From Eurosta solidaginis (lineage: Eukaryota > Arthropoda > Insecta > Diptera > Tephritidae), in NCBI RefSeq assembly GCF_040869045.1, contig NC_090320.1:149318941-149382940 (forward strand): 64,000 nt of DNA, written 5' to 3'. Positions 1 through 64,000 of this stretch are shown in pieces. The notes under the pieces are model-generated. The model made no database searches. It was not told the origin of the DNA and was given only the letters and a program-made list of their open reading frames with translations. The position numbers and the translations under genes were made by a program. Within the stretch, counting starts at the first letter, position 1. Each line of letters starts with the position of its first letter.

Positions 1-690
1 GTATGCAACGAGAACATCAATGTAGCTCGGAAGATTCTATTAAAAGAAACAAAAGTTTTCATGCCCAAACTCGATTATTTAGCACCATCCTTTGATTAGA
101 AATTAATTTGACGTCGGCGAAACTACACAGCTGGGATACGGCTCCTGGTGGTCCAGCGGCGATAGGTGGCCTCGTGGCATGCACCTTGGATGGGTCTCTT
201 GATATTTGCGTGTCGGCTTCAGCGTGGGATCAGTGGAGATGATTTTAGGTAGCGAAACCGATTGTAGATTACGAGTAGGTATACTTTTTACCCTTTACTT
301 GCGGTCTTAAATAAACTTTGCGCACGCGGGCAGATGGAATTTATTAGAAAGCACACTTGTGTGTGCATATGTATATGAAAAAGAAAAAAAGCAAATCCGC
401 CTAATCTCCACTGATCTTACCTCCTCAATATCTCGTTCAGAAAAGAAAAAAGCCCAAAAACATGTTTCCTTCCGAAAGTCTAGCTACGCTCCTTTTTTAC
501 AGCTAGCAGTCAGTCGTTTTTGAAGTGGTATCAAATGATATAAAGGAAGTGTTCTGATCGTGGCGTGATGAGTAAATTTCTTGCACCGGAATGTATACAC
601 CGGAAGTGAAGACTACTCAAACACGTACCCGATATGATTTTAGATATAAAATTATATTAAATGGAGGAATTTTAACTTTTCCAGGTACAC
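1..690. repeat. 0.68-kb direct repeat, copy a
   Basis: Nearly identical to 7362-8038 in the same orientation. Both copies end at the same point (last shared bases ccaggtacac at 681-690 and 8029-8038), so that edge looks like a true element terminus. The left edge is unknown because the window starts inside the repeat. Copy a has a small tandem duplication near 590-607 that copy b lacks. A TATA-like gatataaagg lies near 537 and 7899. No coding frame is seen. The repeat abuts a gypsy pol gene cut off at 691. It could be an LTR, a non-autonomous element or a segmental duplication; the family is not recognised. Confidence 0.75.
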
Positions 691-820
691 CAGTGAAATT
701 TTCTCGATTGACGTAACCATTAGGATGATCTGTGCCTTTATACACCTTGTTGTCCAGTACCTGTAAGTCCGGAAGTCGAGTTTTGTGGGTTTGAACGTGT
801 TGTACAAGCTTATTGTACTC
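691..820 (-). pseudogene. Gypsy-1 integrase N-terminal fragment, truncated
   Basis: Reading leftward past the stop at 821-823, the same frame stays open and encodes a linker that looks like the RNase H to integrase transition of gypsy pol (residues around LPDLQVLDNKVYKGTDHPNG). Coding similarity ends abruptly at 691, where the 0.68-kb repeat begins. The zinc-binding, catalytic and C-terminal parts of integrase are absent. Either the repeat inserted here or a rearrangement removed the 3' half of the element. Confidence 0.6.
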
Positions 821-2238
821 TTACGACAAAAACTCGGGTGAGCTAAGATCCACCAGTGGACGGACTTCTAGTTCAGTTATTTCGTCGAAGTTCTGGCGCG
901 ATAAACTATCCGGAACAACATTAAACGAACCTTTACGATGCTCTATTTTAAACCTAAAGCCCTGTAGTTTTAATGCCCATCGAGCCAGTCTACTTGACAA
1001 ATGCGTCTTTCGCATGAGCCATTGCAAGCTGGCGTGGTCTGTTATGATGGTAAAGTCCTGACCCTCTACATAGGCTCTAAAATTCTTGAGGCTGAGAATT
1101 GCAGCGAGGCACTCCAGTTCAGTCACACTATAATTTGTCTGAGCCTGGTTCAGCTTCTGAGAAAAGTAGGCAATAGGGACTTCGGTTCCTTCATCATTTC
1201 TTTGTGCCAAAACGGCACCAACACCAAGCTTACTAGCATCACACTGGATGATAAACGGCTTTTCGCACAACATATTTTTGAGTTTGTCGAACGATTTCTG
1301 GGCCTCCTCGTTCCACGTGAAATTTTTGCTCTTTTTTAGCAAATTTGTTAAAGGTGTGGTAATGGCTGCGAAATTATCCACAAAACGTCGGTACCAGCCG
1401 GCCATTCCGAGGGACCTTCGCAATGCCTTTACAGTGTTTGGAACGGGATAGTTCGTTACGGCAGAAATTTTGTCGGGGTCAGTGCGAAGCGTACCATTCC
1501 CTATTATGTAGCCGAGGTATTTAACTTCGCGGATGCAAAATGAGCTTTTTCCCACGTTTATATTTAGGCCCAATTTCCTTAAGTGTTGAGCAACCTCTGC
1601 GTGAACGGACATGTGGTTTTCGAAAGTCTCTGATAGAATCAAGAGATCATCCAAATAAACAAAAACTTGATTTTTCAATTGAGGAGGGATTACGCGATCC
1701 ATCAGTCGACAAAGCGCCTGTGGAGCATTACATAGACCGAAAGGCATAACGCGGTATCGGTAAAGCGGACGATTAGGGACAGTAAAACAGGTGTAATTTC
1801 GGGAGCTTTCCGCTAAGGGAATTTGCCAGAAGGCACGACGTAAGTCGAGGGAACTAATAAATTCAGCCTTTGGTAATCTGCTTAATATACCATCAATATG
1901 AGGGAGGGGATAAGCGTCCTTAACGGGGACACTGTTGTGCACACTTTTCGCGAGTCGAGACCCAGACGGACTTTATTAGCCTTTTTCACTAACACGACCG
2001 GACTGGACCATGGACTATTTGGAGCTTCCTCGACCACACCTAATCTAATGATTTTATCAATCTCTTCGTGTACTAACTTTTCCACTGCAGGAGATATCGG
2101 AAAATATCGCTGTTTTATCGGACGGACGTTGGGTTCAAGCTCGATAACATATTCCATTAAGGAAGTTTTTCCCAGACCATCTTTTTCGAAGCTAGGAAAC
2201 CTATTCGTAATTTGGTCTAATTGGCACTGTTGGTCCAC
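821..2238 (-). pseudogene. pol: Gypsy-1 reverse transcriptase and RNase H
   Basis: Degenerate pol of a Ty3/gypsy retrotransposon on the minus strand. The N-terminal fingers (VVEEAPNSPWSSPVVLVKK) lie in one frame at 1882-2238 and the palm continues in another from about 1940, so there is a frameshift near 1930. The palm has the RT motifs DAYPLPHIDGIL, LDLRRAFWQIPL, MPFGLCNAP and the catalytic FVYLDDLL. RNase H follows, with QCDASKLGVGAVLAQ, TELECLA and ITDHASL supplying acidic residues. A small in-frame contraction is suspected just before QCDAS. A stop at 821-823 closes the frame, although coding resemblance continues past it. Similar in sequence to Gypsy-B in this window. Confidence 0.9.
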
Positions 2239-2328
2239 ACTTAAGGAAATACGATTTGCATCATTTGCATCAGGGGTTTGGCAAGTCGAAATTTCCGAAA
2301 TAATATTTGGAGCAATTTGGAATGTTGC

Positions 2329-2643
2329 TTAAAAGTCGACGCCAAGAATGAATTGTTGGGACATAGACGGGATAAAAAAAAAGTGAATAGTCTTTCGTTT
2401 TCCTTGAAATTGAACATCTAGGTCGATACAACCATACACGAATTGTCTCTTCCCATCTGCGGTGCAGATTGAAGTGGCATGTTCGCGTAGTTGATTTTTG
2501 GCTTTCACCGTATTCGCTAACGAGGAGCCTAAACAAGATACCTGTGCTCCGCTGTCTAACAGACCCAAATACTCACAACTTAGAACCTCTATCTTAGCGT
2601 ATGGTCGTAAGCCGGAAGATTTCTGGTAGATGGAGCTAACCAC
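2329..2643 (-). pseudogene. Gypsy-1 aspartic protease
   Basis: A 104-residue frame with the retropepsin signature LLDSGAQVSCLG (active-site D-S-G) and the C-terminal FILGVDF motif. An in-frame TAA at 2329-2331 directly after GVDF separates it from the RT frame that resumes in phase at 2238, so the stop is a nonsense change and not a domain boundary. It lies between the nucleocapsid and RT regions, in the usual Gag-PR-RT order. Confidence 0.85.
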
Positions 2644-2673
2644 GCTATTTAAAAGTTTGTGGTCACGTTTGAC

Positions 2674-3179
2674 TTATTCCCAAAAGTTCTTGCAACGTAC
2701 GGACGATCGCTTGGAGTTGGTTGGTTTAATATCCTCTGCAAATATCCTATTCCTAATTTTATTATAGTTTTTGAGACGCTCTTCGTATGGGATTATTTCC
2801 CGGATGGGTGAATTAGGTTCACTGAAATCGCTCTCGGAAATTTTATTAGGACGGACGGCTATCCTATTTGGGGCTACTTCCGGTCGTCGCGAGGAATCTT
2901 CCTGAGACCCTCGCTCGGTTTCGGGTTTTCTGGATTGCACTTACTACATTTCGGCCGGTAAACGTTTGGTGCTCCACATCCATAGCAAAACACTGTCCGA
3001 TGTTCGAGGCAGTCAAAGTACCTATGGCCTCCGCCTTGGCAATTCCAGCATATTTGTTTCGTCTTGGATGCTTGCTTTGATATTTCGTCGATTTCCGGTT
3101 CAGCTTCGATTTCGGTGTTGTCACGTGGTATTTCACTAACATAACGGCGAGTAGGTTGTCGAATATTCCCTTCTGGCAT
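2674..3179 (-). pseudogene. Gypsy-1 nucleocapsid zinc knuckles and Gag-Pol linker
   Basis: The 101-residue frame at 2874-3179 contains a canonical CCHC knuckle (CWNCQGGGHRYFDC, C-x2-C-x4-H-x4-C) and a second cysteine cluster (CYGC...CSKC). An overlapping frame at 2674-2940 continues into a basic linker with YEERLKNYNKIRNRIFAE. Gypsy-B has a comparable stretch (KYDEARRRIFCEGIKAKQ), which supports kinship of the two elements. Frame changes separate this part from Gag upstream and protease downstream. Confidence 0.8.
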
Positions 3180-3278
3180 CGGATTAGCAACCCTACTGAT
3201 TTCGCCAGCAAGACTTTCTCCCTTGAGACAGAGTCTACGTAGATCCGCTAGCGAGCTTATTTGAACATATAGAAGCTG

Positions 3279-4397
3279 CTATCTTATCCGAGGTCGCAAG
3301 TTGTGTTGGAGGATTTCCACCAATTCGGCTTCAGGTAGTGGTGACTGCAAAGGTTCTGCTATCTTCAGAACGGCATTAGGGAATTCGTCAAAAGTTTCTG
3401 TCGGTCCTTGTTTTCTGCTACGTAGCATCTCTTTAATTTCAAAATCCGTACGATGCTGCTGAAAATTAATACGTAAGGCTTCACAAAGGGATGGCCACGT
3501 AACTCTTTCCACAGTACCACGGTATCGCCAATACCAATCCTTGGCTTCATTAAGAAACAAGCATTGAATGTGCTCGCAGAGTAAATTAAAGTTACCCCCT
3601 AAAGTATCTGAAACCTGACATTCAAGCCTATAAAGAAAACTATCTACAGATAATTTCGATGAACCATCAAACTTTATATCCCAGTTTGATATCAGCTGGG
3701 CAACCCTACCTGCATTTGGAACACTTGAAATGTCACTAAAGCGAAGCTGGTCAAGTTGCTGGTGAAAGTTGGGGTTGGAATGGTATGGTAAATTCGGTAT
3801 ATCTCTAGGCCAACGTGGAGTTGAATGGTTCCGGTGCATACTAGGTTGCGGAGCCACTCTTTCGGGACTAGGGACATTTAATTGTTGAGCGCGTGGAGCA
3901 TTGAGGTTCAGCCTATTCATTAGTTGAGAAACTACACCCTCAAGTTTTTGTTCGATCAAATGTGATACGCGAATTTCGAGATTATTAAAAATGGTAGCTT
4001 GCCTTGCCGATACCACCGCAGATACGATGTTGCGGATACGATTGTCGTCATCATTTCCCTCGTTATTTCCAACTAGGGCATTCAAGACAGGCAAACTGGC
4101 AGCACCTTCGGACTGCTGTTGCTCATTTTGGGCTCCCATGGTGAGACCTACTTCCCTACTTCTATTTTGCTGGTTGTGCTGATTGTGCTGAGGAGGTTGG
4201 TGTGAACGCGTCTTCATCCGTGCGCCGGTGCTTTGGCTAAAATCTCGACTGTGACATTTGCTGCGGCATTGTGGACAGGTCGAGTTCCTTTTCAGCCAAT
4301 TCAAAAGGCAAGCGCGGTGGAACTGATGTGAACACCCAGTTATTAGTACATCGTCTGCCTCAGAGAACGCGTCGCGACATATCGTACATATATTGCG
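3279..4397 (-). pseudogene. gag: Gypsy-1 Gag preceded in-frame by a RING-H2 finger
   Basis: The open frame runs from just after a TAG at 4398-4400 to a stop at 3279, about 372 codons. Residues 4-44 form a RING-H2 finger: C-x2-C (CTIC), 14 residues, C-x-H-x2-H-x2-C (CSHQFHRAC), 10 residues, C-x2-C (CPQC), at about 4388-4266. Next comes a Gln/Asn-rich linker, a likely helical region (NIVSAVVSARQATIFNNLEIRV...) and a retroviral-type capsid (NWDIKFDGSS, SVDSFLYRLECQV, AKDWYWRY, WPSLCEALRINFQQ). No ATG is seen in frame before the RING; an ATG in another frame lies just upstream, so the start may be lost to a frameshift. RING-H2 fingers typically act as ubiquitin E3 ligases; that role here is inference. 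Confidence 0.75.
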
Positions 4398-4400
4398 CTA

Positions 4401-5419
4401 CTGTAACACATGCTCATTACTGTGGCGCAGGGCCATTTTCGCAGTTTAACCCGAACGTAACCAAAATCCAACCAAATAAAATTAAAAGGGTTTAAAAAAG
4501 TCTTTAAAGAAAAGGTCGACTTGTAATCTCCGATATTTATATATTATAAAAACAATATTCACTGGCACGAAAGAAAAATTTCCGAACAATATGAAATCTC
4601 AGAACTAAAATCTCCTCCTAAAATCAAATTCGCAAATCTTTGATTTTAGTGTCTATGCATTTATGCATTTTAGGCCGTATCTTGAAAAAAAGGGATATTC
4701 AATTAATTTTGTTTTTTTTTTTTTGTTTTTTTTTTTTAATTAATAGCTAAAAGGGTATATAAAAAAATCAGCAAAATGTTACTATGGTCTGATTCTCCGG
4801 AAGTGAGAGAGGCAGAACTGGTGATGGGTAGTCTGAGGACTGGAGAGTGCATGGTCTTACTGCCAACAGGCTTTAGCCATGGAAAGAAATTTTTGAAGCA
4901 AAATACTTCTATGTATCAAAAGAAATGATTAGGTAAAATGAAGAAAAAAAAATCACATAAACTTTTAAAATGTGTCAATTTTACTGGTGTTGGTAAGCCA
5001 GCGGGCATTTAGCCATACTGCAGCTAAACTCCTAACAACGGCCAAAAAGAAAATCAGAAAAGTGAAAAAAAAAACATTAACTAGAAAAAAATTTCAACTT
5101 AAATTTTATCTAAATACACAACATCCAAAAGCGGTAAACTCCCCAGATATTCAACCTTGTCAGAGTTAATTGCCAGCTGGCGGACGTTTGCGTATGAATT
5201 ACATTTTGAAAGTAGGTTATGATGCCAGAACAACTTTACAAAAGCTGGTCAAAACCGAATGCATATAGCTATCAGTCTTGAGGTCCGAAACTTTGTGGAA
5301 GTTCCACTAACCAAAATTTATAGACTAATAAAAATAGTTTAACGTCGGACAAACGAAAACGAATTCCGATACGGGAATAAAAATATGGGGGCATGAGGCT
5401 GTTATTCATCGTCTCTTCA
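4401..5419. other. Gypsy-1 leader region, non-coding
   Basis: About 1 kb between the RING-Gag frame and the primer-binding-site match. It is AT-rich, with two long T runs at about 4709-4738. No convincing gene is seen. If the PBS at 5420-5438 belongs to Gypsy-1, this is its 5' untranslated leader. Confidence 0.4.
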
Positions 5420-5438
5420 GGTCCCTGCTCGGGCGCCA
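5420..5438 (-). promoter_or_regulatory. tRNA-Lys-type primer binding site, minus-strand retroelement
   Basis: The plus strand reads ggtccctgctcgggcgcca, which matches the 3' end of a tRNA-Lys with CCA. On the minus strand it is therefore a reverse-transcription primer site starting TGGCGCCCGAGCAG. It lies upstream of Gypsy-1 gag in the right orientation. No paired LTR was found on its right, so assignment to Gypsy-1 is probable and not proven. The Ulp1-gypsy carries a very similar site at 46031-46050. Confidence 0.65.
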
Positions 5439-7361
5439 TTTCTTTTATGAACTAGTGGACAGGGTGGAAAAAGGAAACGAATGAGGGTCGTTCGAAGAGC
5501 CGGTTAAGTCTTGTCCTACGACTGCCGCGTGTGCACTGGCTCGTTCCCGGAGCTTCAGCCTGGGGCAGGGTATTAAACAGCTGCAGGACCCAGACACCTT
5601 CTCCCTAATTCCTAGCCCGAACAAGACATAATATAATATTGCACACGATTCAAAAAAAAAAAAACACCCATCGACTTACCCATTGACATCCACACTTTCT
5701 CCTTCAGAGCTTCGACGCCCATCACCTTGCAGCACAGGTAGATGTTTTGGCTGCTCTAGACCCACCCAACCACGGCCTTTAAGGTGGTTAAAAAGGCCCC
5801 AATAAACCCACTCTCACTATCCTTAATCAGACCAAACTAATAGATTTATGTACTCATGTTAACAATATTTTTATTACAATTCAAAGCATGATTAATCTTA
5901 ACATTAGAAGTGAAGATAAGAAGTCAAAAGCTATCTTATAAGTTGTACAAACTACGAATTCCAAATTTAGAAAAACAATTACATTACTTAACTTCTAAAA
6001 ATTTTTGTTTGGGGGTACTTAAATGCAAATCCCTAACCTACCTCAACAGCTGATCTGTATATGTATGGTCATTGAACTATCTTTTCAAGAGGAACGAAAA
6101 TCATATGTACAGGTTACATATTCATTCACATGCATATGCTTGCGGAGAGCGAAAAAATTAAAAAAAAAGGAACTAATATGTATGTAGCTGGGATTGATGA
6201 CTTTGTCACCAAAAGAAAATAGGTGGAAAAAGAGAAAAAAAACCCACTTGTTGATCACTAACTTTGGCAATCGCAACTAGAGAAACAAACTCATCCATGT
6301 GTACATATGTATGTATATATGTATGCATGTACAGGTTCTCACTCAAATCATTCCAGTCAAATGAGAGTATTAGATAAAATAACCAAAGCCAGGCACACTA
6401 TCGTCAGATGTATAACCACACGTAAATATATGCATAAATATGTACATAGATCAAAGCGACTTAATATTTTATTTGCTTACAAAAGAAAACATAATAACCA
6501 TGTTACTTACATGTGGAGAATTTCGACGTAGCGTTGAGGCCTCTTCGCTGCGACGTAGTGCTGAAAATGAATGCGTTATCTCGCCTAACTCTCTAATAAT
6601 TACTGCTTCGAGCAACTAGTTATTACTTTCTTTTAAATCAAATAGTGGTTCTTTTTATGTATTTCTTCCTTATATGACAAAATTTCGCAACATAACGAAG
6701 AGATTAAAAAGAAACAATATTTATCCTAGGGAACCTTCGAGTCGTTTCGTGGCTATTTTTATTTACGCCACTGTAGCTACTTATTTGTGGGAGCGCCGAG
6801 TGAGTGAAAAACTCGAAGCGCTAAACAAATCAAAGTTTAAAACGAAAATATTTATATGAGAAAGAAGCAAAAAAAAATTTCGATTTCTCATTTAATAATA
6901 AATATGTACGTACATGGGTATGTAACCTATAAGAATTCCGCCAACCCAGAGAAAAGACAAAAAAACCAACAAAAACAATAAAGATATTGTGTGAGGTAGG
7001 CTAGTGATTACACTTGTTCTTGATGGACAAAATCTGAAGCATCGCTCGGAAAGAAAAATTGTGAAATATCCATTCGAACTTAAATGCGTATTTTTATATA
7101 CTACAATGGATTACAATGTTCCGTGATGAAAAAGTATTTGAAAATTCTAAATACAAGCTTTGATATTTTTATGAAACGTTTTCGAGCAAACTTAAACTTA
7201 AAATGTATTTTATTAAACTTAAATGGGTAAGACTTAAACAACGCCGTATTAAAGTCTTTGAAAATTCGAAATGTAAGCTTTGAATTCGTTTTCGAAATCG
7301 GGTTATAAATTTAAGGCAACGTTTTTGGAATTGCAACACAGACAATGAATTGGGATTTTAG
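5439..7361. other. AT-rich region without genes; small direct duplication
   Basis: No supported gene; short frames here lack codon structure or motifs. If the PBS at 5420 is real, the start of this stretch should hold an LTR, but no second copy exists in the window. Near 7130-7162 and 7250-7284 a segment (ttgaaaattc...aagctttga) is repeated imperfectly with about 120-bp spacing. Confidence 0.4.
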
Positions 7362-8038
7362 GTATGCAACGAGAACATCAATGTAGCTCGGAAGATTCTA
7401 TTAAAAGAAACAAAAGTTTTCATGGCAAAACTCGATTATTTAGCACCATCCTTTGATTAGAAATTAATTTGACGTCGGCGAAACTACACAGCTGGGATAC
7501 GGCTCCTGGTGGTCCAGCGGCGATAGGTGGCCTCGTGGCATGCACCTTGGATGGGTCTCTTGATATTTGCGTGTCGGCTTCAGCGTGGGATCAGTGGAGA
7601 TGATTTTAGGTAGAGAAACCGATTTTAGATTATGCGTAGGTATACTTTTTACCCGTTTACTTGCGGTTTAAATAAACTTTGCGCACGCAGCCAGATGGAA
7701 TTTATTAGAAAGCACACTTGTGTGTGCATATGTATATGAAAAATAAAAAAAGCAAATTCGCCAAATCTCCACTGATCTTACCTCCTCGATATCTCGTTCA
7801 GAAAAGAAAAAAGCCCAAAAAACATGTTTCCTTCCGGAAGTCTAGCTATGCTCCTTTTTTACAGCTAGCAGTCAGTCGTTTTTGAAGTGGTATCAAATGA
7901 TATAAAGGAAGTGTTCTGATCGTGGTGTGGTGAGTAAATTTCTTGCACCGGAAGTGAAAACTACTCAAACACGTACCCGATATGATTTTAGATATAAAAT
8001 TATATTAAATGGAGGAATTGTAACTTTTCCAGGTACAC
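7362..8038. repeat. 0.68-kb direct repeat, copy b
   Basis: Second copy of the repeat at 1-690, same orientation, with few substitutions and one small indel. It starts right after gggattttag and ends at ggtacac. Unlike copy a it is not followed by gypsy pol but by about 150 bp of unrelated sequence and then the dispersed repeat. Confidence 0.75.
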
Positions 8039-8191
8039 AGTACAACTTATTCACTTTAAGTTCCCGTGATTTGTCAATAGTGACGAGTGCATGCAGGGAT
8101 GCATTCTGCACATACGTGTGATGTATGTGGGGAAAACTGCGGGAACATGAGTCACAGCAATACTGATAGACTCTGCACATGAGCGTGAGTC

Positions 8192-10351
8192 ATGGGCGAA
8201 AAAAGAAATTCATTTAGCCATGTCCGTCCGTCCGTCCGTAAACACGATAAATTGAGTAAATTTTGAGGTATCTTGAAGAAATTTGGTATGTAGGTTCCTG
8301 GGCACTCATCTCAGATCGCTATTTAAAATGAACGAAATCGGACTACAACCACACCCACTTTTTCGATATCGAAAATTTCGAAAAAACCAAAAAGTGCGAT
8401 AATTCATTACCAAAGATGGATAAAGCGATGAAACTTGGTAGGTGCATTGACTTTATGACGCAAAATAGAAAATTAGTAAAATTTTGGACAATGGGCGTGC
8501 CACCGCCCACTTTTAAAATTAGGTTTTTTAAAGGTTTTGCAAGCTGTAATTTGGCAGTCGTTGAAGGTATCATGATGAAATTTGGCAGGCACGTTACTCA
8601 TATTACTATATGTGTGCTAAATAAAAATTAGCAAAATCGGATGACGAACACGCATGTACACTGTATATCTTTACAGTATATAAGTAAATTATGTCAACAC
8701 TCAACTCCAGTAATGATATGGTGCAACAAAATACAAAAATAAAGGAAAATTTCAAAATCGGCGTGGCTCCGCCCCTTTTCATTTAATTCGTCTAGAATAC
8801 TTTTAAGGCCATAAATCGAACAAAAAGTTACCAATCCTTGTGAAATTTGGCAGGGGCATAGATTCTATTACGTTAACTGTTTTCTGTGAAAATGGGCGAA
8901 ATCGGTTGAAGCCACGCCCAGTTTTTATACGCAGTCGACCATCTGTCCTTCCTCTCTGCCGTTAACAGGATAACTTGAGCAAAAACCGATATATATTTAC
9001 TAAACTTAGTTCACCTACTTATCTGAACTCACTTCATCTTGGTATAAAAAATTGCCGAAATCCGACTACGACCACGCCCACTTTTCCGATATAGAAAATT
9101 ACAAAAAAGGAAAAAAAAATTCCATAATTCTATACCAAATATGAAAAAAGAGATGAAACATTGTAATTGGATTGGTTTATTGACACAAAATATAACTTTA
9201 GGAAAAACTTTGTAAAATGGGTGTGACACCTACCATATTAAGTAGAAGAAAATGAAAAAGTTCTGCAGGGCGAAATCAAAAGGCCTTGGAATCTTGGCCG
9301 GCATACTGTTCGTGGTATTACATATATACATAAATTAGCGGTACCCGACAGATGATGTTCTGGGTCACCCTGGTCCACATATTCATCGATATCTCGAAAA
9401 CGCCGTCACATATACAACTATGGGCCACTCCCTTTTAAAACCCTCACTAATACCTTTAATTGGCGGCCACCGTGGTGTGATGGTAGCGTGCTCCGCCTAT
9501 CACACCGTATGCCCTAGGTTCAACTCCCGGGCAAAGCAACATCAGAAATAAGATTTTTCAATTAGAAGAAAATTTTTCTAAGCGGGGTCGCCCCTCGGCA
9601 GTGTCTGGCAAGCGCTCCGATTGTATTTCTGCCATGAAAACCTCTCAGTGAAAACTCATCTTCCTTGCAGATGCCGTTCGGAGTCGGCATAAAACATGTA
9701 GGTCCCGTCCGGCCAATTTGTAGGGAAAAATCAAGAGGAGCAAGACGCAAATTGGAAGAGAAGCTCGGCATTAGATCTCTTCGGAGGTTATCGCGCCTTA
9801 CATTTATTTATTTTTTAATACCTTTAATTTGATACCAATATGATACAAACACATTCTAGAGTCACCCCTGGTCCACCCTTATGGCGATATCTGGAAAAGG
9901 CGTCCACCTATAGAACTAAGGCCCACTACGTTTTAAATAATCATTAACACCTTTCATTTGATAGCCATATCGTACAAACGCATTCTAGTCACCCCTGGTC
10001 CACCTTTATGGCGATATATCGAAAAGGCGTCCACCTATAGAACTAAGGCCCACTCCCTTTTAAAATACTCATTAATACCTTTATTTGATACCCATATCGT
10101 ACAAACACATTCTAGAGTGACCTCTGGTCCAGCGATATCCCGACATGGCGTCAACCTATAGAACTATGGCCCACTCCCTTTTAAAATACTCTTTAATACC
10201 TTCCATTTGAAACCCATGTCATACAAACACATTCCAGGCGTACCCTAGGTTCATTGTGCTAAATGGTGATTTTCCCTTATTTTGTCTCCAAAGCTCTCAG
10301 CTGAGTATGTAATGTTCAGTTACACCCGAACTTAGCCTTCCTTACTTGTTT
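8192..10351 (+). repeat. Long dispersed repeat, copy 1 (lacks one end)
   Basis: Homologous to 28650-31111 (reverse orientation) and to 15511-16531. Landmarks are a cgtccgtccgtccg block, several tttcgatatcgaaa palindromes, recurring variants of gaaatcgg and accacgcccac, then a tandem part whose units include gatacccatatcgtacaaac and a cccctggtccacc block, and a terminal part ending ctcagctgagtatgtaatg...cctta-cttgttt. The opposite terminus (tatactcagctgagc) present in copy 2 is missing. A SINE is inserted in the tandem part at 9462-9815. No coding frame spans it; the copies are non-autonomous. Confidence 0.85.
9462..9815 (+). mobile_element. tRNA-derived SINE, copy 1
   Basis: Begins ggcggccaccgtggtgtgatgg, has an A-box-like tRNA head and an exact polymerase III B-box GGTTCAACTCC, then a tRNA-unrelated body (gcggggtcgcccctcggcag, gtcggcataaaacatgtag, cttcggaggttatcgcgcc) and a T-rich tail. 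It is flanked by a 14-bp target-site duplication taatacctttaatt (9448-9461 and 9816-9829), so both edges are exact. It sits inside the dispersed repeat and is therefore younger. Two relatives are at 57749-58094 and 59648-59975. Confidence 0.92.
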
Positions 10352-10603
10352 CAAATAATGGTTTTCCGATCTCGGCTATCCCATTCGTATAAGAAGCACG
10401 GAAATTTTGTGTAACCAGACTGCTGTCCCAGAAGCATGGTTTTTATTTTCAAGTCACAACAAACCGACCAAAATGTTCTGAATATTTTATTGCATGCAGA
10501 TCTTGTGACATCGAATCTTAATTTTATTTACTTATTTTGTTTAAAGCTGGCTTCAGGTCAAATTGAGTAAAACACAATATGCTTAAGTTTTACTACCAAT
10601 ATA

Positions 10604-10655
10604 TTTCGGCTACTCTTCCCGTAACCGTCTTCAGGGCGTAACTATTGACAAAATC
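10604..10655 (-). ncRNA. Hammerhead-like motif in Penelope 3' region, minus copy
   Basis: On the minus strand the sequence has GTC, a short spacer, CTGAAGA (matches core CUGANGA), a stem GGTTAC/GTAGCC with an internal loop, then GAAA. Penelope-like elements are known to carry minimal hammerhead ribozymes. One unpaired C follows CTGAAGA and helices I and III look weak, so folding or cleavage is not established. Confidence 0.4.
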
Positions 10656-10741
10656 AAAACAAAATAAAATAAAACATTGTCAATTGCACATATTAAAAAT
10701 TATAAAATTGAACAAAATATATGTACATACATTGCATTTAT

Positions 10742-12700
10742 TTACACGTCTGTTCTGTCTGACGTGGAGCTGTGTACTGTCTTGTGGGAAAGTAAATATT
10801 TGTAGCTGTGCACGCAGTTCGCTATATCTGTCTTATAATTGAGCCTAATGTTTGTATCTTTGTCGACGATATGTAACATTTCTACAGTGAAACGTTTGCT
10901 ATAATGCTGTTCTTGCTGGAGAATCTTTGTTTCTTCAAAATTTGGTGTATGTGCTCTCATTTTACAGTGCATCATGAGTGCTGTTTTTTGATTCATTACA
11001 TTATGGCAATGTTTTAAATCCGACTTGTGTTGGGCAAGTCTACTTTTCAATTTTTGTTTGCTTGTTCCTACATAAACACTATGGCAAGGCTCATTGTTTT
11101 TACCTCCTTTGCATGGAATTTCATAAACTACGTTACTTTTTTCCATTTCGGGTATTTTTGATTTTGTTTTGTTGAAAAAGTTTTTCTAGGTATTTATGGG
11201 TTTGTGTGCTATTTTAATATTTTCTTTATTGTAACAATCTGACGTCGCGAGTCGTTCAGAGAGTTGAGGTACATAAATAACTGATTTGAAAATTACTGGA
11301 TTTTCGGATTTTTGCTTTTGGTTTTGATGTTTTGATTTATTTAATAAGCTTTTAATAGTTTTATCGGGGAAATCGTTATTCCTTAGTAATACAAATATTT
11401 CTTTTTCTATTTGGTTGTGGTACATCTCATCTGAACTTTGTAACATCCTTCGAATACAGCCCATTGCTGTATTTCGTATCATCGCCTTTGGGTGTTTAGA
11501 AAAAAAGTTGACGATTCGTCCTGATGCCGTCGGTTTATTGTACCACTTTAATTTGAGTACATTTCCATACTTGTTTATCATTGAATCCAGATAAGGTAAT
11601 TTTCCGTCTTGTTCTAGTTCTATGGTGAATTGTATACTTTTGTTGAAAGAGTTTAGCGCGTTTAAAGTGTTTTGTACCTCCTTTTCACTTACTATTGCAA
11701 ACAAGTCATCGACATATTTTGTAAGCAATCTCGGTTTGCATCCCAATTTTTGCATTGTGTTTTCCAAAAGTTTTTCCATTATTATGTCTGCAATCACTGG
11801 CGAAGCAGATGATCCCATTGGCATGCCGTTTATTTGCGTATATATAGTGTCGTTGTATTTAAAATATCTACTTTCCTAAATACAGAATTTTACTATTTCC
11901 ATAAATAATTGCTTTGGTATCATTGTGTGTTCTTGTATTATTGTCCATTTTTCTAAAATAACGTCAAGTGCTAATTGTATAGGTATACTCGGGAATAGGG
12001 AAATAACATCAAATGATATAAGTTTTTCGTCATCACCTATATAGGCATTGTTTACTCTTTCTTTGAAATCTAGTGTGTTTCGTATATTATATATGGAGTT
12101 CGCTGTTATATTTTTGAGTATATCCGTAATATATTTACATAATCCGTACGATGGCGATCCGATTGCCGAACATATCGGTCTAAGTGGTAATCCTTCCTTA
12201 TGTGTTTTGGGTAAGCCATAAATTCTGGGCGGTAACGACGTATTAGATGTAAGTTTGCTTCTTTCGGCCTTTGTTATAAGTTCCCTTTTAAACAGCTTTT
12301 CGACTAGATTATTGTTCCTGGCTTGTAATCGTGATGTGGGATCTTTATTTAGAATTCTATACGTATTTTTTTCATTTAAAATATTTGTCATTTTTTTCAT
12401 TATATTCGTCAATTTCCATTGCCACCGTTTTTTTACCTTTGTCCGATGTTAAATTTTTATGTTTTTATTTTTGCTAAGAAAATTTCGTGTTTGCTCCACT
12501 GTATCTGTTATTGTTCTATCTATTGCACTTTGCCGATGTGTTCTCGTGTGTTTTTTTTATAAGCCACGAGAATTTCGTGCGGGCATCTTCTTGCTGCTCT
12601 TTGTTGTTAAGAGTTTGTATCAGTTCCTGTCCATCCGCTAAATATTTGAAGAGAGGAAAGCTCTTCTTGTCCACTGGTAGACCAAACTTTGGTCCCTTTG
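10742..12700 (-). pseudogene. Penelope-like RT with GIY-YIG endonuclease, interrupted
   Basis: From right to left: N-terminal sequence in shifting frames (KFGLPVDKKSFPLFKYL; LTSDKGKKTVAMEIDEY), RT fingers and palm (LPPRIYGLPKTHK, RPICSAIGSP, SFDVISLFPSIP), then MPMGSSASPVIADI and the catalytic KYVDDLF, the thumb, and a C-terminal GIY-YIG nuclease (VYEIPC, VYVGTSKQKLKSRLAQHKSD, VEMLHI). In-frame TAG codons fall at 11876-11878 and 11186-11188; the frame continues in phase on both sides, so these are nonsense changes. The GIY-YIG domain is what distinguishes Penelope elements of animals from LINEs. This copy is inactive. Confidence 0.92.
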
Positions 12701-13462
12701 CTTTCTAAACACCCAAAGGCGATGATACGAAATACATCAATGAGCTGTATTCGAAGGATGTTACAAAGTTCAGATGAGATGTACCACAACCAAATAGAAA
12801 AAGAAATATTTATATTACTAAGGAATAACGATTTCCCCGATAAAACTATTAAAAGCTTATTAAATAAATCAAAACATCAAAACCAAAAGCAAAAATCCGA
12901 AAACCCAGTAATTTTCAAATCAGTTATTTATGTACCTCAAATCTCTGAACGACTCGCGACGTCAGATTGTTACAATAAAGAAAATATTAAAATAGCACAC
13001 AAACCCATAAATACCTTGAAAAACTTTTTCAACAAAACAAAATCTAAAATACCCGAAATGGAAAAAAGTAACGAAGTTTATGAAATTCCATGCAAAGGAG
13101 GTAAAAACAATGAGCCTTGCCATAGTGTTTATGTAGGAACAAGCAAACAAAAATTGAAAAGTAGACTTGCCCAACACAAGTCGGATTTAAAACATTGCCA
13201 TAATGTAATGAATCAAAAAACAGCACTCATGATGCACTGTAAAATGAGAGCACATACACCAAATTTTGAAGAAACAAAGATTCTCCAGCAAGAACAACAT
13301 TATAGCAAACGTTTCACTCTAGAAATGTTACATATCGGCGACAAAGATACAAAAATTAGGCTCAATTATATGACAGATATAGCGAACTGCGCGCACAGCT
13401 ACAAATATTTACTTTCCAACAAGACAGTACACAGCTCCACGTCAGACAGAACAGACGTGTAA
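12701..13462 (+). pseudogene. Penelope-like C-terminal fragment with GIY-YIG domain
   Basis: An uninterrupted frame of about 250 residues covers the RT thumb (SKHPKAMIRNT, IRRMLQSSDEMYHNQIEKE) and the complete GIY-YIG region (VYEIPC, VYVGTSKQ, LEMLHI). It lacks the stop that interrupts the minus copy at PINT. RT catalytic motifs are missing because of 5' truncation, so it cannot be a functional polymerase, but the nuclease part reads open to its stop. Confidence 0.85.
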
Positions 13463-13554
13463 ATAAATGCAATGTATGTTCATATATTTTGTTCAATTTT
13501 ATAATTTTTAATATGTGCAATTGACAATGTTTTATTTTATTTTGTTTTGATTTT

Positions 13555-13606
13555 GTCAATAGTTACGCCCTGAAGACGGTTACCGGAAGAGTAGCCGAAA
13601 TATATT
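13555..13606 (+). ncRNA. Hammerhead-like motif in Penelope 3' region, plus copy
   Basis: Same motif as in the minus copy: GTC at 13555, CTGAAGA at 13570-13576, stem strands at about 13578-13583 and 13591-13596, then GAAA at 13597-13600. It is conserved between the two copies apart from the hairpin loop. Helices I and III are not clearly formed. Confidence 0.4.
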
Positions 13607-13676
13607 GTTAGTAAAACTTAAGCATACTGTGTTTTACTCAATTTGACCTGAAGCCAGCTTTAAACAAAATAAGTAA

Positions 13677-14255
13677 TTAATTAAGAGGTCGCCAAAATCA
13701 CAATTAATTTTATTTAATTTTTACAGAATGAGCCACCGGAGTCGGGGTATATTCTTTTGTGTTGTGCAACAACACCGCTTTTAGACTTTTTACTGAAGAA
13801 TCAATAAGGAGTCTCCACTCGTTAGCCGTATAACTACGCTGAACATCCGTCCTTTATTTCATAGGACAGGCTTTATTTAAGCTTCTGTCCTTTACAATTT
13901 TTACCAATATAAAGGACAGCGTTTATCCTTTATTTTAGAAGCTGTCCTTTAAATTATCCAAAATTGCCTTTAAAATAGTTAAAGCTATCCAAAGGTGAAT
14001 TGCAATGTGCTTGTAAATACGTTCCTATCGAAAAATTCGTTGCCGTCACATGAACGCGTATGCAGCTCGGGACTTTAAAAACAATTCTGCATACCTCTGT
14101 TTCGAACAGCTGATTACTCACACAAGTAATAAGTATGTTCTTCCCTTCATAAAACGCGTGTACTATCTAAATAGTGTAAAGAATACTCCTTTAGGACTAT
14201 AGGAGTGCTCTAAAACTAACTAGTAGGTGATCCCACTCTCGCTTTGTTTGTGGGT
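13677..14255. other. Non-coding; short inverted motifs
   Basis: No gene seen. Between about 13850 and 13965 a motif gctgtcctttat recurs in both orientations (for example ctgtcctttac, ataaaggacagc, gctgtcctttaa), giving small hairpins. Confidence 0.4.
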
Positions 14256-14520
14256 ATTCCATGGAGTACATACGTGAGAGTACTTTCCAAAGTACTTTCA
14301 CTGTAGTACTCCATGGAGCCCCCACAGAGGATCAAAGTACTCCAGAAAAAATACTCTATGGAGTATCGGCTGAACAGTACTCTCTAAACTGCTCCTGAAA
14401 ATTACTCCATGGAATACCGACAAGAGATTACTTGCGAAACTGCTCTCAAAACATTACTCCTTGGAATACTAGCAAAAAAGTACTCATTAAACCACCCTCG
14501 ATAGATTACCTAATGGAGTA
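14256..14520. repeat. Degenerate about 52-bp tandem array with palindromic core
   Basis: A core like tactccatggagta, itself a palindrome around ccatgg, recurs six times with ccatgg (or a variant) at about 14259, 14311, 14356, 14407, 14459 and 14511. Spacing is 52, 45, 51, 52 and 52 bp. Between cores are variants of agagtactt and actgctc. No coding frame. Confidence 0.7.
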
Positions 14521-15017
14521 CCTACAGGAGATTACTTAAGAAAGTGGAAGAGTACTTTTAAAACCATCGCTAGAGAAGAAGCCAACCAAAATAAAACATA
14601 AAATTTATAAAAAACTCATATTAGTTTCTGTATTCACGCAAATGCTAAACAACATAAGAATATTCTTAGTATAAAATATAAGATGGCGAAAAATGATTGC
14701 CTACTGGTGCTATGCTATGAGAGCTGACCAATTCGATAACCTCTGCTCCTGCGGCATAATTTGGAGTTTCAATTTGGGGCGTCGCATTTTTTCCATCTTT
14801 CAGTCTACGCGCAAACTTTTCCCTCTCCATTTTCTGAATACGTCTTTTGCCACGTGCGCTGTATTCCATATTTTATCTTTACATATTTGGTTATAATTAT
14901 TTTATTTTTTACCAATAAAATTGTTTGTCTTTTAAATTAAATTCACTCCGATAATTCTTTCCTACACAATTCTTCTTTGAATATTTCTCTATACTATAGT
15001 ATGTATACATAAAACCC
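14521..15017. other. Non-coding AT-rich stretch
   Basis: No gene, repeat or RNA recognised. Short frames near 14666-14896 on both strands overlap each other and have no recognisable motif. Confidence 0.35.
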
Positions 15018-15220
15018 ACAAATCACACACACAAGATTGCGCATTGCACATGTAAACAAAAGATCAGCTGTTTTTTATGGGCAATTTTTACGTCATTTTC
15101 CTTTATCTCTTGTTTTTTTCTCTCTTTCTTTCATTCGGACACGCAGTCAAGTGTGACGTAGATGCGCAGAACGAAGCAATTTTGAACTCGTGAATGCGCA
15201 ATCTTCTGTGTGTGATTTGT
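15018..15220. repeat. 28-bp inverted repeat flanking about 147 bp
   Basis: The arm at 15018-15045 (acaaatcacacacac...gcgcatt) and its reverse complement at 15193-15220 match at 27 of 28 positions. The interior includes a T/C-rich tract and no gene. It may be a tiny foldback or MITE; target-site duplications were not identified. Confidence 0.6.
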
Positions 15221-15510
15221 GCATAAAACCAGTTGCGCGGTTGCATTTTATGAGAGTTGCCATAGTAAAATTTTATTATCAGTTATTTGAATGCAATATT
15301 TTACTTTTAGCAACTCTGTTCGATCGTCATCGTGTCGTGATCACGGTCGTTAAAACACGAGCAATGATCCGCTGATGGTGGTCCCCAAACCCAATGCAAA
15401 GGAGTATTGTTGGAGTACTCCAACATGAAAAAAATGGAACACGTAATCCAAAAATTGTTGCAGGGTTGTGCAACCCGTTTTCATCGCTTTAATGGCCATA
15501 AGCACGAACT
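15221..15510. other. Non-coding spacer
   Basis: No supported gene. A short frame at 15190-15375 has no motif. Confidence 0.3.
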
Positions 15511-16531
15511 CTTTTTATACTCAGCTGAGCAGCGCTCACAGAGTATATTAACTTTGTTCGCATAACGATTACCGTAACGGCATAAACTAAAAGAGATAGA
15601 TATAGACTTTTATAAATCAAAATGATCTGGGTGAAAAAAGAAATTCATTTAGATATGTCCGTCCGTCTGTAGACACGATAACTTGAGTAACTTTTGAGGT
15701 ATCTTGATGAAATTTGGTATGTGGGTTCCAGGGCGCTCACCTTGCTATTTGAAATGAACGAAATCGGACTACAACCACGCCCACTTTTTCGATGTCGAAA
15801 ATTTCGAATAAGCCGAAAAAGTGCGATAATTCATTACCAAAGACGGATAAAGCGATGAAACTTGGTAGGTGCGTTGAGCTTATGACGCAAAGTAGACAAT
15901 TTTTAAAATTTTGGACAATGGGCGTGGCACCGCCCACTTTTAAAAGAAGGTAATTTAAAAGTTTTGCAAGCTGTAATTTGGCATTCGTTGAAGATATTAT
16001 GATGAAATTTGGTAGGCACGTTACTCCTATTACTATAAAGAAAAATATTAAAATAATAAAAAAATTTTTTTTAAGTCAAATTTTAACAAAAAATTTAATA
16101 TCTCTTCAGTATAAAAGTAAATTATGTCAACATTCGACTCCAGTAATCATATGGTGCAGCAAAATACAAAGATAAAAGAAATTTTCAAAATGGGCGTAAC
16201 TCCGCCCTTTTTCATTTAATTCGTCTAGAATACTTTTAACGCCATAAGTCGAACAAAAATTTACCAAGCCTTTTGAAATTTGGTAGGGGCTTAGATTCTA
16301 GGACGATAACTGTTTTCTGTGAAAAAGGGCGAATTCGGTTGAAGCCACGCCCAGTTTTTATACACAGTCGACCGTCTGTCCTTCCGCTCGGCCGTTAACA
16401 CGATAACTTGCGTAAAAACGATATATCTTAACTAAACTTAGTTTACGTACTTATATGAGGTCACTTTATCTTGGTATAAAATATGGCCGAAATCCGACTA
16501 TGACCACGCCCACTTTTCCGATATCGAAAAG
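15511..16531 (+). repeat. Long dispersed repeat, copy 2, truncated
   Basis: Starts with the terminus tttttatactcagctgagc followed by cacagagtatattaa, absent from copy 1, then the cgtccgtc block and gatatcgaaa palindromes. It stops at about 16531 in the sequence cgatatcgaaaa, where the RTE-like LINE begins. Confidence 0.85.
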
Positions 16532-17857
16532 TGTTCTTTGCCCAGTCCACAAGAAGGGGGATGCTGCAAAATGCACCAACTATCGTGGAATCAGCCTTCT
16601 CAATATCGCATATAAGGTCCTTTCACGTGTATTGTGCGAAAGATTGAAGCCCACCGTGAACCGGCTGATTGGACCTTATCAGTGCGGCTTCAGACCTGGT
16701 AAATCTACCATCGACCAGATTTTCACAATGCGCGAAATCTTGGAAAAAATCCGTGAAAAGAGAATCGACACACATCACCTCTTCGTCGAATTTAAAGCCG
16801 CCTTCGACAGCACGAAAAGTAGCTGCCTGTATGTCGCTATGTCTGAATTTGGTTTCCCTGCAAAATTTATACGGCTGTGCAAAATGACGTTGAGCAACAC
16901 CATCAGCTCAGTCAGAATTGGGAAGGACCTCTCCGAGCCGTTCGAAACTAAACGAGATTTCAGACAGGGTGACCCTCTATCGCGCGATTTCTTTAATTTG
17001 ATGCTGGAGAAAATTATACTAGATGCAGGACTTAACCGCACTCGAACAATATACTATACATTGATACCATCGGCCTAAACACCCGCGCTGTTAGCTCTGC
17101 TTACTCCAAACTGGAAAAAGAAGCGGTAAAGATGGGTTTGATGGTGAATGAGGACAAAACGAAGTACCTGCTGTCATCGAGCAAAGAGTCAGCGCATATG
17201 CGCCTTGGCAACCACGCTACTGTTGGCAGCCATAATTTCGAAATAGTAAAAGACTTCGTTTATTTGGGGACCAGCATCAACACTAGCAACAACATCAGCA
17301 CTGAAATCCAGCGAAGAATCAATCTTGCCAGTAGGTAATTGAAAAGTAAAGTCCTCTCTCGGCGAACGAAAATCATACTCTACAAGTCACTTATCGTACC
17401 CGTCCTGCTATATGGGGCAGAAGCATGGACCATGACAACAGCAGATGAAGCGGCTTTGGAAGTGTTCGAGAGAAAAGTTCTTCGAAAGATTTATGAACCT
17501 CTACGCGTTGGCGATGGCGAGTACCGAAGAATATTTAATGATGAGCTGTACGAGCTATACGCAGACATCAACATAGTCCAGCGAATTAAAACGCAGCGGC
17601 TGCGCTGGCTAGGCCATGTTACGCGAATGAAAGATGATGCTCCGGCCAAGAAAGTGTTTCTATCGGAACCCGCCTATGTAAGCAGAGGTAGAGGGCGGCC
17701 CCCACTCCGTTGGAAGGACCAGATGGAAAACGATTTAAACTCCCTTGGTGTGACCAATTGGCGCCAGTTGGCGGAGCGAAGGAGCGACTGGCGCGCCTTG
17801 TTGGACGGCCATAACCGTTTAGACGGTTAAGCGCCAACTAAGTAAGTAAGTAAGTAT
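16532..17857 (+). pseudogene. RTE-like LINE, RT domain with catalytic deletion
   Basis: 5'-truncated non-LTR retrotransposon. It starts at VLCPVHKKGD, with NYRGISLL, YQCGFRPGKSTIDQIF and FRQGDPLS. The segment that should carry the catalytic [FY]ADD motif is deleted between LNRTRTI (near 17050) and DTIGLN, so this copy cannot polymerise. After a frame change, KTKYLLSSS, VKDFVYLGTSI, a TAG at 17336-17338, VLLYGAEAWT and RLRWLGHVTRM...GRPPLRWKDQ follow. The 3' end has a short taag tandem tail, as in RTE-type elements. The endonuclease domain is missing. A related fragment lies at 59087-59480. Confidence 0.88.
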
Positions 17858-19178
17858 GAGTAAACACAATTTGTGTTTGCTTTGCTAAGCGTTCCCCATA
17901 GCTCTGCAGCTGCCGAACGAAAATTTTTTGAATTGAGTCTGAGAAAGACAAAATTGCCAATTAAAATTTTTTTAAAACACTTAATAATGTTATGCTCTCC
18001 GAAGCGCTTTTCATAGGATATAGTGACGCTTGGACGGAAAGTAAAATTTTTTAAATCAGTTGGTCAAAATATTAAAACGTATATATTTTTTAATAATTCT
18101 TAACTACTATTGATCCTTTATGAAAGGAATTGTGGACATTTTATATTTAAAAGAAAAAAATGTTATATGTTTTAAGTTTTTTTATGTTTATACATACACA
18201 TATTTATAATGAAACCCGTTTCTGGGTAAATTTATTTCAGCAGATGAACTGCTTAAAATTGTTTTAATAAATATTATATTGTTTGTCTAGCAAATTATTT
18301 GGTACGTTTTAAGCAAACGGCAACCGTGTTCACAACGCGACAATGTACATATTTCGTAATGTCGAAAAGTATCATACCCCAAGATGATTAAAAACGTTCA
18401 AATTTAAAAGCATTTTCTGTTCGAAAATAAATGTATTATTGGGAGAAAAATGTACGTTAAATGTGATTATTCCTGAATAATCATTTATGATTCCTATTTC
18501 GAAACGCTTTTTATTTATATAAGATATCATTGTAAAATTGAGCCTTAATAATATTAGAGTAATATTTGACTGCTTTTCACAGTGAATATATTTCAATCGG
18601 CGTGGATGAGATTTTTGAATGCCATTATAATGCATTTATCCTTCATATCTCATTCAAAATAGGATACTGCATAATAATTTTATTTGATCAGGGGAAGAAA
18701 GCAAACTTGACCGATATACACCTGCGACTACGACATCAACCATCAGCATTATCGTCTGCACCTTAAAATACGGATACGATACGGGATGTTGAAGCCGTAT
18801 CCAGGTATATCAAGATAGTTTCACTTACCTGGGGTTCAAATAGCTCCTACGTATTGTCCAATCATTATGTATTTTCTGGGAAGCTGAAGGGGAGAAATGG
18901 TTGGGGAAATCTTCGTTCACGAGCACCATTACATTATTTTTGTCTTGAAGAATATCTTTTGCATAAATAATAAAGTTTTTATATATTTTTTCTTAGCTTC
19001 ATGATTAAAAAAATATGTGTATGTGAAAAAAATAAAATTTTTAATGAAAAGTAAAGTTTCAACAAGTATAAAATTCATTATTCAGTCAACAAATATATTC
19101 TTAAAAGATTCAGAAAGCTGAATGAAAAATGATTATAAATTTTTGATCACCTAAAGTAAACACATTTGATTCAAATAT
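17858..19178. other. AT-rich DNA, no gene seen
   Basis: Only short, motif-free frames. No tRNA, repeat pair or coding signal recognised. Confidence 0.35.
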
Positions 19179-19420
19179 GATTCCAAAATGTGATTGAAAA
19201 ACTATATTCAGTTTTTGATCATCAAAGATAAGCATATTTGATTATTCTTTTGGTTGATTTTTATGAAATATTAAAATTTAGTCATTAAAGGACTTCAAAA
19301 ATGATTCCAAAAAGTGATCGAAAAATGCTTTTTAGTTTTTCATCATCAAAAGTATTCATATTTGATTATTTCTTTTGTTCAATTGTATGATAACTCATTA
19401 TTTAGTCAGAAAGAGTAATT
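19179..19420. repeat. Imperfect tandem duplication, about 124-bp period
   Basis: Two diverged units begin at gattccaaaa (19179 and 19303) and share the order gtgat-gaaaaa, cagtttttgatcatcaaa, catatttgattatt and tttagtca. A partial third unit is suggested upstream near 19130-19170. Confidence 0.55.
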
Positions 19421-22196
19421 AAATTGTATTGATATGTAGGGAAATTCAAAATTTATTCACCTAATTGCTGATCTTGCATTTGAGAACACAGTTGCCACTT
19501 CATTCCATTTGGAACAAAATTGGTCCCTTCCAACCCCGTATGGTTGGCTGGTCCCTTTTTCTCAATTTTGGTTTTTCGGCACGGTTTTGGTACGTTTATT
19601 TCTTTTTCACTTAAACTGAAATAAAAATTCAAAATACTGCTAATAAAATTTTCGGCAAATCTATTATCCACAAATAATTTTCAATGGAATTCTTACCACG
19701 AAAATTCCTCTATGAATAAAATGTAACATTTCACTTGGGAGATAATTTAGGCGAGGCATTAAAAAGGGAAGTGTAGATGTTCGGGCAAACATATTGTCAT
19801 TAATTTTTGATGAAACAACGGACTTATCAGGAAAAATACTTGTTTTAGTGATTAGATATTTCGATCGGTATTCAGTTATTATACAGTTGAAACTTTTAAA
19901 TCGCTTCATTTTTAGTCTGAGTTCAAAACTCACATTTACTGAATCCATGCTCTGGTATGAAGTTTAAACTGTTGGGGAAAATGTAAGCATATATAAAAAT
20001 AGCATTAACACAATTGCTTAGTTTCATTTGCGATTTTTGAGTTTGCCACAACGCAAATATTTTAACCGTTCCTTACTAAAACCTAACTGCGCTATACATT
20101 TAATTTCATTTCAATCAAGCAAAACTAGGTTCACAACGTTTGATTGGTGAAAGACATAGTCTTATCCTAGACATTTGAAAATGTAATACCTAAAGGTACA
20201 CTTTATTTTTGTTTGTGTAGTTTGAACTAAAGCCAAGTGTCTCTTTTATTAAAATTTTATATAGGAAACCACTGAAACATCCTACAATTTTTGCTTTTTA
20301 CAACAAATACGACACTCTAGTAACTTACCGAACTGTTTATATACCAATAAAATAAAACTAAAATATTGTCCTCTTTTTGAGGTCTGGTCCTTTTTTCGAT
20401 GAATTTTGGTCCCAAATGAAAACATAGTATGGCAACCGTGTTTAAGAATGCATGTGACAAGGTTGCCTTTTTCTCACCTAAATTTTTTTTTAAATAATGA
20501 AATAGTAGTATGCAAGCGACTGTCATAGTAGTAGACATGGACATTAATATTCCCGACAGGCATTTCTGTAAAGTAGCTTAAAGAAAAAAACTTGCTTTGT
20601 AAAACGATATAAGAGCGTTTTCAGTATTAAATATTATTTAACTTCTTTCAGAAAACGTGTTGTAAGCGTTGGACGCAAAAGTTTATAAATAATTGAATTC
20701 TGAAAGCAAATTGTAAATGTTTACAAAAAACACGAAAAAACTGGTTGTCAATGTGTTTTAACATGGAAGGTATCGAATAATTTTCAAAAACGTTTGTACA
20801 TGGAAGCGAATGGCTGCTTTATCCCGCTCCTTGAGTTGTCCAAGAACTTGTTTGAATTACAGCTATACTTCCTTTAATGAATATATGAAATTAGGAATTT
20901 ATGTTTATATATCCATATATTATTGCGTGTACATATATAATATTAAAATTATCAATTGAAATAAAAATTATCGCTTAAAAAAAGTTTACGAAACTACGTC
21001 TCGTGTGTGTCTTGCCTAAGTTTAACTTTTAACGAGATCCAACAATTTGAATTAATAATGATAAATAACACGAGAAGCAACGAAGCTTAAGGCGAATTTT
21101 GCGTTGTTTTGGCGCTTGCGTTGCATCTACATCTGACTTTGAACACAAGCGCTTTAATTGCTATGTTTCAATCCATAAACAACGCAACGCCAACGTCAAA
21201 ACAGCACACAAATAATTAAAAAAAACTTACGTTTTTCTAGCGTTATCCATAAATTTTTGAATTTTCCTGCATTTTCTGAAAACAAGCGAGTTTCTATCGC
21301 CGTTCAAATAAATAAAAACACAATTTTGTATTCATGTCGATTTTGTGATCGATCTGCAGAGACGGCGGAACATATCCTACTGGAATACGACGCAATCTGA
21401 TGCGGGTACAACAGACCAATGGGAGCAGTGCAATCCTCAATAAATTGTATATCTATCTGCGGCTGGGAAACTTTTAACTTGCTTTTTTTCAAAGTCACAC
21501 TTGATTTGACAAATCACTCGATTTCTTTCAAATAAATTGCTTGTTAGCGTTAACCGAAGGTGGTAAAAACGGCCCCTGGAATTGTTAACTTATATAGCGA
21601 GAAAGTTAAGATATAATGCACAGGTATAAAATGCTTGCATGCATAAAATAATTTTTATTATATAAAAGTAGTACGACATTGGGATTTTAGTTCTGCTATT
21701 TTTAACACAGAGTTATTTTTTAACATAAAGTAAGAAGTAAAAAACATGATTAATGACTACATTTATAGGTGTTTCATTTATTTTCATTGAGGAATAAATC
21801 GTAAAAATAAAAATCATGTTATTATAAAGTATATGTGAAGCCCCATAAAAAAATCAGTAATAGAATGAACATTGGTTTATATATTACATTTTTAAAATGA
21901 ATATCTTCTAAAAAGTACTAGAGTGAACATTGGTTTGTACATTACATTTTTAAAATGAAAATCTCCTGCTAAAAAAGGAGCAAAACCTAACTACATTTTT
22001 TCATTTTCGTACATACCTACACTCCCTTTTGTGATTCAGGATTTGGAGCAAATTTTGAAAAAACTCCGAACATCAATTCCTTCATTATATTTCATTCGAC
22101 TGTATTTTTTCACGTCCTGCGAGTGCCTTCCACTTTATTCAATTTAAGCTGCCAAACTATATAGTAAACAATGGTTTTTTCTCTTCATTGTTTTTA
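19421..22196. other. AT-rich DNA with one LINE remnant
   Basis: No intact gene. Near 21840-22010 the segment gtgaacattggttt...acatttttaaaatgaa occurs twice about 55-60 bp apart. A LINE tail remnant is listed separately. Confidence 0.35.
21328..21440 (+). pseudogene. LINE C-terminal CCHC-like remnant
   Basis: The plus strand encodes SCRFCDRSAETAEHILLEY, which resembles the C-x2-C...H...C motif at the C-terminus of Jockey/R1/I-type LINE ORF2 (the last Cys is Tyr here), followed by frames suggestive of the ORF2 end. Very short and degenerate; family not assignable. Confidence 0.45.
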
Positions 22197-24105
22197 ATTT
22201 AAATAATTTTTCTCGGCCGCGCGGATGTGATTGATTCAGTGAAAAAAACAATAAAAGTGAAAAATAAAAATGTGGCAGTGCTGATATGAAAAAAATCAGT
22301 TAAAAAGATATTAATAAAAAAAATTATTATAATATCATATAATTATAATAATTAATATAGTGCTGATATGAAAAAAATCAGTTAAAAAATATTAATTGCA
22401 ACAAAAATTATTGGTTTTTGTTTCTAAATGAAATGAATTGAATTGAACCCAAAGTGTTAAAAAAAAATTTGAATTGAAGTTAATTTATATTAATTAACTG
22501 AATTGATTTAATAAAAATAAAAGTTCTGTTAACTTAATTAAGCGCCAATTTTTACTTTTCACTTCAAATTAATAACTGAATCAAAAATTATTTTTACTGG
22601 ATGAGAAAAAAATCTCAGTAGAAAACAAATGACAAGTGGCGGAAATATGTAGATGTGAGCATGCGACGATAGTGACTCTCCCAGTCGCTCACTTAGTGGG
22701 TGTTGCTAACGATCTCTTTCGTGGTGGATATTTCTGGTGAGTGGTGTTGCGCTCATAAATTGTTCTGTGGTTGCGGATGTTCAACTACCGATGTTTCTTG
22801 TGGCGTGTTGCCTACCGCCGTATATAATGTTGCTAGACTGTGTGTGGTGGCAGGTATTTGCCAAAAATGTTGCCTTGTGTACATGTTCGTGGATAATGTG
22901 TGTAGTGTTAATTTCGGTTTTTGTTTTACCTTGGTGTATGTGCGTGTATATTGGTGACTACTCGTTGTATTCTTGTTCCGGCGAATATTGTTGTGTTTGT
23001 GGTTATTGTTTCTACTGCCCCAGAAGAAATATCTTTTTTTTTTTGTTTATCCTTGTGTGGAAGCAAAAAAACAATGATGCAGCTCCTCCAATTCCCAATC
23101 CTTTAGTTCAGTTGTTGTTGTGGGATTTCGTGCCAGGTTATGTGGATCCTTGAGAGAATTTGAAACCGTGTTGTCGTGAATTTTTGTTGTTACTCGTTGT
23201 GGTAATCGTTGTAGTTGCTATTGACTTTTAATTTTATTGTTTTTTATACTTGTCGCGGCCTATGGCTGCCCCGGGTATCTGAAATATCAAAAATACGTTT
23301 TTCATGAAATATAAGGGAAAGCTAATTTAAAAAAATTTCTACAAATATGTGCACTATTCACGTCCGTGTGTTCATCGGGTCATCTGGTTACGTGGTCATA
23401 TGCGTTTACTTTATCACAAAAACAAAACAAAACTGAATCTGACCTCACCGGTTCTTAGCCAGATAACTCGATGAACATGTGGACACGCATAGGCCAGCAC
23501 ATTCTTTTACTTCTAAGAAGTCCCCATTCTCACATTTCTCACTACCAACCACCAATTCTTTTACTGCAAAAAACACACCGTGACTTACCTGATTTCAACT
23601 GACAATCAGTTCGCTCCTTCGGTGCGCTCGTTGCGCCAGCAGGGTGGCGGTAATCCTTAGGAAAATTCCCAGGTATTCTGACTCGCACTGAATTTTATCG
23701 ACGCGAAACTTTTCGGAAACCACGCACTTTAAAATAAATCTTTAAACTTTTTGCTGTTCACACTCGAGTTTGAAACGCGCACTATTGACTCGGCACTTGG
23801 CACTTTAAACTTTAAACACTTTAACTTGGTGCAAGCAGCGGGCCCCCTTTATAAGCACTTTTACCTTGCGGTATTTCCCTGGTCACCTTTCAGCCATGGT
23901 CAAGCTTATTTGTGTTCGACGCCTTAGCGGGTGCACCTATGCACGTATATGCATCCCACTAATCAACCACTAACACCTGCGCGTATTTGGCGAAGTATGT
24001 GTAAGTTGAAAAGGAAAGAAAACTTTCGTATATCCATCTGTTCCTATACCCGGCAGCATGGAATCAAACAAAATTTTTGGGTTAAATACAAAGGATGTCG
24101 TAACA
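22197..24105. repeat. 2-kb repeat, copy A
   Basis: Same orientation and similar in sequence to 50090-52356. Shared landmarks are tttttctcgg near the start, gtcagtgctgatatgaaaaa, cgacgatagtgactctccca, ggtgttgctaa, gttgcctaccgccgt, agataactcgatgaac and aatcaaacaaaatttttggg near the end. Copy A internally duplicates the gtgctgatatg segment (about 22277 and 22362) and lacks an approximately 350-bp block present in copy B. On the minus strand it has a TATA box and, downstream of it, a good splice-donor-like cag/gtaagt near 23590. No conserved protein was found. It could be an LTR or the non-coding end of a larger element. Confidence 0.75.
23846..23855 (-). promoter_or_regulatory. TATA box in 2-kb repeat, copy A
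   Basis: The minus strand reads CTTATAAAGG followed by a G/C-rich stretch. The matching position of copy B (52082-52091) reads CTATAAAAGG. Conservation of a TATA element between diverged copies suggests a minus-strand promoter. Confidence 0.5.
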
Positions 24106-24771
24106 GGCTCGCATCCGCCGATGGTGCCTGCGTCATGGAGCGTGTGCGTAAAAGAAATTCATAACGCAGCCTTGGGTTTGGTTTTGTGTATTGTGGGCCC
24201 ACGTGTGGCCTCGACCCAATCCCTAAGCCGGGCTTCTTTATCCTCTTCCTGCAATTTTTTTCTTGCAATGCACTTAAATTTTAACACATATTTAAATTAC
24301 TACTGTCAATGGGCTTAAATCTATCACTGGGTTGTCACTTACTACGCTAATATCACAGATCTTCTATAACTACAATGCTAATATCACAGGTTATTGGTCC
24401 TAAACCTATATCACAGATACATGTTAAAAAAAAGGTTATTTAGTAAATAAGGGTATAAAAAAGGGTTTGTATAATTACAAAAAAAAAAAATAAATAAAAT
24501 CAAATAAAGATAAATACAAAAATGCAAAACAAATAAACAACTAATTACAAAAAAAAATCTTATGGTTAAATCAATTAAGTGGTCATCCCTGCATCACTAC
24601 ATCGTAGGTCGTCTAATCGAATCTACGCGATATCCCAATGACGAGATCACAACACTTAACATCTAAGAAAAGGACTACACATAACATGCAGCTACGATGC
24701 CAACAAGTCCTTGGCGTGGTATATACCTATCTTCTTGCCACTAACGTCGCCGAGCTCATGCATCGCTTTCC
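24106..24771. other. Spacer between 2-kb repeat and Gypsy-B pol
   Basis: No gene. Contains gctaatatcacag twice near 24350 and 24390 and A-rich DNA. In element orientation it would be the 3' untranslated part of Gypsy-B if copy A of the 2-kb repeat were its LTR, which is not shown. Confidence 0.35.
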
Positions 24772-25570
24772 CTATCCCTTTCTCAACACTGTGCATTTCA
24801 CCCGTTTCGGTGCCAGTTTTGCGTTGAAATTATCAATTTTAGAGCTTTGCTTGAAGTTGCGCCGGTAAACAGTTTGACCAACTTTGAAAACCACATCCTT
24901 CGCTCTCGTATCGTAAACTTTTCTACTTCTCTCGTGTGCCAACTTCAATTCTACCATTATATTGTTTCTGAGCATCTCCAGCCTATCTTCCTTTGGCGCT
25001 ACTTTGCAATCTTCATCCTTCAGTGCGCTTAATTTCCGGCTCAGTTCGTAAGATGCTCCGTGTTGCATCATCGGAAAACCAAATACTGCCGCATATGGTC
25101 AAGTGTTAATCGCAGCATGTACCACACTGCGTCGCTCACATACTTGACCCAATTCTTTTGGTTTTCCTTTATATATGACCGAACTATCTGCAACACGGAG
25201 CGGTTAACCCTTTCAGCCGCATTTGTTTGTGGTGAATAGAATGCCGTTCGAACATGTGTTGTGCTATACTTCTCCAGGAAAGACGTGAACAATTCTGACG
25301 TAAACTGCTTACCACTGTCCGAATGGACATATTCGCGAACTCCAAAAATGTGAAATACGTCTCTTTCTAAATATTTTACAACATCTGCTGACGCGGCTTT
25401 TCGCATCGGCTTAAGAAACACAAACTTAGAAAAATGATCGACACATACAAACACATAAACATTACCATCACGAGTACGTGGGTAAGGAACCATAAAATCG
25501 ATAAACAAACGTTGAAAAGGGCGTTCAGTGATACGTTACACATTTCGCACGTTGTTAGATATGCGTGTAC
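24772..25570 (-). pseudogene. Gypsy-B integrase, degenerate
   Basis: The catalytic core reads IDFMVPYPRTRDGNVYVFVCVDHFSKFVF (first Asp), HSDSGKQFTSELF (second Asp) and SPQTNAAERVNRSVLQ (Glu), followed after a frame break near 25070 by a C-terminal part (ERSRKVYDTRAKDVVFKVGQTVYRRNF) ending at 24772. The zinc-binding domain is mostly missing; only a LTTCEMC-like piece is seen near 25550. Confidence 0.85.
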
Positions 25571-26945
25571 GTCAGCCACCATACCTGCGAGCGTTTGTAC
25601 ACGTACCCGTCTGATTCACAAAGTTCTGGCAATCGATCTTTGTTGTCGATCACTGTCTTCCGCAGTTCAACGTATTCGTCAGATTCGAAGTGAGGTGATT
25701 TAAGGTCAATGTCTAACATTCTGTCATTAGTTATAATCTCATCGATGCTCATCCTTGATAACGCGTCAGGCACTATGTTTTGGGTTCCTTTAAGGTGTAG
25801 GATCGTGAAATTATATCCTTACAGCTTCAAGCTCCATCTCGCCAGTCGACCAGCCAGATCCTTTTGGTTCATAAACCACTTCAGGCTCGCGTGATCCGTT
25901 ATCACCGTAAAGGGTAAACCCCCCACATAATGCCTTAACCTTTTTATACTAATTACAGCCGCGTAACACTCTAGCTCAGTTATACTATAATTCCACTACG
26001 CTTTATTAAGTTTGGCTGAAACATAGGCAATTGGTTGTTCGTTACCTTCGTCGTCGAGTTGGAAAAGTACTCCTCCAACTCCGTTCGTTGATGCGTCCAA
26101 TTGTATGTAGAAATGTCTGTCAAAGTCCGGATGCATTAGTACTGATGCCGATATCAGTTTTTGTTTCAACGTCTCGAATGCCTTTCTGGCGTCCTCTGTT
26201 AAAGTGAATTTCTTTATGTTTTCTTTCGTCAGTCGGTCATGTAGGGGTGCTGCGATGGTGGCATAATCCTGAATGAAACGTCTATACGATCCTGCATTCC
26301 ATAGGAACCTTCTGAGCTGTTTCGGGGTTCGTGATTCGGGAAAGTCCCGCATTGCTGCTACCTTTCTATCATCCGTGCGGATGCATCCATCCCCAACCAC
26401 GTATCCGAGGTAACACACTTCCTTAAAACAAAATTTGCTCTTTTCAACGTTTATCGTCAATTTTGCAGCACGAAGACATTTGGCTACTACAGACAGCAAA
26501 TACAAATGAGACGAGGAATCATCGGAACATACAAGTAAATCATCTAAATAAACGAACACAGACTCTCGAAGGGAAGCAGATATCACCGTATCCATCAGTC
26601 GGCATATTCGCTGTGCAGCGTTGCACAGCCCGAATGGCATGACTGTGAAATGATACAAGGGTTTACCAGGTACAGTGAAAGCAGTTTACTCCCTGGACTT
26701 TCGCTCTAAGGTTATTAGCCAAAACGCGTCCTTCAAATCAATGGCAGATATGTACCTGGTATTCTGAATACGACTTAATATTCCATCGATGTTAGGGAGA
26801 GGGTAGGCATCCTTAATGCTTCGTTCATTTAACTTTCTTACATCCAAACACACCCCGTTATTCGTTCCTTTAACGAGACGGGGGAATTCCACCAGCTGTT
26901 GCTTTCTTCGATCACTCCCATTTCCAACATCCGGTCCAACTCTGC
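25555..26945 (-). pseudogene. pol: Gypsy-B reverse transcriptase and RNase H
   Basis: RT motifs in order: KDAYPLPNIDGIL, SAIDLKDAFWLI, MPFGLCNAAQRICR, catalytic FVYLDDLLVCSD, KFCFKEVCYLGYVVG. RNase H shows QLDASTNGVGGVLFQ, TELECYAA and ITDHASLKW, then GTQNIVPDALSR. In-frame stops occur after ERKSRE (26686), after SAKLNKA (25996) and in RNase H, and frames shift at the N-terminus. Closely related in plan to Gypsy-1 (VPDALSR, YLDDLL), but more decayed. Confidence 0.9.
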
Positions 26946-27500
26946 GTAGATCAACTTTGGTATGGCCGGAGAAATCGGATAATGGCGCTGTTTAACCGCA
27001 AGGTTTTCATCCGTAACCTCGATGATATGCTGCTCAACATCCGTTTTACCTAACCCAAGGATTGCGAATGAGGGAACTGCGCTTTAACTCGGTCTAAAGC
27101 CATTGTTTCATCAAAATTTAACACGTGTTGCACCGCCTCGAATGACAAGTCTCCTTCGGCGGGTGCGAGCTCTGACACGACCAACCCATTAGACGTAACA
27201 CTCGGACTTCTGCTGACTACGTTCAGCTGAAAGGCTTGCCAGAAGTCGATCCCTAGGTATACCTCTTGTTGTAACCCAGGCACTATAAGGAACTCCAGCT
27301 CTTTAGTGGTATTGTCCCACCACACTGGAAGACTGACAACCCCTACGACTGTGGTTTCACCCCCCCCCCCCCCCCCCCTTGGCTGTCTTCACATTTTGTC
27401 CCTGGATCGGCAGAACCAAATGTTCTTTCCCTGATAAGATTTTGTCGGAATTCTTCCCTAAGCAGCTTGCCCCGGCCACTGAATCTAAGAGTGCTAGCAC
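26946..27500 (-). pseudogene. Gypsy-B protease region with altered active site
   Basis: The frame contains ALLDSVAGASCLGK, in the position of the retropepsin motif LLDSGA. The active-site triad reads D-S-V with G displaced, so activity is unlikely. Downstream the flap-to-C-terminal part has FLIVPGLQQEVYLGIDFW. A run of about 18 G (minus strand) at 27361-27378 lies in the middle. Confidence 0.75.
27359..27380. repeat. Homopolymer C tract
   Basis: About 18 or more consecutive C on the plus strand inside the Gypsy-B protease frame, read as a glycine run on the minus strand. Length is prone to slippage and sequencing error. Confidence 0.7.
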
Positions 27501-28250
27501 TTCGTTTCCACCGATTCCGTTTTCGCGAAAAACCTGTTTTCTCCCTTAACCGTCACAATAGCTGCAACAATTTTCTGTCGTATACGTTGAAACCTTTTAT
27601 GTTTTTCCCTAATCTTCTGTATTTTTATAAAATTTTTGTTACTACTCTGCTTAGCCTTAATCCCTTCGCAAAATATTCGTCTACGTGCTTCATCATATTT
27701 CATTTTTCGCACATGTAGACTTTCACTTACAGGCTCGTGTTTCTTTACAATTGTATCACTCAAATTCACCCCTCTATCTCTCTTTAAAATTGTCAACCTC
27801 TTATCTCCATCTAAATATCCCCCGGGTGATTTGGAGTCTGGACAGAGTGCTCGGTCATCTCTGCCAGTGCCCAGTTTCCCGCTTCAGGCTTAAAGACACA
27901 AAACGACGAGTCACCGCCACACGCAAAACATTTCATGAAGTGGAAGGACGATTTACACTTAGTGTTTTTCCCTGCTTCTGCCGGATTCTTTATGTAAAAA
28001 TCTACCGGCATTCCACAGGAAAAGCACAACATTAGGTGCAATGGGGAAGGACAAAACATTTGATTGGGGTTGGCACTGGGGTTAGCACTTTTATTAGGGA
28101 CATTAGACGAAAACCTACACTAGGACGATTGGAAAGGGTTCGAAAAGTGGGTATTGGCGGTTCTCGCGTGCCTGACGCAACTGGTCGGTTCTTATCCTTG
28201 CTGAAAGCTTCCAGCCAGAATCGAAAAATTCACAACAAAAAAATTTAAAT
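27494..28250 (-). pseudogene. Gypsy-B nucleocapsid and Gag-Pol linker
   Basis: Frames at 27811-28059 and 27494-27796 hold paired cysteines (CFSCG, CFACG) in a zinc-finger-like arrangement and a basic linker (KYDEARRRIFCEGIKAKQ, KIREKHKRFQRIRQK). The upstream part to about 28250 is in shifted frames. The capsid part of Gag is absent. Confidence 0.65.
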
Positions 28251-28649
28251 AAAGATAAAAATGTGCGTATGGATAAACGACACTAATAATAAAAAAATTT
28301 TAATCGAAAATAAAATACCTTGATGAGTTACCGAAACAATATTTGATCAAATTCCAAAAAAATAACAAAGTTCAAAATCTCCTCACTAAAATATACAAAT
28401 ATTAACTAAATACGCTTATGTATAGATATGAATGTATGCAAATTATAAAAAATGTATTAACATGTTAAAAAAAATCTACGACAAAAATGCGCAAATAGTA
28501 GAAATCCAAGCGCAAATAAACTTCAAAAAAAAAATAAAAATTATAATACAAAAATATAACTATGAATGTATGTATGTACATTAATAATTGTCAAAGAATT
28601 TAAAAATTCATAACAACAAAATGATAAGATAACTAAAATTGTATATGTA
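28251..28649. other. A-rich spacer
   Basis: Very AT-rich with repeated aaaattcaaaa and atgtatgtac words. No gene. Confidence 0.35.
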
Positions 28650-31111
28650 ACAAGTAAGGAAGGCTAAGTTCGGGTGTAACCGAACATTACATACTCAGTT
28701 GAGAGCTGTGGAGACAAAGTAAGGGAAAATCACCATGTTGTAAAAAGAACCTAGGGTAACCCTGGCATGTGTTTGTATGACATGTGTATCAAATGGAAGG
28801 TATTAAAGAGTATTTTAAAGGAAGTGGGCCATATTTCTATAGATGGACGCCTTTTCGATATATCGCCATAAAGGTGGACCAGGGGTGACTCTAGAATTTG
28901 TTTGTACGATATGAGTATCAAAAGAAAGGTGTTAATGAGTATTTTAAGAGGGCGTGGGCCTTAGTTCTATATGTGGACGCCTTTTCGAGATATCGCCATT
29001 TGTACTATATGGGTATCAAATGAAAGGTGTTAATGATTATTTTAAAAGGGAGTGGGTCTTAGTTCTATAGGTGGACGCCTTTTCGGAATATCGTTATAAA
29101 AGTGGACCAGGGTTGACTCTAGAATGCGTTTGTACAATATGGGTATCAAACGAAAGGTGTTAATAAGTGTTTTAAAAGGGAGTGGGCCTTAGTTGTATGG
29201 GTGGACGCCTTTTCGGGATATCGCCATAAACGTGGACCAGGGGTGACTTTAGAATGCGTTTGTACAATATGGGTATCAAATGAAAGGTGTTAATGAGTAT
29301 TATAAAAGGGCATGGGCCTTAGTTCTATAGGTGGACGCCTTTTCGAGATATCGCCATAAAGGTGGACCAGGGGTGACTCTAGAATTTGTTTGTACGATAT
29401 GGGTATCAAATGAAAAGTGTTAATGAGTATTTTAAAAGGGAGTGGGCCTTAGTTCTATAGGTGGATGCCTTTTCGAGATATCGCCATAAAGGTGGGCCAG
29501 GGGTGACTCTAGAATTTTTTTGTACGATATGGGTATCAAATGAAAGGTGTTAATGAGTATTTTAAAAAAGATTGGGCCTTAGTTCTATATGTGGACGCAT
29601 TTTCGAGATATCGCCATAAACTTGGACCAGGGGTGACTCTAGAATGCGTTTGTACGATATGGGTATCAAATTAAAAGTATTAATGAGGGTTTTAAAAGGG
29701 AGTGGCCCTTAGTTGTATATGTGAAGGCGTTTTCGAGATTTCGACCAAAATGTGGACCAGGGTGATCCAGAACATCATCTGTCGGGTACCGCTAGTTTAT
29801 TTATATATGTAATACCACGAACAGTATTCCTTCCAAGATTCCAAGGGCTTTTGATTTCGCCCTGCAAAACTTTTTCATTTTCTTCTACTTAATATGGTAG
29901 GTGTCACCCCCATTTTACCAAGTTTTTTTCTAAAGTTATATTTTGCGTCAATAGGCCAATACAATTACCATGTTTCATCCCTTTTTTCGTATTTGGTATA
30001 TAATTATGGCATTTTTTTAATTTTTCGTAATTTTCGATATCGAAAAAGTGGGCGTGTTCATAGTCGGATTTCGGGCATTTTTTACACCAATACAAAGTGA
30101 GTTCAGATAAGTACGTGAACTGAGTTTAGTAAAGATATATCGATTTTTGCTCAAGTTATCGTGTTAACGGCCGAGCGGAAGGACAGACGGTCGACTGTGT
30201 ATAAAAACTGGGCGTGGCTTCAACCGATTTCGCCCTTTTTCACAGAAAACAGTTATCGTCCTAGAATCTAAGCCTCTACCAAATTTCACAAGGATTGGTA
30301 AATTTTTGTTCGACTTATGGCATTAAAATTATCCTAGACAAATTAAATGAAAAAGGGCGAAGCCACGCCCATTTTGAAATTTTCTTTTATTTTTGTATTT
30401 TGTTGCAACATATCATTACTGGAGTTGAATGTTGACATAATTTACTTATATACTGTAAAGATATTAACTTTTCTTTTAAAATTTGAATTTAAAATTTTTT
30501 TTTCTAAACAGTGGGCGTGGTCGTTCTCCGATTTTGCTAATTTTTATTAAGCAGACATATAGTAATAAGAGTAACGTTCCTGCCAAATTTCATCATGATA
30601 TCTTCAACGACTGCCAAACTACAGCTTGCAAAACTTCTAAATTACCTTCTTTTAAAAGTGGGCGGTACCACGCCCATTGTCCAAAATTTTGAAAAAATTT
30701 TCTATTCTGCGTCATAAGTTCAACTCACCTACCAAGTTTCATCGCTTAATCCGTATTTGGTAATGAATTATTGCACTTTTCGATTTTTCGAAATTTTCGA
30801 TATCGAAAAACTGGGTGTGGTTATTATCCGATATCGTTCATTTTAAACAGCGATCTGAGATGAGTGCCCAGGAACCTACATACCAAATTTCATCAAGATA
30901 CCTCAAAATTTACTCAAGTTATCGTGTTTAGAGACGGACGGACGGACGGACGGACGGGCGGACGGACATGGCTCAATCGAATTTTTTTTCGATACTGATG
31001 ATTTTGATATATGGAAGTCTATATCTATCTCGATTCCTTTATACCTGTACAACCAACCGTTATCCAATCAAAGTTAATATACTCTGTGAGCTCTGCTCAA
31101 CTGAGTATAAA
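28650..31111 (-). repeat. Long dispersed repeat, copy 3, full-length, with 130-bp units
   Basis: Reverse complement of copies 1 and 2, with both termini. It begins caagtaaggaaggctaag...actcagttgagagct and ends gagctctgctcaactgagtataaa, so the ends share an inverted actcagttgag. Between about 28780 and 29760 there are eight tandem units, seen from gtatcaaa at about 28785, 28913, 29013, 29143, 29273, 29403, 29533 and 29663; the period is 130 bp except one unit shortened by about 30 bp. The rest is unique, with several tttcgatatcgaaa palindromes and a ggacggacggac block. No protein. Confidence 0.88.
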
Positions 31112-31495
31112 AATATGTATGTATGTAAATTAAAAACATATAACTGAAATGATCAAAAATTCACAACAAAACTACGATAATGAATAAAAGTGCATATGCA
31201 TACACGTATATAATAATAAAAAAATTCAAAAATTCAAAAATTTAAAATTCCAAAATTAAAAATATTAACAATATTACTAACTAAAAAAATTAGTTGTTGC
31301 TTAAATTCAAAAATAAATCAATTCAAGTTGTGTGTGTATGCGTGTATACACTTTCGTTATCTAACAAAATAATTAAATAGAGTGTGTGTGTGCAACTTAT
31401 GCTAACTAAAAACAAAAAAAATGTATTCGTAAAAGGAAAGTTAAGTTTTACGATTCGTTTTTATATGTGTAATGATCAAAATTCTATATTCAAAC
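31112..31495. other. A-rich spacer before Gypsy-A
   Basis: Low-complexity AT-rich DNA with tgtgtgtgtg stretches; no gene seen. Confidence 0.35.
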
Positions 31496-31735
31496 TGTAA
31501 TGTCCTTATATTTATTCTGTCATGTCACCCTTTTATTATACCATGCTTATTATACCATGCATTTCTGGCAGATGGTAAATGTCACTTGCTGGCAGAAATG
31601 CAGCCAACTTCGCTTTTGCTCTGGTTCCTGCTTCTTCCGGTGAACATCAGAGAGAAAAGTCGAAAAATAATAGGCAGCGACAATAAAATCTTAAAATAAA
31701 TTATCAATCGTATTATTTTAAAAGACAAGATTTCA
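31496..31735 (+). mobile_element. Gypsy-A left (5') LTR
   Basis: 240-bp LTR starting TGTAATGTCC and ending GACAAGATTTCA (TG...CA), matched by 48350-48589 with only scattered substitutions. The flanks caaac (left) and aaaac (right) could be a one-mismatch target duplication. It defines the outer boundary of a 17-kb nest. Confidence 0.88.
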
Positions 31736-31819
31736 GCCTCAGGTGTGGGGTGTTTCCCTACTGCTCCCACATTAATATTTCGCTATTTGAAAAAAAAAAA
31801 AACTTAACCTATGAAAAAA

Positions 31820-33107
31820 ATGCATAATACACGTTCCAATATGAAAGCAGCAGTCAGCGGTAGTGCTATTCAAAGCAAAAAAAACCGGCCAAAAACCTGC
31901 AGATGTTAAAAATGTAACTGCTGCCTCCGTTTACAGTGTTCCTGGTGCACCCAGTCTTTCAGCTGCCACCGATGCCACTTCTGTTCATACCGCTGCCACT
32001 ACCAATTATGCCGCTGCCACTACCAATTCTACCGCTGCCAATATTATCATTGCCGCTCTTGCTACAATCACCGATGTTAGTACAACCACCACCGCTACCA
32101 CTACAAATTCCGCTGCTGTCAGTACGATCACCACCAATGCTATTCCAAATGCCATTACTTTTGCTACTGCCATTGCTGCAACCAATAGGGCTATTTTAGC
32201 TGCTAGCCCTGAAATCGACGTTGGTGATGGCTCATTTATGTTTAACGTCGACCGTGTCACTCCTGGCGTTTCAGTGCCTGCTGTTAGCTACAATGCAACC
32301 CAAATGGTTCCGTCCGATGAGGTAAACCACCTTCAGGAGCAGCTAAAAATTTTGAAACTAAAACTCGAATTAGCAGAGCTGCAATCTCTAGTGCCACAAC
32401 CAGGCATTCATTCTGACATACGCCTCCGTAAATTTATTCATTTTTATGAGCTCGATGGTCCATAAATTCAGTGGTGAAAACCATTACGACATATATAAGT
32501 GATTTTTGTTATTTGAGGACTACGCCGACGCTAATAATTTTAGCGAACGACATAAGTGCTTAGCTCTGAGGCGATGTATGTCTGGCACAGCTAAAGGGTT
32601 CGTATTGAGTCAAGGGCTTGCAGATTATCCAACACTAAAAACGTTACTATGTGCTATGTTCAAACGCAATTGCTCCCGGCAAGAGGTTTACCGCCAGCTA
32701 CGAGCCCGTAATTTAAAATCGTCAGAATCTTGCGTGAGTTACGTCGTTGCAATGCAGTCAATCGCCGCACAATCAGAGATAGCAGAGCAGGAGTTAGTCG
32801 ATTTAATCATTGACGGGATCCCGGACCATACCAACAGCATAAGCATTTTATATGGCGACAACACGGTGAGTGACTTAATCCGACGTATGGAGCGGTATGA
32901 ACAACGGCCGCAGAATGCTACTTTGCGTAGGCCATCGAATACTTCTTCGATACGTACCGAAACAAAAGTGGGTGCTTCGGAAGATCTCTCTGCGGTACGC
33001 TGTTTTAACTGTTCACGTTTCGGGCACTACAAAAGCAGCTGCCCGAAACCACAGCGAGCCAGACGACCAGTGTTGCAGCTGTTTCCAGTGATGAATATGA
33101 TTATCTA
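31820..33107 (+). pseudogene. gag: Gypsy-A Gag
   Basis: The start is likely the ATG at 31820 (MHNTRSNMKAAV). A run of eight A near 31880 shifts the frame into an Ala/Thr-rich stretch (32.0-32.2 kb), then a coiled-coil-like LQEQLKILKLKLELAELQ. A second frame change and a TGA near 32505 precede the capsid part (LLFEDYADANNFSERHKCLALRRC, MFKRNCSRQEVYRQLRAR, LIIDGIPDHTNSI) and a CCHC knuckle CFNCSRFGHYKSSC. Gag coats and packages the element RNA; this copy is broken. Confidence 0.88.
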
Positions 33108-33119
33108 GAATCTAAGCAA

Positions 33120-33771
33120 GAGGTAAATGTGGCCTTTTATGAAAAAAATCGAGGTAGATGGTCACGGTTTACAATTACTATTTCTCCTTTTGATTCCGGC
33201 AATTGAATTAGTATTGTACGGAAATCGATTGCTGAACGATTTCTGAAGCTATCAAATATTGCAAATCCTACGAAATTCGTTGGAGTCGGTAGAAGCAGAA
33301 TTCCTTCTTTTGGCACTATACTGTGTGCAGTAAAATTTCAAGAAACTATTAAACACATCCACATACTTGCAGTTCCAGATGAAACATTAACTATACCTTT
33401 AATTCTTGGTCGAAAATTTTTGACACAATTTAATATTCACTTAATAAAAGTAAATCTCTCCAGCTCTGAATTTAATAAAGGGGAAAATAATCTATTGAAA
33501 ATAAATGAATTTAATAAAGAGAAATGTAAACCTTATGCATATAATTCGATTAATTGTAAAGCTGATGTTAATTGTGGTAAAGTATCGGTTGATAATAAGG
33601 AAATATTAGACAATGTGTGTGAGAAATTCGATCCGGAATACGATGAGAAAAGGGACTTAGGAAAATTTAAAGATTGTTCAGATAACGAATATGATTTGTT
33701 TGATTTAGCCGTGAGGGATATAGATGCCATCGTTGAAAGTGTAGTCCAGTCAGAGGTAGACATAGGACCAG
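33120..33771 (+). pseudogene. Gypsy-A protease and linker, cut by Harbinger
   Basis: Retropepsin-like FDSGN followed by an in-frame TGA, then KFVGVGRSRIPSFGTI and the C-terminal LILGRKFLTQFNIH. A variable acidic linker follows, until the CAG at 33769-33771, where the PIF/Harbinger element begins. The frame happens to continue open into the transposon end, but that part is not gypsy coding. Confidence 0.8.
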
Positions 33772-33859
33772 GGCCCTATTCCACAAAACAACTTATCAAC
33801 TTTTCACTTTGCACTTATCGATTTTTATTTTATTGCAAAGTGAAAAGTGTTTCTGTTCC

Positions 33860-34010
33860 ACAATATTCTTTGCAAATCTCACTATGTGTTGAGCTTAGTT
33901 TTGCAAAGGCTTTGCTAACGGAACATATTTTTGCAAAGACTTTTCACTCTCTGCAAAGTCTTTGCGTTTTATTGAAAAGTGGGCGTGCAAGGTGTTCCAC
34001 AAACCACAGA
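33860..34010. repeat. Subterminal repeats of Harbinger, left side
   Basis: Several copies of a palindrome-like gcaaag-n-ctttgc with cttttca (for example gcaaaggctttgc near 33903 and gcaaagtctttgc near 33955). Similar words recur at 37980-38230 beside the right TIR. They probably serve as binding sites for the transposase or its accessory protein. Confidence 0.55.
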
Positions 34011-34058
34011 AACGTCTTTGCATTTGTTTTGATTCTTTTCACTTTGCATTGTGTGATC

Positions 34059-36016
34059 ATGAGCCGAAAATTAAAAATAGAAAAAAAATTTGCCGTACTA
34101 AAGCTAATTAAAGAAAAAAAAGATATTTTATTTGCTAGCTTTCAAAAGAATAAAGTAAGTATATTTTTATAAAATTATTGTGAGTATTTAGAACATATTT
34201 AAGCTTATATTTCATTTTGAAGGTTAATAAATTAGATAAGCAGGCAGCCTGGGAGGAAGTTTTAAATAAAGCCCAGTCACTGCAACTGGCGTCGGCTCAA
34301 AAAACGTGGACTTATGCGAGGGATAACTTGCTTGGGCTATGGAAGAGTCGAACATTGGTTGTTTTTGTTAGAATATGTATTACTTGTACCTAATACAATA
34401 CACAAATCATGGTGGAGTGCAATAACGGCCACGGAAATAGCGCCGCTGATGAAAGTCAATTAAGACCGCGCGCGATATTTGCCGAGTCATTTTGCATAAT
34501 GTTTGTTGCTGTAGATTGGCTTTTGCTTAATTGTTGTTGTGCATTTTTTGTCTATCTTTCCTACTTTTATCACAGCTGTTTGCGGTTGTTTTTTAAGTGT
34601 CCGAATACAGTGCATCTCAAACTGCTCGTTACTGAATCTATTACTTATTGCTTATTGTCAGTGCTGATTTTCTTTTTAGTAATCTTTCTTACTTTTATTC
34701 CATTTTACTACCTTTAACTTTTTTAATTTTAACTAATATTAATGAACATAATGTCGTGCTTTGTCGTTATAGTTAATGAAAATTTGGAACTAAAAATCGC
34801 CTGAACAGTTTAAAAATATCGTGCGCTTTTTTATTCCAAATTTTCGCCTGTGGCGCTATATTTTATGACTGTGGAAGGCCCACGGGCTTTATTTACTGTT
34901 AAAAGGAAAGAACGCCTGCGGGCTTCATTTCTTCTCCGAAAGGGAAATAACGTCCACTGGAAAAAGGAAATAAAAACCTCGGGTTTTAATGCTTTTTCAA
35001 AGAGGAAATAATGCCCGCCGGCCCTATTTCTTTTTTAAGAAATAACGCCCAGGGCGCTATTTCCGCGGCCGTTATTGCACTCCACCACAAATCATTATTA
35101 TTTTTATTACACAAATCATTATAAAAGACCATAAATACATTCAAACGCAATATAGCATCCCACCAAAAATTTTGAACCTTATATAAGCCTTTTTCCATTC
35201 GCAAATAAGGTTTATACAATAAGGCCTTAAATTCCTAAGGAGTTTTAATAGTATGAAAAATTCCTTATAAAACACCTTATTTTCTTGTACTCATGTCATT
35301 GGGCATAAAGTTTGTCTGAAAGATAACTTATATATAAGGCTTTATGCCCATACAAAATAAGGCTTACAATAGGCATGAGATGCATTTGAAAACTAACGCT
35401 TGCTATTTGAGTGTAGGGTTGCTTCTCAAATGCATCTCAAATTGAGATTTAATAAAAATGTTTGTTGGGTTATGATTGTTTAAAATACACTCAATTCTCT
35501 TTTTACATGGTAGATGCGTTCCTAAAAAAAACGCGTAACAAATTAATTGAGTGTAATCAATAATGTTTTTTGCAGACTAAAAGGGATAACGCCCGAAAAA
35601 CTGGGTCCGCAGGTGGGAAGATTTGCATTATGGATGAAGGAGACTTGGCCATCCTAGATATTCTGGAATCAGACTCAGCTGTGGTAGATGGACTGAATTT
35701 ACCAGAAAGCTATGGAATTTCAGAAAGCCTTCCAACATTTGAGTCTGATTCCATAATATCGAACGCACAGGAAGTACCTGCAAACCCAACTGCACCCATA
35801 AGGAAGAGGAAGAGCTCTACCAAGTTTCCAAGTGAAACTTTGGATAGAGAAAAAAAATGTCGACTGGAGCTTCTCGAGGTTGAAGTTTATTACAGGAAAC
35901 TTCAATGCCTGAAACTGGAGAGGGAGCTTCAACTTCCACCCTCTGTTGTTACAAAAGGACTCACAGTGGCAGAAATTGCAAGGATTGAAAACACCCTTTT
36001 GTTGGAGGAGTTTTAA
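34059..36016 (+). CDS. Harbinger Myb/SANT-like accessory protein, three exons
   Basis: Predicted spliced gene. Exon 1 is 34059-34154 (starts MSRKLKIEKK, donor gtaagt). Exon 2 is 34223-34357 (acceptor ttttgaag; contains VNKLDKQAAWEEV and QKTWTYARDNLLGLWKSRT). Exon 3 is 35576-36016 (acceptor ttttttgcag; starts TKRDNARKTGSAGG). All phases are 0, giving about 223 residues. The N-terminal half resembles the trihelix Myb/SANT-like domain carried by PIF/Harbinger elements, which helps the transposase bind DNA and enter the nucleus; the Trp residues of the helices are visible. The C-terminus is charged and helical (LDREKKCRLELLEVEVYYRKLQ). Intron 2 contains a 676-bp TIR element. The second donor (ttg/gttgtt) is weak and is the least certain point. 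Confidence 0.75.
34411..35086. mobile_element. Non-autonomous TIR element with 9-bp target duplication
   Basis: 676 bp, with 34-bp terminal inverted repeats (left starts ggtggagtgcaataacggcc; one mismatch to the reverse complement at 35053-35086). It is flanked by acaaatcat at 34402-34410 and 35087-35095. A 9-bp duplication is compatible with Mutator-like or Merlin-like families. The right half holds subterminal G/C-rich repeats around ggaaataacgcc and gcccgcgggc-type palindromes. No coding frame. It lies within the accessory gene's second intron. Confidence 0.82.
35096..35575. other. Remainder of Harbinger intron 2 with nested inverted repeats
   Basis: Contains several short inverted pairs, for example gggcataaag with ctttatgccc (about 35310 and 35340) and gagatgcatttga with tcaaatgcatctc (about 35378 and 35437). 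No gene. Confidence 0.45.
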
Positions 36017-36850
36017 ATATAGTTGTAATTTTTTTATTCTAAAAGAATTGTTCTTTTTTCGTTTGTAAATGAACTTGTTATTTTGTTTATTATAATTATA
36101 ATATAGTATTTTCGTCAATAGACATTAAGTGAACTTCATATATTTGCTTTTATATTATAATGGAAATATTTGACCAACAAATAAAAAGGGATATGTCTCT
36201 TCTTGCGAAATCTGAGACCATGGCCAACTACGGTACAGGGTCATTAGTGTGAAGAGGTAGCAAAAACTGGTTTTTCGCCTCTAACTCAAGATTTTGGGGG
36301 TTCCCCGAAAATTTCTTGTATGCAGATCTACCAGAAAGTGGTATGACTTCCAGTGGCGTAACTATAGAAATGGGGGCCCCAGTTGGACTTCCACTAGGGG
36401 CCCTTACCAGGAACATTTTTTGAATCATTCAAACTTTTCGAACAACTCCTTCAGTCTTGCATAATAATTCAAATTACAGATACAGACCAGAATCGCCTAG
36501 GCGTTTGAGCGCCAATAAATGATGATGATGCAGATACAGATGATGTTGAAAAAAAAAAAACGGATCACACGTTAAACATTTTACTTTTATTGTATAATAC
36601 TGAAATAAGAAACAATGAAGAAAATGGACAACATCTAAGATCGCTTCCCAGGTTCTTTTAACTTTCTGTTTCGTAACACCGTGTTATTTATTTTCTGAAA
36701 CCTATATCTAAAACCATAAACCTGCCCTCAAAGGAAACAACGTTTTGGAGTAGAAAAATATCATAGTAAAAAAAAAATTTGTTTCAATACAATATTTTAG
36801 TAGTTTCGTAGTCAAAAAAAAAAACAATTTTAGTATTTCAGTAGTTGATA
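36017..36850. other. Convergent 3' regions of the Harbinger genes
   Basis: Lies between the two stop codons. Holds A/T-rich DNA and a block near 36350-36420 with cagtggcgtaactatag...gggggccc that resembles a TIR of another small element, and a gatgatgat tract near 36520. No gene. Confidence 0.35.
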
Positions 36851-37897
36851 TTATGAAAAGTACTGCAGCAGAGAAGTAAGCCTTTCCATTCCACTCGCAT
36901 CATACATATTATTTTCATTTTCTTCTTCAGCATTTTCCATATCCATTTCACTACCATTGTCTTCAATGGTTTGCATGCTTTCAGTACTTCTTCCGATTCT
37001 GCTGGCAATATTGTGTAAAATGACACAAACAAGGACCACCTTTCCTGCAAACTCAGGCCTCAGTCGCAAATAATTTAAACACGGGAATCTTTCTTTAAGA
37101 ATACCAAAACTATTTTCAATTATACGCCGTGTTTTTTTATGACAACGATTGAAAGCACCTTCAGCAGGATTATCGGGATTTCGGCGTAATGGTGGTATCA
37201 ACCAGTTTTTCAGTCCATAGCCACTATCACCCAAAATAACAGCATCCGGAAAAAGTCTCCATCCATTTTCAAGTCTTTGACTTACAGCCGAATTCCGTAG
37301 CACCCTTGAGTCATGAACGCTGCCCGGCCAACTTGCATTTACACTGTAAAATGTGTAGTCTGGACCGCATATCATCATTACATTCAATGAGTGGTTTCCA
37401 TGCCGATCCACATATACTTCCTCGTGTAATGAAGGCGGATCAATTTTGATGATTGTACCATCAACGCAACCACACACACAAAGGAATCCACCCATAGTAA
37501 GAAACTTTTCAGCAATACTATTGACGTCATCGGGCCACCGCATTGTGTTTTGAAATAAAACGTCTATTACAACATCGACAACTCTATGAACGACTCTGCA
37601 AACTGTTGATTTTGAAACACCATGCATAGCTCCGATACCATGGTACTGGCAACTATTTCCGAGCCAATGTAAGCACAATAGAAGTTGATTTTCAGCCGAC
37701 AAAGCATGACTGCGCTGTGTTTTGTGCTCTAATTTTTCACCAACTTTATTTAAAATGAAATCAACTTGTGTTTGGTTTAAACGGAAGCACTCTTTAAAAT
37801 TAAAGCTTTGTAGTCCCGAAAAATTAATTCGGTCTCTATAATTTCTTCCTATAACCGCGTCTTCACTATCCTCGAACAAAAACTCACGTCTTAACAT
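36851..37897 (-). CDS. Harbinger DDE transposase (HARBI1-like)
   Basis: 348 residues from ATG at 37897 (MLRREFLFED); the frame is open further upstream (to 38014) but this start fits the usual HARBI1-type length. An N-terminal helix-turn-helix region (QLLLCLHWLGNSCQYHGIG, GVSKSTVCRVVHRVV) is followed by the DDE nuclease: GCVDGTII (Asp146), GDSGYGLKNWLIPP (Asp224) and RRIIENSFGILKERFP (Glu261), with HDSRVLRNS and LHNIA typical of the family. It cuts and rejoins element ends at CAG-like trinucleotides. The ORF has no stop or frameshift, and the TIRs and target duplication are intact, so this copy may be or recently was active. Confidence 0.92.
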   Translation of the reverse strand: MLRREFLFEDSEDAVIGRNYRDRINFSGLQSFNFKECFRLNQTQVDFILNKVGEKLEHKTQRSHALSAENQLLLCLHWLGNSCQYHGIGAMHGVSKSTVCRVVHRVVDVVIDVLFQNTMRWPDDVNSIAEKFLTMGGFLCVCGCVDGTIIKIDPPSLHEEVYVDRHGNHSLNVMMICGPDYTFYSVNASWPGSVHDSRVLRNSAVSQRLENGWRLFPDAVILGDSGYGLKNWLIPPLRRNPDNPAEGAFNRCHKKTRRIIENSFGILKERFPCLNYLRLRPEFAGKVVLVCVILHNIASRIGRSTESMQTIEDNGSEMDMENAEEENENNMYDASGMERLTSLLQYFS

Positions 37898-37979
37898 TTT
37901 GCAAAAATTCACTAGTAATAACAATGTGAATTGGCAAAGCGATCGTTTACCTAGCAAATTTTTGACAAACTTGTCAAAG

Positions 37980-38253
37980 TTGGCTTTGCAAACATAGAGC
38001 GCATTTATTTGCAAAGTCTTTGCAAATTACACTTTTCAATATTAGCTTTGCACTTTGCACAAGAGAACGTACGTGGAACGGAAATCGAAAAGAGAGTACA
38101 AAAACTGCAAAGACTTTTCAAATTACACTTATCAACTTCAGCTTATAACTGATCAAATTTTACACTTCTGAGGAACACAAAGTTTTGCAAATTGACGAAA
38201 AATTTGCAAAGTGCAAAGTGAAAAGTTGATAAGTTGTTTTGTGGAATAGGGCC
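37980..38253. repeat. Right end of Harbinger: TIR and subterminal repeats
   Basis: Contains gcaaagtctttgcaaat, ctttgcactttgca and related words, then the TIR mirrored at 33772. It mirrors the left side in motif content, not in exact order. Confidence 0.6.
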
Positions 38254-38256
38254 CAG

Positions 38257-38533
38257 GTTTAAATAAATGTGAACGTGACGCCGTAGCGCAGATCGTAGTT
38301 AGCGATTATTTGTAGGAGCGGCCTAGTCTTTGGCACGTAGATGCCGTCAGCAGAAGCCCATTGTCAGGAAAAGAGTGCTACTATAAAACCTGAGCTGCTG
38401 CCCAACTATAAAGTTAATAGAGATTTTAAAGCGATAATAAACAAATTGCTGTCGCAGATTTGGACGATATAGACATTCAGATTCAGATCGCGCAGAATAG
38501 GGACGAGAAGCTCAAAGAACTTATGAATAAGTT
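38257..38533 (+). pseudogene. Gypsy-A pol remnant between the two insertions
   Basis: After the Harbinger target site the reading resumes as NKCERDAVAQIVVSDY (pre-RT linker), then within about 20 bp jumps to WHVDAVSRSP (end of RNase H) and later VADLDDIDIQIQIAQNRDEK (start of the integrase linker). RT and almost all RNase H are thus deleted near 38320. Stops are frequent. It ends at 38533, where the Ulp1-gypsy LTR begins. Confidence 0.7.
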
Positions 38534-38894
38534 TGTAACGAAGCTTTTCCTTGCCCCGGTGCTTCTTCAGTAACTGCTGGGGTATACTCGCCGTGTCCAA
38601 GGTTCGTTTACAATGAATTTGTATTTCGGGGCGCCTTGCAAATCGTTTTCATTTAATTCACTTTATTGGTAAATTCCCTAAACTATAATATAAAATGTAT
38701 AAAATGTGTATCTATAATTCACTTAATTTCATTGCTTGCTTTATAATTTGTGATGGGCTAGCGGTCCCTCGTGTCCCGTTAGGAACGTTCTGTTAGGGCG
38801 CCGTACTGGTCGCCGTCTAGGTATGTGTGAATGTGTCTCGGTGACGCCTTGCGCCGGCGTGTTCCTATTATGGTTAGTGGCAGTGCTAAGCCTG

Positions 38895-39185
38895 CTGCGG
38901 CCAGCGTCGTATGCCTGCGTATCTCTGCTGCGGCCAACGTCGTATGTACGCGTAGTTCTGCTGCTGCCAACGTCGTGCGTATTCGTGGCTCTGCCAGCGT
39001 CGTATTTTTGGGTGGCTCTGCTGCCAACGTCGTGTGTATGCGTGACTCTGCTGTGGCCAACGTCGTATATTTGCGTAGCTCTGCTGCGGCCAACGTCGTA
39101 TGTAAGCGTGACTCTGCTGTGGCCAACGTCGTGTGTATGCGTAACTCTGCTGGCGTCGTGTGTATGCGTGACTCTGCCGCCGAGT
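38895..39185. repeat. 33-bp minisatellite inside the LTR
   Basis: About nine units of gccaacgtcgtatgtacgcg...tctgctg, mostly 33 bp with 27- or 30-bp variants, also present in the right LTR (about 46400-46690). All lengths are multiples of 3, so several frames on both strands stay open by composition; the apparent 11-residue protein repeats are probably not real genes. Confidence 0.8.
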
Positions 39186-39652
39186 CTTATGGCGATGGCG
39201 CGCGGGCTCGTGACGTTGTGGGCCTTCGCTTAGCGGGGAGCGAGCATAGTTTAAGGCGTTGTAGAGCGGTCAAAACCCACAATCCTCAACCCACGGCTCT
39301 CTCCTATGACGGGAACTGTCTTGCGATGGTCAAAACCGATACGCCTTTCAGATGCCCTTCAATTGCTGCTCAGGTGACAGTCGCAACTTTGCGCCCCGTT
39401 AGGTGAGACCCGTTAGCCTCGGTACAGTCACGTTGTTGCGTTTCACCTCGACTCACTCCTACTGCGGTTGCCGACGTACTTCTGCCGCGGACGACGTTTG
39501 GCTGAGCGCGGGATCACGATGCTGTGGAGGGCGTTTGCTTGCGAGGGAGCAAGCGTGATCTAAAGCGATATGCCTCCACGGAGAGCGCTCCAATAGTAGC
39601 TCCGGTCGCAACCACAACCGCGTGCTCACTGCCTCCTGTCTTCTCGTGTTGC

Positions 39653-39664
39653 CCTTTTTATAGC
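39653..39664 (-). promoter_or_regulatory. LTR TATA box of Ulp1-gypsy
   Basis: The minus strand reads TATAAAAAGGGC within U3. The matching part of the right (5') LTR is deleted, so the promoter that should drive the element is lost while this 3' copy points outward toward Gypsy-A and Harbinger sequence. Confidence 0.6.
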
Positions 39665-39924
39665 CAATGCTCTTGATGTTGCTAGCATAGTTCGTTGCGT
39701 TGCCATGGTTACGGTGTTGCTGTGGCGTGTTGCGGCAACTTGTTGCGCTAGTGATGTTTCTGACACTTGTTTGTGTCCCGTGTTGTGTTGGCAATGTTGC
39801 TAATCGTGTTTTTATGATGTTTCAGAGACTTGTTTGTGTCTCGTGTTGTCTGTGGTACTGCTCCTGTGTTATGGGGTGGTGGTTTTGTGTGGGCCAAATT
39901 AATGGATTCTATTTGGTCCTCACA

Positions 39925-39940
39925 CTCCCCCCCTCCCCAC
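39925..39940 (-). promoter_or_regulatory. Polypurine tract of Ulp1-gypsy
   Basis: The minus strand has a run of G with two A (GTGGGGAGGGGGGGAG) directly against the LTR start TGTGAGG. This is the plus-strand primer of reverse transcription. It follows the stop of the third ORF by about 10 bases. Confidence 0.75.
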
Positions 39941-39949
39941 TTCGGCGAT

Positions 39950-41851
39950 TTAAACCCCCGTGTCTGCTACTTGGATCGTTACCTTCCTTCTCTTCATCGT
40001 GATTTTGTACCTATCGGTTCGGAATTTCACCCGGGGGTTGCACCTCCCTTCGGCGATGTCGGTGAACAACTTTCGTACTTTGTTTGCCACCTCCGGGAAT
40101 TGTTCTAGCGCTGGGCCCTCTGCATCCTCGGCGAGTATTATTGTTCGGCCGTATTCCGGTCCCTCCGCTGGATTTGAACCAGGTTCTGCCTGCGGCGGCT
40201 TATGGCTGGGCTGGGCGCGCACTGTTTTGGCGTGTGTTTGTGCTACAGGATATGGCTGGTCGACGGTAGTGGTGGTATGTGGTCGTTTTCTGTTCGGCGC
40301 ATGGCTGCGGCGGATCGTGGCTAAGATTTCTGTGCGTTTCCGGGCTGCCATCTTCTCCGTAAACGGCTGCTGTATGAGCCCAGGTCCCCCTTCTCGCCGT
40401 CCTGTATAGCGTAGGACTCTGTCGATGCTTTCCAGCACGTATATGCCACAGTCGTTGTCATTGCTCTGCTGCGGCACGGCTAACTGTAACTCCTGGGCCA
40501 TGAAGTCCGAACTCCCGTATCTCTGCTGGTACTCCCACCGCAGGAACTTCAGCCACGCCTCAGTCGCGTATGTGACCTTGCCCCTGACCCTGGAATCGGC
40601 TATCCATATGTAGCGCTCTTGCCAGCACTCCACATCAGCCACGTGGTGGGTCATTTCCCGATACGCTAGCGCCAGTAAGTACCAATGGTTCGATACATTG
40701 TGGGGTGCCAGTATGATGCGCTTACCAAACAGGTCCGTATTCCTCAGCCATCAGTGTATGCGCCGATGGTTTTCATCCTCGTTATCCTTCTGGGTGAGTT
40801 GCCAAATTACGAATGGGCTTAATGTTGTACCCTGTTGCCCGTACATGATCTCCAGTTCCTTCGCCCACGCGTCGATGACCGTGTCGGTGAGCCAGCGGCT
40901 TCCCTCGAGGGAACGGAGATCGGTCGCGTAGAGTGCGATACCTCGTGGTCCCGGTGGGAAACTTATCTCCGGCCCTTCCTTCTCCTGCGCTAATTGCTCA
41001 TCGTCCGATGATAGCTCGATCGTGTCGGCCTGTTTTATTGGGCTATGTGGCCGGTTGGCATTGCCCTTGCCAATTGTGGCGGCCTGGTCTACCCGTACCC
41101 TTCCCAGGATGTTGGTTGTTGTCGGTGGTCCGGTTGTTGGCATGTCGGCCTCGACCGAGGCAACCTCCCGTACTGCTGCGAGTGTGGCGTTCGCAAACGA
41201 AGCAATTGCGCGTCTGGCTATGGATCCGGCGATAGCTGTGTTCACCGTGACTATTCGTGCTGTCTGCGCGTATGAGACGGAAGCGCGTCGGGCGTTCGCT
41301 ACGATGGTGGCTGCGTTTGCCGCAGCTATACGAACGGCGTATACGGCTGCCTTGGGATCACTGTCGGCGTCCTGAGCGGTTGCGCGTGCTGCGGGGCGGA
41401 TATCGTCGGCGGTGGCGTTCCGGGCGTCTGCGTGTGCCTGCATACCGGCGGCGCTGGCGTAGGCAGCGATCGCTGCTCGGTCTTGTTCCGTAGTACGCGT
41501 GCCGTTGGCGTCGGTGTTCGCAGCATTTGGTGGTGTAATGGTGCGTGCGACGTCAACGTACGTATTTGCACGAGTAGTTGCACGCATGTTGTTGACGTCG
41601 CCGCCCGTAGTTTTCAGTGGTGTGATGTTGCGTGCGACGTCAGCGTACGAGTTTGCGTGTGGAGGTCCACGCGCGTTGCTGACGTCGGCGACAGTAGCTC
41701 CCTCCAGCAGCACGACCCTAGGGCGTTTTGCTTCCTCCTCCTCGTAGCGCTGGCGCATATGCTTGGCGCTGTTGGATAATTTGGCGTTATAACCCTCCAT
41801 TGTAGATTGTTGGTTTGTCAAGAAATTCGTAGCAAAAGAACTTGTTGTCAC
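39950..41851 (-). pseudogene. ORF3: Ulp1/SENP-like C48 cysteine protease
   Basis: One frame from ATG at 41851 to a stop at 39950, about 632 codons, broken only by a TGA at 40751-40753 (codon 367). Residues 1-60 are basic and charged (AKRPRVVLLE, possible nuclear signal). Residues 65-240 are Ala/Thr-rich with two related segments (NSYADVARNITP, NTYVDVARTITP). DTIELSSDDE at 276-285 looks like a SUMO-interacting motif. From about 307 a Ulp1-type domain: LRSLEGSRWLTDTVIDAW, SNHWYLLALA (His389), IWIADSR (Asp419), VPQQSNDNDCGIYVLE (Gln462, Cys468). The four residues of the C48 catalytic set are present with normal order and spacing. Ulp1/SENP enzymes cleave SUMO; the target here is unknown. It occupies the env position, between integrase and the polypurine tract. 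Confidence 0.88.
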
Positions 41852-41941
41852 CTCGGTGGTTTGCGATAGAATGACCGGTGCTTGCTTATCCTCCCATCCT
41901 TGGCATTAATTAATATATGTTTGTTTTCCCCTGAATTTATT

Positions 41942-43552
41942 TTAATTTCGATTGTGTTTATTATTTCCTGGTTTCGTGGTCTCTCCGGTCTCCGATGAAT
42001 GGTATGCCTTTAGTTCGGCAATGCTTGCCGTCTTCTCCTTCCCGCTATCGATTTTCCTTAGTTTGACAATTACTGGGGAGACATACCCCAGGATTTGGTA
42101 AGGGCCAACATACTTGGGTGCCAATTTCGCTGCAAATCCCTCCGCAGCCTTTGACAAGTGGTGCTCCTTGGCAAGGACCAACTCGCCGACTACGGGGGTC
42201 CATTTTCTCCGCCGTAGGTTGTAATGACGTGCTTGATCTGATGCTGCCCGCTCCATATTCTGCCTCACTATTCTGAAGGCCTCCTGCATTCTGTTGGACT
42301 TCTCCTCGGCCGTAGCGAGAGCTGCACCCGTCCCAACGTTGACTTCATCGAATAGGGCTCCTGGCAGTCGTGGCTCTCGTCCTTGCACGAGGAAAGTTGG
42401 GCTGTAGCCTGTAGAAGCGTTTATCGCTAGCCCAATTTCCGGGAGGAGGTCGTCCCATCGCTTATGTTTTGAGTTGGTGAGCTGCGCTATGATCCGTTTG
42501 ATGGTCCTGTTTGCTCGTTCTGTTGGGTTTTCTTGGGGAGTATAGGGTGCGGTGTATTGTTGTCGTACGCCAACTTCCTTAAGGTAGCGCTGCCAGAGCG
42601 TGCTACAGAACGGTGCGCCGTTGTCGGATATGAGTACTTTGGGGACGCCAAACCTTGCGAGTATCCGTTCTCTGAAAGCTCGGCGAAGGCCGTCTGCGGT
42701 AGCACGCCTCATGGGGATCAATTCCACCCACTTGCTGAATCGGTCGAAAAATACCAGTAACATGGTGTTTCCGTGTGTAGACCGTGGTAGGGGTCCAACG
42801 AAGTCGACGCAGACCATGGCAAATGGTTCCTGGGCTACCTGTGAGAGCATCTTTCCGGCTGGCTTTTGTTGTGTTTCCTTGTATTTCTGGCAGGATTCGC
42901 ATTGACGTACATACCGGCTGATGTCACGGAACATACCGGGCCAATAATATCGGTTGGCGACTCGTGCTACTGTCCGGCGGATACCCATGTTTCCCGCGCT
43001 TGGTATGTCATGATTTTCCTGTAACACTCGCTGTCTGAGTGGTGTGGGCACACACAATTTCCATGGTACCGCCTCTTCGTCGTGTGACCGGCAGGGAATA
43101 GGGCGGTATAAGTGTCCATTCTGTATCGTATAGTCGGCGTATTTCTCCGGGTTGGTGCGTACCTCGCTGACCCGCTTGTGCCACCACTTGCATTGTGGTT
43201 CCGTCGTCGTGGTAAATCGTAATGCTTCCAGCGGCTGTCGAGATAGAGCGTCCGCCACCAGGTTGAGCTTTCCCTTACGATACTCAATGTCGAAGGTGTG
43301 CTGCTGTAGTTCTAAGGCCCATCGCGCTATGCGGCCAGAAGGGCTCTCAATGGAATTTAGCCACCTTAGTGACATGTGGTCGGTTATTACTTTAAATTTG
43401 TAGCCTTCCAAGTATGGCCTCATCTTACGGATTCCCCAAACGATGGCCAGACACTCCTTTTCGGTGGGTGAATAGTTGACCTCTGCCTGGTTGAGCTTCC
43501 GGCTGGCGTAAGCGATCACTCGCTCGCCCTCTTCTAACTCCTGTGTCAGCAC
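41942..43552 (-). CDS. pol: Ulp1-gypsy RNase H (part) and integrase
   Basis: An uninterrupted frame of about 536 residues. The N-terminus is RNase H (VIAYASRKLNQAEVNYSPTE, VITDHMSLRWL, NLVADALSRQ). The integrase zinc region reads NHDIPSAGNMGIRRT...CESC; the second His of the H-H-C-C motif (usually AGH) is Asn. The catalytic core has Asp (VCVDFVGPLP), Asp (LISDNGAPF) and Glu (PTERANRTIKR). The C-terminal domain has WTPVVGELVLAKEHHLS and KYVGPYQILG. It is one base out of frame with the RT frame, which overlaps it at 43546-43552, most simply a single indel. Integrase inserts the cDNA into chromosomes. Confidence 0.92.
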   Translation of the reverse strand: MLTQELEEGERVIAYASRKLNQAEVNYSPTEKECLAIVWGIRKMRPYLEGYKFKVITDHMSLRWLNSIESPSGRIARWALELQQHTFDIEYRKGKLNLVADALSRQPLEALRFTTTTEPQCKWWHKRVSEVRTNPEKYADYTIQNGHLYRPIPCRSHDEEAVPWKLCVPTPLRQRVLQENHDIPSAGNMGIRRTVARVANRYYWPGMFRDISRYVRQCESCQKYKETQQKPAGKMLSQVAQEPFAMVCVDFVGPLPRSTHGNTMLLVFFDRFSKWVELIPMRRATADGLRRAFRERILARFGVPKVLISDNGAPFCSTLWQRYLKEVGVRQQYTAPYTPQENPTERANRTIKRIIAQLTNSKHKRWDDLLPEIGLAINASTGYSPTFLVQGREPRLPGALFDEVNVGTGAALATAEEKSNRMQEAFRIVRQNMERAASDQARHYNLRRRKWTPVVGELVLAKEHHLSKAAEGFAAKLAPKYVGPYQILGYVSPVIVKLRKIDSGKEKTASIAELKAYHSSETGETTKPGNNKHNRN

Positions 43553-44979
43553 TGCCCCAGGCCGTAGTAACTCGCGTCCGTCTGCAGGGTGAACGTTTTC
43601 GTGAAATCCGGGCGTGCAAGTATGGGTGCTTCAGTGAGTTTCCGTTTGATGATGTCGAAGGCTTCTTGCTGCTCGGTTCCCCATCTCCAATGCTTGCCTT
43701 TCTTTAACAGGGCGGTGAGCGGCTGGCTTATAGCGGCGAAATCGGGCACGAAACGGCGGTAACACGAGGCTATTCCTAGGTATTGGCGTACTTCTTTCGC
43801 GCTGGTCGGTGGCTTCAGTTCCTGAATAGCGGCAACCTTTTCTGGGTCCGTGTGTATCCCTTTATCGCTGACCACGTGGCCCAGGTACTTGAGTTCTTTC
43901 CTAAAGAAATCACACTTCTCTGGATTGATCCGGAGGTTGGCGCGCTGTAGTCGTAACATCACCTCTCTTAAATTTCGGATGTGTTCCTCTAAAGTTGTGC
44001 CTATGACTATAATATCATCCAGGTACGCAAAAGCATGGGGCTCCATTTCTGGCCCAATGACCTGGTCGAGCGCCCTCTGGAACGTTGCGGGTGCCGAGTG
44101 AAAACCAAAGGGCATGACACGCCACTGTAACAGGCCGCGTCCGGGTACCGTGAAAGCCGTGTAGGGGCGACTGTTTGATTCCAGCGGTATTTGCCAGTAG
44201 CCGTTCTTCAGGTCGAGGCTACTTATATATTTCGCTTGTCGTAGTTTGTCCAAGATGTCCTGTATCCTTGGCAGCGGGTATGCGTCGGGAACTGACTTGG
44301 CATTGAGCTGCCGGTAGTCCACGCAAAGCCTCCACTTACCGTTCTTTTTCTTAGCTAACACGATCGGGGCGCTATGTGGGCTGCAGGATGGCTCGATGCA
44401 TCCCTTCGCGAGGAGCTCGTCGATCTCGTTGTTAATTATGCTCTGCATCGCTGGATTGCGCGGGAAATACCGTTGCTTGATGGGACGGTCGTCAGTCAGG
44501 ATGATCTTGTGTTCGGCTACCGTCGTCACTCCGCTCATGGCCTCGAACTTTTTGAGTTCTACTGCCAGAAATTCTCGTATGCGATCCGCCTCGCCTTCTA
44601 TACCACTATGTTCATTGCTGGGTGTGTCGCCGTTAATTCCGTTCCTGACGTCGTACTTGCCGTTCCTCGCACTCGGTGGTGTTATACTCTGTATGGTCTC
44701 CGCCGTGGCTCCAGGAGGCGGTGTGTGCTGAGCAAGGGGTCTGGTTAGCACGAGGTGTCCTCCTCCACATAATATGGCTGCTCCTAGGCTCCCCAACGTA
44801 TCTAGGCCAAGTATAATGTCGTCGATTGCCCCGGGCATCACATGTAGGACTGTGTGCAATGACGAATCTCCGAGGCGTACCTCTTTCCTTACGGCATCGA
44901 AAATCGTAGTGCTGACTTCGTTGGCCATTGTTATTTCGATGGCCACTCTTACCCTCTCCCCGCTTCCATAACTCACCAC
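43546..44979 (-). pseudogene. pol: Ulp1-gypsy protease remnant and reverse transcriptase
   Basis: 477 residues. The start region holds the C-terminal part of a retropepsin (IDDIILGLDTLGSLGAAI), but the active-site D-[ST]-G is not visible; upstream frames give TAVGSRSFVSATLA where it should be. RT is full: GCIEPSCSPHSAPIVLAKKK, WRLCVDYRQLN, PLPRIQDIL, SLDLKNGYWQIPL, MPFGFHSAPATFQR, catalytic FAYLDDIIVIG, LKYLGHVVS, LGIASCYRRFVPDF, and the beginning of RNase H (LQTDASYYGLG), where the frame breaks at about 43550. Confidence 0.9.
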
Positions 44980-45029
44980 GTGATTCGCGAGGGTGGCTGA
45001 AACGAAGCTCCTTGAGCCGACTGCGGTGA

Positions 45030-45976
45030 TGAAGGTATAGTTTTGTCACCAACGACGTGTCTCGCTATTTCGCGACGTGATCCATCTGATGTACATCGGT
45101 AACCTTCGTGGATACCTTCATATTCCTCGGCGAGAGAGATGAGTTCTCCTAGGGTGTTGAAATCTCTTCGGCGAATGTAGAGTAAATAATCGGGGTGGCC
45201 AGGCGTTGCTCGTTGCTGTATCCGGCGTGTCTCATCAAGCTTTGTATCCCTAGGACATAACCTTTATATCTTTCGCGGGCGTGCTGCCTTCGTTGCCGTA
45301 TTTCGTCCTCGAGACGCTCGAAGTACCTGGCTGGTAGAAAGAAGCTTAAAAAGTCGCGCTTGAAGGTCGTCCAGTTGCTCTAGTGTACGTTGTTATTGCG
45401 GTACCATTGAAGAGCGGTGCCACCTAGCAATTCGGGCATCGTTTTTGGGAGCAAGTCTACGTTTAGCGTATAGACATCGGCTAGTTCTTCCAGCTGTTCG
45501 ACGAAAGCTAGAGGGTCCCATCCACCTTCATATTTCACTGACCACTTTCTTACCTGGTCGATGATGGGTGCGAATATAACGGTCGGTACCTGAGATGCAC
45601 CGTTGGGTGGTACCGCTACTCCGGATGATGCGCACTGTTGTGGGGGTACTGTGTTCCTGGGAGGGAACGCAAACTGGTTGTGCTCAGCTGGTCTATCGGC
45701 GATATTCATGGCTCCGCCTCCGTTCGGCGGGATCGGTGTCTTAGACTCATTTTCCTCACTCGTGTTTGCTGTATTTTCCTTCCTATACGCGGCTTCTAAG
45801 GATAAAAATTTTGTGTGTATTTCCGAGTCAACATTTGCTTTTGAAGCCATGGCTGCTATGCGCTTTCTGATTTCTCGGGTGGTGCCTGTCTGCTCAATGC
45901 CCAGCTCCTGTGTAATGGATATCAGCTGCTCCTTTGAAATATTGTCTAGCCACGTGGTGTCAATCTGGTCGGCCAT
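45030..45976 (-). pseudogene. gag: Ulp1-gypsy Gag with N-terminal SAP-like motif
   Basis: Starts at ATG 45976 (MADQIDTTW). Residues 10-43 (LDNISKEQLISITQELGIEQ, then TGTTREIRKRI) fit the SAP consensus, two helices around a Gly turn, a DNA/chromatin-binding motif. A Pro-rich linker and capsid (VRKWSVKYEGGWDPLAFVEQ, LPELLGGTALQWY-like) follow. A TAG at 45380-45382 interrupts; reading continues as NWTTFKRDFLSFFLPARYFE, RLEDEIRQRRQHARERYKGY, IQSLMRHAGYS, then further frame changes to about 45030. No CCHC knuckle is found, so the nucleocapsid seems lost or deleted. About 60 bases separate the ATG from the primer site. Confidence 0.78.
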
Positions 45977-46030
45977 TTTTCTGTTAGGTTTCTAGTCAGG
46001 AATGTTCCTTCTGACGTTGTACGATTTGCA

Positions 46031-46050
46031 GGGACCCTGCTCGGGCGCCA
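46031..46050 (-). promoter_or_regulatory. Primer binding site of Ulp1-gypsy (tRNA-Lys type)
   Basis: The plus strand ends in ctgctcgggcgcca, the 3' end of a tRNA-Lys. It lies two bases from the LTR start TGTAACGAAG at 46053, the standard position for a Ty3/gypsy element on the minus strand. Confidence 0.88.
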
Positions 46051-46052
46051 AT

Positions 46053-47208
46053 TGTAACGAAGCTTTTCCTTGCCCCGGTGCTTCTCCAGTAACTGCTGGG
46101 GTATACTCGCCGTGTCCAAGGTTCGTTTACAATGAATTTGTATTTCGGGGCGCCTTGCAAATCGTTTTCATATAAATTCACTTTATTGGTAAATTCCCTA
46201 AACTATAATATAAAATGTGTATCTATAATTCACTTAATTTCATTGCTTGCTTTATAATTCATGATGGGCTAGCGGTCCCTCGTGTCCCGTTAGGAACGTT
46301 CTGTTAGGGCGCCGTACTGGTCGCCGTCTAGGTATGTGTGAATGTATCTCGGTGACGCCTTGCGCCGGCGTGTTCCTATTATGGTTAGTGGCAGTGCTAA
46401 GCCTGCTGCGGCCAGCGTCGTATGCCTGCGTATCTCTGCTGCGGCCAACGTCGTATGTACGCGTAGTTCTGCTGCTGCCAACGTCGTGCGTATTCGTGGC
46501 TCTGCCAGCGTCGTATTTATGGGTGGCTCTGCTGCCAACGTCGTGTGTATGCGTGACTCTGCTGTGACCAACGTCGTATATTTGCGTAGCTCTGCTGCGT
46601 CGAACGTCGTATGTAAGCGTGACTCTGCTGTGGCCAACGTCGTGTGTATGCGTAACTCTGCTGGCGTCGTGTGTATGCGTGACTCTGCCGCCGAGGCTTA
46701 TGGCGATGGCGCGCGGGCTCGTGACGTTGTGGGCCTTCGCTTAGCGGGGAGCGAGCGTAGTTGAAGGCGTTGTAGAGCGGTCAAAACCAGCTTACCCACA
46801 ATCCTCAACCCACGGCTCTCTCCTATGACGGGAACTGTCTTGCGATGGTCAAAACCGATATTCCTTTCAGATGCCCTTCAATTGCTGTTCAGGTGACAGT
46901 CGCAACTTTGCGCCCCGTTAGGTGAGACCCGTTAGCCTCGGTACAGTCACGTTGTTGCGTTTCACCTCGACTCACTCCTACTGCAGTTCCCGACGTACTT
47001 CTGCCGCGGACGACGTTTGGCTGAGCGCGGGATCACGATGCTGTGGAGGGCGTTTGCTTGCGAGGGAGCAAGCGTGATCTAAACCGTTGTAGAGCGGTCA
47101 AAACCTGCTTACCCACAATCTTCAGTCCACGACTTTCTCCTATGAAACGCACTGGCTTGAAATGGTCAAAACCGATATGCCTTCCAGAGCGCTCCAATAG
47201 TAGCTCCG
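46053..47208 (-). mobile_element. Ulp1-gypsy 5' LTR, truncated
   Basis: Matches the left LTR from TGTAACG through gctccaatagtagctccgg and then breaks at about 47208, lacking the outer U3 part with the TATA box. Gypsy-A integrase sequence starts directly beyond. It also contains the 33-bp minisatellite and an extra segment repeating agagcggtcaaaacc (46776, 47091) not present at the same place in the left copy. Confidence 0.85.
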
Positions 47209-47211
47209 GTA

Positions 47212-48285
47212 GCTTCGGAAATAGGTCACTTAGATACAGAAAAGTGCTATAATCAGATACGTAAAATTTATTGGTTCGAAAACATGAAAGATAAAATAAA
47301 CAAATTCATACACAATTGTATAAAATGCATTGTCTACTCTGCACCAGATCGTTCTAATGAGCATAATATGTGTAATATACCCTAAAAGCCTATACCTTTT
47401 GACACTCTTCATTTTGACCACTTTGCCGCCCTGCCGGCAATTAAGTCGAAACGCAGGGACATACTCGTTGTTATCGATGCTTTCACGAAGTTTGTCAGGT
47501 TGCACCCCGTAAATACTACTAGTACTAAAGAAGTGTGTTGTTCTCTAGATAAACACTTCAGTTATTATAGCCGCCCATGGCGTGTCATAACCGATCGAGG
47601 TACTTGCTTCACCTCTCTCGAATTTAGTGACTATCTGCTGAAGAGGAACATAGGCCATGTGAAGGTAGCAGTGGCATCGCCACAAGCCATTGGTCAGGTC
47701 GAGAGGATGAATCGTGTTCTAAAGGCCATGTTGAGTAAACTTACTCAGTCCACCGAATATGCTGACTGGACTTCACATTTGTCCCAGATAGAATATGCCA
47801 TGAACAACAGTGTCCACTCCACAACGAAGCTTTCACCAAGTGAACTGCTCTTTAATGTAACCCAACGGGGATGCATTGTCGATGAGTTTGCGGAACTTTT
47901 AGAAGATAAGCTGTCCACTGAAACTACTAGGGACCTTGATGGAATCCGACAGCGTGCACTAGGAAATATAGAACGATCGCCAGAGTACAATCATCAGTAC
48001 TTCTTAAAACACAGTGTACCTACCAAGTCATATTCGATTGGAGATTTTGTTGTAATAAAACACGTAGACACAACGGTAGGAACTAACAAGAAACTTATTC
48101 AGAGATATAGGGGTCCATACGTTATACATAAAGTGTTGCCCAACGACCGCTATGTTATAAGAGATATAGAAAATTGCCAACTGACACATTTGCCATACGA
48201 CGGCGTTGTCGAAGCCATTAAAACTCGAAAGTGGTGCTTGCCCAATAATATTGTAACCGAATCTCCGCAGTCATCAACAGTTTAA
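47212..48285 (+). pseudogene. Gypsy-A integrase
   Basis: Continuation of the outer element. The zinc-binding part (GHLDTEKCYNQIRYV, FIHNCIKC) runs into HFDHFAALPAIKSKR with DAFTKFVRLHP (first Asp region), VITDRGTCFTSLEF (second Asp) and SPQAIGQVERMNRVLKAML (Glu), then a long C-terminal part (SIGDFVVIKHVDTT, RYRGPYVIHKVLPNDRYVI) to a stop at 48285. An in-frame stop lies near 47382; from 47500 the frame is open for 261 residues. The right LTR follows 65 bp later. Confidence 0.9.
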
Positions 48286-48349
48286 GGCCACACCACTTGA
48301 ATGAACTTTAAACTGATTGAGGTCAATCAATAAGTCAGATTGGCCGAGA

Positions 48350-48589
48350 TGTAATGTCCTTATATTTATTTTATCATATCACCCTTTTATTATACCATGC
48401 TTATTATACCATGCATTTCTGACAGATGGTAAGTGTCACTTGCTAGCGGAAATGCAGCCAACTTCGCTTTTGCTCTGGTTCCTGCTTCTTCCGGTGAACA
48501 TCAAAGAGAAAAGTCGAAAAATAATAGACAGCAACAATAAAATCTTAAAATAACTTATCAATCGTATTATTTTAAAAGACAAGATTTCA
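48350..48589 (+). mobile_element. Gypsy-A right (3') LTR
   Basis: 240-bp copy of 31496-31735, TGTAATG...GATTTCA, with few mismatches. Confirms that everything from 31496 to 48589 is one element plus later insertions. Confidence 0.88.
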
Positions 48590-50089
48590 AAAACCAAATT
48601 AATAAACCTTGAAACTTTACGAGTTTGAATTAAAATGCGACAAAAATATCTTTTTAATCAAATGTGTTTAACTGTTGGTGCCTGCTAGGTGTTTTCCTCG
48701 CCTGAATGCCTCAGTGAGTTGATTTTTGCTGGAGTGTTTTCTATCCGAAGTCCAAGTCAAGAAATCTCCTTTTTTACGAGTTGTGGCACTACAGCATCTT
48801 AAGTGCTGGCTCAAGAAGTGGCTGCCACAAATCTCCCTTACCCAAAAAAACAAAATCTACATCCGATGCAAAAAACCAAAAGCCTCATATGTGTACCGTG
48901 CTGGAACATACGCATAGTAGCTTATGTTGCATCAACAAAACATCAAAAACTAAATACATTACAATACAAGAAAAAACAAATACATTATTATCCCCCAAGT
49001 TTTGTTACTCAAACACATATCGCTCAATGCTGACACTAAGCGATGTTGCCTTCATGACCATAAATCTGTCCGGAAAGATTGAAATGAAAAAAAGAAAGGT
49101 TAATAGGATTAGATTAATAAGAGAAGTTAGGTAGTTATGGGAAATGAAGTAAAAAGGCCTATTTCGTTGGGCGCCATTGTTATATAAATGCGTGGTGTTG
49201 GGAGAGGAGGAGTGTAGGCTCGGCATGGTTGCAACCCGGCTGAGGCTCGTCGGCTTAGGGGCGCGGTTCTTGCCACAGCTCCTTCCCACAGTTACATAGC
49301 AAAAAGGGTTCATGCCTAAATGGAGTATACTAAAAGAAGAGTTGATAGTCTAAAAGCGGGAGAAATACTGTCCCTGTCAGGCTGGCAACTCCACTATGGC
49401 ACCATCACCCGAGTGGAGTTCCCTAGTTCCTGACAAGCGTCCGTCACTAAGTCAGCAGTCCATGTCCCTCACTCCCTCAACCGTCTCAACTCACCTTACA
49501 TCTTGCCACAAGGCAGCACCCGCACCAACAAAGGAAAAGACTTCAGCCTGACATATTATTTATGTTTTGACTAATGAAAAACCTCAACCCATGGACAACT
49601 AAATCGATAGCTAGTTTCGAAAAAATATACAAATTCTTATATCTATAAAAATTACTTCAACTTATGGTATTTAAAAGTAAAAAAATAAAATTATGAGAAC
49701 TTAATTAAAAATTTTTATCCAAAGACTTATTTACTTGTGTTTCCAAAAAAAATCTGACCTTGCCTAATGTTCCTTTACCCAAGCATATGCACAAAAACCT
49801 ACTTCACTTAAATATGTAGATACGTTTGTACACTTGACAAACAAAAATTAAATATATGTAAATGTGGTATGTACATATATGTATGTTTACCTTAGCATGC
49901 GCTCACCTCGCTTTTGTCACCAGAGTTTGGTACCAAAGACGGCATATGAAGCTGAAAGTAGAGATTAAAGAAAAGGTACAACAATAATACATACAGTGTA
50001 TTCCGCTAATAGGGCAATGACTGAGTAACTAAAATCAAGGAAAGTTTAAGTTCTTGATGTTCTTACTCTTCTTTGCTTTTTGGTTTTAA
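48590..50089. other. Mostly non-coding; PBS-like site
   Basis: No supported gene. At 49165-49176 the plus strand has cgttgggcgcca followed by ttgttatataaatg, resembling a gypsy-type tRNA-Lys primer site on the minus strand next to a possible LTR edge, but no partner LTR or gag is found. The rest is AT-rich. Confidence 0.35.
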
Positions 50090-52356
50090 TAATTTTTCTC
50101 GGTCGCGGGGATGTGAATTATTCAGTGAAAAAAAAACAATATAAGTGAAAAATAAAAATGTGTCAGTGCTGATATGAAAAAAATCAGGTAAAAAGATATT
50201 AATAACAAAAAAAGTTATTGGTTTTTGTTTCTAAATGAAATGAATTTAATTGAAACCAAAGTGTTAAAAAAAGGTGAGAAAAATTAACAATCAAAACCAA
50301 TAGTGAAGGAAAATTTGAATTGAAGTTAATTTATATTAATTAACTGAATTGATTTAATAAAAATAAAAGTTCTGTTAAATTAATTAAGCGCCAATTTTTA
50401 CTTTTCACTTCAAATTAATAACTGAATCAAAAATTGTTTTTACTGGATGAGAAAGAAATCTCAGTAGAAAACAAGTAACAAAGTTCCGAGAAAAAGGAAA
50501 AAAAGGAAATTCCTTAAGTGACTTAGGTGCTTTTGCACACAAGTGAACGCATACGAATATGCTTGTGCAGGTGGAAATCTCAAATGGAAAGTAAAAGATT
50601 AAGGTGCATTACTAAAAATTCAAAGCAAAAAAAAATTTTGCAAATTATAAAAAAAAATCCTTTAGCTTATGACTACGGTTAATATATAAAGTTTCATTAA
50701 AAATTATTAAAAACAAGAAAATGTAAAATATGTGAACATATTTCAATAATAAAATTTTATGAGCAATAAAAATTTCATAACAAAATGTGGTGTTTTTTTT
50801 TTCAGGTGCACACTAATATTTCGCGCTAGTGTGGTGGAAATGTGTAGCCGTGAGCGTGAGCATGCGACGATAGTGACTCTCCCAGTCGCTCACTCAGTGG
50901 GTGTTGCTAATAATGATCTTTTCGTGGTGGATGTTTCTGGTGAGTGGTGTTGCGCGCATAAATTGTTTTGTAGTGGCGGATGTTTAACTACCGATTTTTC
51001 TTGTGGCGTGTTGCCTACCGCCGTGTATAATGTTGCTAGACTGTGTGTGTTGCCAGGTATTTGCCAAAAATGTTGCCTTGTATCGTGTATGTGTACGTGT
51101 TCGTGGATATCGTGTGTAGTGCGTGTGCGTGTGGTGACTGCTCGTTTTATTCTTGTTCCGCCGAATATTGTTGTGTTTGTTGGTTATTGTGTTTACTGCC
51201 CCAGAAGAAATAACTTTTTTTTGTTGATCCTTGTGTAGAAGCAAAAAAACAATGATGCAGCTTCTCCAATTTCCAATCCTTTAGTTCAGTTGATGTTTTT
51301 GTTGTGGGATTTCGTGCCAGGTTATGTGGATCCTTGAGAGAATGTGAAACCGTGTTGTCGTGGATTTTTGTTGTTACTCGTTGTGGGAATTGTTGTAGTT
51401 GCTATTGACTTTTAATTTTATTGTTTTCTGTACTTTCCGTGGCCCGTGTCTGCCTCGGGTATCTGAAATATCAAAAATACGTTATTCATCAAATAGAAAG
51501 GAAAGCTAATTTAAAAAAATTTCTACAAATATGTGCATTATTCACGTCGGCGTGTTCATCGGGTTATCTTGTTACGTGGTCATATGCGTTTACTTTATTA
51601 CAAAAACAAAACAAAACTGATTCTGACCTCACCAGTTCTTAGCCAGATAACTCGATGAACATGTGGACACGCCTAGGCCAGCACATTCTTTTACTTCTAA
51701 GAAGTCCCCATTCTCACATCTCTCACTACCAACCACCAATTCTTTAAAATATATTCTTTTACTACAAAAAAACACACAGCGCTTACTTGATGAATTGACA
51801 ATCAGTTCGCTCTTTCGGTGCGCTCGTTGCGCCATCAGGGTGGCAGTAATCCTTAGGAAAATTCCCAGATATTCTGACTCGCACTGAATTTTATCGACGC
51901 GAAATTTTTCCGAAACCACGCAATTTAAAATAAAACTTTAAACTTTTTGTTGTACACACTCGAGTTTGAAACGCGCACTTTTGGCTTGGCACTTGGCACT
52001 TTACACTTTAAACAATTTAACTTGGTGCAAGCAGCACAGACCGCGACTTTCGACTTTAATGATTAAACTTTGAAGCGGACCCCTTTTATAGGCACTTTTA
52101 CCTTGCAGCATTTCTCTGGTCACCGTTCAGCAAAGCCTTTCAGCCACGGTCAAGCTTACCTGTGCTCGACGCCTTAGCGGGTGCACCTATGCACGTACAT
52201 GCATCCCACTAATCAACCACTAATACCTGCGCGTATTGTGTGTAAGTTGAAAAGGAAAGAAAATTTTTGTATGCCGTTGCATACCTATCTGTTCCTATAC
52301 CCGGCAGCATGGAATCAAACAAAATTTTTGGGTTAAATTCAAAGGCTGTCGTTACA
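50090..52356. repeat. 2-kb repeat, copy B
   Basis: Second copy of the repeat at 22197-24105, same orientation, some 28 kb away. It has a block of about 350 bp after gtagaaaacaa (about 50477-50830) absent from copy A; that block begins gtaacaaag and contains a polypyrimidine tract and cag near 50804, so it looks intron-like. On the minus strand a 96-codon frame (51629-51919) is open here, but its start codon reads CTG in copy A, so it is probably not coding. Confidence 0.75.
52082..52091 (-). promoter_or_regulatory. TATA box in 2-kb repeat, copy B
   Basis: Minus strand CTATAAAAGG, at the position equivalent to 23846-23855 in copy A. Confidence 0.5.
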
Positions 52357-52935
52357 ATGCTGGTTTGACTAGACTTGAAACGTTGGCATAGTCGATAGCT
52401 AACTTTTTTTCCGTGCATTCCACTCAGGTTTGTCATACAAAAGTAGTAGTCCTTTCTAGTTAACGGTCTTTGCAAACAGCAGGAATTTTAATACTCATTT
52501 GCTTTTTGACAGTCTCTGATCTCTTCAACATCATACAGCAACTGCTACATATATTCTGATAGACCCAGTCACAGTTTGCATCTACAATTTCCAATCCGAA
52601 ATATTTCTTATATTGATCTCTCGTATGTTGAATTATTAATCTCTGATTTTTTGGTGTTTCGTACCGGCTGCAAACGTAGCAAAAAGTGTCTTTTTTCTTA
52701 TCACATATATGATTTGGATTCGTCTTGTATTTGATGCACTTGTCGCATTAGATTCCATGGGAGCCAAGTTATCCACCTCCATAGAACTGCGGTCGCGTGA
52801 TGACGACGACTGAGGATCCGCTTTCCCACCCTTACCAGTCGCCGATAATAGGTTTTTTGATCCTTGCATCGTACATTTGTTTCTTTTTCCCCGGAGTTTT
52901 GCCAGCATATATATATGTTGCCCACCGTCACCACG
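52320..52935 (-). pseudogene. Cysteine-rich coding fragment of unknown family
   Basis: The minus strand encodes a cysteine-rich protein in two frames: DKCIKYKTNPNHICDKKKD, CYVCSRYETPKNQRL, DQYKKYFGLEIVDANCDW, NICSSCCMMLKR, then KDYYFCMTNLSGMHGKKVSY in the next frame. The paired Cys (CYVC, CSSCC, YFC) and the motif order resemble an uncharacterised zinc-binding-like domain recurring in many arthropod proteins and TE-derived genes; no named function is claimed. It is broken by a frameshift near 52470 and runs to the edge of the 2-kb repeat. Confidence 0.5.
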
Positions 52936-53049
52936 TGGTATTTTTGATAAAATTTGACCGTTTTTAGGTTAGGATTAGTTAGTTCGAGTCACAAATAACG
53001 TTTAGATTAGACTGAGTTATCAATATCCAAGGTAATTATTGTATTAAGT

Positions 53050-54550
53050 TACGAGATTGAACTCGTGAATTGTTCCTATGTCTCAAAAACTCGAAAAACG
53101 GGAGTTTTTTGAGGTCATAAAAAAACAAGGTCTAACTTTTGAATTCTGGCAACGGATTCGTATTCGGCGACCAAAAATTCATAAGAATTTACCTGTCTCC
53201 TCCGTTGAACATTCCACTTTTTTTTCTGTGGGGCTGTGTAATCAATGTCACATTTACATATACTGCTCTAATACGTGATAAGGCATCGGCGACGACGTTA
53301 TTTTTTCCTGGTAGATACCGAATATCTGTAGTAAATTGGCCTTGGCGATGCTTTATCCAGCATTTGCTAAAATACGAACTAGAGCGGCTTATGATCCGTG
53401 AATAAACAAATACTTTGACCCCAAAGCATGTGTCGAAAATATTTGACTGCTTTGTACGCGCCCAATAGTTTACGGTCATATGTACTGTAGCGTTGCTGCA
53501 TCGCTTTAAGGCGTTCAGAATAGAACGGCCTCGAGAGCGTTGCTAGAAGCGTCCACTGTAAGTGATAGAGGTAGGAGGTAGGCTTCGGGAAACTAGCGAA
53601 GTTGCTTCAGCAAGCTCTTTTTGCATTGCTCAAAAGCACTAACTGTGGTTTTATTCTATATAATTTTTGTAGTGTCATTTTTTTGTTGCCTTTTATTAGC
53701 GCGGAAAGTACGCTTTGGCTTGTTGCTGCCTTTGGCAAAAAACGTCGAAAGTAGTTGAGCATACCCAAAAATCGTCTATCTCATTGATAGCCCGGTCGGG
53801 CGGGCTTTGGAGGGCTTAATCCGTTGGGTATTATTATTATTATTATTATCTCAGCTGGTGGCATATCCTCGTCTTTGCTGACTAGGCAACCCAAAGATGA
53901 TATTTCAGACTTGCCCCAAATGCACTTAGATGGGTTTATTATAACACTATACTCACATAATCTTTTAAATACGGTAGAAAGGTTCTGCCGATGCTGCTCT
54001 TCATCTCTAGATGCAACTAAGATGTCGTCTACGTAAACCCATGCAAAATCCAAGTCCTTAGTATGTGGTCCATAAACCGTTGCAACGTTTGACTAGCGTT
54101 GCGAAGTCCAAAGCACACGAAAACAATTTCGAATAACCCAAAAGGTGTCGTAATCGTCGTTTTGGGAGTGTCTGCTTGCTCCACTGGCAGTTGATGGTAT
54201 GCACGGCGTAGGTCTATTGTCGAAAAGATAGTGCAACCGTGCAAGTTGTGCGTGAAATCGTGCAGATGCGGAACCGGTTAACGATCAGGCTCCGTTATAC
54301 TGCTCAACCGCCTAAAGTCTCCACGCGGTATCCACTTGCAATTCTTCTTTCGCACCATGTGGAGCGGACTTGTCCAGGGGCATCTTGATGGGCGACAAAT
54401 ACCAGCGTCCAGGAGCGATTGGATTTCAGCTTCAGCAGCCTCGAGTTTATCCGGTGCTAAACGTCTACGCTTGGAAAACACTGAGAGTCCTTTAGTTACA
54501 ATATGATGTGCAACGACGTGTATTACGTTCATAGGTGGTATACTTGCATG
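53050..54550 (-). pseudogene. pol: Gypsy-D reverse transcriptase and RNase H, degenerate
   Basis: From right to left: RRRLAPDKLEAAEAEIQSLL, GICRPSRCPWTSPLHMVRKK, YPVPHLHDF-like sequence, STIDLRRAYHQLPV, TPFGLFEIVFVCFGLRNASQ, catalytic VYVDDILVAS, NPSKCIWGKSEISSLGCLVS. The frame is then disrupted by an insertion near 53780-53850 (with an att microsatellite), resumes as RRFLGMLNYFRRFLP and RNase H (QRYSTYDRKLLGAYKAVKYF; DIRYLPGKNNVVADALSRI). Multiple stops. Integrase is not found. The style matches CsRn1-type Ty3/gypsy, in agreement with the tRNA-Trp primer site. Confidence 0.85.
53829..53850. repeat. (att)n microsatellite in Gypsy-D pol
   Basis: Seven att units. It sits in a short replacement (ccggtcgggcgggctttggag at one side) that interrupts the RT-RNase H connection, so it probably came with a small insertion. 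Confidence 0.65.
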
Positions 54551-54699
54551 CGCAAGTCTTTAAATTCTGTCAATATGTCTGAAAAGGCATATCAGTTGAT
54601 ACGACAAGAAGCTTATAATGTGCTAGAAAATCAGCTCCTAATATGGGCTGAGAAATGTCAGCTACAAATAAATCCGAAGATGTTTGAGGTATTACGCTA

Positions 54700-54990
54700 A
54701 ATTTTGCCCCGGCGTCTAATAAAAACTGCAGTTTGCTCTATCGGTCGACAATCAAAAGACGGTGGTTTTTCGATACACATACTGCCGTGTGTTCGAGGGT
54801 TTTCAGTTTAACGACTGAGAAAAAGGTGACCGGCATTTGGTTGCTTTTTCACCGAATGTTTTATGGTACCAGCAAATCGTATCGCCTTTGTAAGGGTACT
54901 CGAGCGCCTACGCGATAGCGACCGTCGTGCTTGCCTGCTACGTTGCTTTAGCCAACGATTATCGAAAATAAATATGTTGCAGGCGCACAC
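54700..54990 (-). pseudogene. Gypsy-D protease remnant
   Basis: Minus-strand reading gives ENPRTHGSMCIEKP and LQFLLDAGAKFSV, the retropepsin N-terminal region with D-A-G in place of D-T-G. Frames are broken and a foreign segment (about 54560-54710) separates it from RT. Confidence 0.55.
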
Positions 54991-55254
54991 TTCGGTGGAA
55001 AGCAGCGGAGCGTAACAAAATTCTAGTAGGTCACTTTCAACACACCAAAAACTTTAACACAATTTTTAACATAATTTAAGCACAGAAATACACTGATTGG
55101 TGTTTTAGAGAGTAAAAGTTAAAATTCTGAATACATTAGCTGAATAAAAAGTGTACAAGTAATTGTTAAATAACAAATACAGACAGTGGTAGTTTAACAA
55201 ATTCTGCTGTGGTAAGTGGTGAATGTGACCAAATAGAATTTTGTGAAGCTTGCT

Positions 55255-55767
55255 TCACACGATTTTTCGTCCCTGCAACATCTTTATTTTCGATAATCTT
55301 TGCTTTAGCTGAGACTTCAATTCAGCAACCTCTTTTGTTAATGCCGCCGTTTTGAAAGTCATGTCCGAGCGGCCATCGTCACTATGTCCTGCGACTGCAT
55401 GTATGGCCCGCAAATCGCTTATCTCAACAATTTTGTCGGCTAACAAAGCGACTTTTTCAAGTGGCTCGCTGCTAATTGAACTATAGAGCGCACATTCTGT
55501 GGTAACCCGTTCAGCCAAATTGATCTCAACATGCTGTCATTCATTTCATATCCTGCCAAATGCGGCATCTCACGTAGCAAATGTGACGGTTTCATGTCGC
55601 CCAGCTCAATATCTTGTAATAATTTTTTGATTCGTTTTTGTTCCGAATAGGCAAACTGCTCAAGAATGCGCGTTTTTAACATTTGATGCATATCGTTAGC
55701 CGGTGGACGCAATATTAAATCGCTTATTGTGCTTAAATCGCTTATTTGTGTGAGTTCATTACTCTCG
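55255..55767 (-). pseudogene. gag: Gypsy-D Gag, C-terminal part
   Basis: Capsid with ISDLILRPPANDMHQMLKTR, FAYSEQKRIKKLLQDIELGD, PSHLLREMPHLAG and LRSIWLNGLPQNVRSIV, followed in a shifted frame by SSEPLEKVALLADKIVEISD and a coiled-coil-like LTKEVAELKSQLKQRLSK. The frame break is near 55510. The first part of this Gag is at 58584-58816; a LINE lies between. Confidence 0.85.
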
Positions 55768-55809
55768 GGACTCTCAGCCCTCAGAAAGCTTACTGGATAG
55801 GATAATAGA

Positions 55810-58464
55810 CAGCGAAAAGATCAGGTTTGCCATAAATGGCTTCTCTCCATTCAAATCGCCCGGTCTTGATGGCATTATCCCGGTAATGCTACAAAAGCTA
55901 GGTGATGCAATGGTCCTCTGGCTGGAAGTGGTGTACAGACCGAGTATCGCCCTGACCTATATCCCACAAAGCTGAGAAAAACCAAAATAATCCTTCTGCC
56001 AAAAGCGGGCAGACGCACACACGAAAATCCCAAAGACTACAGGCCAATAAGCCTCACATCCTTCATGCTCAAGGTCCTTGAGGGGCTTCTGGATATATAT
56101 ATTAGATCAATAATAACAGGACCAAACCTGTCAAAGGCACAGCACGCCTACATGAAGGGAAGATCTACGGAGACCGCCCTACATGAGCTAACGGGCTTTG
56201 TGGAAAGATCACTACACTACAAGCAATTCACACCAGCAGCTTTCCTAGATATAGAAGGCGCCTTCAACAACATCGAAAACGGCACAATTGTGAAAGCCCT
56301 GCAAAGGGCCGGAGTTGACAACCACATTTGTGGATGGACTCAATCAATGCTGGAAAATAGAACCATACAAGCGGATATGGGCTCAGTGACAATGACCCGC
56401 AAAGTTGGTAGAGGTACACCCCAGGGCGGGGTCCTCTCGCCGCTACTCTGAGTCATTGCACTGAGAGATATACTACTCGAACTCGACAAGAATGGTGTTA
56501 AGGCAGTAGCATACGCAGACGACGTGGTCATTGCAGTCTCGGGGGCTTTTCCCTACACGCTAAGCGACATCCTTCAGGGTGCGCTAAGCAGGCTACAAAC
56601 CTGGGCGGCATGGTACGGCCTCAACATCAACCCTAGCAAAACAGAACTGATACTGTTCAGTAACAGAACGAAAATACCAACATTTCGACTGCCCTCACTA
56701 GATGGTACGGAACTCTCTCTCTCAACAAGAGTTAAGTACCTAGGCGTCGTTATAGACAACAAGTTAAATTGGAAAACCCATATCGAAAAAAGGGTAGAGA
56801 AGGCGTATATCGCATACTACTCGTGCAAGAGAATAGTCAGCAGAAATTGGGGGCTAAAGTGAAAACTCATGATGCTCTATATGGCGGCCATAAGACCTAT
56901 CCTGACGTACGGAGCCATAGATTGGTGGCCTGCCCTGAACAAGCAGTACAGCACTAAAAAACTAGACAAAATACAAAGGGCAGCATGCGCAGGGGTAACA
57001 GGTGCACTTAGATCGTGCTCGACGGACGCACTAAATATTATACTTAACCTGCTGCCACTGGCCCTCCACATCAGATATACAGCGATCAGCACAGCCATCA
57101 GGCTAAGGGAGTCTAGATGTTGGCCAGAAAAACGATATGGCCACAGTGACATCCTAACAAGGCTCGCCGATGTGGATTCGACAAAAGATTACCTCTCAAA
57201 AACACTGATCTTCCACAGAAATTACAAGGTGCAGATACCCTCTAGAACGGATTGGTCGGCCGACAAAGTTGGCAGGGAGGGGTCACCTTACTCTATACTG
57301 ACGGACCCAAAATGGACTGCGGCGTCGACGCAGGTGTCTTCTTCAAACAACTAAATATCGCAATCCCCATCCGCCTTCCAAACACAGCTAGCATCTTCCA
57401 AGTAGAGCTGCAAGGAATAGAGAGGGCCTGCATCTTCCTGCTGCAGAACCGGATAGACGGTAAGGTAGTCATATACTCCGACAGACAAGCGGCGCTAAAA
57501 GCGCTAGAATCACCGTACACATCCCGTCGGTAACTGTAAGAGGGTGCTATGTGAAGCAGGCAGCTATCACACTCAGCTGGGTAGCCGGCCACAGGAACAT
57601 TGACGGCAACGAAAAAGCGGATGAAATAGCAAAGGCGGGAGCATCGTTAGACATCACGGAAGCAGTCGTAGTGTATCGACCACTCACATCAATTAGAAGA
57701 AACATTCTCACCTATCTTAGGAAAATAGCAATCCGTGATTGGTACTCTGCGGCCACCGTGGTGTGATGGTAGCGTACTCCGCCTATCACACCGTATGCCC
57801 TGGGTTCACACCCCGGGCAAAAGCAACATCAAAATTTTAGAAATAAGGTTTTTCAATTAGAAGAAAATTTTTCTAAGCGGGGTCGCCCCTCGGCAGTGTT
57901 TGGCAAGCGCTCCGGGTGTATTTCTGCCATGAAAAGCTCTCAGTGAACAGTGCCGTTCGGAGTCGGCATAAAACATGTAGGTCCCGTCCGGCCAATTTGT
58001 AGGGAAAAGCAAGAGGAGCACGACGCAAATTGGGAGAGAAGCTCGGCCTTAGACCTCTTCGGAGGTTATCGCGCCTTACATTTATTTTTTTTTATGATTG
58101 GTACTCTACAGACAGCTGTCGAACCACCAAACTAATCTGGCCAGAGTACAAAAAGAAAAGAACCGATGATCTACTAAATAGGTCTAGGCAGGAAATATAT
58201 AGAATCACGGCACCTATTACAGGGCACTGGCCGTTTGGCCCGCACCAGAGTAGAATGAGTATTCCCTACAATGAGAGGTGTAGGAGCTGTAGACAGGAGG
58301 GTGCCGAGAAATCGGTTACCCACTTCCTCTGCGAGTGCCCAGCCCTCGCGAATTTTCGGTCCCGAACTCTAGGCAACTATGTGTTTCCGGAATTAAGAGC
58401 GGTGTCAAACTGCCGCATCAAGGACATCAGTAAGTTTTTAGTTTTAATCAAGTGGTTTGAGTAA
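55810..58464 (+). pseudogene. LINE ORF2: RT, RNase H and C-terminal zinc motif
   Basis: RT: SPGLDGIIPVML, DYRPISLTSFMLKVLE, QHAYMKGRSTETALHEL, AFLDIEGAFNNI, GRGTPQGGVLSPLL, catalytic AVAYADDVVIAVS, VKYLGVVIDNKLNW. RNase H: TLLYTDGPKMDCGVDAGVF, FQVELQGIERAC, VIYSDRQAALKAL, WVAGHRNIDGNEKADEIAK. The C-terminal CCHC reads CRSCRQEGAEKSVTHFLCEC. Stops or frameshifts lie near 56449, 56860, 57255 and 57530, and the SINE interrupts at 57748. The apurinic endonuclease is missing by 5' truncation. LINEs with RNase H belong to the I, LOA and related clades. Confidence 0.9.
57749..58094 (+). mobile_element. tRNA-derived SINE, copy 2
   Basis: Same family as 9462-9815. Flanked by a 13-bp target duplication tgattggtactct (57736-57748, 58095-58107). 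The B-box region reads GGTTCACACCCC. Compared with copy 1 it has a short deletion after ctctcagtgaa. The youngest insertion in this stack (Gypsy-D, then LINE, then SINE). Confidence 0.93.
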
Positions 58465-58583
58465 AGCAATACGCAGGGTACCTCAGCCAACATATAATTG
58501 GTTCCAGGAGAAGGTGCATCAAAATGGCGCCTATAGCGCTACTTGGGCCCAGCTCCATAGACAGCAACCAACCATTACTTTCG

Positions 58584-58816
58584 ATAGCGGCTACGACGGT
58601 ATGATATTTTGCTCTATCGCTGCTGATTCCCACTGCAACAAATTGAGATTCCACCTGTGCTAACCACAACTCGGGCTTTGCATGCCAAAATGGTGGAATT
58701 TTCACCGTGACACGTGATATTTCGATTCCATTAGCTACAGGGGGTACTGTTGCCGAAGAGGGTGGCATGGTTTGGGAAGTCGTATGTTGGTTGCTCTCCT
58801 TTTTTTCTTGGAGCAT
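58584..58816 (-). pseudogene. gag: Gypsy-D Gag, N-terminal part
   Basis: Starts at ATG 58816 (MLQEKKESNQHTTS), then ISRVTVKIPPFWHAKPELWL, QVESQFVAVGISSDRAKYHT, VVAAIESN, where the LINE target site begins. The start lies about 8 bases after the primer site, an arrangement seen in CsRn1-type elements. Confidence 0.85.
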
Positions 58817-58823
58817 TTTGACT

Positions 58824-58836
58824 GTCGGGGTCACCA
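58824..58836 (-). promoter_or_regulatory. tRNA-Trp primer binding site of Gypsy-D
   Basis: Minus strand TGGTGACCCCGAC, complementary to the 3' end of tRNA-Trp. This primer choice is a hallmark of the CsRn1 clade of Ty3/gypsy. Confidence 0.85.
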
Positions 58837-58839
58837 ATA

Positions 58840-59030
58840 TGTAATCATAACACGTTTTATACTTAACTATATTATATTTATTCTGATATCATCAAGAAAA
58901 ATGAAAATTTTACGAACTTTATTTCATTTCAGTACGCACTTGCCGTTATGACGAAAACGAATAGAAGAAGAAGTACGAGAAAGTGCGAAGAAAAAGAATA
59001 AAAGGAATGTCATGCCACAGTGCCGTATTT
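58840..59030 (-). mobile_element. Gypsy-D 5' LTR, right edge uncertain
   Basis: Begins on the plus strand with TGTAATCATAACACG, three bases from the primer site. The outer end is not fixed because no second LTR copy is in the window; unrelated RTE-like sequence begins by 59087. Confidence 0.5.
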
Positions 59031-59086
59031 TTGATGTACTATTTTTATTTTACTTATTTACTGAGCATGTTCGGCTGAGTGCTCCA

Positions 59087-59480
59087 CAAGTCCTTTCTCG
59101 GAAAACGAAAGTGCTGATCTACGAGTCACTTATCTCATCCGTTTTGCTATATAGTACAGAAGTGAGGACACTGGCTGCATCTGATGAGGCGGCTCTGGGA
59201 GGGTTCGAGATAAAAAGCTTTTCTAAAGATTAATTAACGTTTAACGCGTTGGCTATGGCGAGTAACGAGAAATATTTAATGATGAGCTGTACGAGCTTTA
59301 CGCAGACATCAACATAGTCCAGCGAACAGCGGCTATGCAGGCTAGGCCATATAATGCGAATGATGATGATCCGGCCAAGAAGGTATTCTTATCGGAACCC
59401 GCCCCTGGCGAAAGAAGAAGACGCCCACTACGATGGCAGGACCAGGTTTTTCCTTAGAGTAAGCAATTAGCGTCAGTTAG
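59087..59480 (+). pseudogene. RTE-like LINE fragment
   Basis: Degenerate relative of the LINE at 16532-17857, covering VLSRKTKVLIYESLISSVLL through DELYELYADINIVQ and ending near a counterpart of RPPLRWKDQ (RRPLRWQDQ-like). Stops and indels are frequent. Confidence 0.8.
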
Positions 59481-59647
59481 CACAGTGAAGCGGCTGGTAG
59501 GACCAATTAAGGAGATATTTAAACACTGACTTATAATAATACGTAATTAACAAAATTTATCTAGATCTGTGAAATAATTTTCCCCGGTATTTTCTTCTTT
59601 GTTTAGTTTTCGTTATTTTTAGAAAAAGCTTCAATGACATGTAATAC

Positions 59648-59975
59648 GGCGGCAGCCGTGGTCTGGTAGTAGCGTACTCCGCCTCCCACACCGAAGATCC
59701 TGGGTTTACGCCCCGGGAAAAGAAACATCAAAATTTTTGAAATATGGTTTTCAATAAGAAAAAACTTTTCTAAGCGGGGTCGCCCATTGGCAGTGATTTG
59801 GCAAGCGCTACGAGTGAAAACTCATCTGCCTTCCAGATGCCGTTCGGAGTCTGGCAAAAATATGTAGGTCCCGCCGGCCAATTTGTTGGAAAAATTAAAA
59901 GGAGTACGATGCAAATTGGAAGAGAACATCGACCTTAAATCTCTTCGGAGGTTATTGCACCTTATATTTATTTAT
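59648..59975 (+). mobile_element. tRNA-derived SINE, copy 3, diverged
   Basis: Begins ggcggcagccgtggtctgg and shares gcggggtcgccc, gccgttcggagtc, atgtaggtcccg and ctcttcggaggttat with the other copies. The B-box is degenerate (gggtttacgcccc). More mutated than copies 1 and 2; no clear target duplication. Confidence 0.85.
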
Positions 59976-61254
59976 TAATTTACTTCGAAGGGTGTTACGA
60001 TTTCTTCTGAAGGGTGTTTACGATTTTTTTTAATGCAAAATTTGTGTAGTTTTATTTTTAATTTTTCCGCAAACTCTAGAAAAAATTCAAAATTAAGATT
60101 AACAAAAAAATACACAAGATTATGGAATTAGCATCAGATAATGTAGGCACATTTGATGAAGAAAAATATGCCGAAAAAATGTCGATGTCAACGCCGATAC
60201 CGATATTCGGAGCCTATCTGGCCCTGGCCAATTTATCGGTCGGTTTTTGAGAAAATTTTGCGCTCAACCACAGCAGAGTTTATGTACACATCGAGTATGT
60301 AAGTATATAGCTGTGGATACAACTGTTCTAAATTTTCGATGGATTTAATTCTAATCGGGAATGTTATATTTGTGTAGGCAATATATGTACACAGGGGCGT
60401 AGCGACGGGGAGCTTTTGGTGGTTTAACCACCCTCCCCCCCCCCCCCCCCCTTGCCTCAGGGTCATTTGATTTTTTAGGTCGTTATAATTCAAATATTTG
60501 ATGTTTTTATGTTTAAGTTAATAAATTTCTTTATAGTTCTGCTACGTATTTACTTTGTTGGTGATATTATATTTTTAATATGCAAGCAAATGTATGTACG
60601 AAGTGAACACTTATATATTTTAATCATATTCTGTTTCATAATACCTCTGCAATTTATTAAATATACAAATGTACATGTTAAGTTTTACTATAATTTCATA
60701 AAGAAGTTTCTTTGTAAATTTGCCTAACGACCACCTACATACATATCAGAGAACAGCAAAAATCGAACACAACAACGTTCGATTACATTAGACAACTTGA
60801 TCGTGTTCAATGATCCAACTTGCTTAAACGAACATAATCGACATTGATTTAAAATCAACCAACTTATTGCATGCTTGAATATAATCAATTCAAGCGTTTG
60901 CTCGTTTGCCTCAACAGCGATTACATTAATCGGAATGAAAAGGCAAATATGAAAACTGCATGCGTCTGAATATTTGCATGATTCTTCTGCCCTTTTGTCA
61001 CGGCGACAATCTACATATAAGCCGTGTTTTTTTACACGCGTATACGATTCGTTTGCGGGTGAAAAAAAACGCCCATCCTCGCTTAGATAATGCTTAGGAG
61101 ACCCATCTAGCGGCTGTGGTTAAACAACTAGCTACAGCAACAAGGTGTACCGAAAAGCAGAGACACAACCCTCTGTTGTATTTCTGTGTATAACATATAG
61201 CTGAATAAGTTGTGATAAATAGTGGACGCGCATAGAATCCCTGCAGTCAAACCA
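59976..61254. other. Non-coding; poly-C tract and MITE-like end
   Basis: No supported gene. Near 60395 the sequence caggggcgtagcgacgggg is followed by ggtggtttaaccacc (inverted) and about 17 C at 60435-60451, resembling the end of a small DNA element. A short duplication ttcgaagggtgt / tctgaagggtgt occurs near 59985-60020. Confidence 0.4.
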
Positions 61255-62008
61255 ACTAGTTGTATACTAGAAGAATACTAGTTTGCCAAAAATCTCAACT
61301 AGTATGAGTTCTGTCTTTTTCCATATTACCAACTGGTATTTTTAGCACGGCGATGTCCTACGAAATATCAATTGCCAGCCTCTGCATCAGCATCATACCA
61401 ATTGACAAACTAGTCATTATATACACCAACATCATACCAGATGACATATTAGTCAGCATACCCATCAGACTCATACCAATTAACATACTAGTCAGCCTTT
61501 GCGCCATTATTATACCAGACGGCATACTAGTTATTATATACACCAATATCATACCAATTGACATACTAGTCAGTAGACTGGGTTGGTCCCCATACAAAAA
61601 AAAATTTGAAGATTATGTTGAGAGGGTTTCGGAAAAATTTTTTTAATTTTTTTTGATCCTTCGAAATACAGCCAAAAAGGTTTTTTCGTTGTAACTTGGT
61701 TATTTGATGACCAATTTTTAAAATTGATATATTATTATTTTGGTCTTGAGAAGCTCCACATTTCCGTTTAATGTCCCTTTAAGCTATGAAGTCGTTTTCA
61801 CATGATTAGGTCAGCTAACAAAAAATAATCTTCAAATTTAGGGGCGGGCATTAGCAACTTTTTTTCGACCCAGTCTACTAGTCAGTGTATTCAACATCAA
61901 CATACCAGTTGGCATACTACTCAATCTATGCATCAATGTAATAACAGTTGACATACTAGTCGATATTTCCATCAGCATCCTACTATTTATTATACTAGTC
62001 TCAGTTGG
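61255..62008. repeat. 39-bp minisatellite with actagt core, interrupted by a MITE
   Basis: Units like ataccaattgacatactagtcagc; actagt (or a one-base variant) occurs at about 61409, 61449, 61487, 61526 and 61565, i.e. every 38-40 bp, and resumes after 61877. Because 39 is divisible by 3, a 97-codon plus frame (61353-61646) shows a 13-residue periodicity (IIPIDILVS-type); coding is doubtful. Confidence 0.8.
61576..61875. mobile_element. TA-flanked MITE (Tc1/mariner-like) in the minisatellite
   Basis: 300 bp, ends GACTGGGTTGG and ..CGACCCAGTC (inverted, one mismatch in 10), with TA at 61574-61575 and 61876-61877. An inner inverted aaatttgaagattat is present at both sides. No coding frame. The TA duplication suggests mobilisation by a Tc1/mariner-type transposase. 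Confidence 0.8.
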
Positions 62009-62072
62009 GTTGAAAAATTACTTGAAAATTGATAAATTGGCTCAAATTTATGTTATTCATTATATTTCATAT

Positions 62073-62496
62073 TGTTACGAATATTAGCAAAACTAAGGGG
62101 TGCTGCTATCTCTAAGCCGATGCTAAGCAGTGACGTGAATTCACATCAATAATTCAATCATTATGTATCTACAGAAACGAATCAATAATTGCGTTTACAC
62201 ATATGTACGTATACGAACAGCGGAGAAGCATCAGCGGTAGAGGCGCTATAGGCAGTTTCGATTAAGACGCTATCTAGCGAGCAATAGCAGTATTATTTTG
62301 AATAGTAGAGTTTCATTTGAGCTATCAATCAGTTTGGTTGCTAAGCAAGCTAGTTGCAAAGTATAAGTGTTATTGCGAAGTACTGTAATAAAGGCCATTT
62401 TTCCATTATTCAACATTGGAGTTATTTATTTAACAGTTTAGTGATTCGAACTTAGCAGAAGGGCAAATAAGAGGATTTGCAAGTAAATTCGTTACA
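62073..62496. mobile_element. Solo LTR with 4-bp target duplication
   Basis: 424 bp starting TGTTACGAAT and ending ATTCGTTACA, a short inverted end pair with TG...CA, flanked by atat on both sides (62069-62072, 62497-62500). Contains aataaagg near 62387. No internal retrotransposon sequence, so it is a recombination footprint of an LTR element not otherwise seen here. Confidence 0.82.
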
Positions 62497-63215
62497 ATAT
62501 ATATAAAAAGGTATGTATATTTATACATATGTATTAGGGCGGGTCACTTTAAAAATCGTTCATTGCTCTGTGAAAATCGTATTTTAGGGATCAAAATAAG
62601 AAACTTTGCCTAAGGAACCATACCTCTAAAACGAATTCTGATGTCCCCCAATTTGGGTCGAACTTTTGGGTAGGGGCAAATTTTGAAAAATCTCACTTTG
62701 ATCCATTTAGAGTGCTCCAATCGAGTCGAAATGTATGACCGACCCCTACTAACTTTGGAGGCCCGATGCCAGTGGCACACCCCCTGGAACCCCCCTGGGG
62801 GTTCACCATACAAACATTTCAAAAAATCGCCGGTTTTGCACTTTACATGAAAAAATCAGCGAAATGCCTATGATTTTTCTTTTTGGAGTTTATCTTTCTC
62901 TTTAGAAATTTATTTAGTCAGAACATATGTAAATGAAAAAATGAATTTAACTTAGTAATAGAAAAGAAATTTAAAAAAATTATTAGAAATTAGCGTTTTT
63001 ACAACCCTTTTGAAACCAAGGCATTACTGTGATGCATTTGCATGTCGTAAACATAGTTGTGTGGGTTTTTATTCAACCGTTTTAAAAAATGAAGGTATCA
63101 CTGTGACACAATTGCAGATCGTAAAATTGCTTGTGTTGTTTTTTTTTAAGCCACCACAAGACACAGCAGGTAGAATTGAAATTACCATTTCATTTTTATT
63201 ACCTCGTCTCGTAGA

Positions 63216-63226
63216 CCATATATAAC
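63216..63226 (+). promoter_or_regulatory. TATA box before the 63.35-kb gene
   Basis: ccatatataacgc lies about 135 bp before the ATG at 63354 and is a plausible core promoter; no initiator was confirmed. Confidence 0.4.
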
Positions 63227-63353
63227 GCAACAGTTTTTGTGAATGCATTATGTCGTTGTGAAGAACTCAAAGTGTGAAGTGCTAATTTCAGATACAAAAA
63301 TATTTCAAAAAAAATAATAAGTGAAGTGACCATTCCAAATCAAAAAGTTTACA

Positions 63354-64000
63354 ATGAATCCACCATCCTCAACACCGCAAGATAAAGCAACTACATCAAC
63401 AACTATCGAAAACCCAATGAGTCATATACCCAAGCATGATGTTACTGTTTTTGGTGTGTCTACTGATTTAACTGATCTTAATTTACCAGCCCATCTGGAT
63501 ATCTTGAGATATTATTTTTACTTAAGCGAACGTGCTAAAACAGAACAAAAAAAGTTTTCCCATAAATCATTCACTATTCAAGTACAAGATAAGTTGATTG
63601 GAATTTGGGAAAAACTTAGTATGTAAATAATGCTGAAAAAAGTGTATTTAATAAATTGCTTGACAAGTATCAAGAGCAAATCAAGAGAAGAAACAACACC
63701 CAACAATTTACAGAGTATGTAAAATCTCTGGAAACAATTTTTTACATTGGAACATGTAAATGCGATTTGAAGGCAGCTCCATGTGCATGCGGCTGGGTTC
63801 CCGAATGCCTCAAAGAGTTCATGCACGATGAACATAATCAGAGAAGACTAACAATGGATGCATTTATGATGGAAACTGAAGAGCAAGGAGCAACGTCTAT
63901 GTCATCAATGCCAACATACCAAGATCCCGATGATTCAACATACGCACCGCCATCGGTTCAAGAAGATATGGATAGAAGCACAAATTCACAACACAGAGAG
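63354..64000 (+). pseudogene. Arthropod protein of unknown function, frameshifted, runs off the window
   Basis: The first frame (63354-63626) starts MNPPSSTPQDKATTSTTIEN and has HLDILRYYFYLSERAKTEQK and VQDKLIGIWEKLSM. After a stop the coding sense resumes in another frame at about 63626: AEKSVFNKLLDKYQEQIKRR, FTEYVKSLETIFYIGTCKCD, PCACGWVPECLKEFMHDEHN, then an acidic tail open to the window end. The Cys cluster (CKC, CAC, C) suggests metal binding. I do not recognise the family; similar arrangements occur in uncharacterised arthropod proteins that may be transposon-borne. Confidence 0.55.

Follow-up and report, generated by a model that had tools for sequence, protein, structure and literature searches.

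A stretch of 64,000 nucleotides of Eurosta solidaginis contig NC_090320.1 (hereafter the window) contains an LTR retrotransposon with a third open reading frame, ORF3, whose product resembles cysteine proteases of the Ulp1/SENP (C48) type. This raises the question whether ORF3 is a genuine gene of the element, what its product would act on, and what the element would gain from it. The element lies on the minus strand and comprises, in 5' to 3' order, the following parts.

46053..47213, minus strand: truncated 5' LTR, which is missing about the outermost 315 nt and abuts other DNA
46035..46050, minus strand: stretch TGGCGCC... after the 5' LTR, which we take to be primer-binding-site-like
45149..45991, minus strand: gag remains, broken (Retrotrans_gag, E 1.3e-4, below the cut-off)
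43546..45045, minus strand: part of pol, with aspartic protease (weak, E 0.045) and reverse transcriptase (RVT_1, 5e-40), in a frame overlapping the RNase H-integrase frame
41942..43630, minus strand: part of pol, with RNase H (RT_RNaseH, 1.5e-32), H2C2 zinc finger (7.4e-21) and integrase core (rve, 4e-15)
39950..41800, minus strand: ORF3, 616 codons plus stop, with its ATG at 41798-41800 and, in this copy, one in-frame TGA at 40751-40753
39925..39940, minus strand: polypurine tract, immediately upstream of the 3' LTR
about 38534..39924, minus strand: 3' LTR, complete (TGTG...TACA), with internal tandem repeats

The order protease, reverse transcriptase (RT), RNase H and integrase between LTRs, together with a polypurine tract and a primer-binding-site-like stretch, is that of Ty3/gypsy elements (Metaviridae). 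The aspartic protease, weak in the window copy, is clear in another copy, L044 (PF13975, E 7.1e-10). ORF3 does lie where the original prediction had placed it, between the integrase and the polypurine tract of a Ty3-type LTR element, i.e. in the env position. The boundaries of the element are less clean than had been claimed: the 3' LTR is complete, but the 5' LTR is truncated at 47213. No target-site duplication was seen at the window element, and none is expected because of this truncation. Its two LTRs are 96.6% identical over their shared 1,044 columns (18 mismatches), which, with an assumed fly mutation rate, suggests that the element inserted roughly a million years ago or more recently. 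The window copy has since decayed, with gag, pol and ORF3 all interrupted. ORF3 does not appear to be an errantivirus-like envelope gene, since a Pfam search with the 616-aa ORF3 of another copy, L024, with E values up to 0.1 considered, yielded C48 only and no env glycoprotein.

Several other features were seen in and around this copy. The gag N terminus (45380-45991) has a weak SAP-like match (E 0.01, below the cut-off), and the tandem repeats inside both LTRs (38892-39181 and 46403-46692) have a spacing of partly 33 bp. Beside the element, inverted repeats of 60 nt, 92% complementary, flank a 391-aa minus-strand frame (36851-38026) that we take to look like a Harbinger-type transposase, so that 33767-38258 is possibly a DNA transposon. 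Frames with a CCHC zinc knuckle at 32503-33708 are perhaps gag remains of another LTR element.

ORF3 had been described as a frame of 632 codons. The frame, its motifs and their order are as described, but its length is not: the ATG common to 33 of 34 aligned copies (it is missing in L018, and three further loci are unaligned) corresponds to 41800, and we therefore count 616 codons. Six natural copies are open from this conserved ATG and encode 553-625 aa. Within ORF3 of the window copy, we recognized the following features, where counts of residues refer to the window and 35 loci elsewhere in the genome.

41717..41764, minus strand: basic N-terminal stretch K-x-M-R...A-K-R-P-R, which we presume to be NLS-like; a similar stretch occurs wherever proteins from Eurosta, Bactrocera and Rhagoletis extend to this point
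40997..41023, minus strand: SUMO-interacting-type motif TIELSSDDE, a hydrophobic core with a Ser/acidic tail, conserved across copies
40397..40897, minus strand: Peptidase_C48 (PF02902) catalytic domain, 63.5 bits, profile positions 1-188 of 217, with one TGA inside (genome search, same frame)
40685..40687, minus strand: catalytic His codon (NHWYLL), present in 35/36
40595..40597, minus strand: catalytic Asp codon (IWIADS), present in 35/36
40466..40468, minus strand: oxyanion Gln codon (VPQQ), present in 36/36
40448..40450, minus strand: catalytic Cys codon (DCGIYV), present in 33/36

The four catalytic residues occupy the very codons that had been named, when numbered from 41851, and the TGA, which falls inside the C48 domain, is indeed the sole interruption of the frame. 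The order is His-Asp-Gln-Cys, with the Gln six residues before the Cys, and the His is followed by a Trp in 34 of the 36 copies. As assessed by Pfam, the check that the original prediction had called for, the assignment to Peptidase_C48 is sound. The 266-aa piece after the TGA scores above the cut-off (E 7.9e-12, 45.9 bits against 20.7, profile positions 71-188 of 217), and so do two natural open copies, L024 (E 8.9e-18, 65.3 bits) and L010 (E 3.8e-22, 79.6 bits). The piece before the TGA has no Pfam match on its own.

SENP7 and Ulp2 were among the matches when the half of ORF3 after the TGA was compared with solved structures using phmmer. A profile built from 12 natural copies matched SENP7 best (7.5e-17), followed by SENP5 (1.1e-10), Ulp2 (1.2e-10) and SENP1 (1.2e-7). 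For a candidate member of the Ulp2/SENP6/SENP7 branch, SENP7 holds the two best rows, yet SENP5 stands just above Ulp2 in what is a profile ranking and not a tree. The host's own SENP1-type gene, L001, matches SENP1 at about 2e-63. Because L001 is so close to SENP1 and the ORF3 profile is best on SENP7, ORF3 does not derive from that host gene by recent copying. An AlphaFold model of P0001, a relative of ORF3, was computed from four sequences and discarded (mean pLDDT 33).

Upstream of the catalytic domain, the SUMO-interacting-type motif (SIM) reads (T/I/V/E)IELSS followed by acidic residues. Ile-Glu-Leu is present in all 31 copies that are readable there (31 of the 36); one Ser of the pair is kept in 29 of these and the other in 30. 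In an alignment of seven rows (four from Eurosta, two from Bactrocera and one further sequence), IELSS is invariant in 7/7 and forms the first invariant columns; that there are none before it is due partly to gaps, because some rows start late. One subfamily of copies, C, has a second, weaker repeat of the motif. A SIM-type motif outside the catalytic domain is a trait of the Ulp2/SENP6/SENP7 branch, present in ORF3 as a sequence motif. In Ulp2, SENP6 and SENP7 such motifs are thought to guide the enzyme to SUMO or poly-SUMO chains, according to the available part of PMC12687455. The motif beside the C48 domain, which the original prediction had left unmentioned, is the strongest pointer to SUMO, over other ubiquitin-like proteins, as the probable partner of ORF3. 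The same source reports one SENP-like (C48) enzyme with NEDD8 as its substrate, and the PDB matches of the host gene include bacterial relatives that act on ubiquitin, so ORF3 might instead be a C48 enzyme for NEDD8 or ubiquitin. With SENP7, SENP5 and Ulp2 as best structural relatives and a SIM beside the domain, we consider this improbable. Judged by sequence, ORF3 very probably encodes an active SUMO protease.

Is ORF3 then a regular part of the element? Searching the genome yielded at least 150 C48 matches (150 scored of 330 candidates), all above the cut-off and several in open frames of at least 600 codons. The best of them is the host SENP1-type gene, so at least one host gene is among the 150. 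With the piece after the TGA as query, there were at least 145 matches (144 scored of 663 candidates), with identities mainly of 91-97% and 48-55%, and a few of 61-82%. We sampled 35 loci, taking the even-numbered rows from 2 to 40 and from 122 to 150 among the 150 genome matches, and added L044 (row 9, chosen for its long frame). Of these 36 loci, 32 are preceded by an integrase and 30 have an RT domain; an LTR starts no more than 60 nt downstream in 32, and integrase and LTR start occur together in 28. In L022, L035 and L044 the match is restricted to the part before the RT domain. A strict pattern of purine tract plus LTR start was found at 19/36 loci, and a looser LTR match downstream at 35/36. 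The copies fall into three subfamilies: A, with the window and 11 loci; B, with one; and C, with 23 in two sublineages, C1 and C2. In L025, L033 and L036 the C48 region seems chimeric, with a C1-like front and a C2-like back, which suggests recombination between subfamilies.

The original prediction had allowed for a chance capture in one copy. With an integrase upstream at 32/36 loci this is refuted, but derivatives without ORF3 do exist. Among the matches listed, at most 20 of 64 RTs of subfamily A (93-100% identical), and at most 56 of 86 RTs at 88-91% identity, lack a C48 match 1.5-6.5 kb downstream. ORF3 is deleted in L045, and L046 is without SIM and C48. The L045 junction was found in full length only in L045 itself and in one 87% match (40 scored), and since it is nearly confined to this locus the loss looks private. 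Because such copies exist, C48 is neither universal nor strictly needed in cis; they are expected both of a function supplied in trans and, equally, of a dispensable one. The reverse loss also occurs. In L022 (C6) and L044 (C5), on two chromosomes, RT and integrase are gone with an identical junction and gag and ORF3 are retained, each copy having its own LTR pair (98.1% each). Tandem repeats with a spacing of ~57 nt lie near the site of pol loss in both (L022, 2805-3373; L044, 2867-3327; reverse complement). L027 (1920-6743, reverse complement) consists of LTR-ORF3-LTR with no gag-pol, its 5' LTR being joined 45 nt before the ORF3 start. We considered a copy of a spliced mRNA and rejected it, as other copies have no AG at the junction; a deletion at short homology fits better.

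Selection was assessed from dN/dS. For the C48 domain the ratio is 0.134 (95% CI 0.07-0.23) and 0.147 in two A-B pairs, and 0.124, 0.173 and 0.185 between C1 and C2, with upper confidence limits between subfamilies of about 0.30 or less. The linker gives 0.74 and 0.83 between A and B, with limits that include 1, the ORF3 tail 0.35-0.54, and integrase 0.42-0.44 (A-B) and 0.15-0.22 (C1-C2). In A-C comparisons, C48 and RT are saturated at silent sites (C48 pN 0.23, pS 0.79). Within subfamily A the median ratios are 0.70 for C48, 0.71 for RT and 0.91 for integrase, and regions across pol and ORF3 range from 0.65 to 0.91, except for the 35 codons before the ATG, which yielded no usable value. Ratios of this kind are expected from decay after insertion and lend no support to selection. 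A dN/dS near 1 across copies had been put forward as a sign against the original prediction: the ratio is far from it between subfamilies (0.12-0.19), and only the comparison within subfamily A, at 0.70, comes closer. Judged by these ratios, the C48 domain is under purifying selection.

The region of the ORF3 start behaves differently from its surroundings. Two comparisons of A with C give identities of 87% and 90% for a 150-nt bin over it (about 41710-41860), against 71-86% for the RNase H-integrase bins, and the codons before the ATG have a silent divergence of 0.18 and a non-silent one of 0.16 (A-C). Either a patch of recombination or a non-coding signal under conservation may account for this.

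Relatives of ORF3 extend beyond Eurosta. Profile searches of a database of 5.8 billion proteins, in which the best 7,996 and 7,993 candidates by shared words were scored, gave 4 and 6 matches among those listed. These relatives come from Eurosta, Bactrocera oleae, B. dorsalis (two), Rhagoletis pomonella and R. zephyria, and otherwise there is one further sequence. The whole catalytic set is present in P0001-P0003 only; P0004 and P0006 are cut short, P0005 stops before the Cys, and P0007 is an N terminus only. Wherever the proteins of the three tephritid genera reach that far, the order of motifs is the same. From the SIM to the Cys region, identity is 51-60% between genera; within Eurosta, it is 62-68% for A against C and 80% for C1 against C2. 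A homologue search with the piece after the TGA alone gave no match. Viral contigs gave 22 pattern matches with no relative among them, and phage records contained no relative. Two relatives bear public names that may be misleading, 'sentrin-specific protease 7-like' for P0002 (Bactrocera oleae) and 'translation initiation factor IF-2-like' for P0006 (Rhagoletis pomonella).

These data bear on the simplest explanation, that ORF3 is a functionless passenger, a fragment of a host SENP-like gene captured once. Copies without ORF3, the near-neutral linker and the ratio of 0.70 within subfamily A are what a passenger would leave, but the low C48 ratios between subfamilies with their upper limits, the relatives from three tephritid genera, whose motifs follow one order as far as the proteins reach, and the retention of ORF3 when pol was lost already contradict it, and we regard it as barely credible. 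ORF3 is almost certainly a gene of the element that is maintained by selection.

C48 domains are known from other selfish DNA. Ginger1 DNA transposons combine a Gypsy-type integrase with a C48 domain, but they move by cut-and-paste, have no LTRs or RT, and carry C48 as the C terminus of their transposase; Mutator-like elements with ULP domains are likewise DNA transposons, with another transposase (both from the available part of PMC2836005). The nematode non-LTR retrotransposons NeSL and Utopia are retroelements with a Ulp1-like cysteine protease, which sits at the N terminus of the element protein in elements that have a restriction-like endonuclease and no LTRs, as described in the available part of PMC4640811. 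Conversely, an enzyme in the env position is found in bdelloid LTR elements, although there ORF3 encodes other enzymes (GDSL or DEDDy) and the hosts are rotifers (PMC5408684, available part). Host Ulp2, SENP6 and SENP7 share with ORF3 the C48 domain and the SIMs outside it (available part of PMC12687455), and SENP7 gives the best match to the ORF3 profile, but they are cellular genes and ORF3 belongs to a retrotransposon. Among the papers that our literature searches listed, outside Repbase and most subscription journals, none described an LTR element with a C48 gene. C48 in Ginger1, Mutator-like and NeSL/Utopia elements, and other enzymes in the env position of LTR elements, are thus known; for C48 in an LTR retrotransposon we found no earlier case among those papers.

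What would such an enzyme do for the element? We infer SUMO cleavage, SUMO specificity, nuclear action and an anti-silencing role, as follows. ORF3 would be translated from element RNA, and its basic N terminus would likely take the protein into the nucleus. There, IELSS and the acidic residues after it, together with the weaker second copy in subfamily C, would guide the protein to SUMO or poly-SUMO chains, and the His-Asp-Gln-Cys site would then cut SUMO off host factors, e.g. the piRNA silencing machinery that depends on SUMO. Transcriptional silencing guided by piRNAs involves SUMO and the ligase Su(var)2-10 in Drosophila (PMC7676866, available part). A transposon gene that counteracts silencing has a parallel in VANC of VANDAL transposons, with the difference that VANC is from plants and its anti-silencing action is reported, whereas that of ORF3 is predicted (PMC5735166, available part). 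We give about an even chance to anti-silencing being the main role of ORF3.

The main rival keeps an active SUMO protease but directs it at Gag, Pol or the integration complex of the element itself, or at repair factors of the insertion site, rather than at silencing chromatin. Ginger1 has a transposase with a fused Ulp1 domain, for which its authors propose a function in transposition or repair (available part of PMC2836005), and a single frame of 1,238 aa in L044 spans gag, aspartic protease and C48, which would place C48 in the particle. We had considered this long frame as a fusion of pol and ORF3, but it proved to be gag-ORF3 with pol deleted; fused pol-ORF3 expression was also rejected, because, in those subfamily-A copies whose ORF3 is open, two stops lie between it and integrase. 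These two stops, and the conservation of the basic N terminus, speak against a target within the element or its repair, which we hold to be unlikely although worth serious attention. ORF3 could also process the element's own polyprotein with no need of SUMO. A C48 domain alone is no proof that SUMO is the substrate, and related proteases of some large DNA viruses process the viral polyprotein. The element, however, has an aspartic protease of its own, clear in L044, and the conserved SIM would have no evident use, which makes a processing protease highly improbable.

The reading that we put forward is that the third gene of this Ty3-type lineage encodes a predicted SUMO-removing protease, which likely counteracts SUMO-dependent silencing of the element; as a whole, we see it as evenly balanced between right and wrong. 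More tentatively, and with rather more doubt than confidence, we propose a tephritid-wide Ty3 lineage that predates the divergence of these flies and uses a SIM-guided SUMO protease in the env position to strip SUMO from piRNA-directed silencing as a counter-defence, shared by a pol-less satellite made of gag and the enzyme. If ORF3 is such a SUMO protease, kept by selection and bearing a SIM, the element would offer a directly testable example, in animals, of a transposon that attacks the SUMO step of silencing, for which natural copies with or without the catalytic residues would serve as controls. Some fruit-fly genes annotated as sentrin-specific protease, as in Bactrocera oleae, may be transposon genes.
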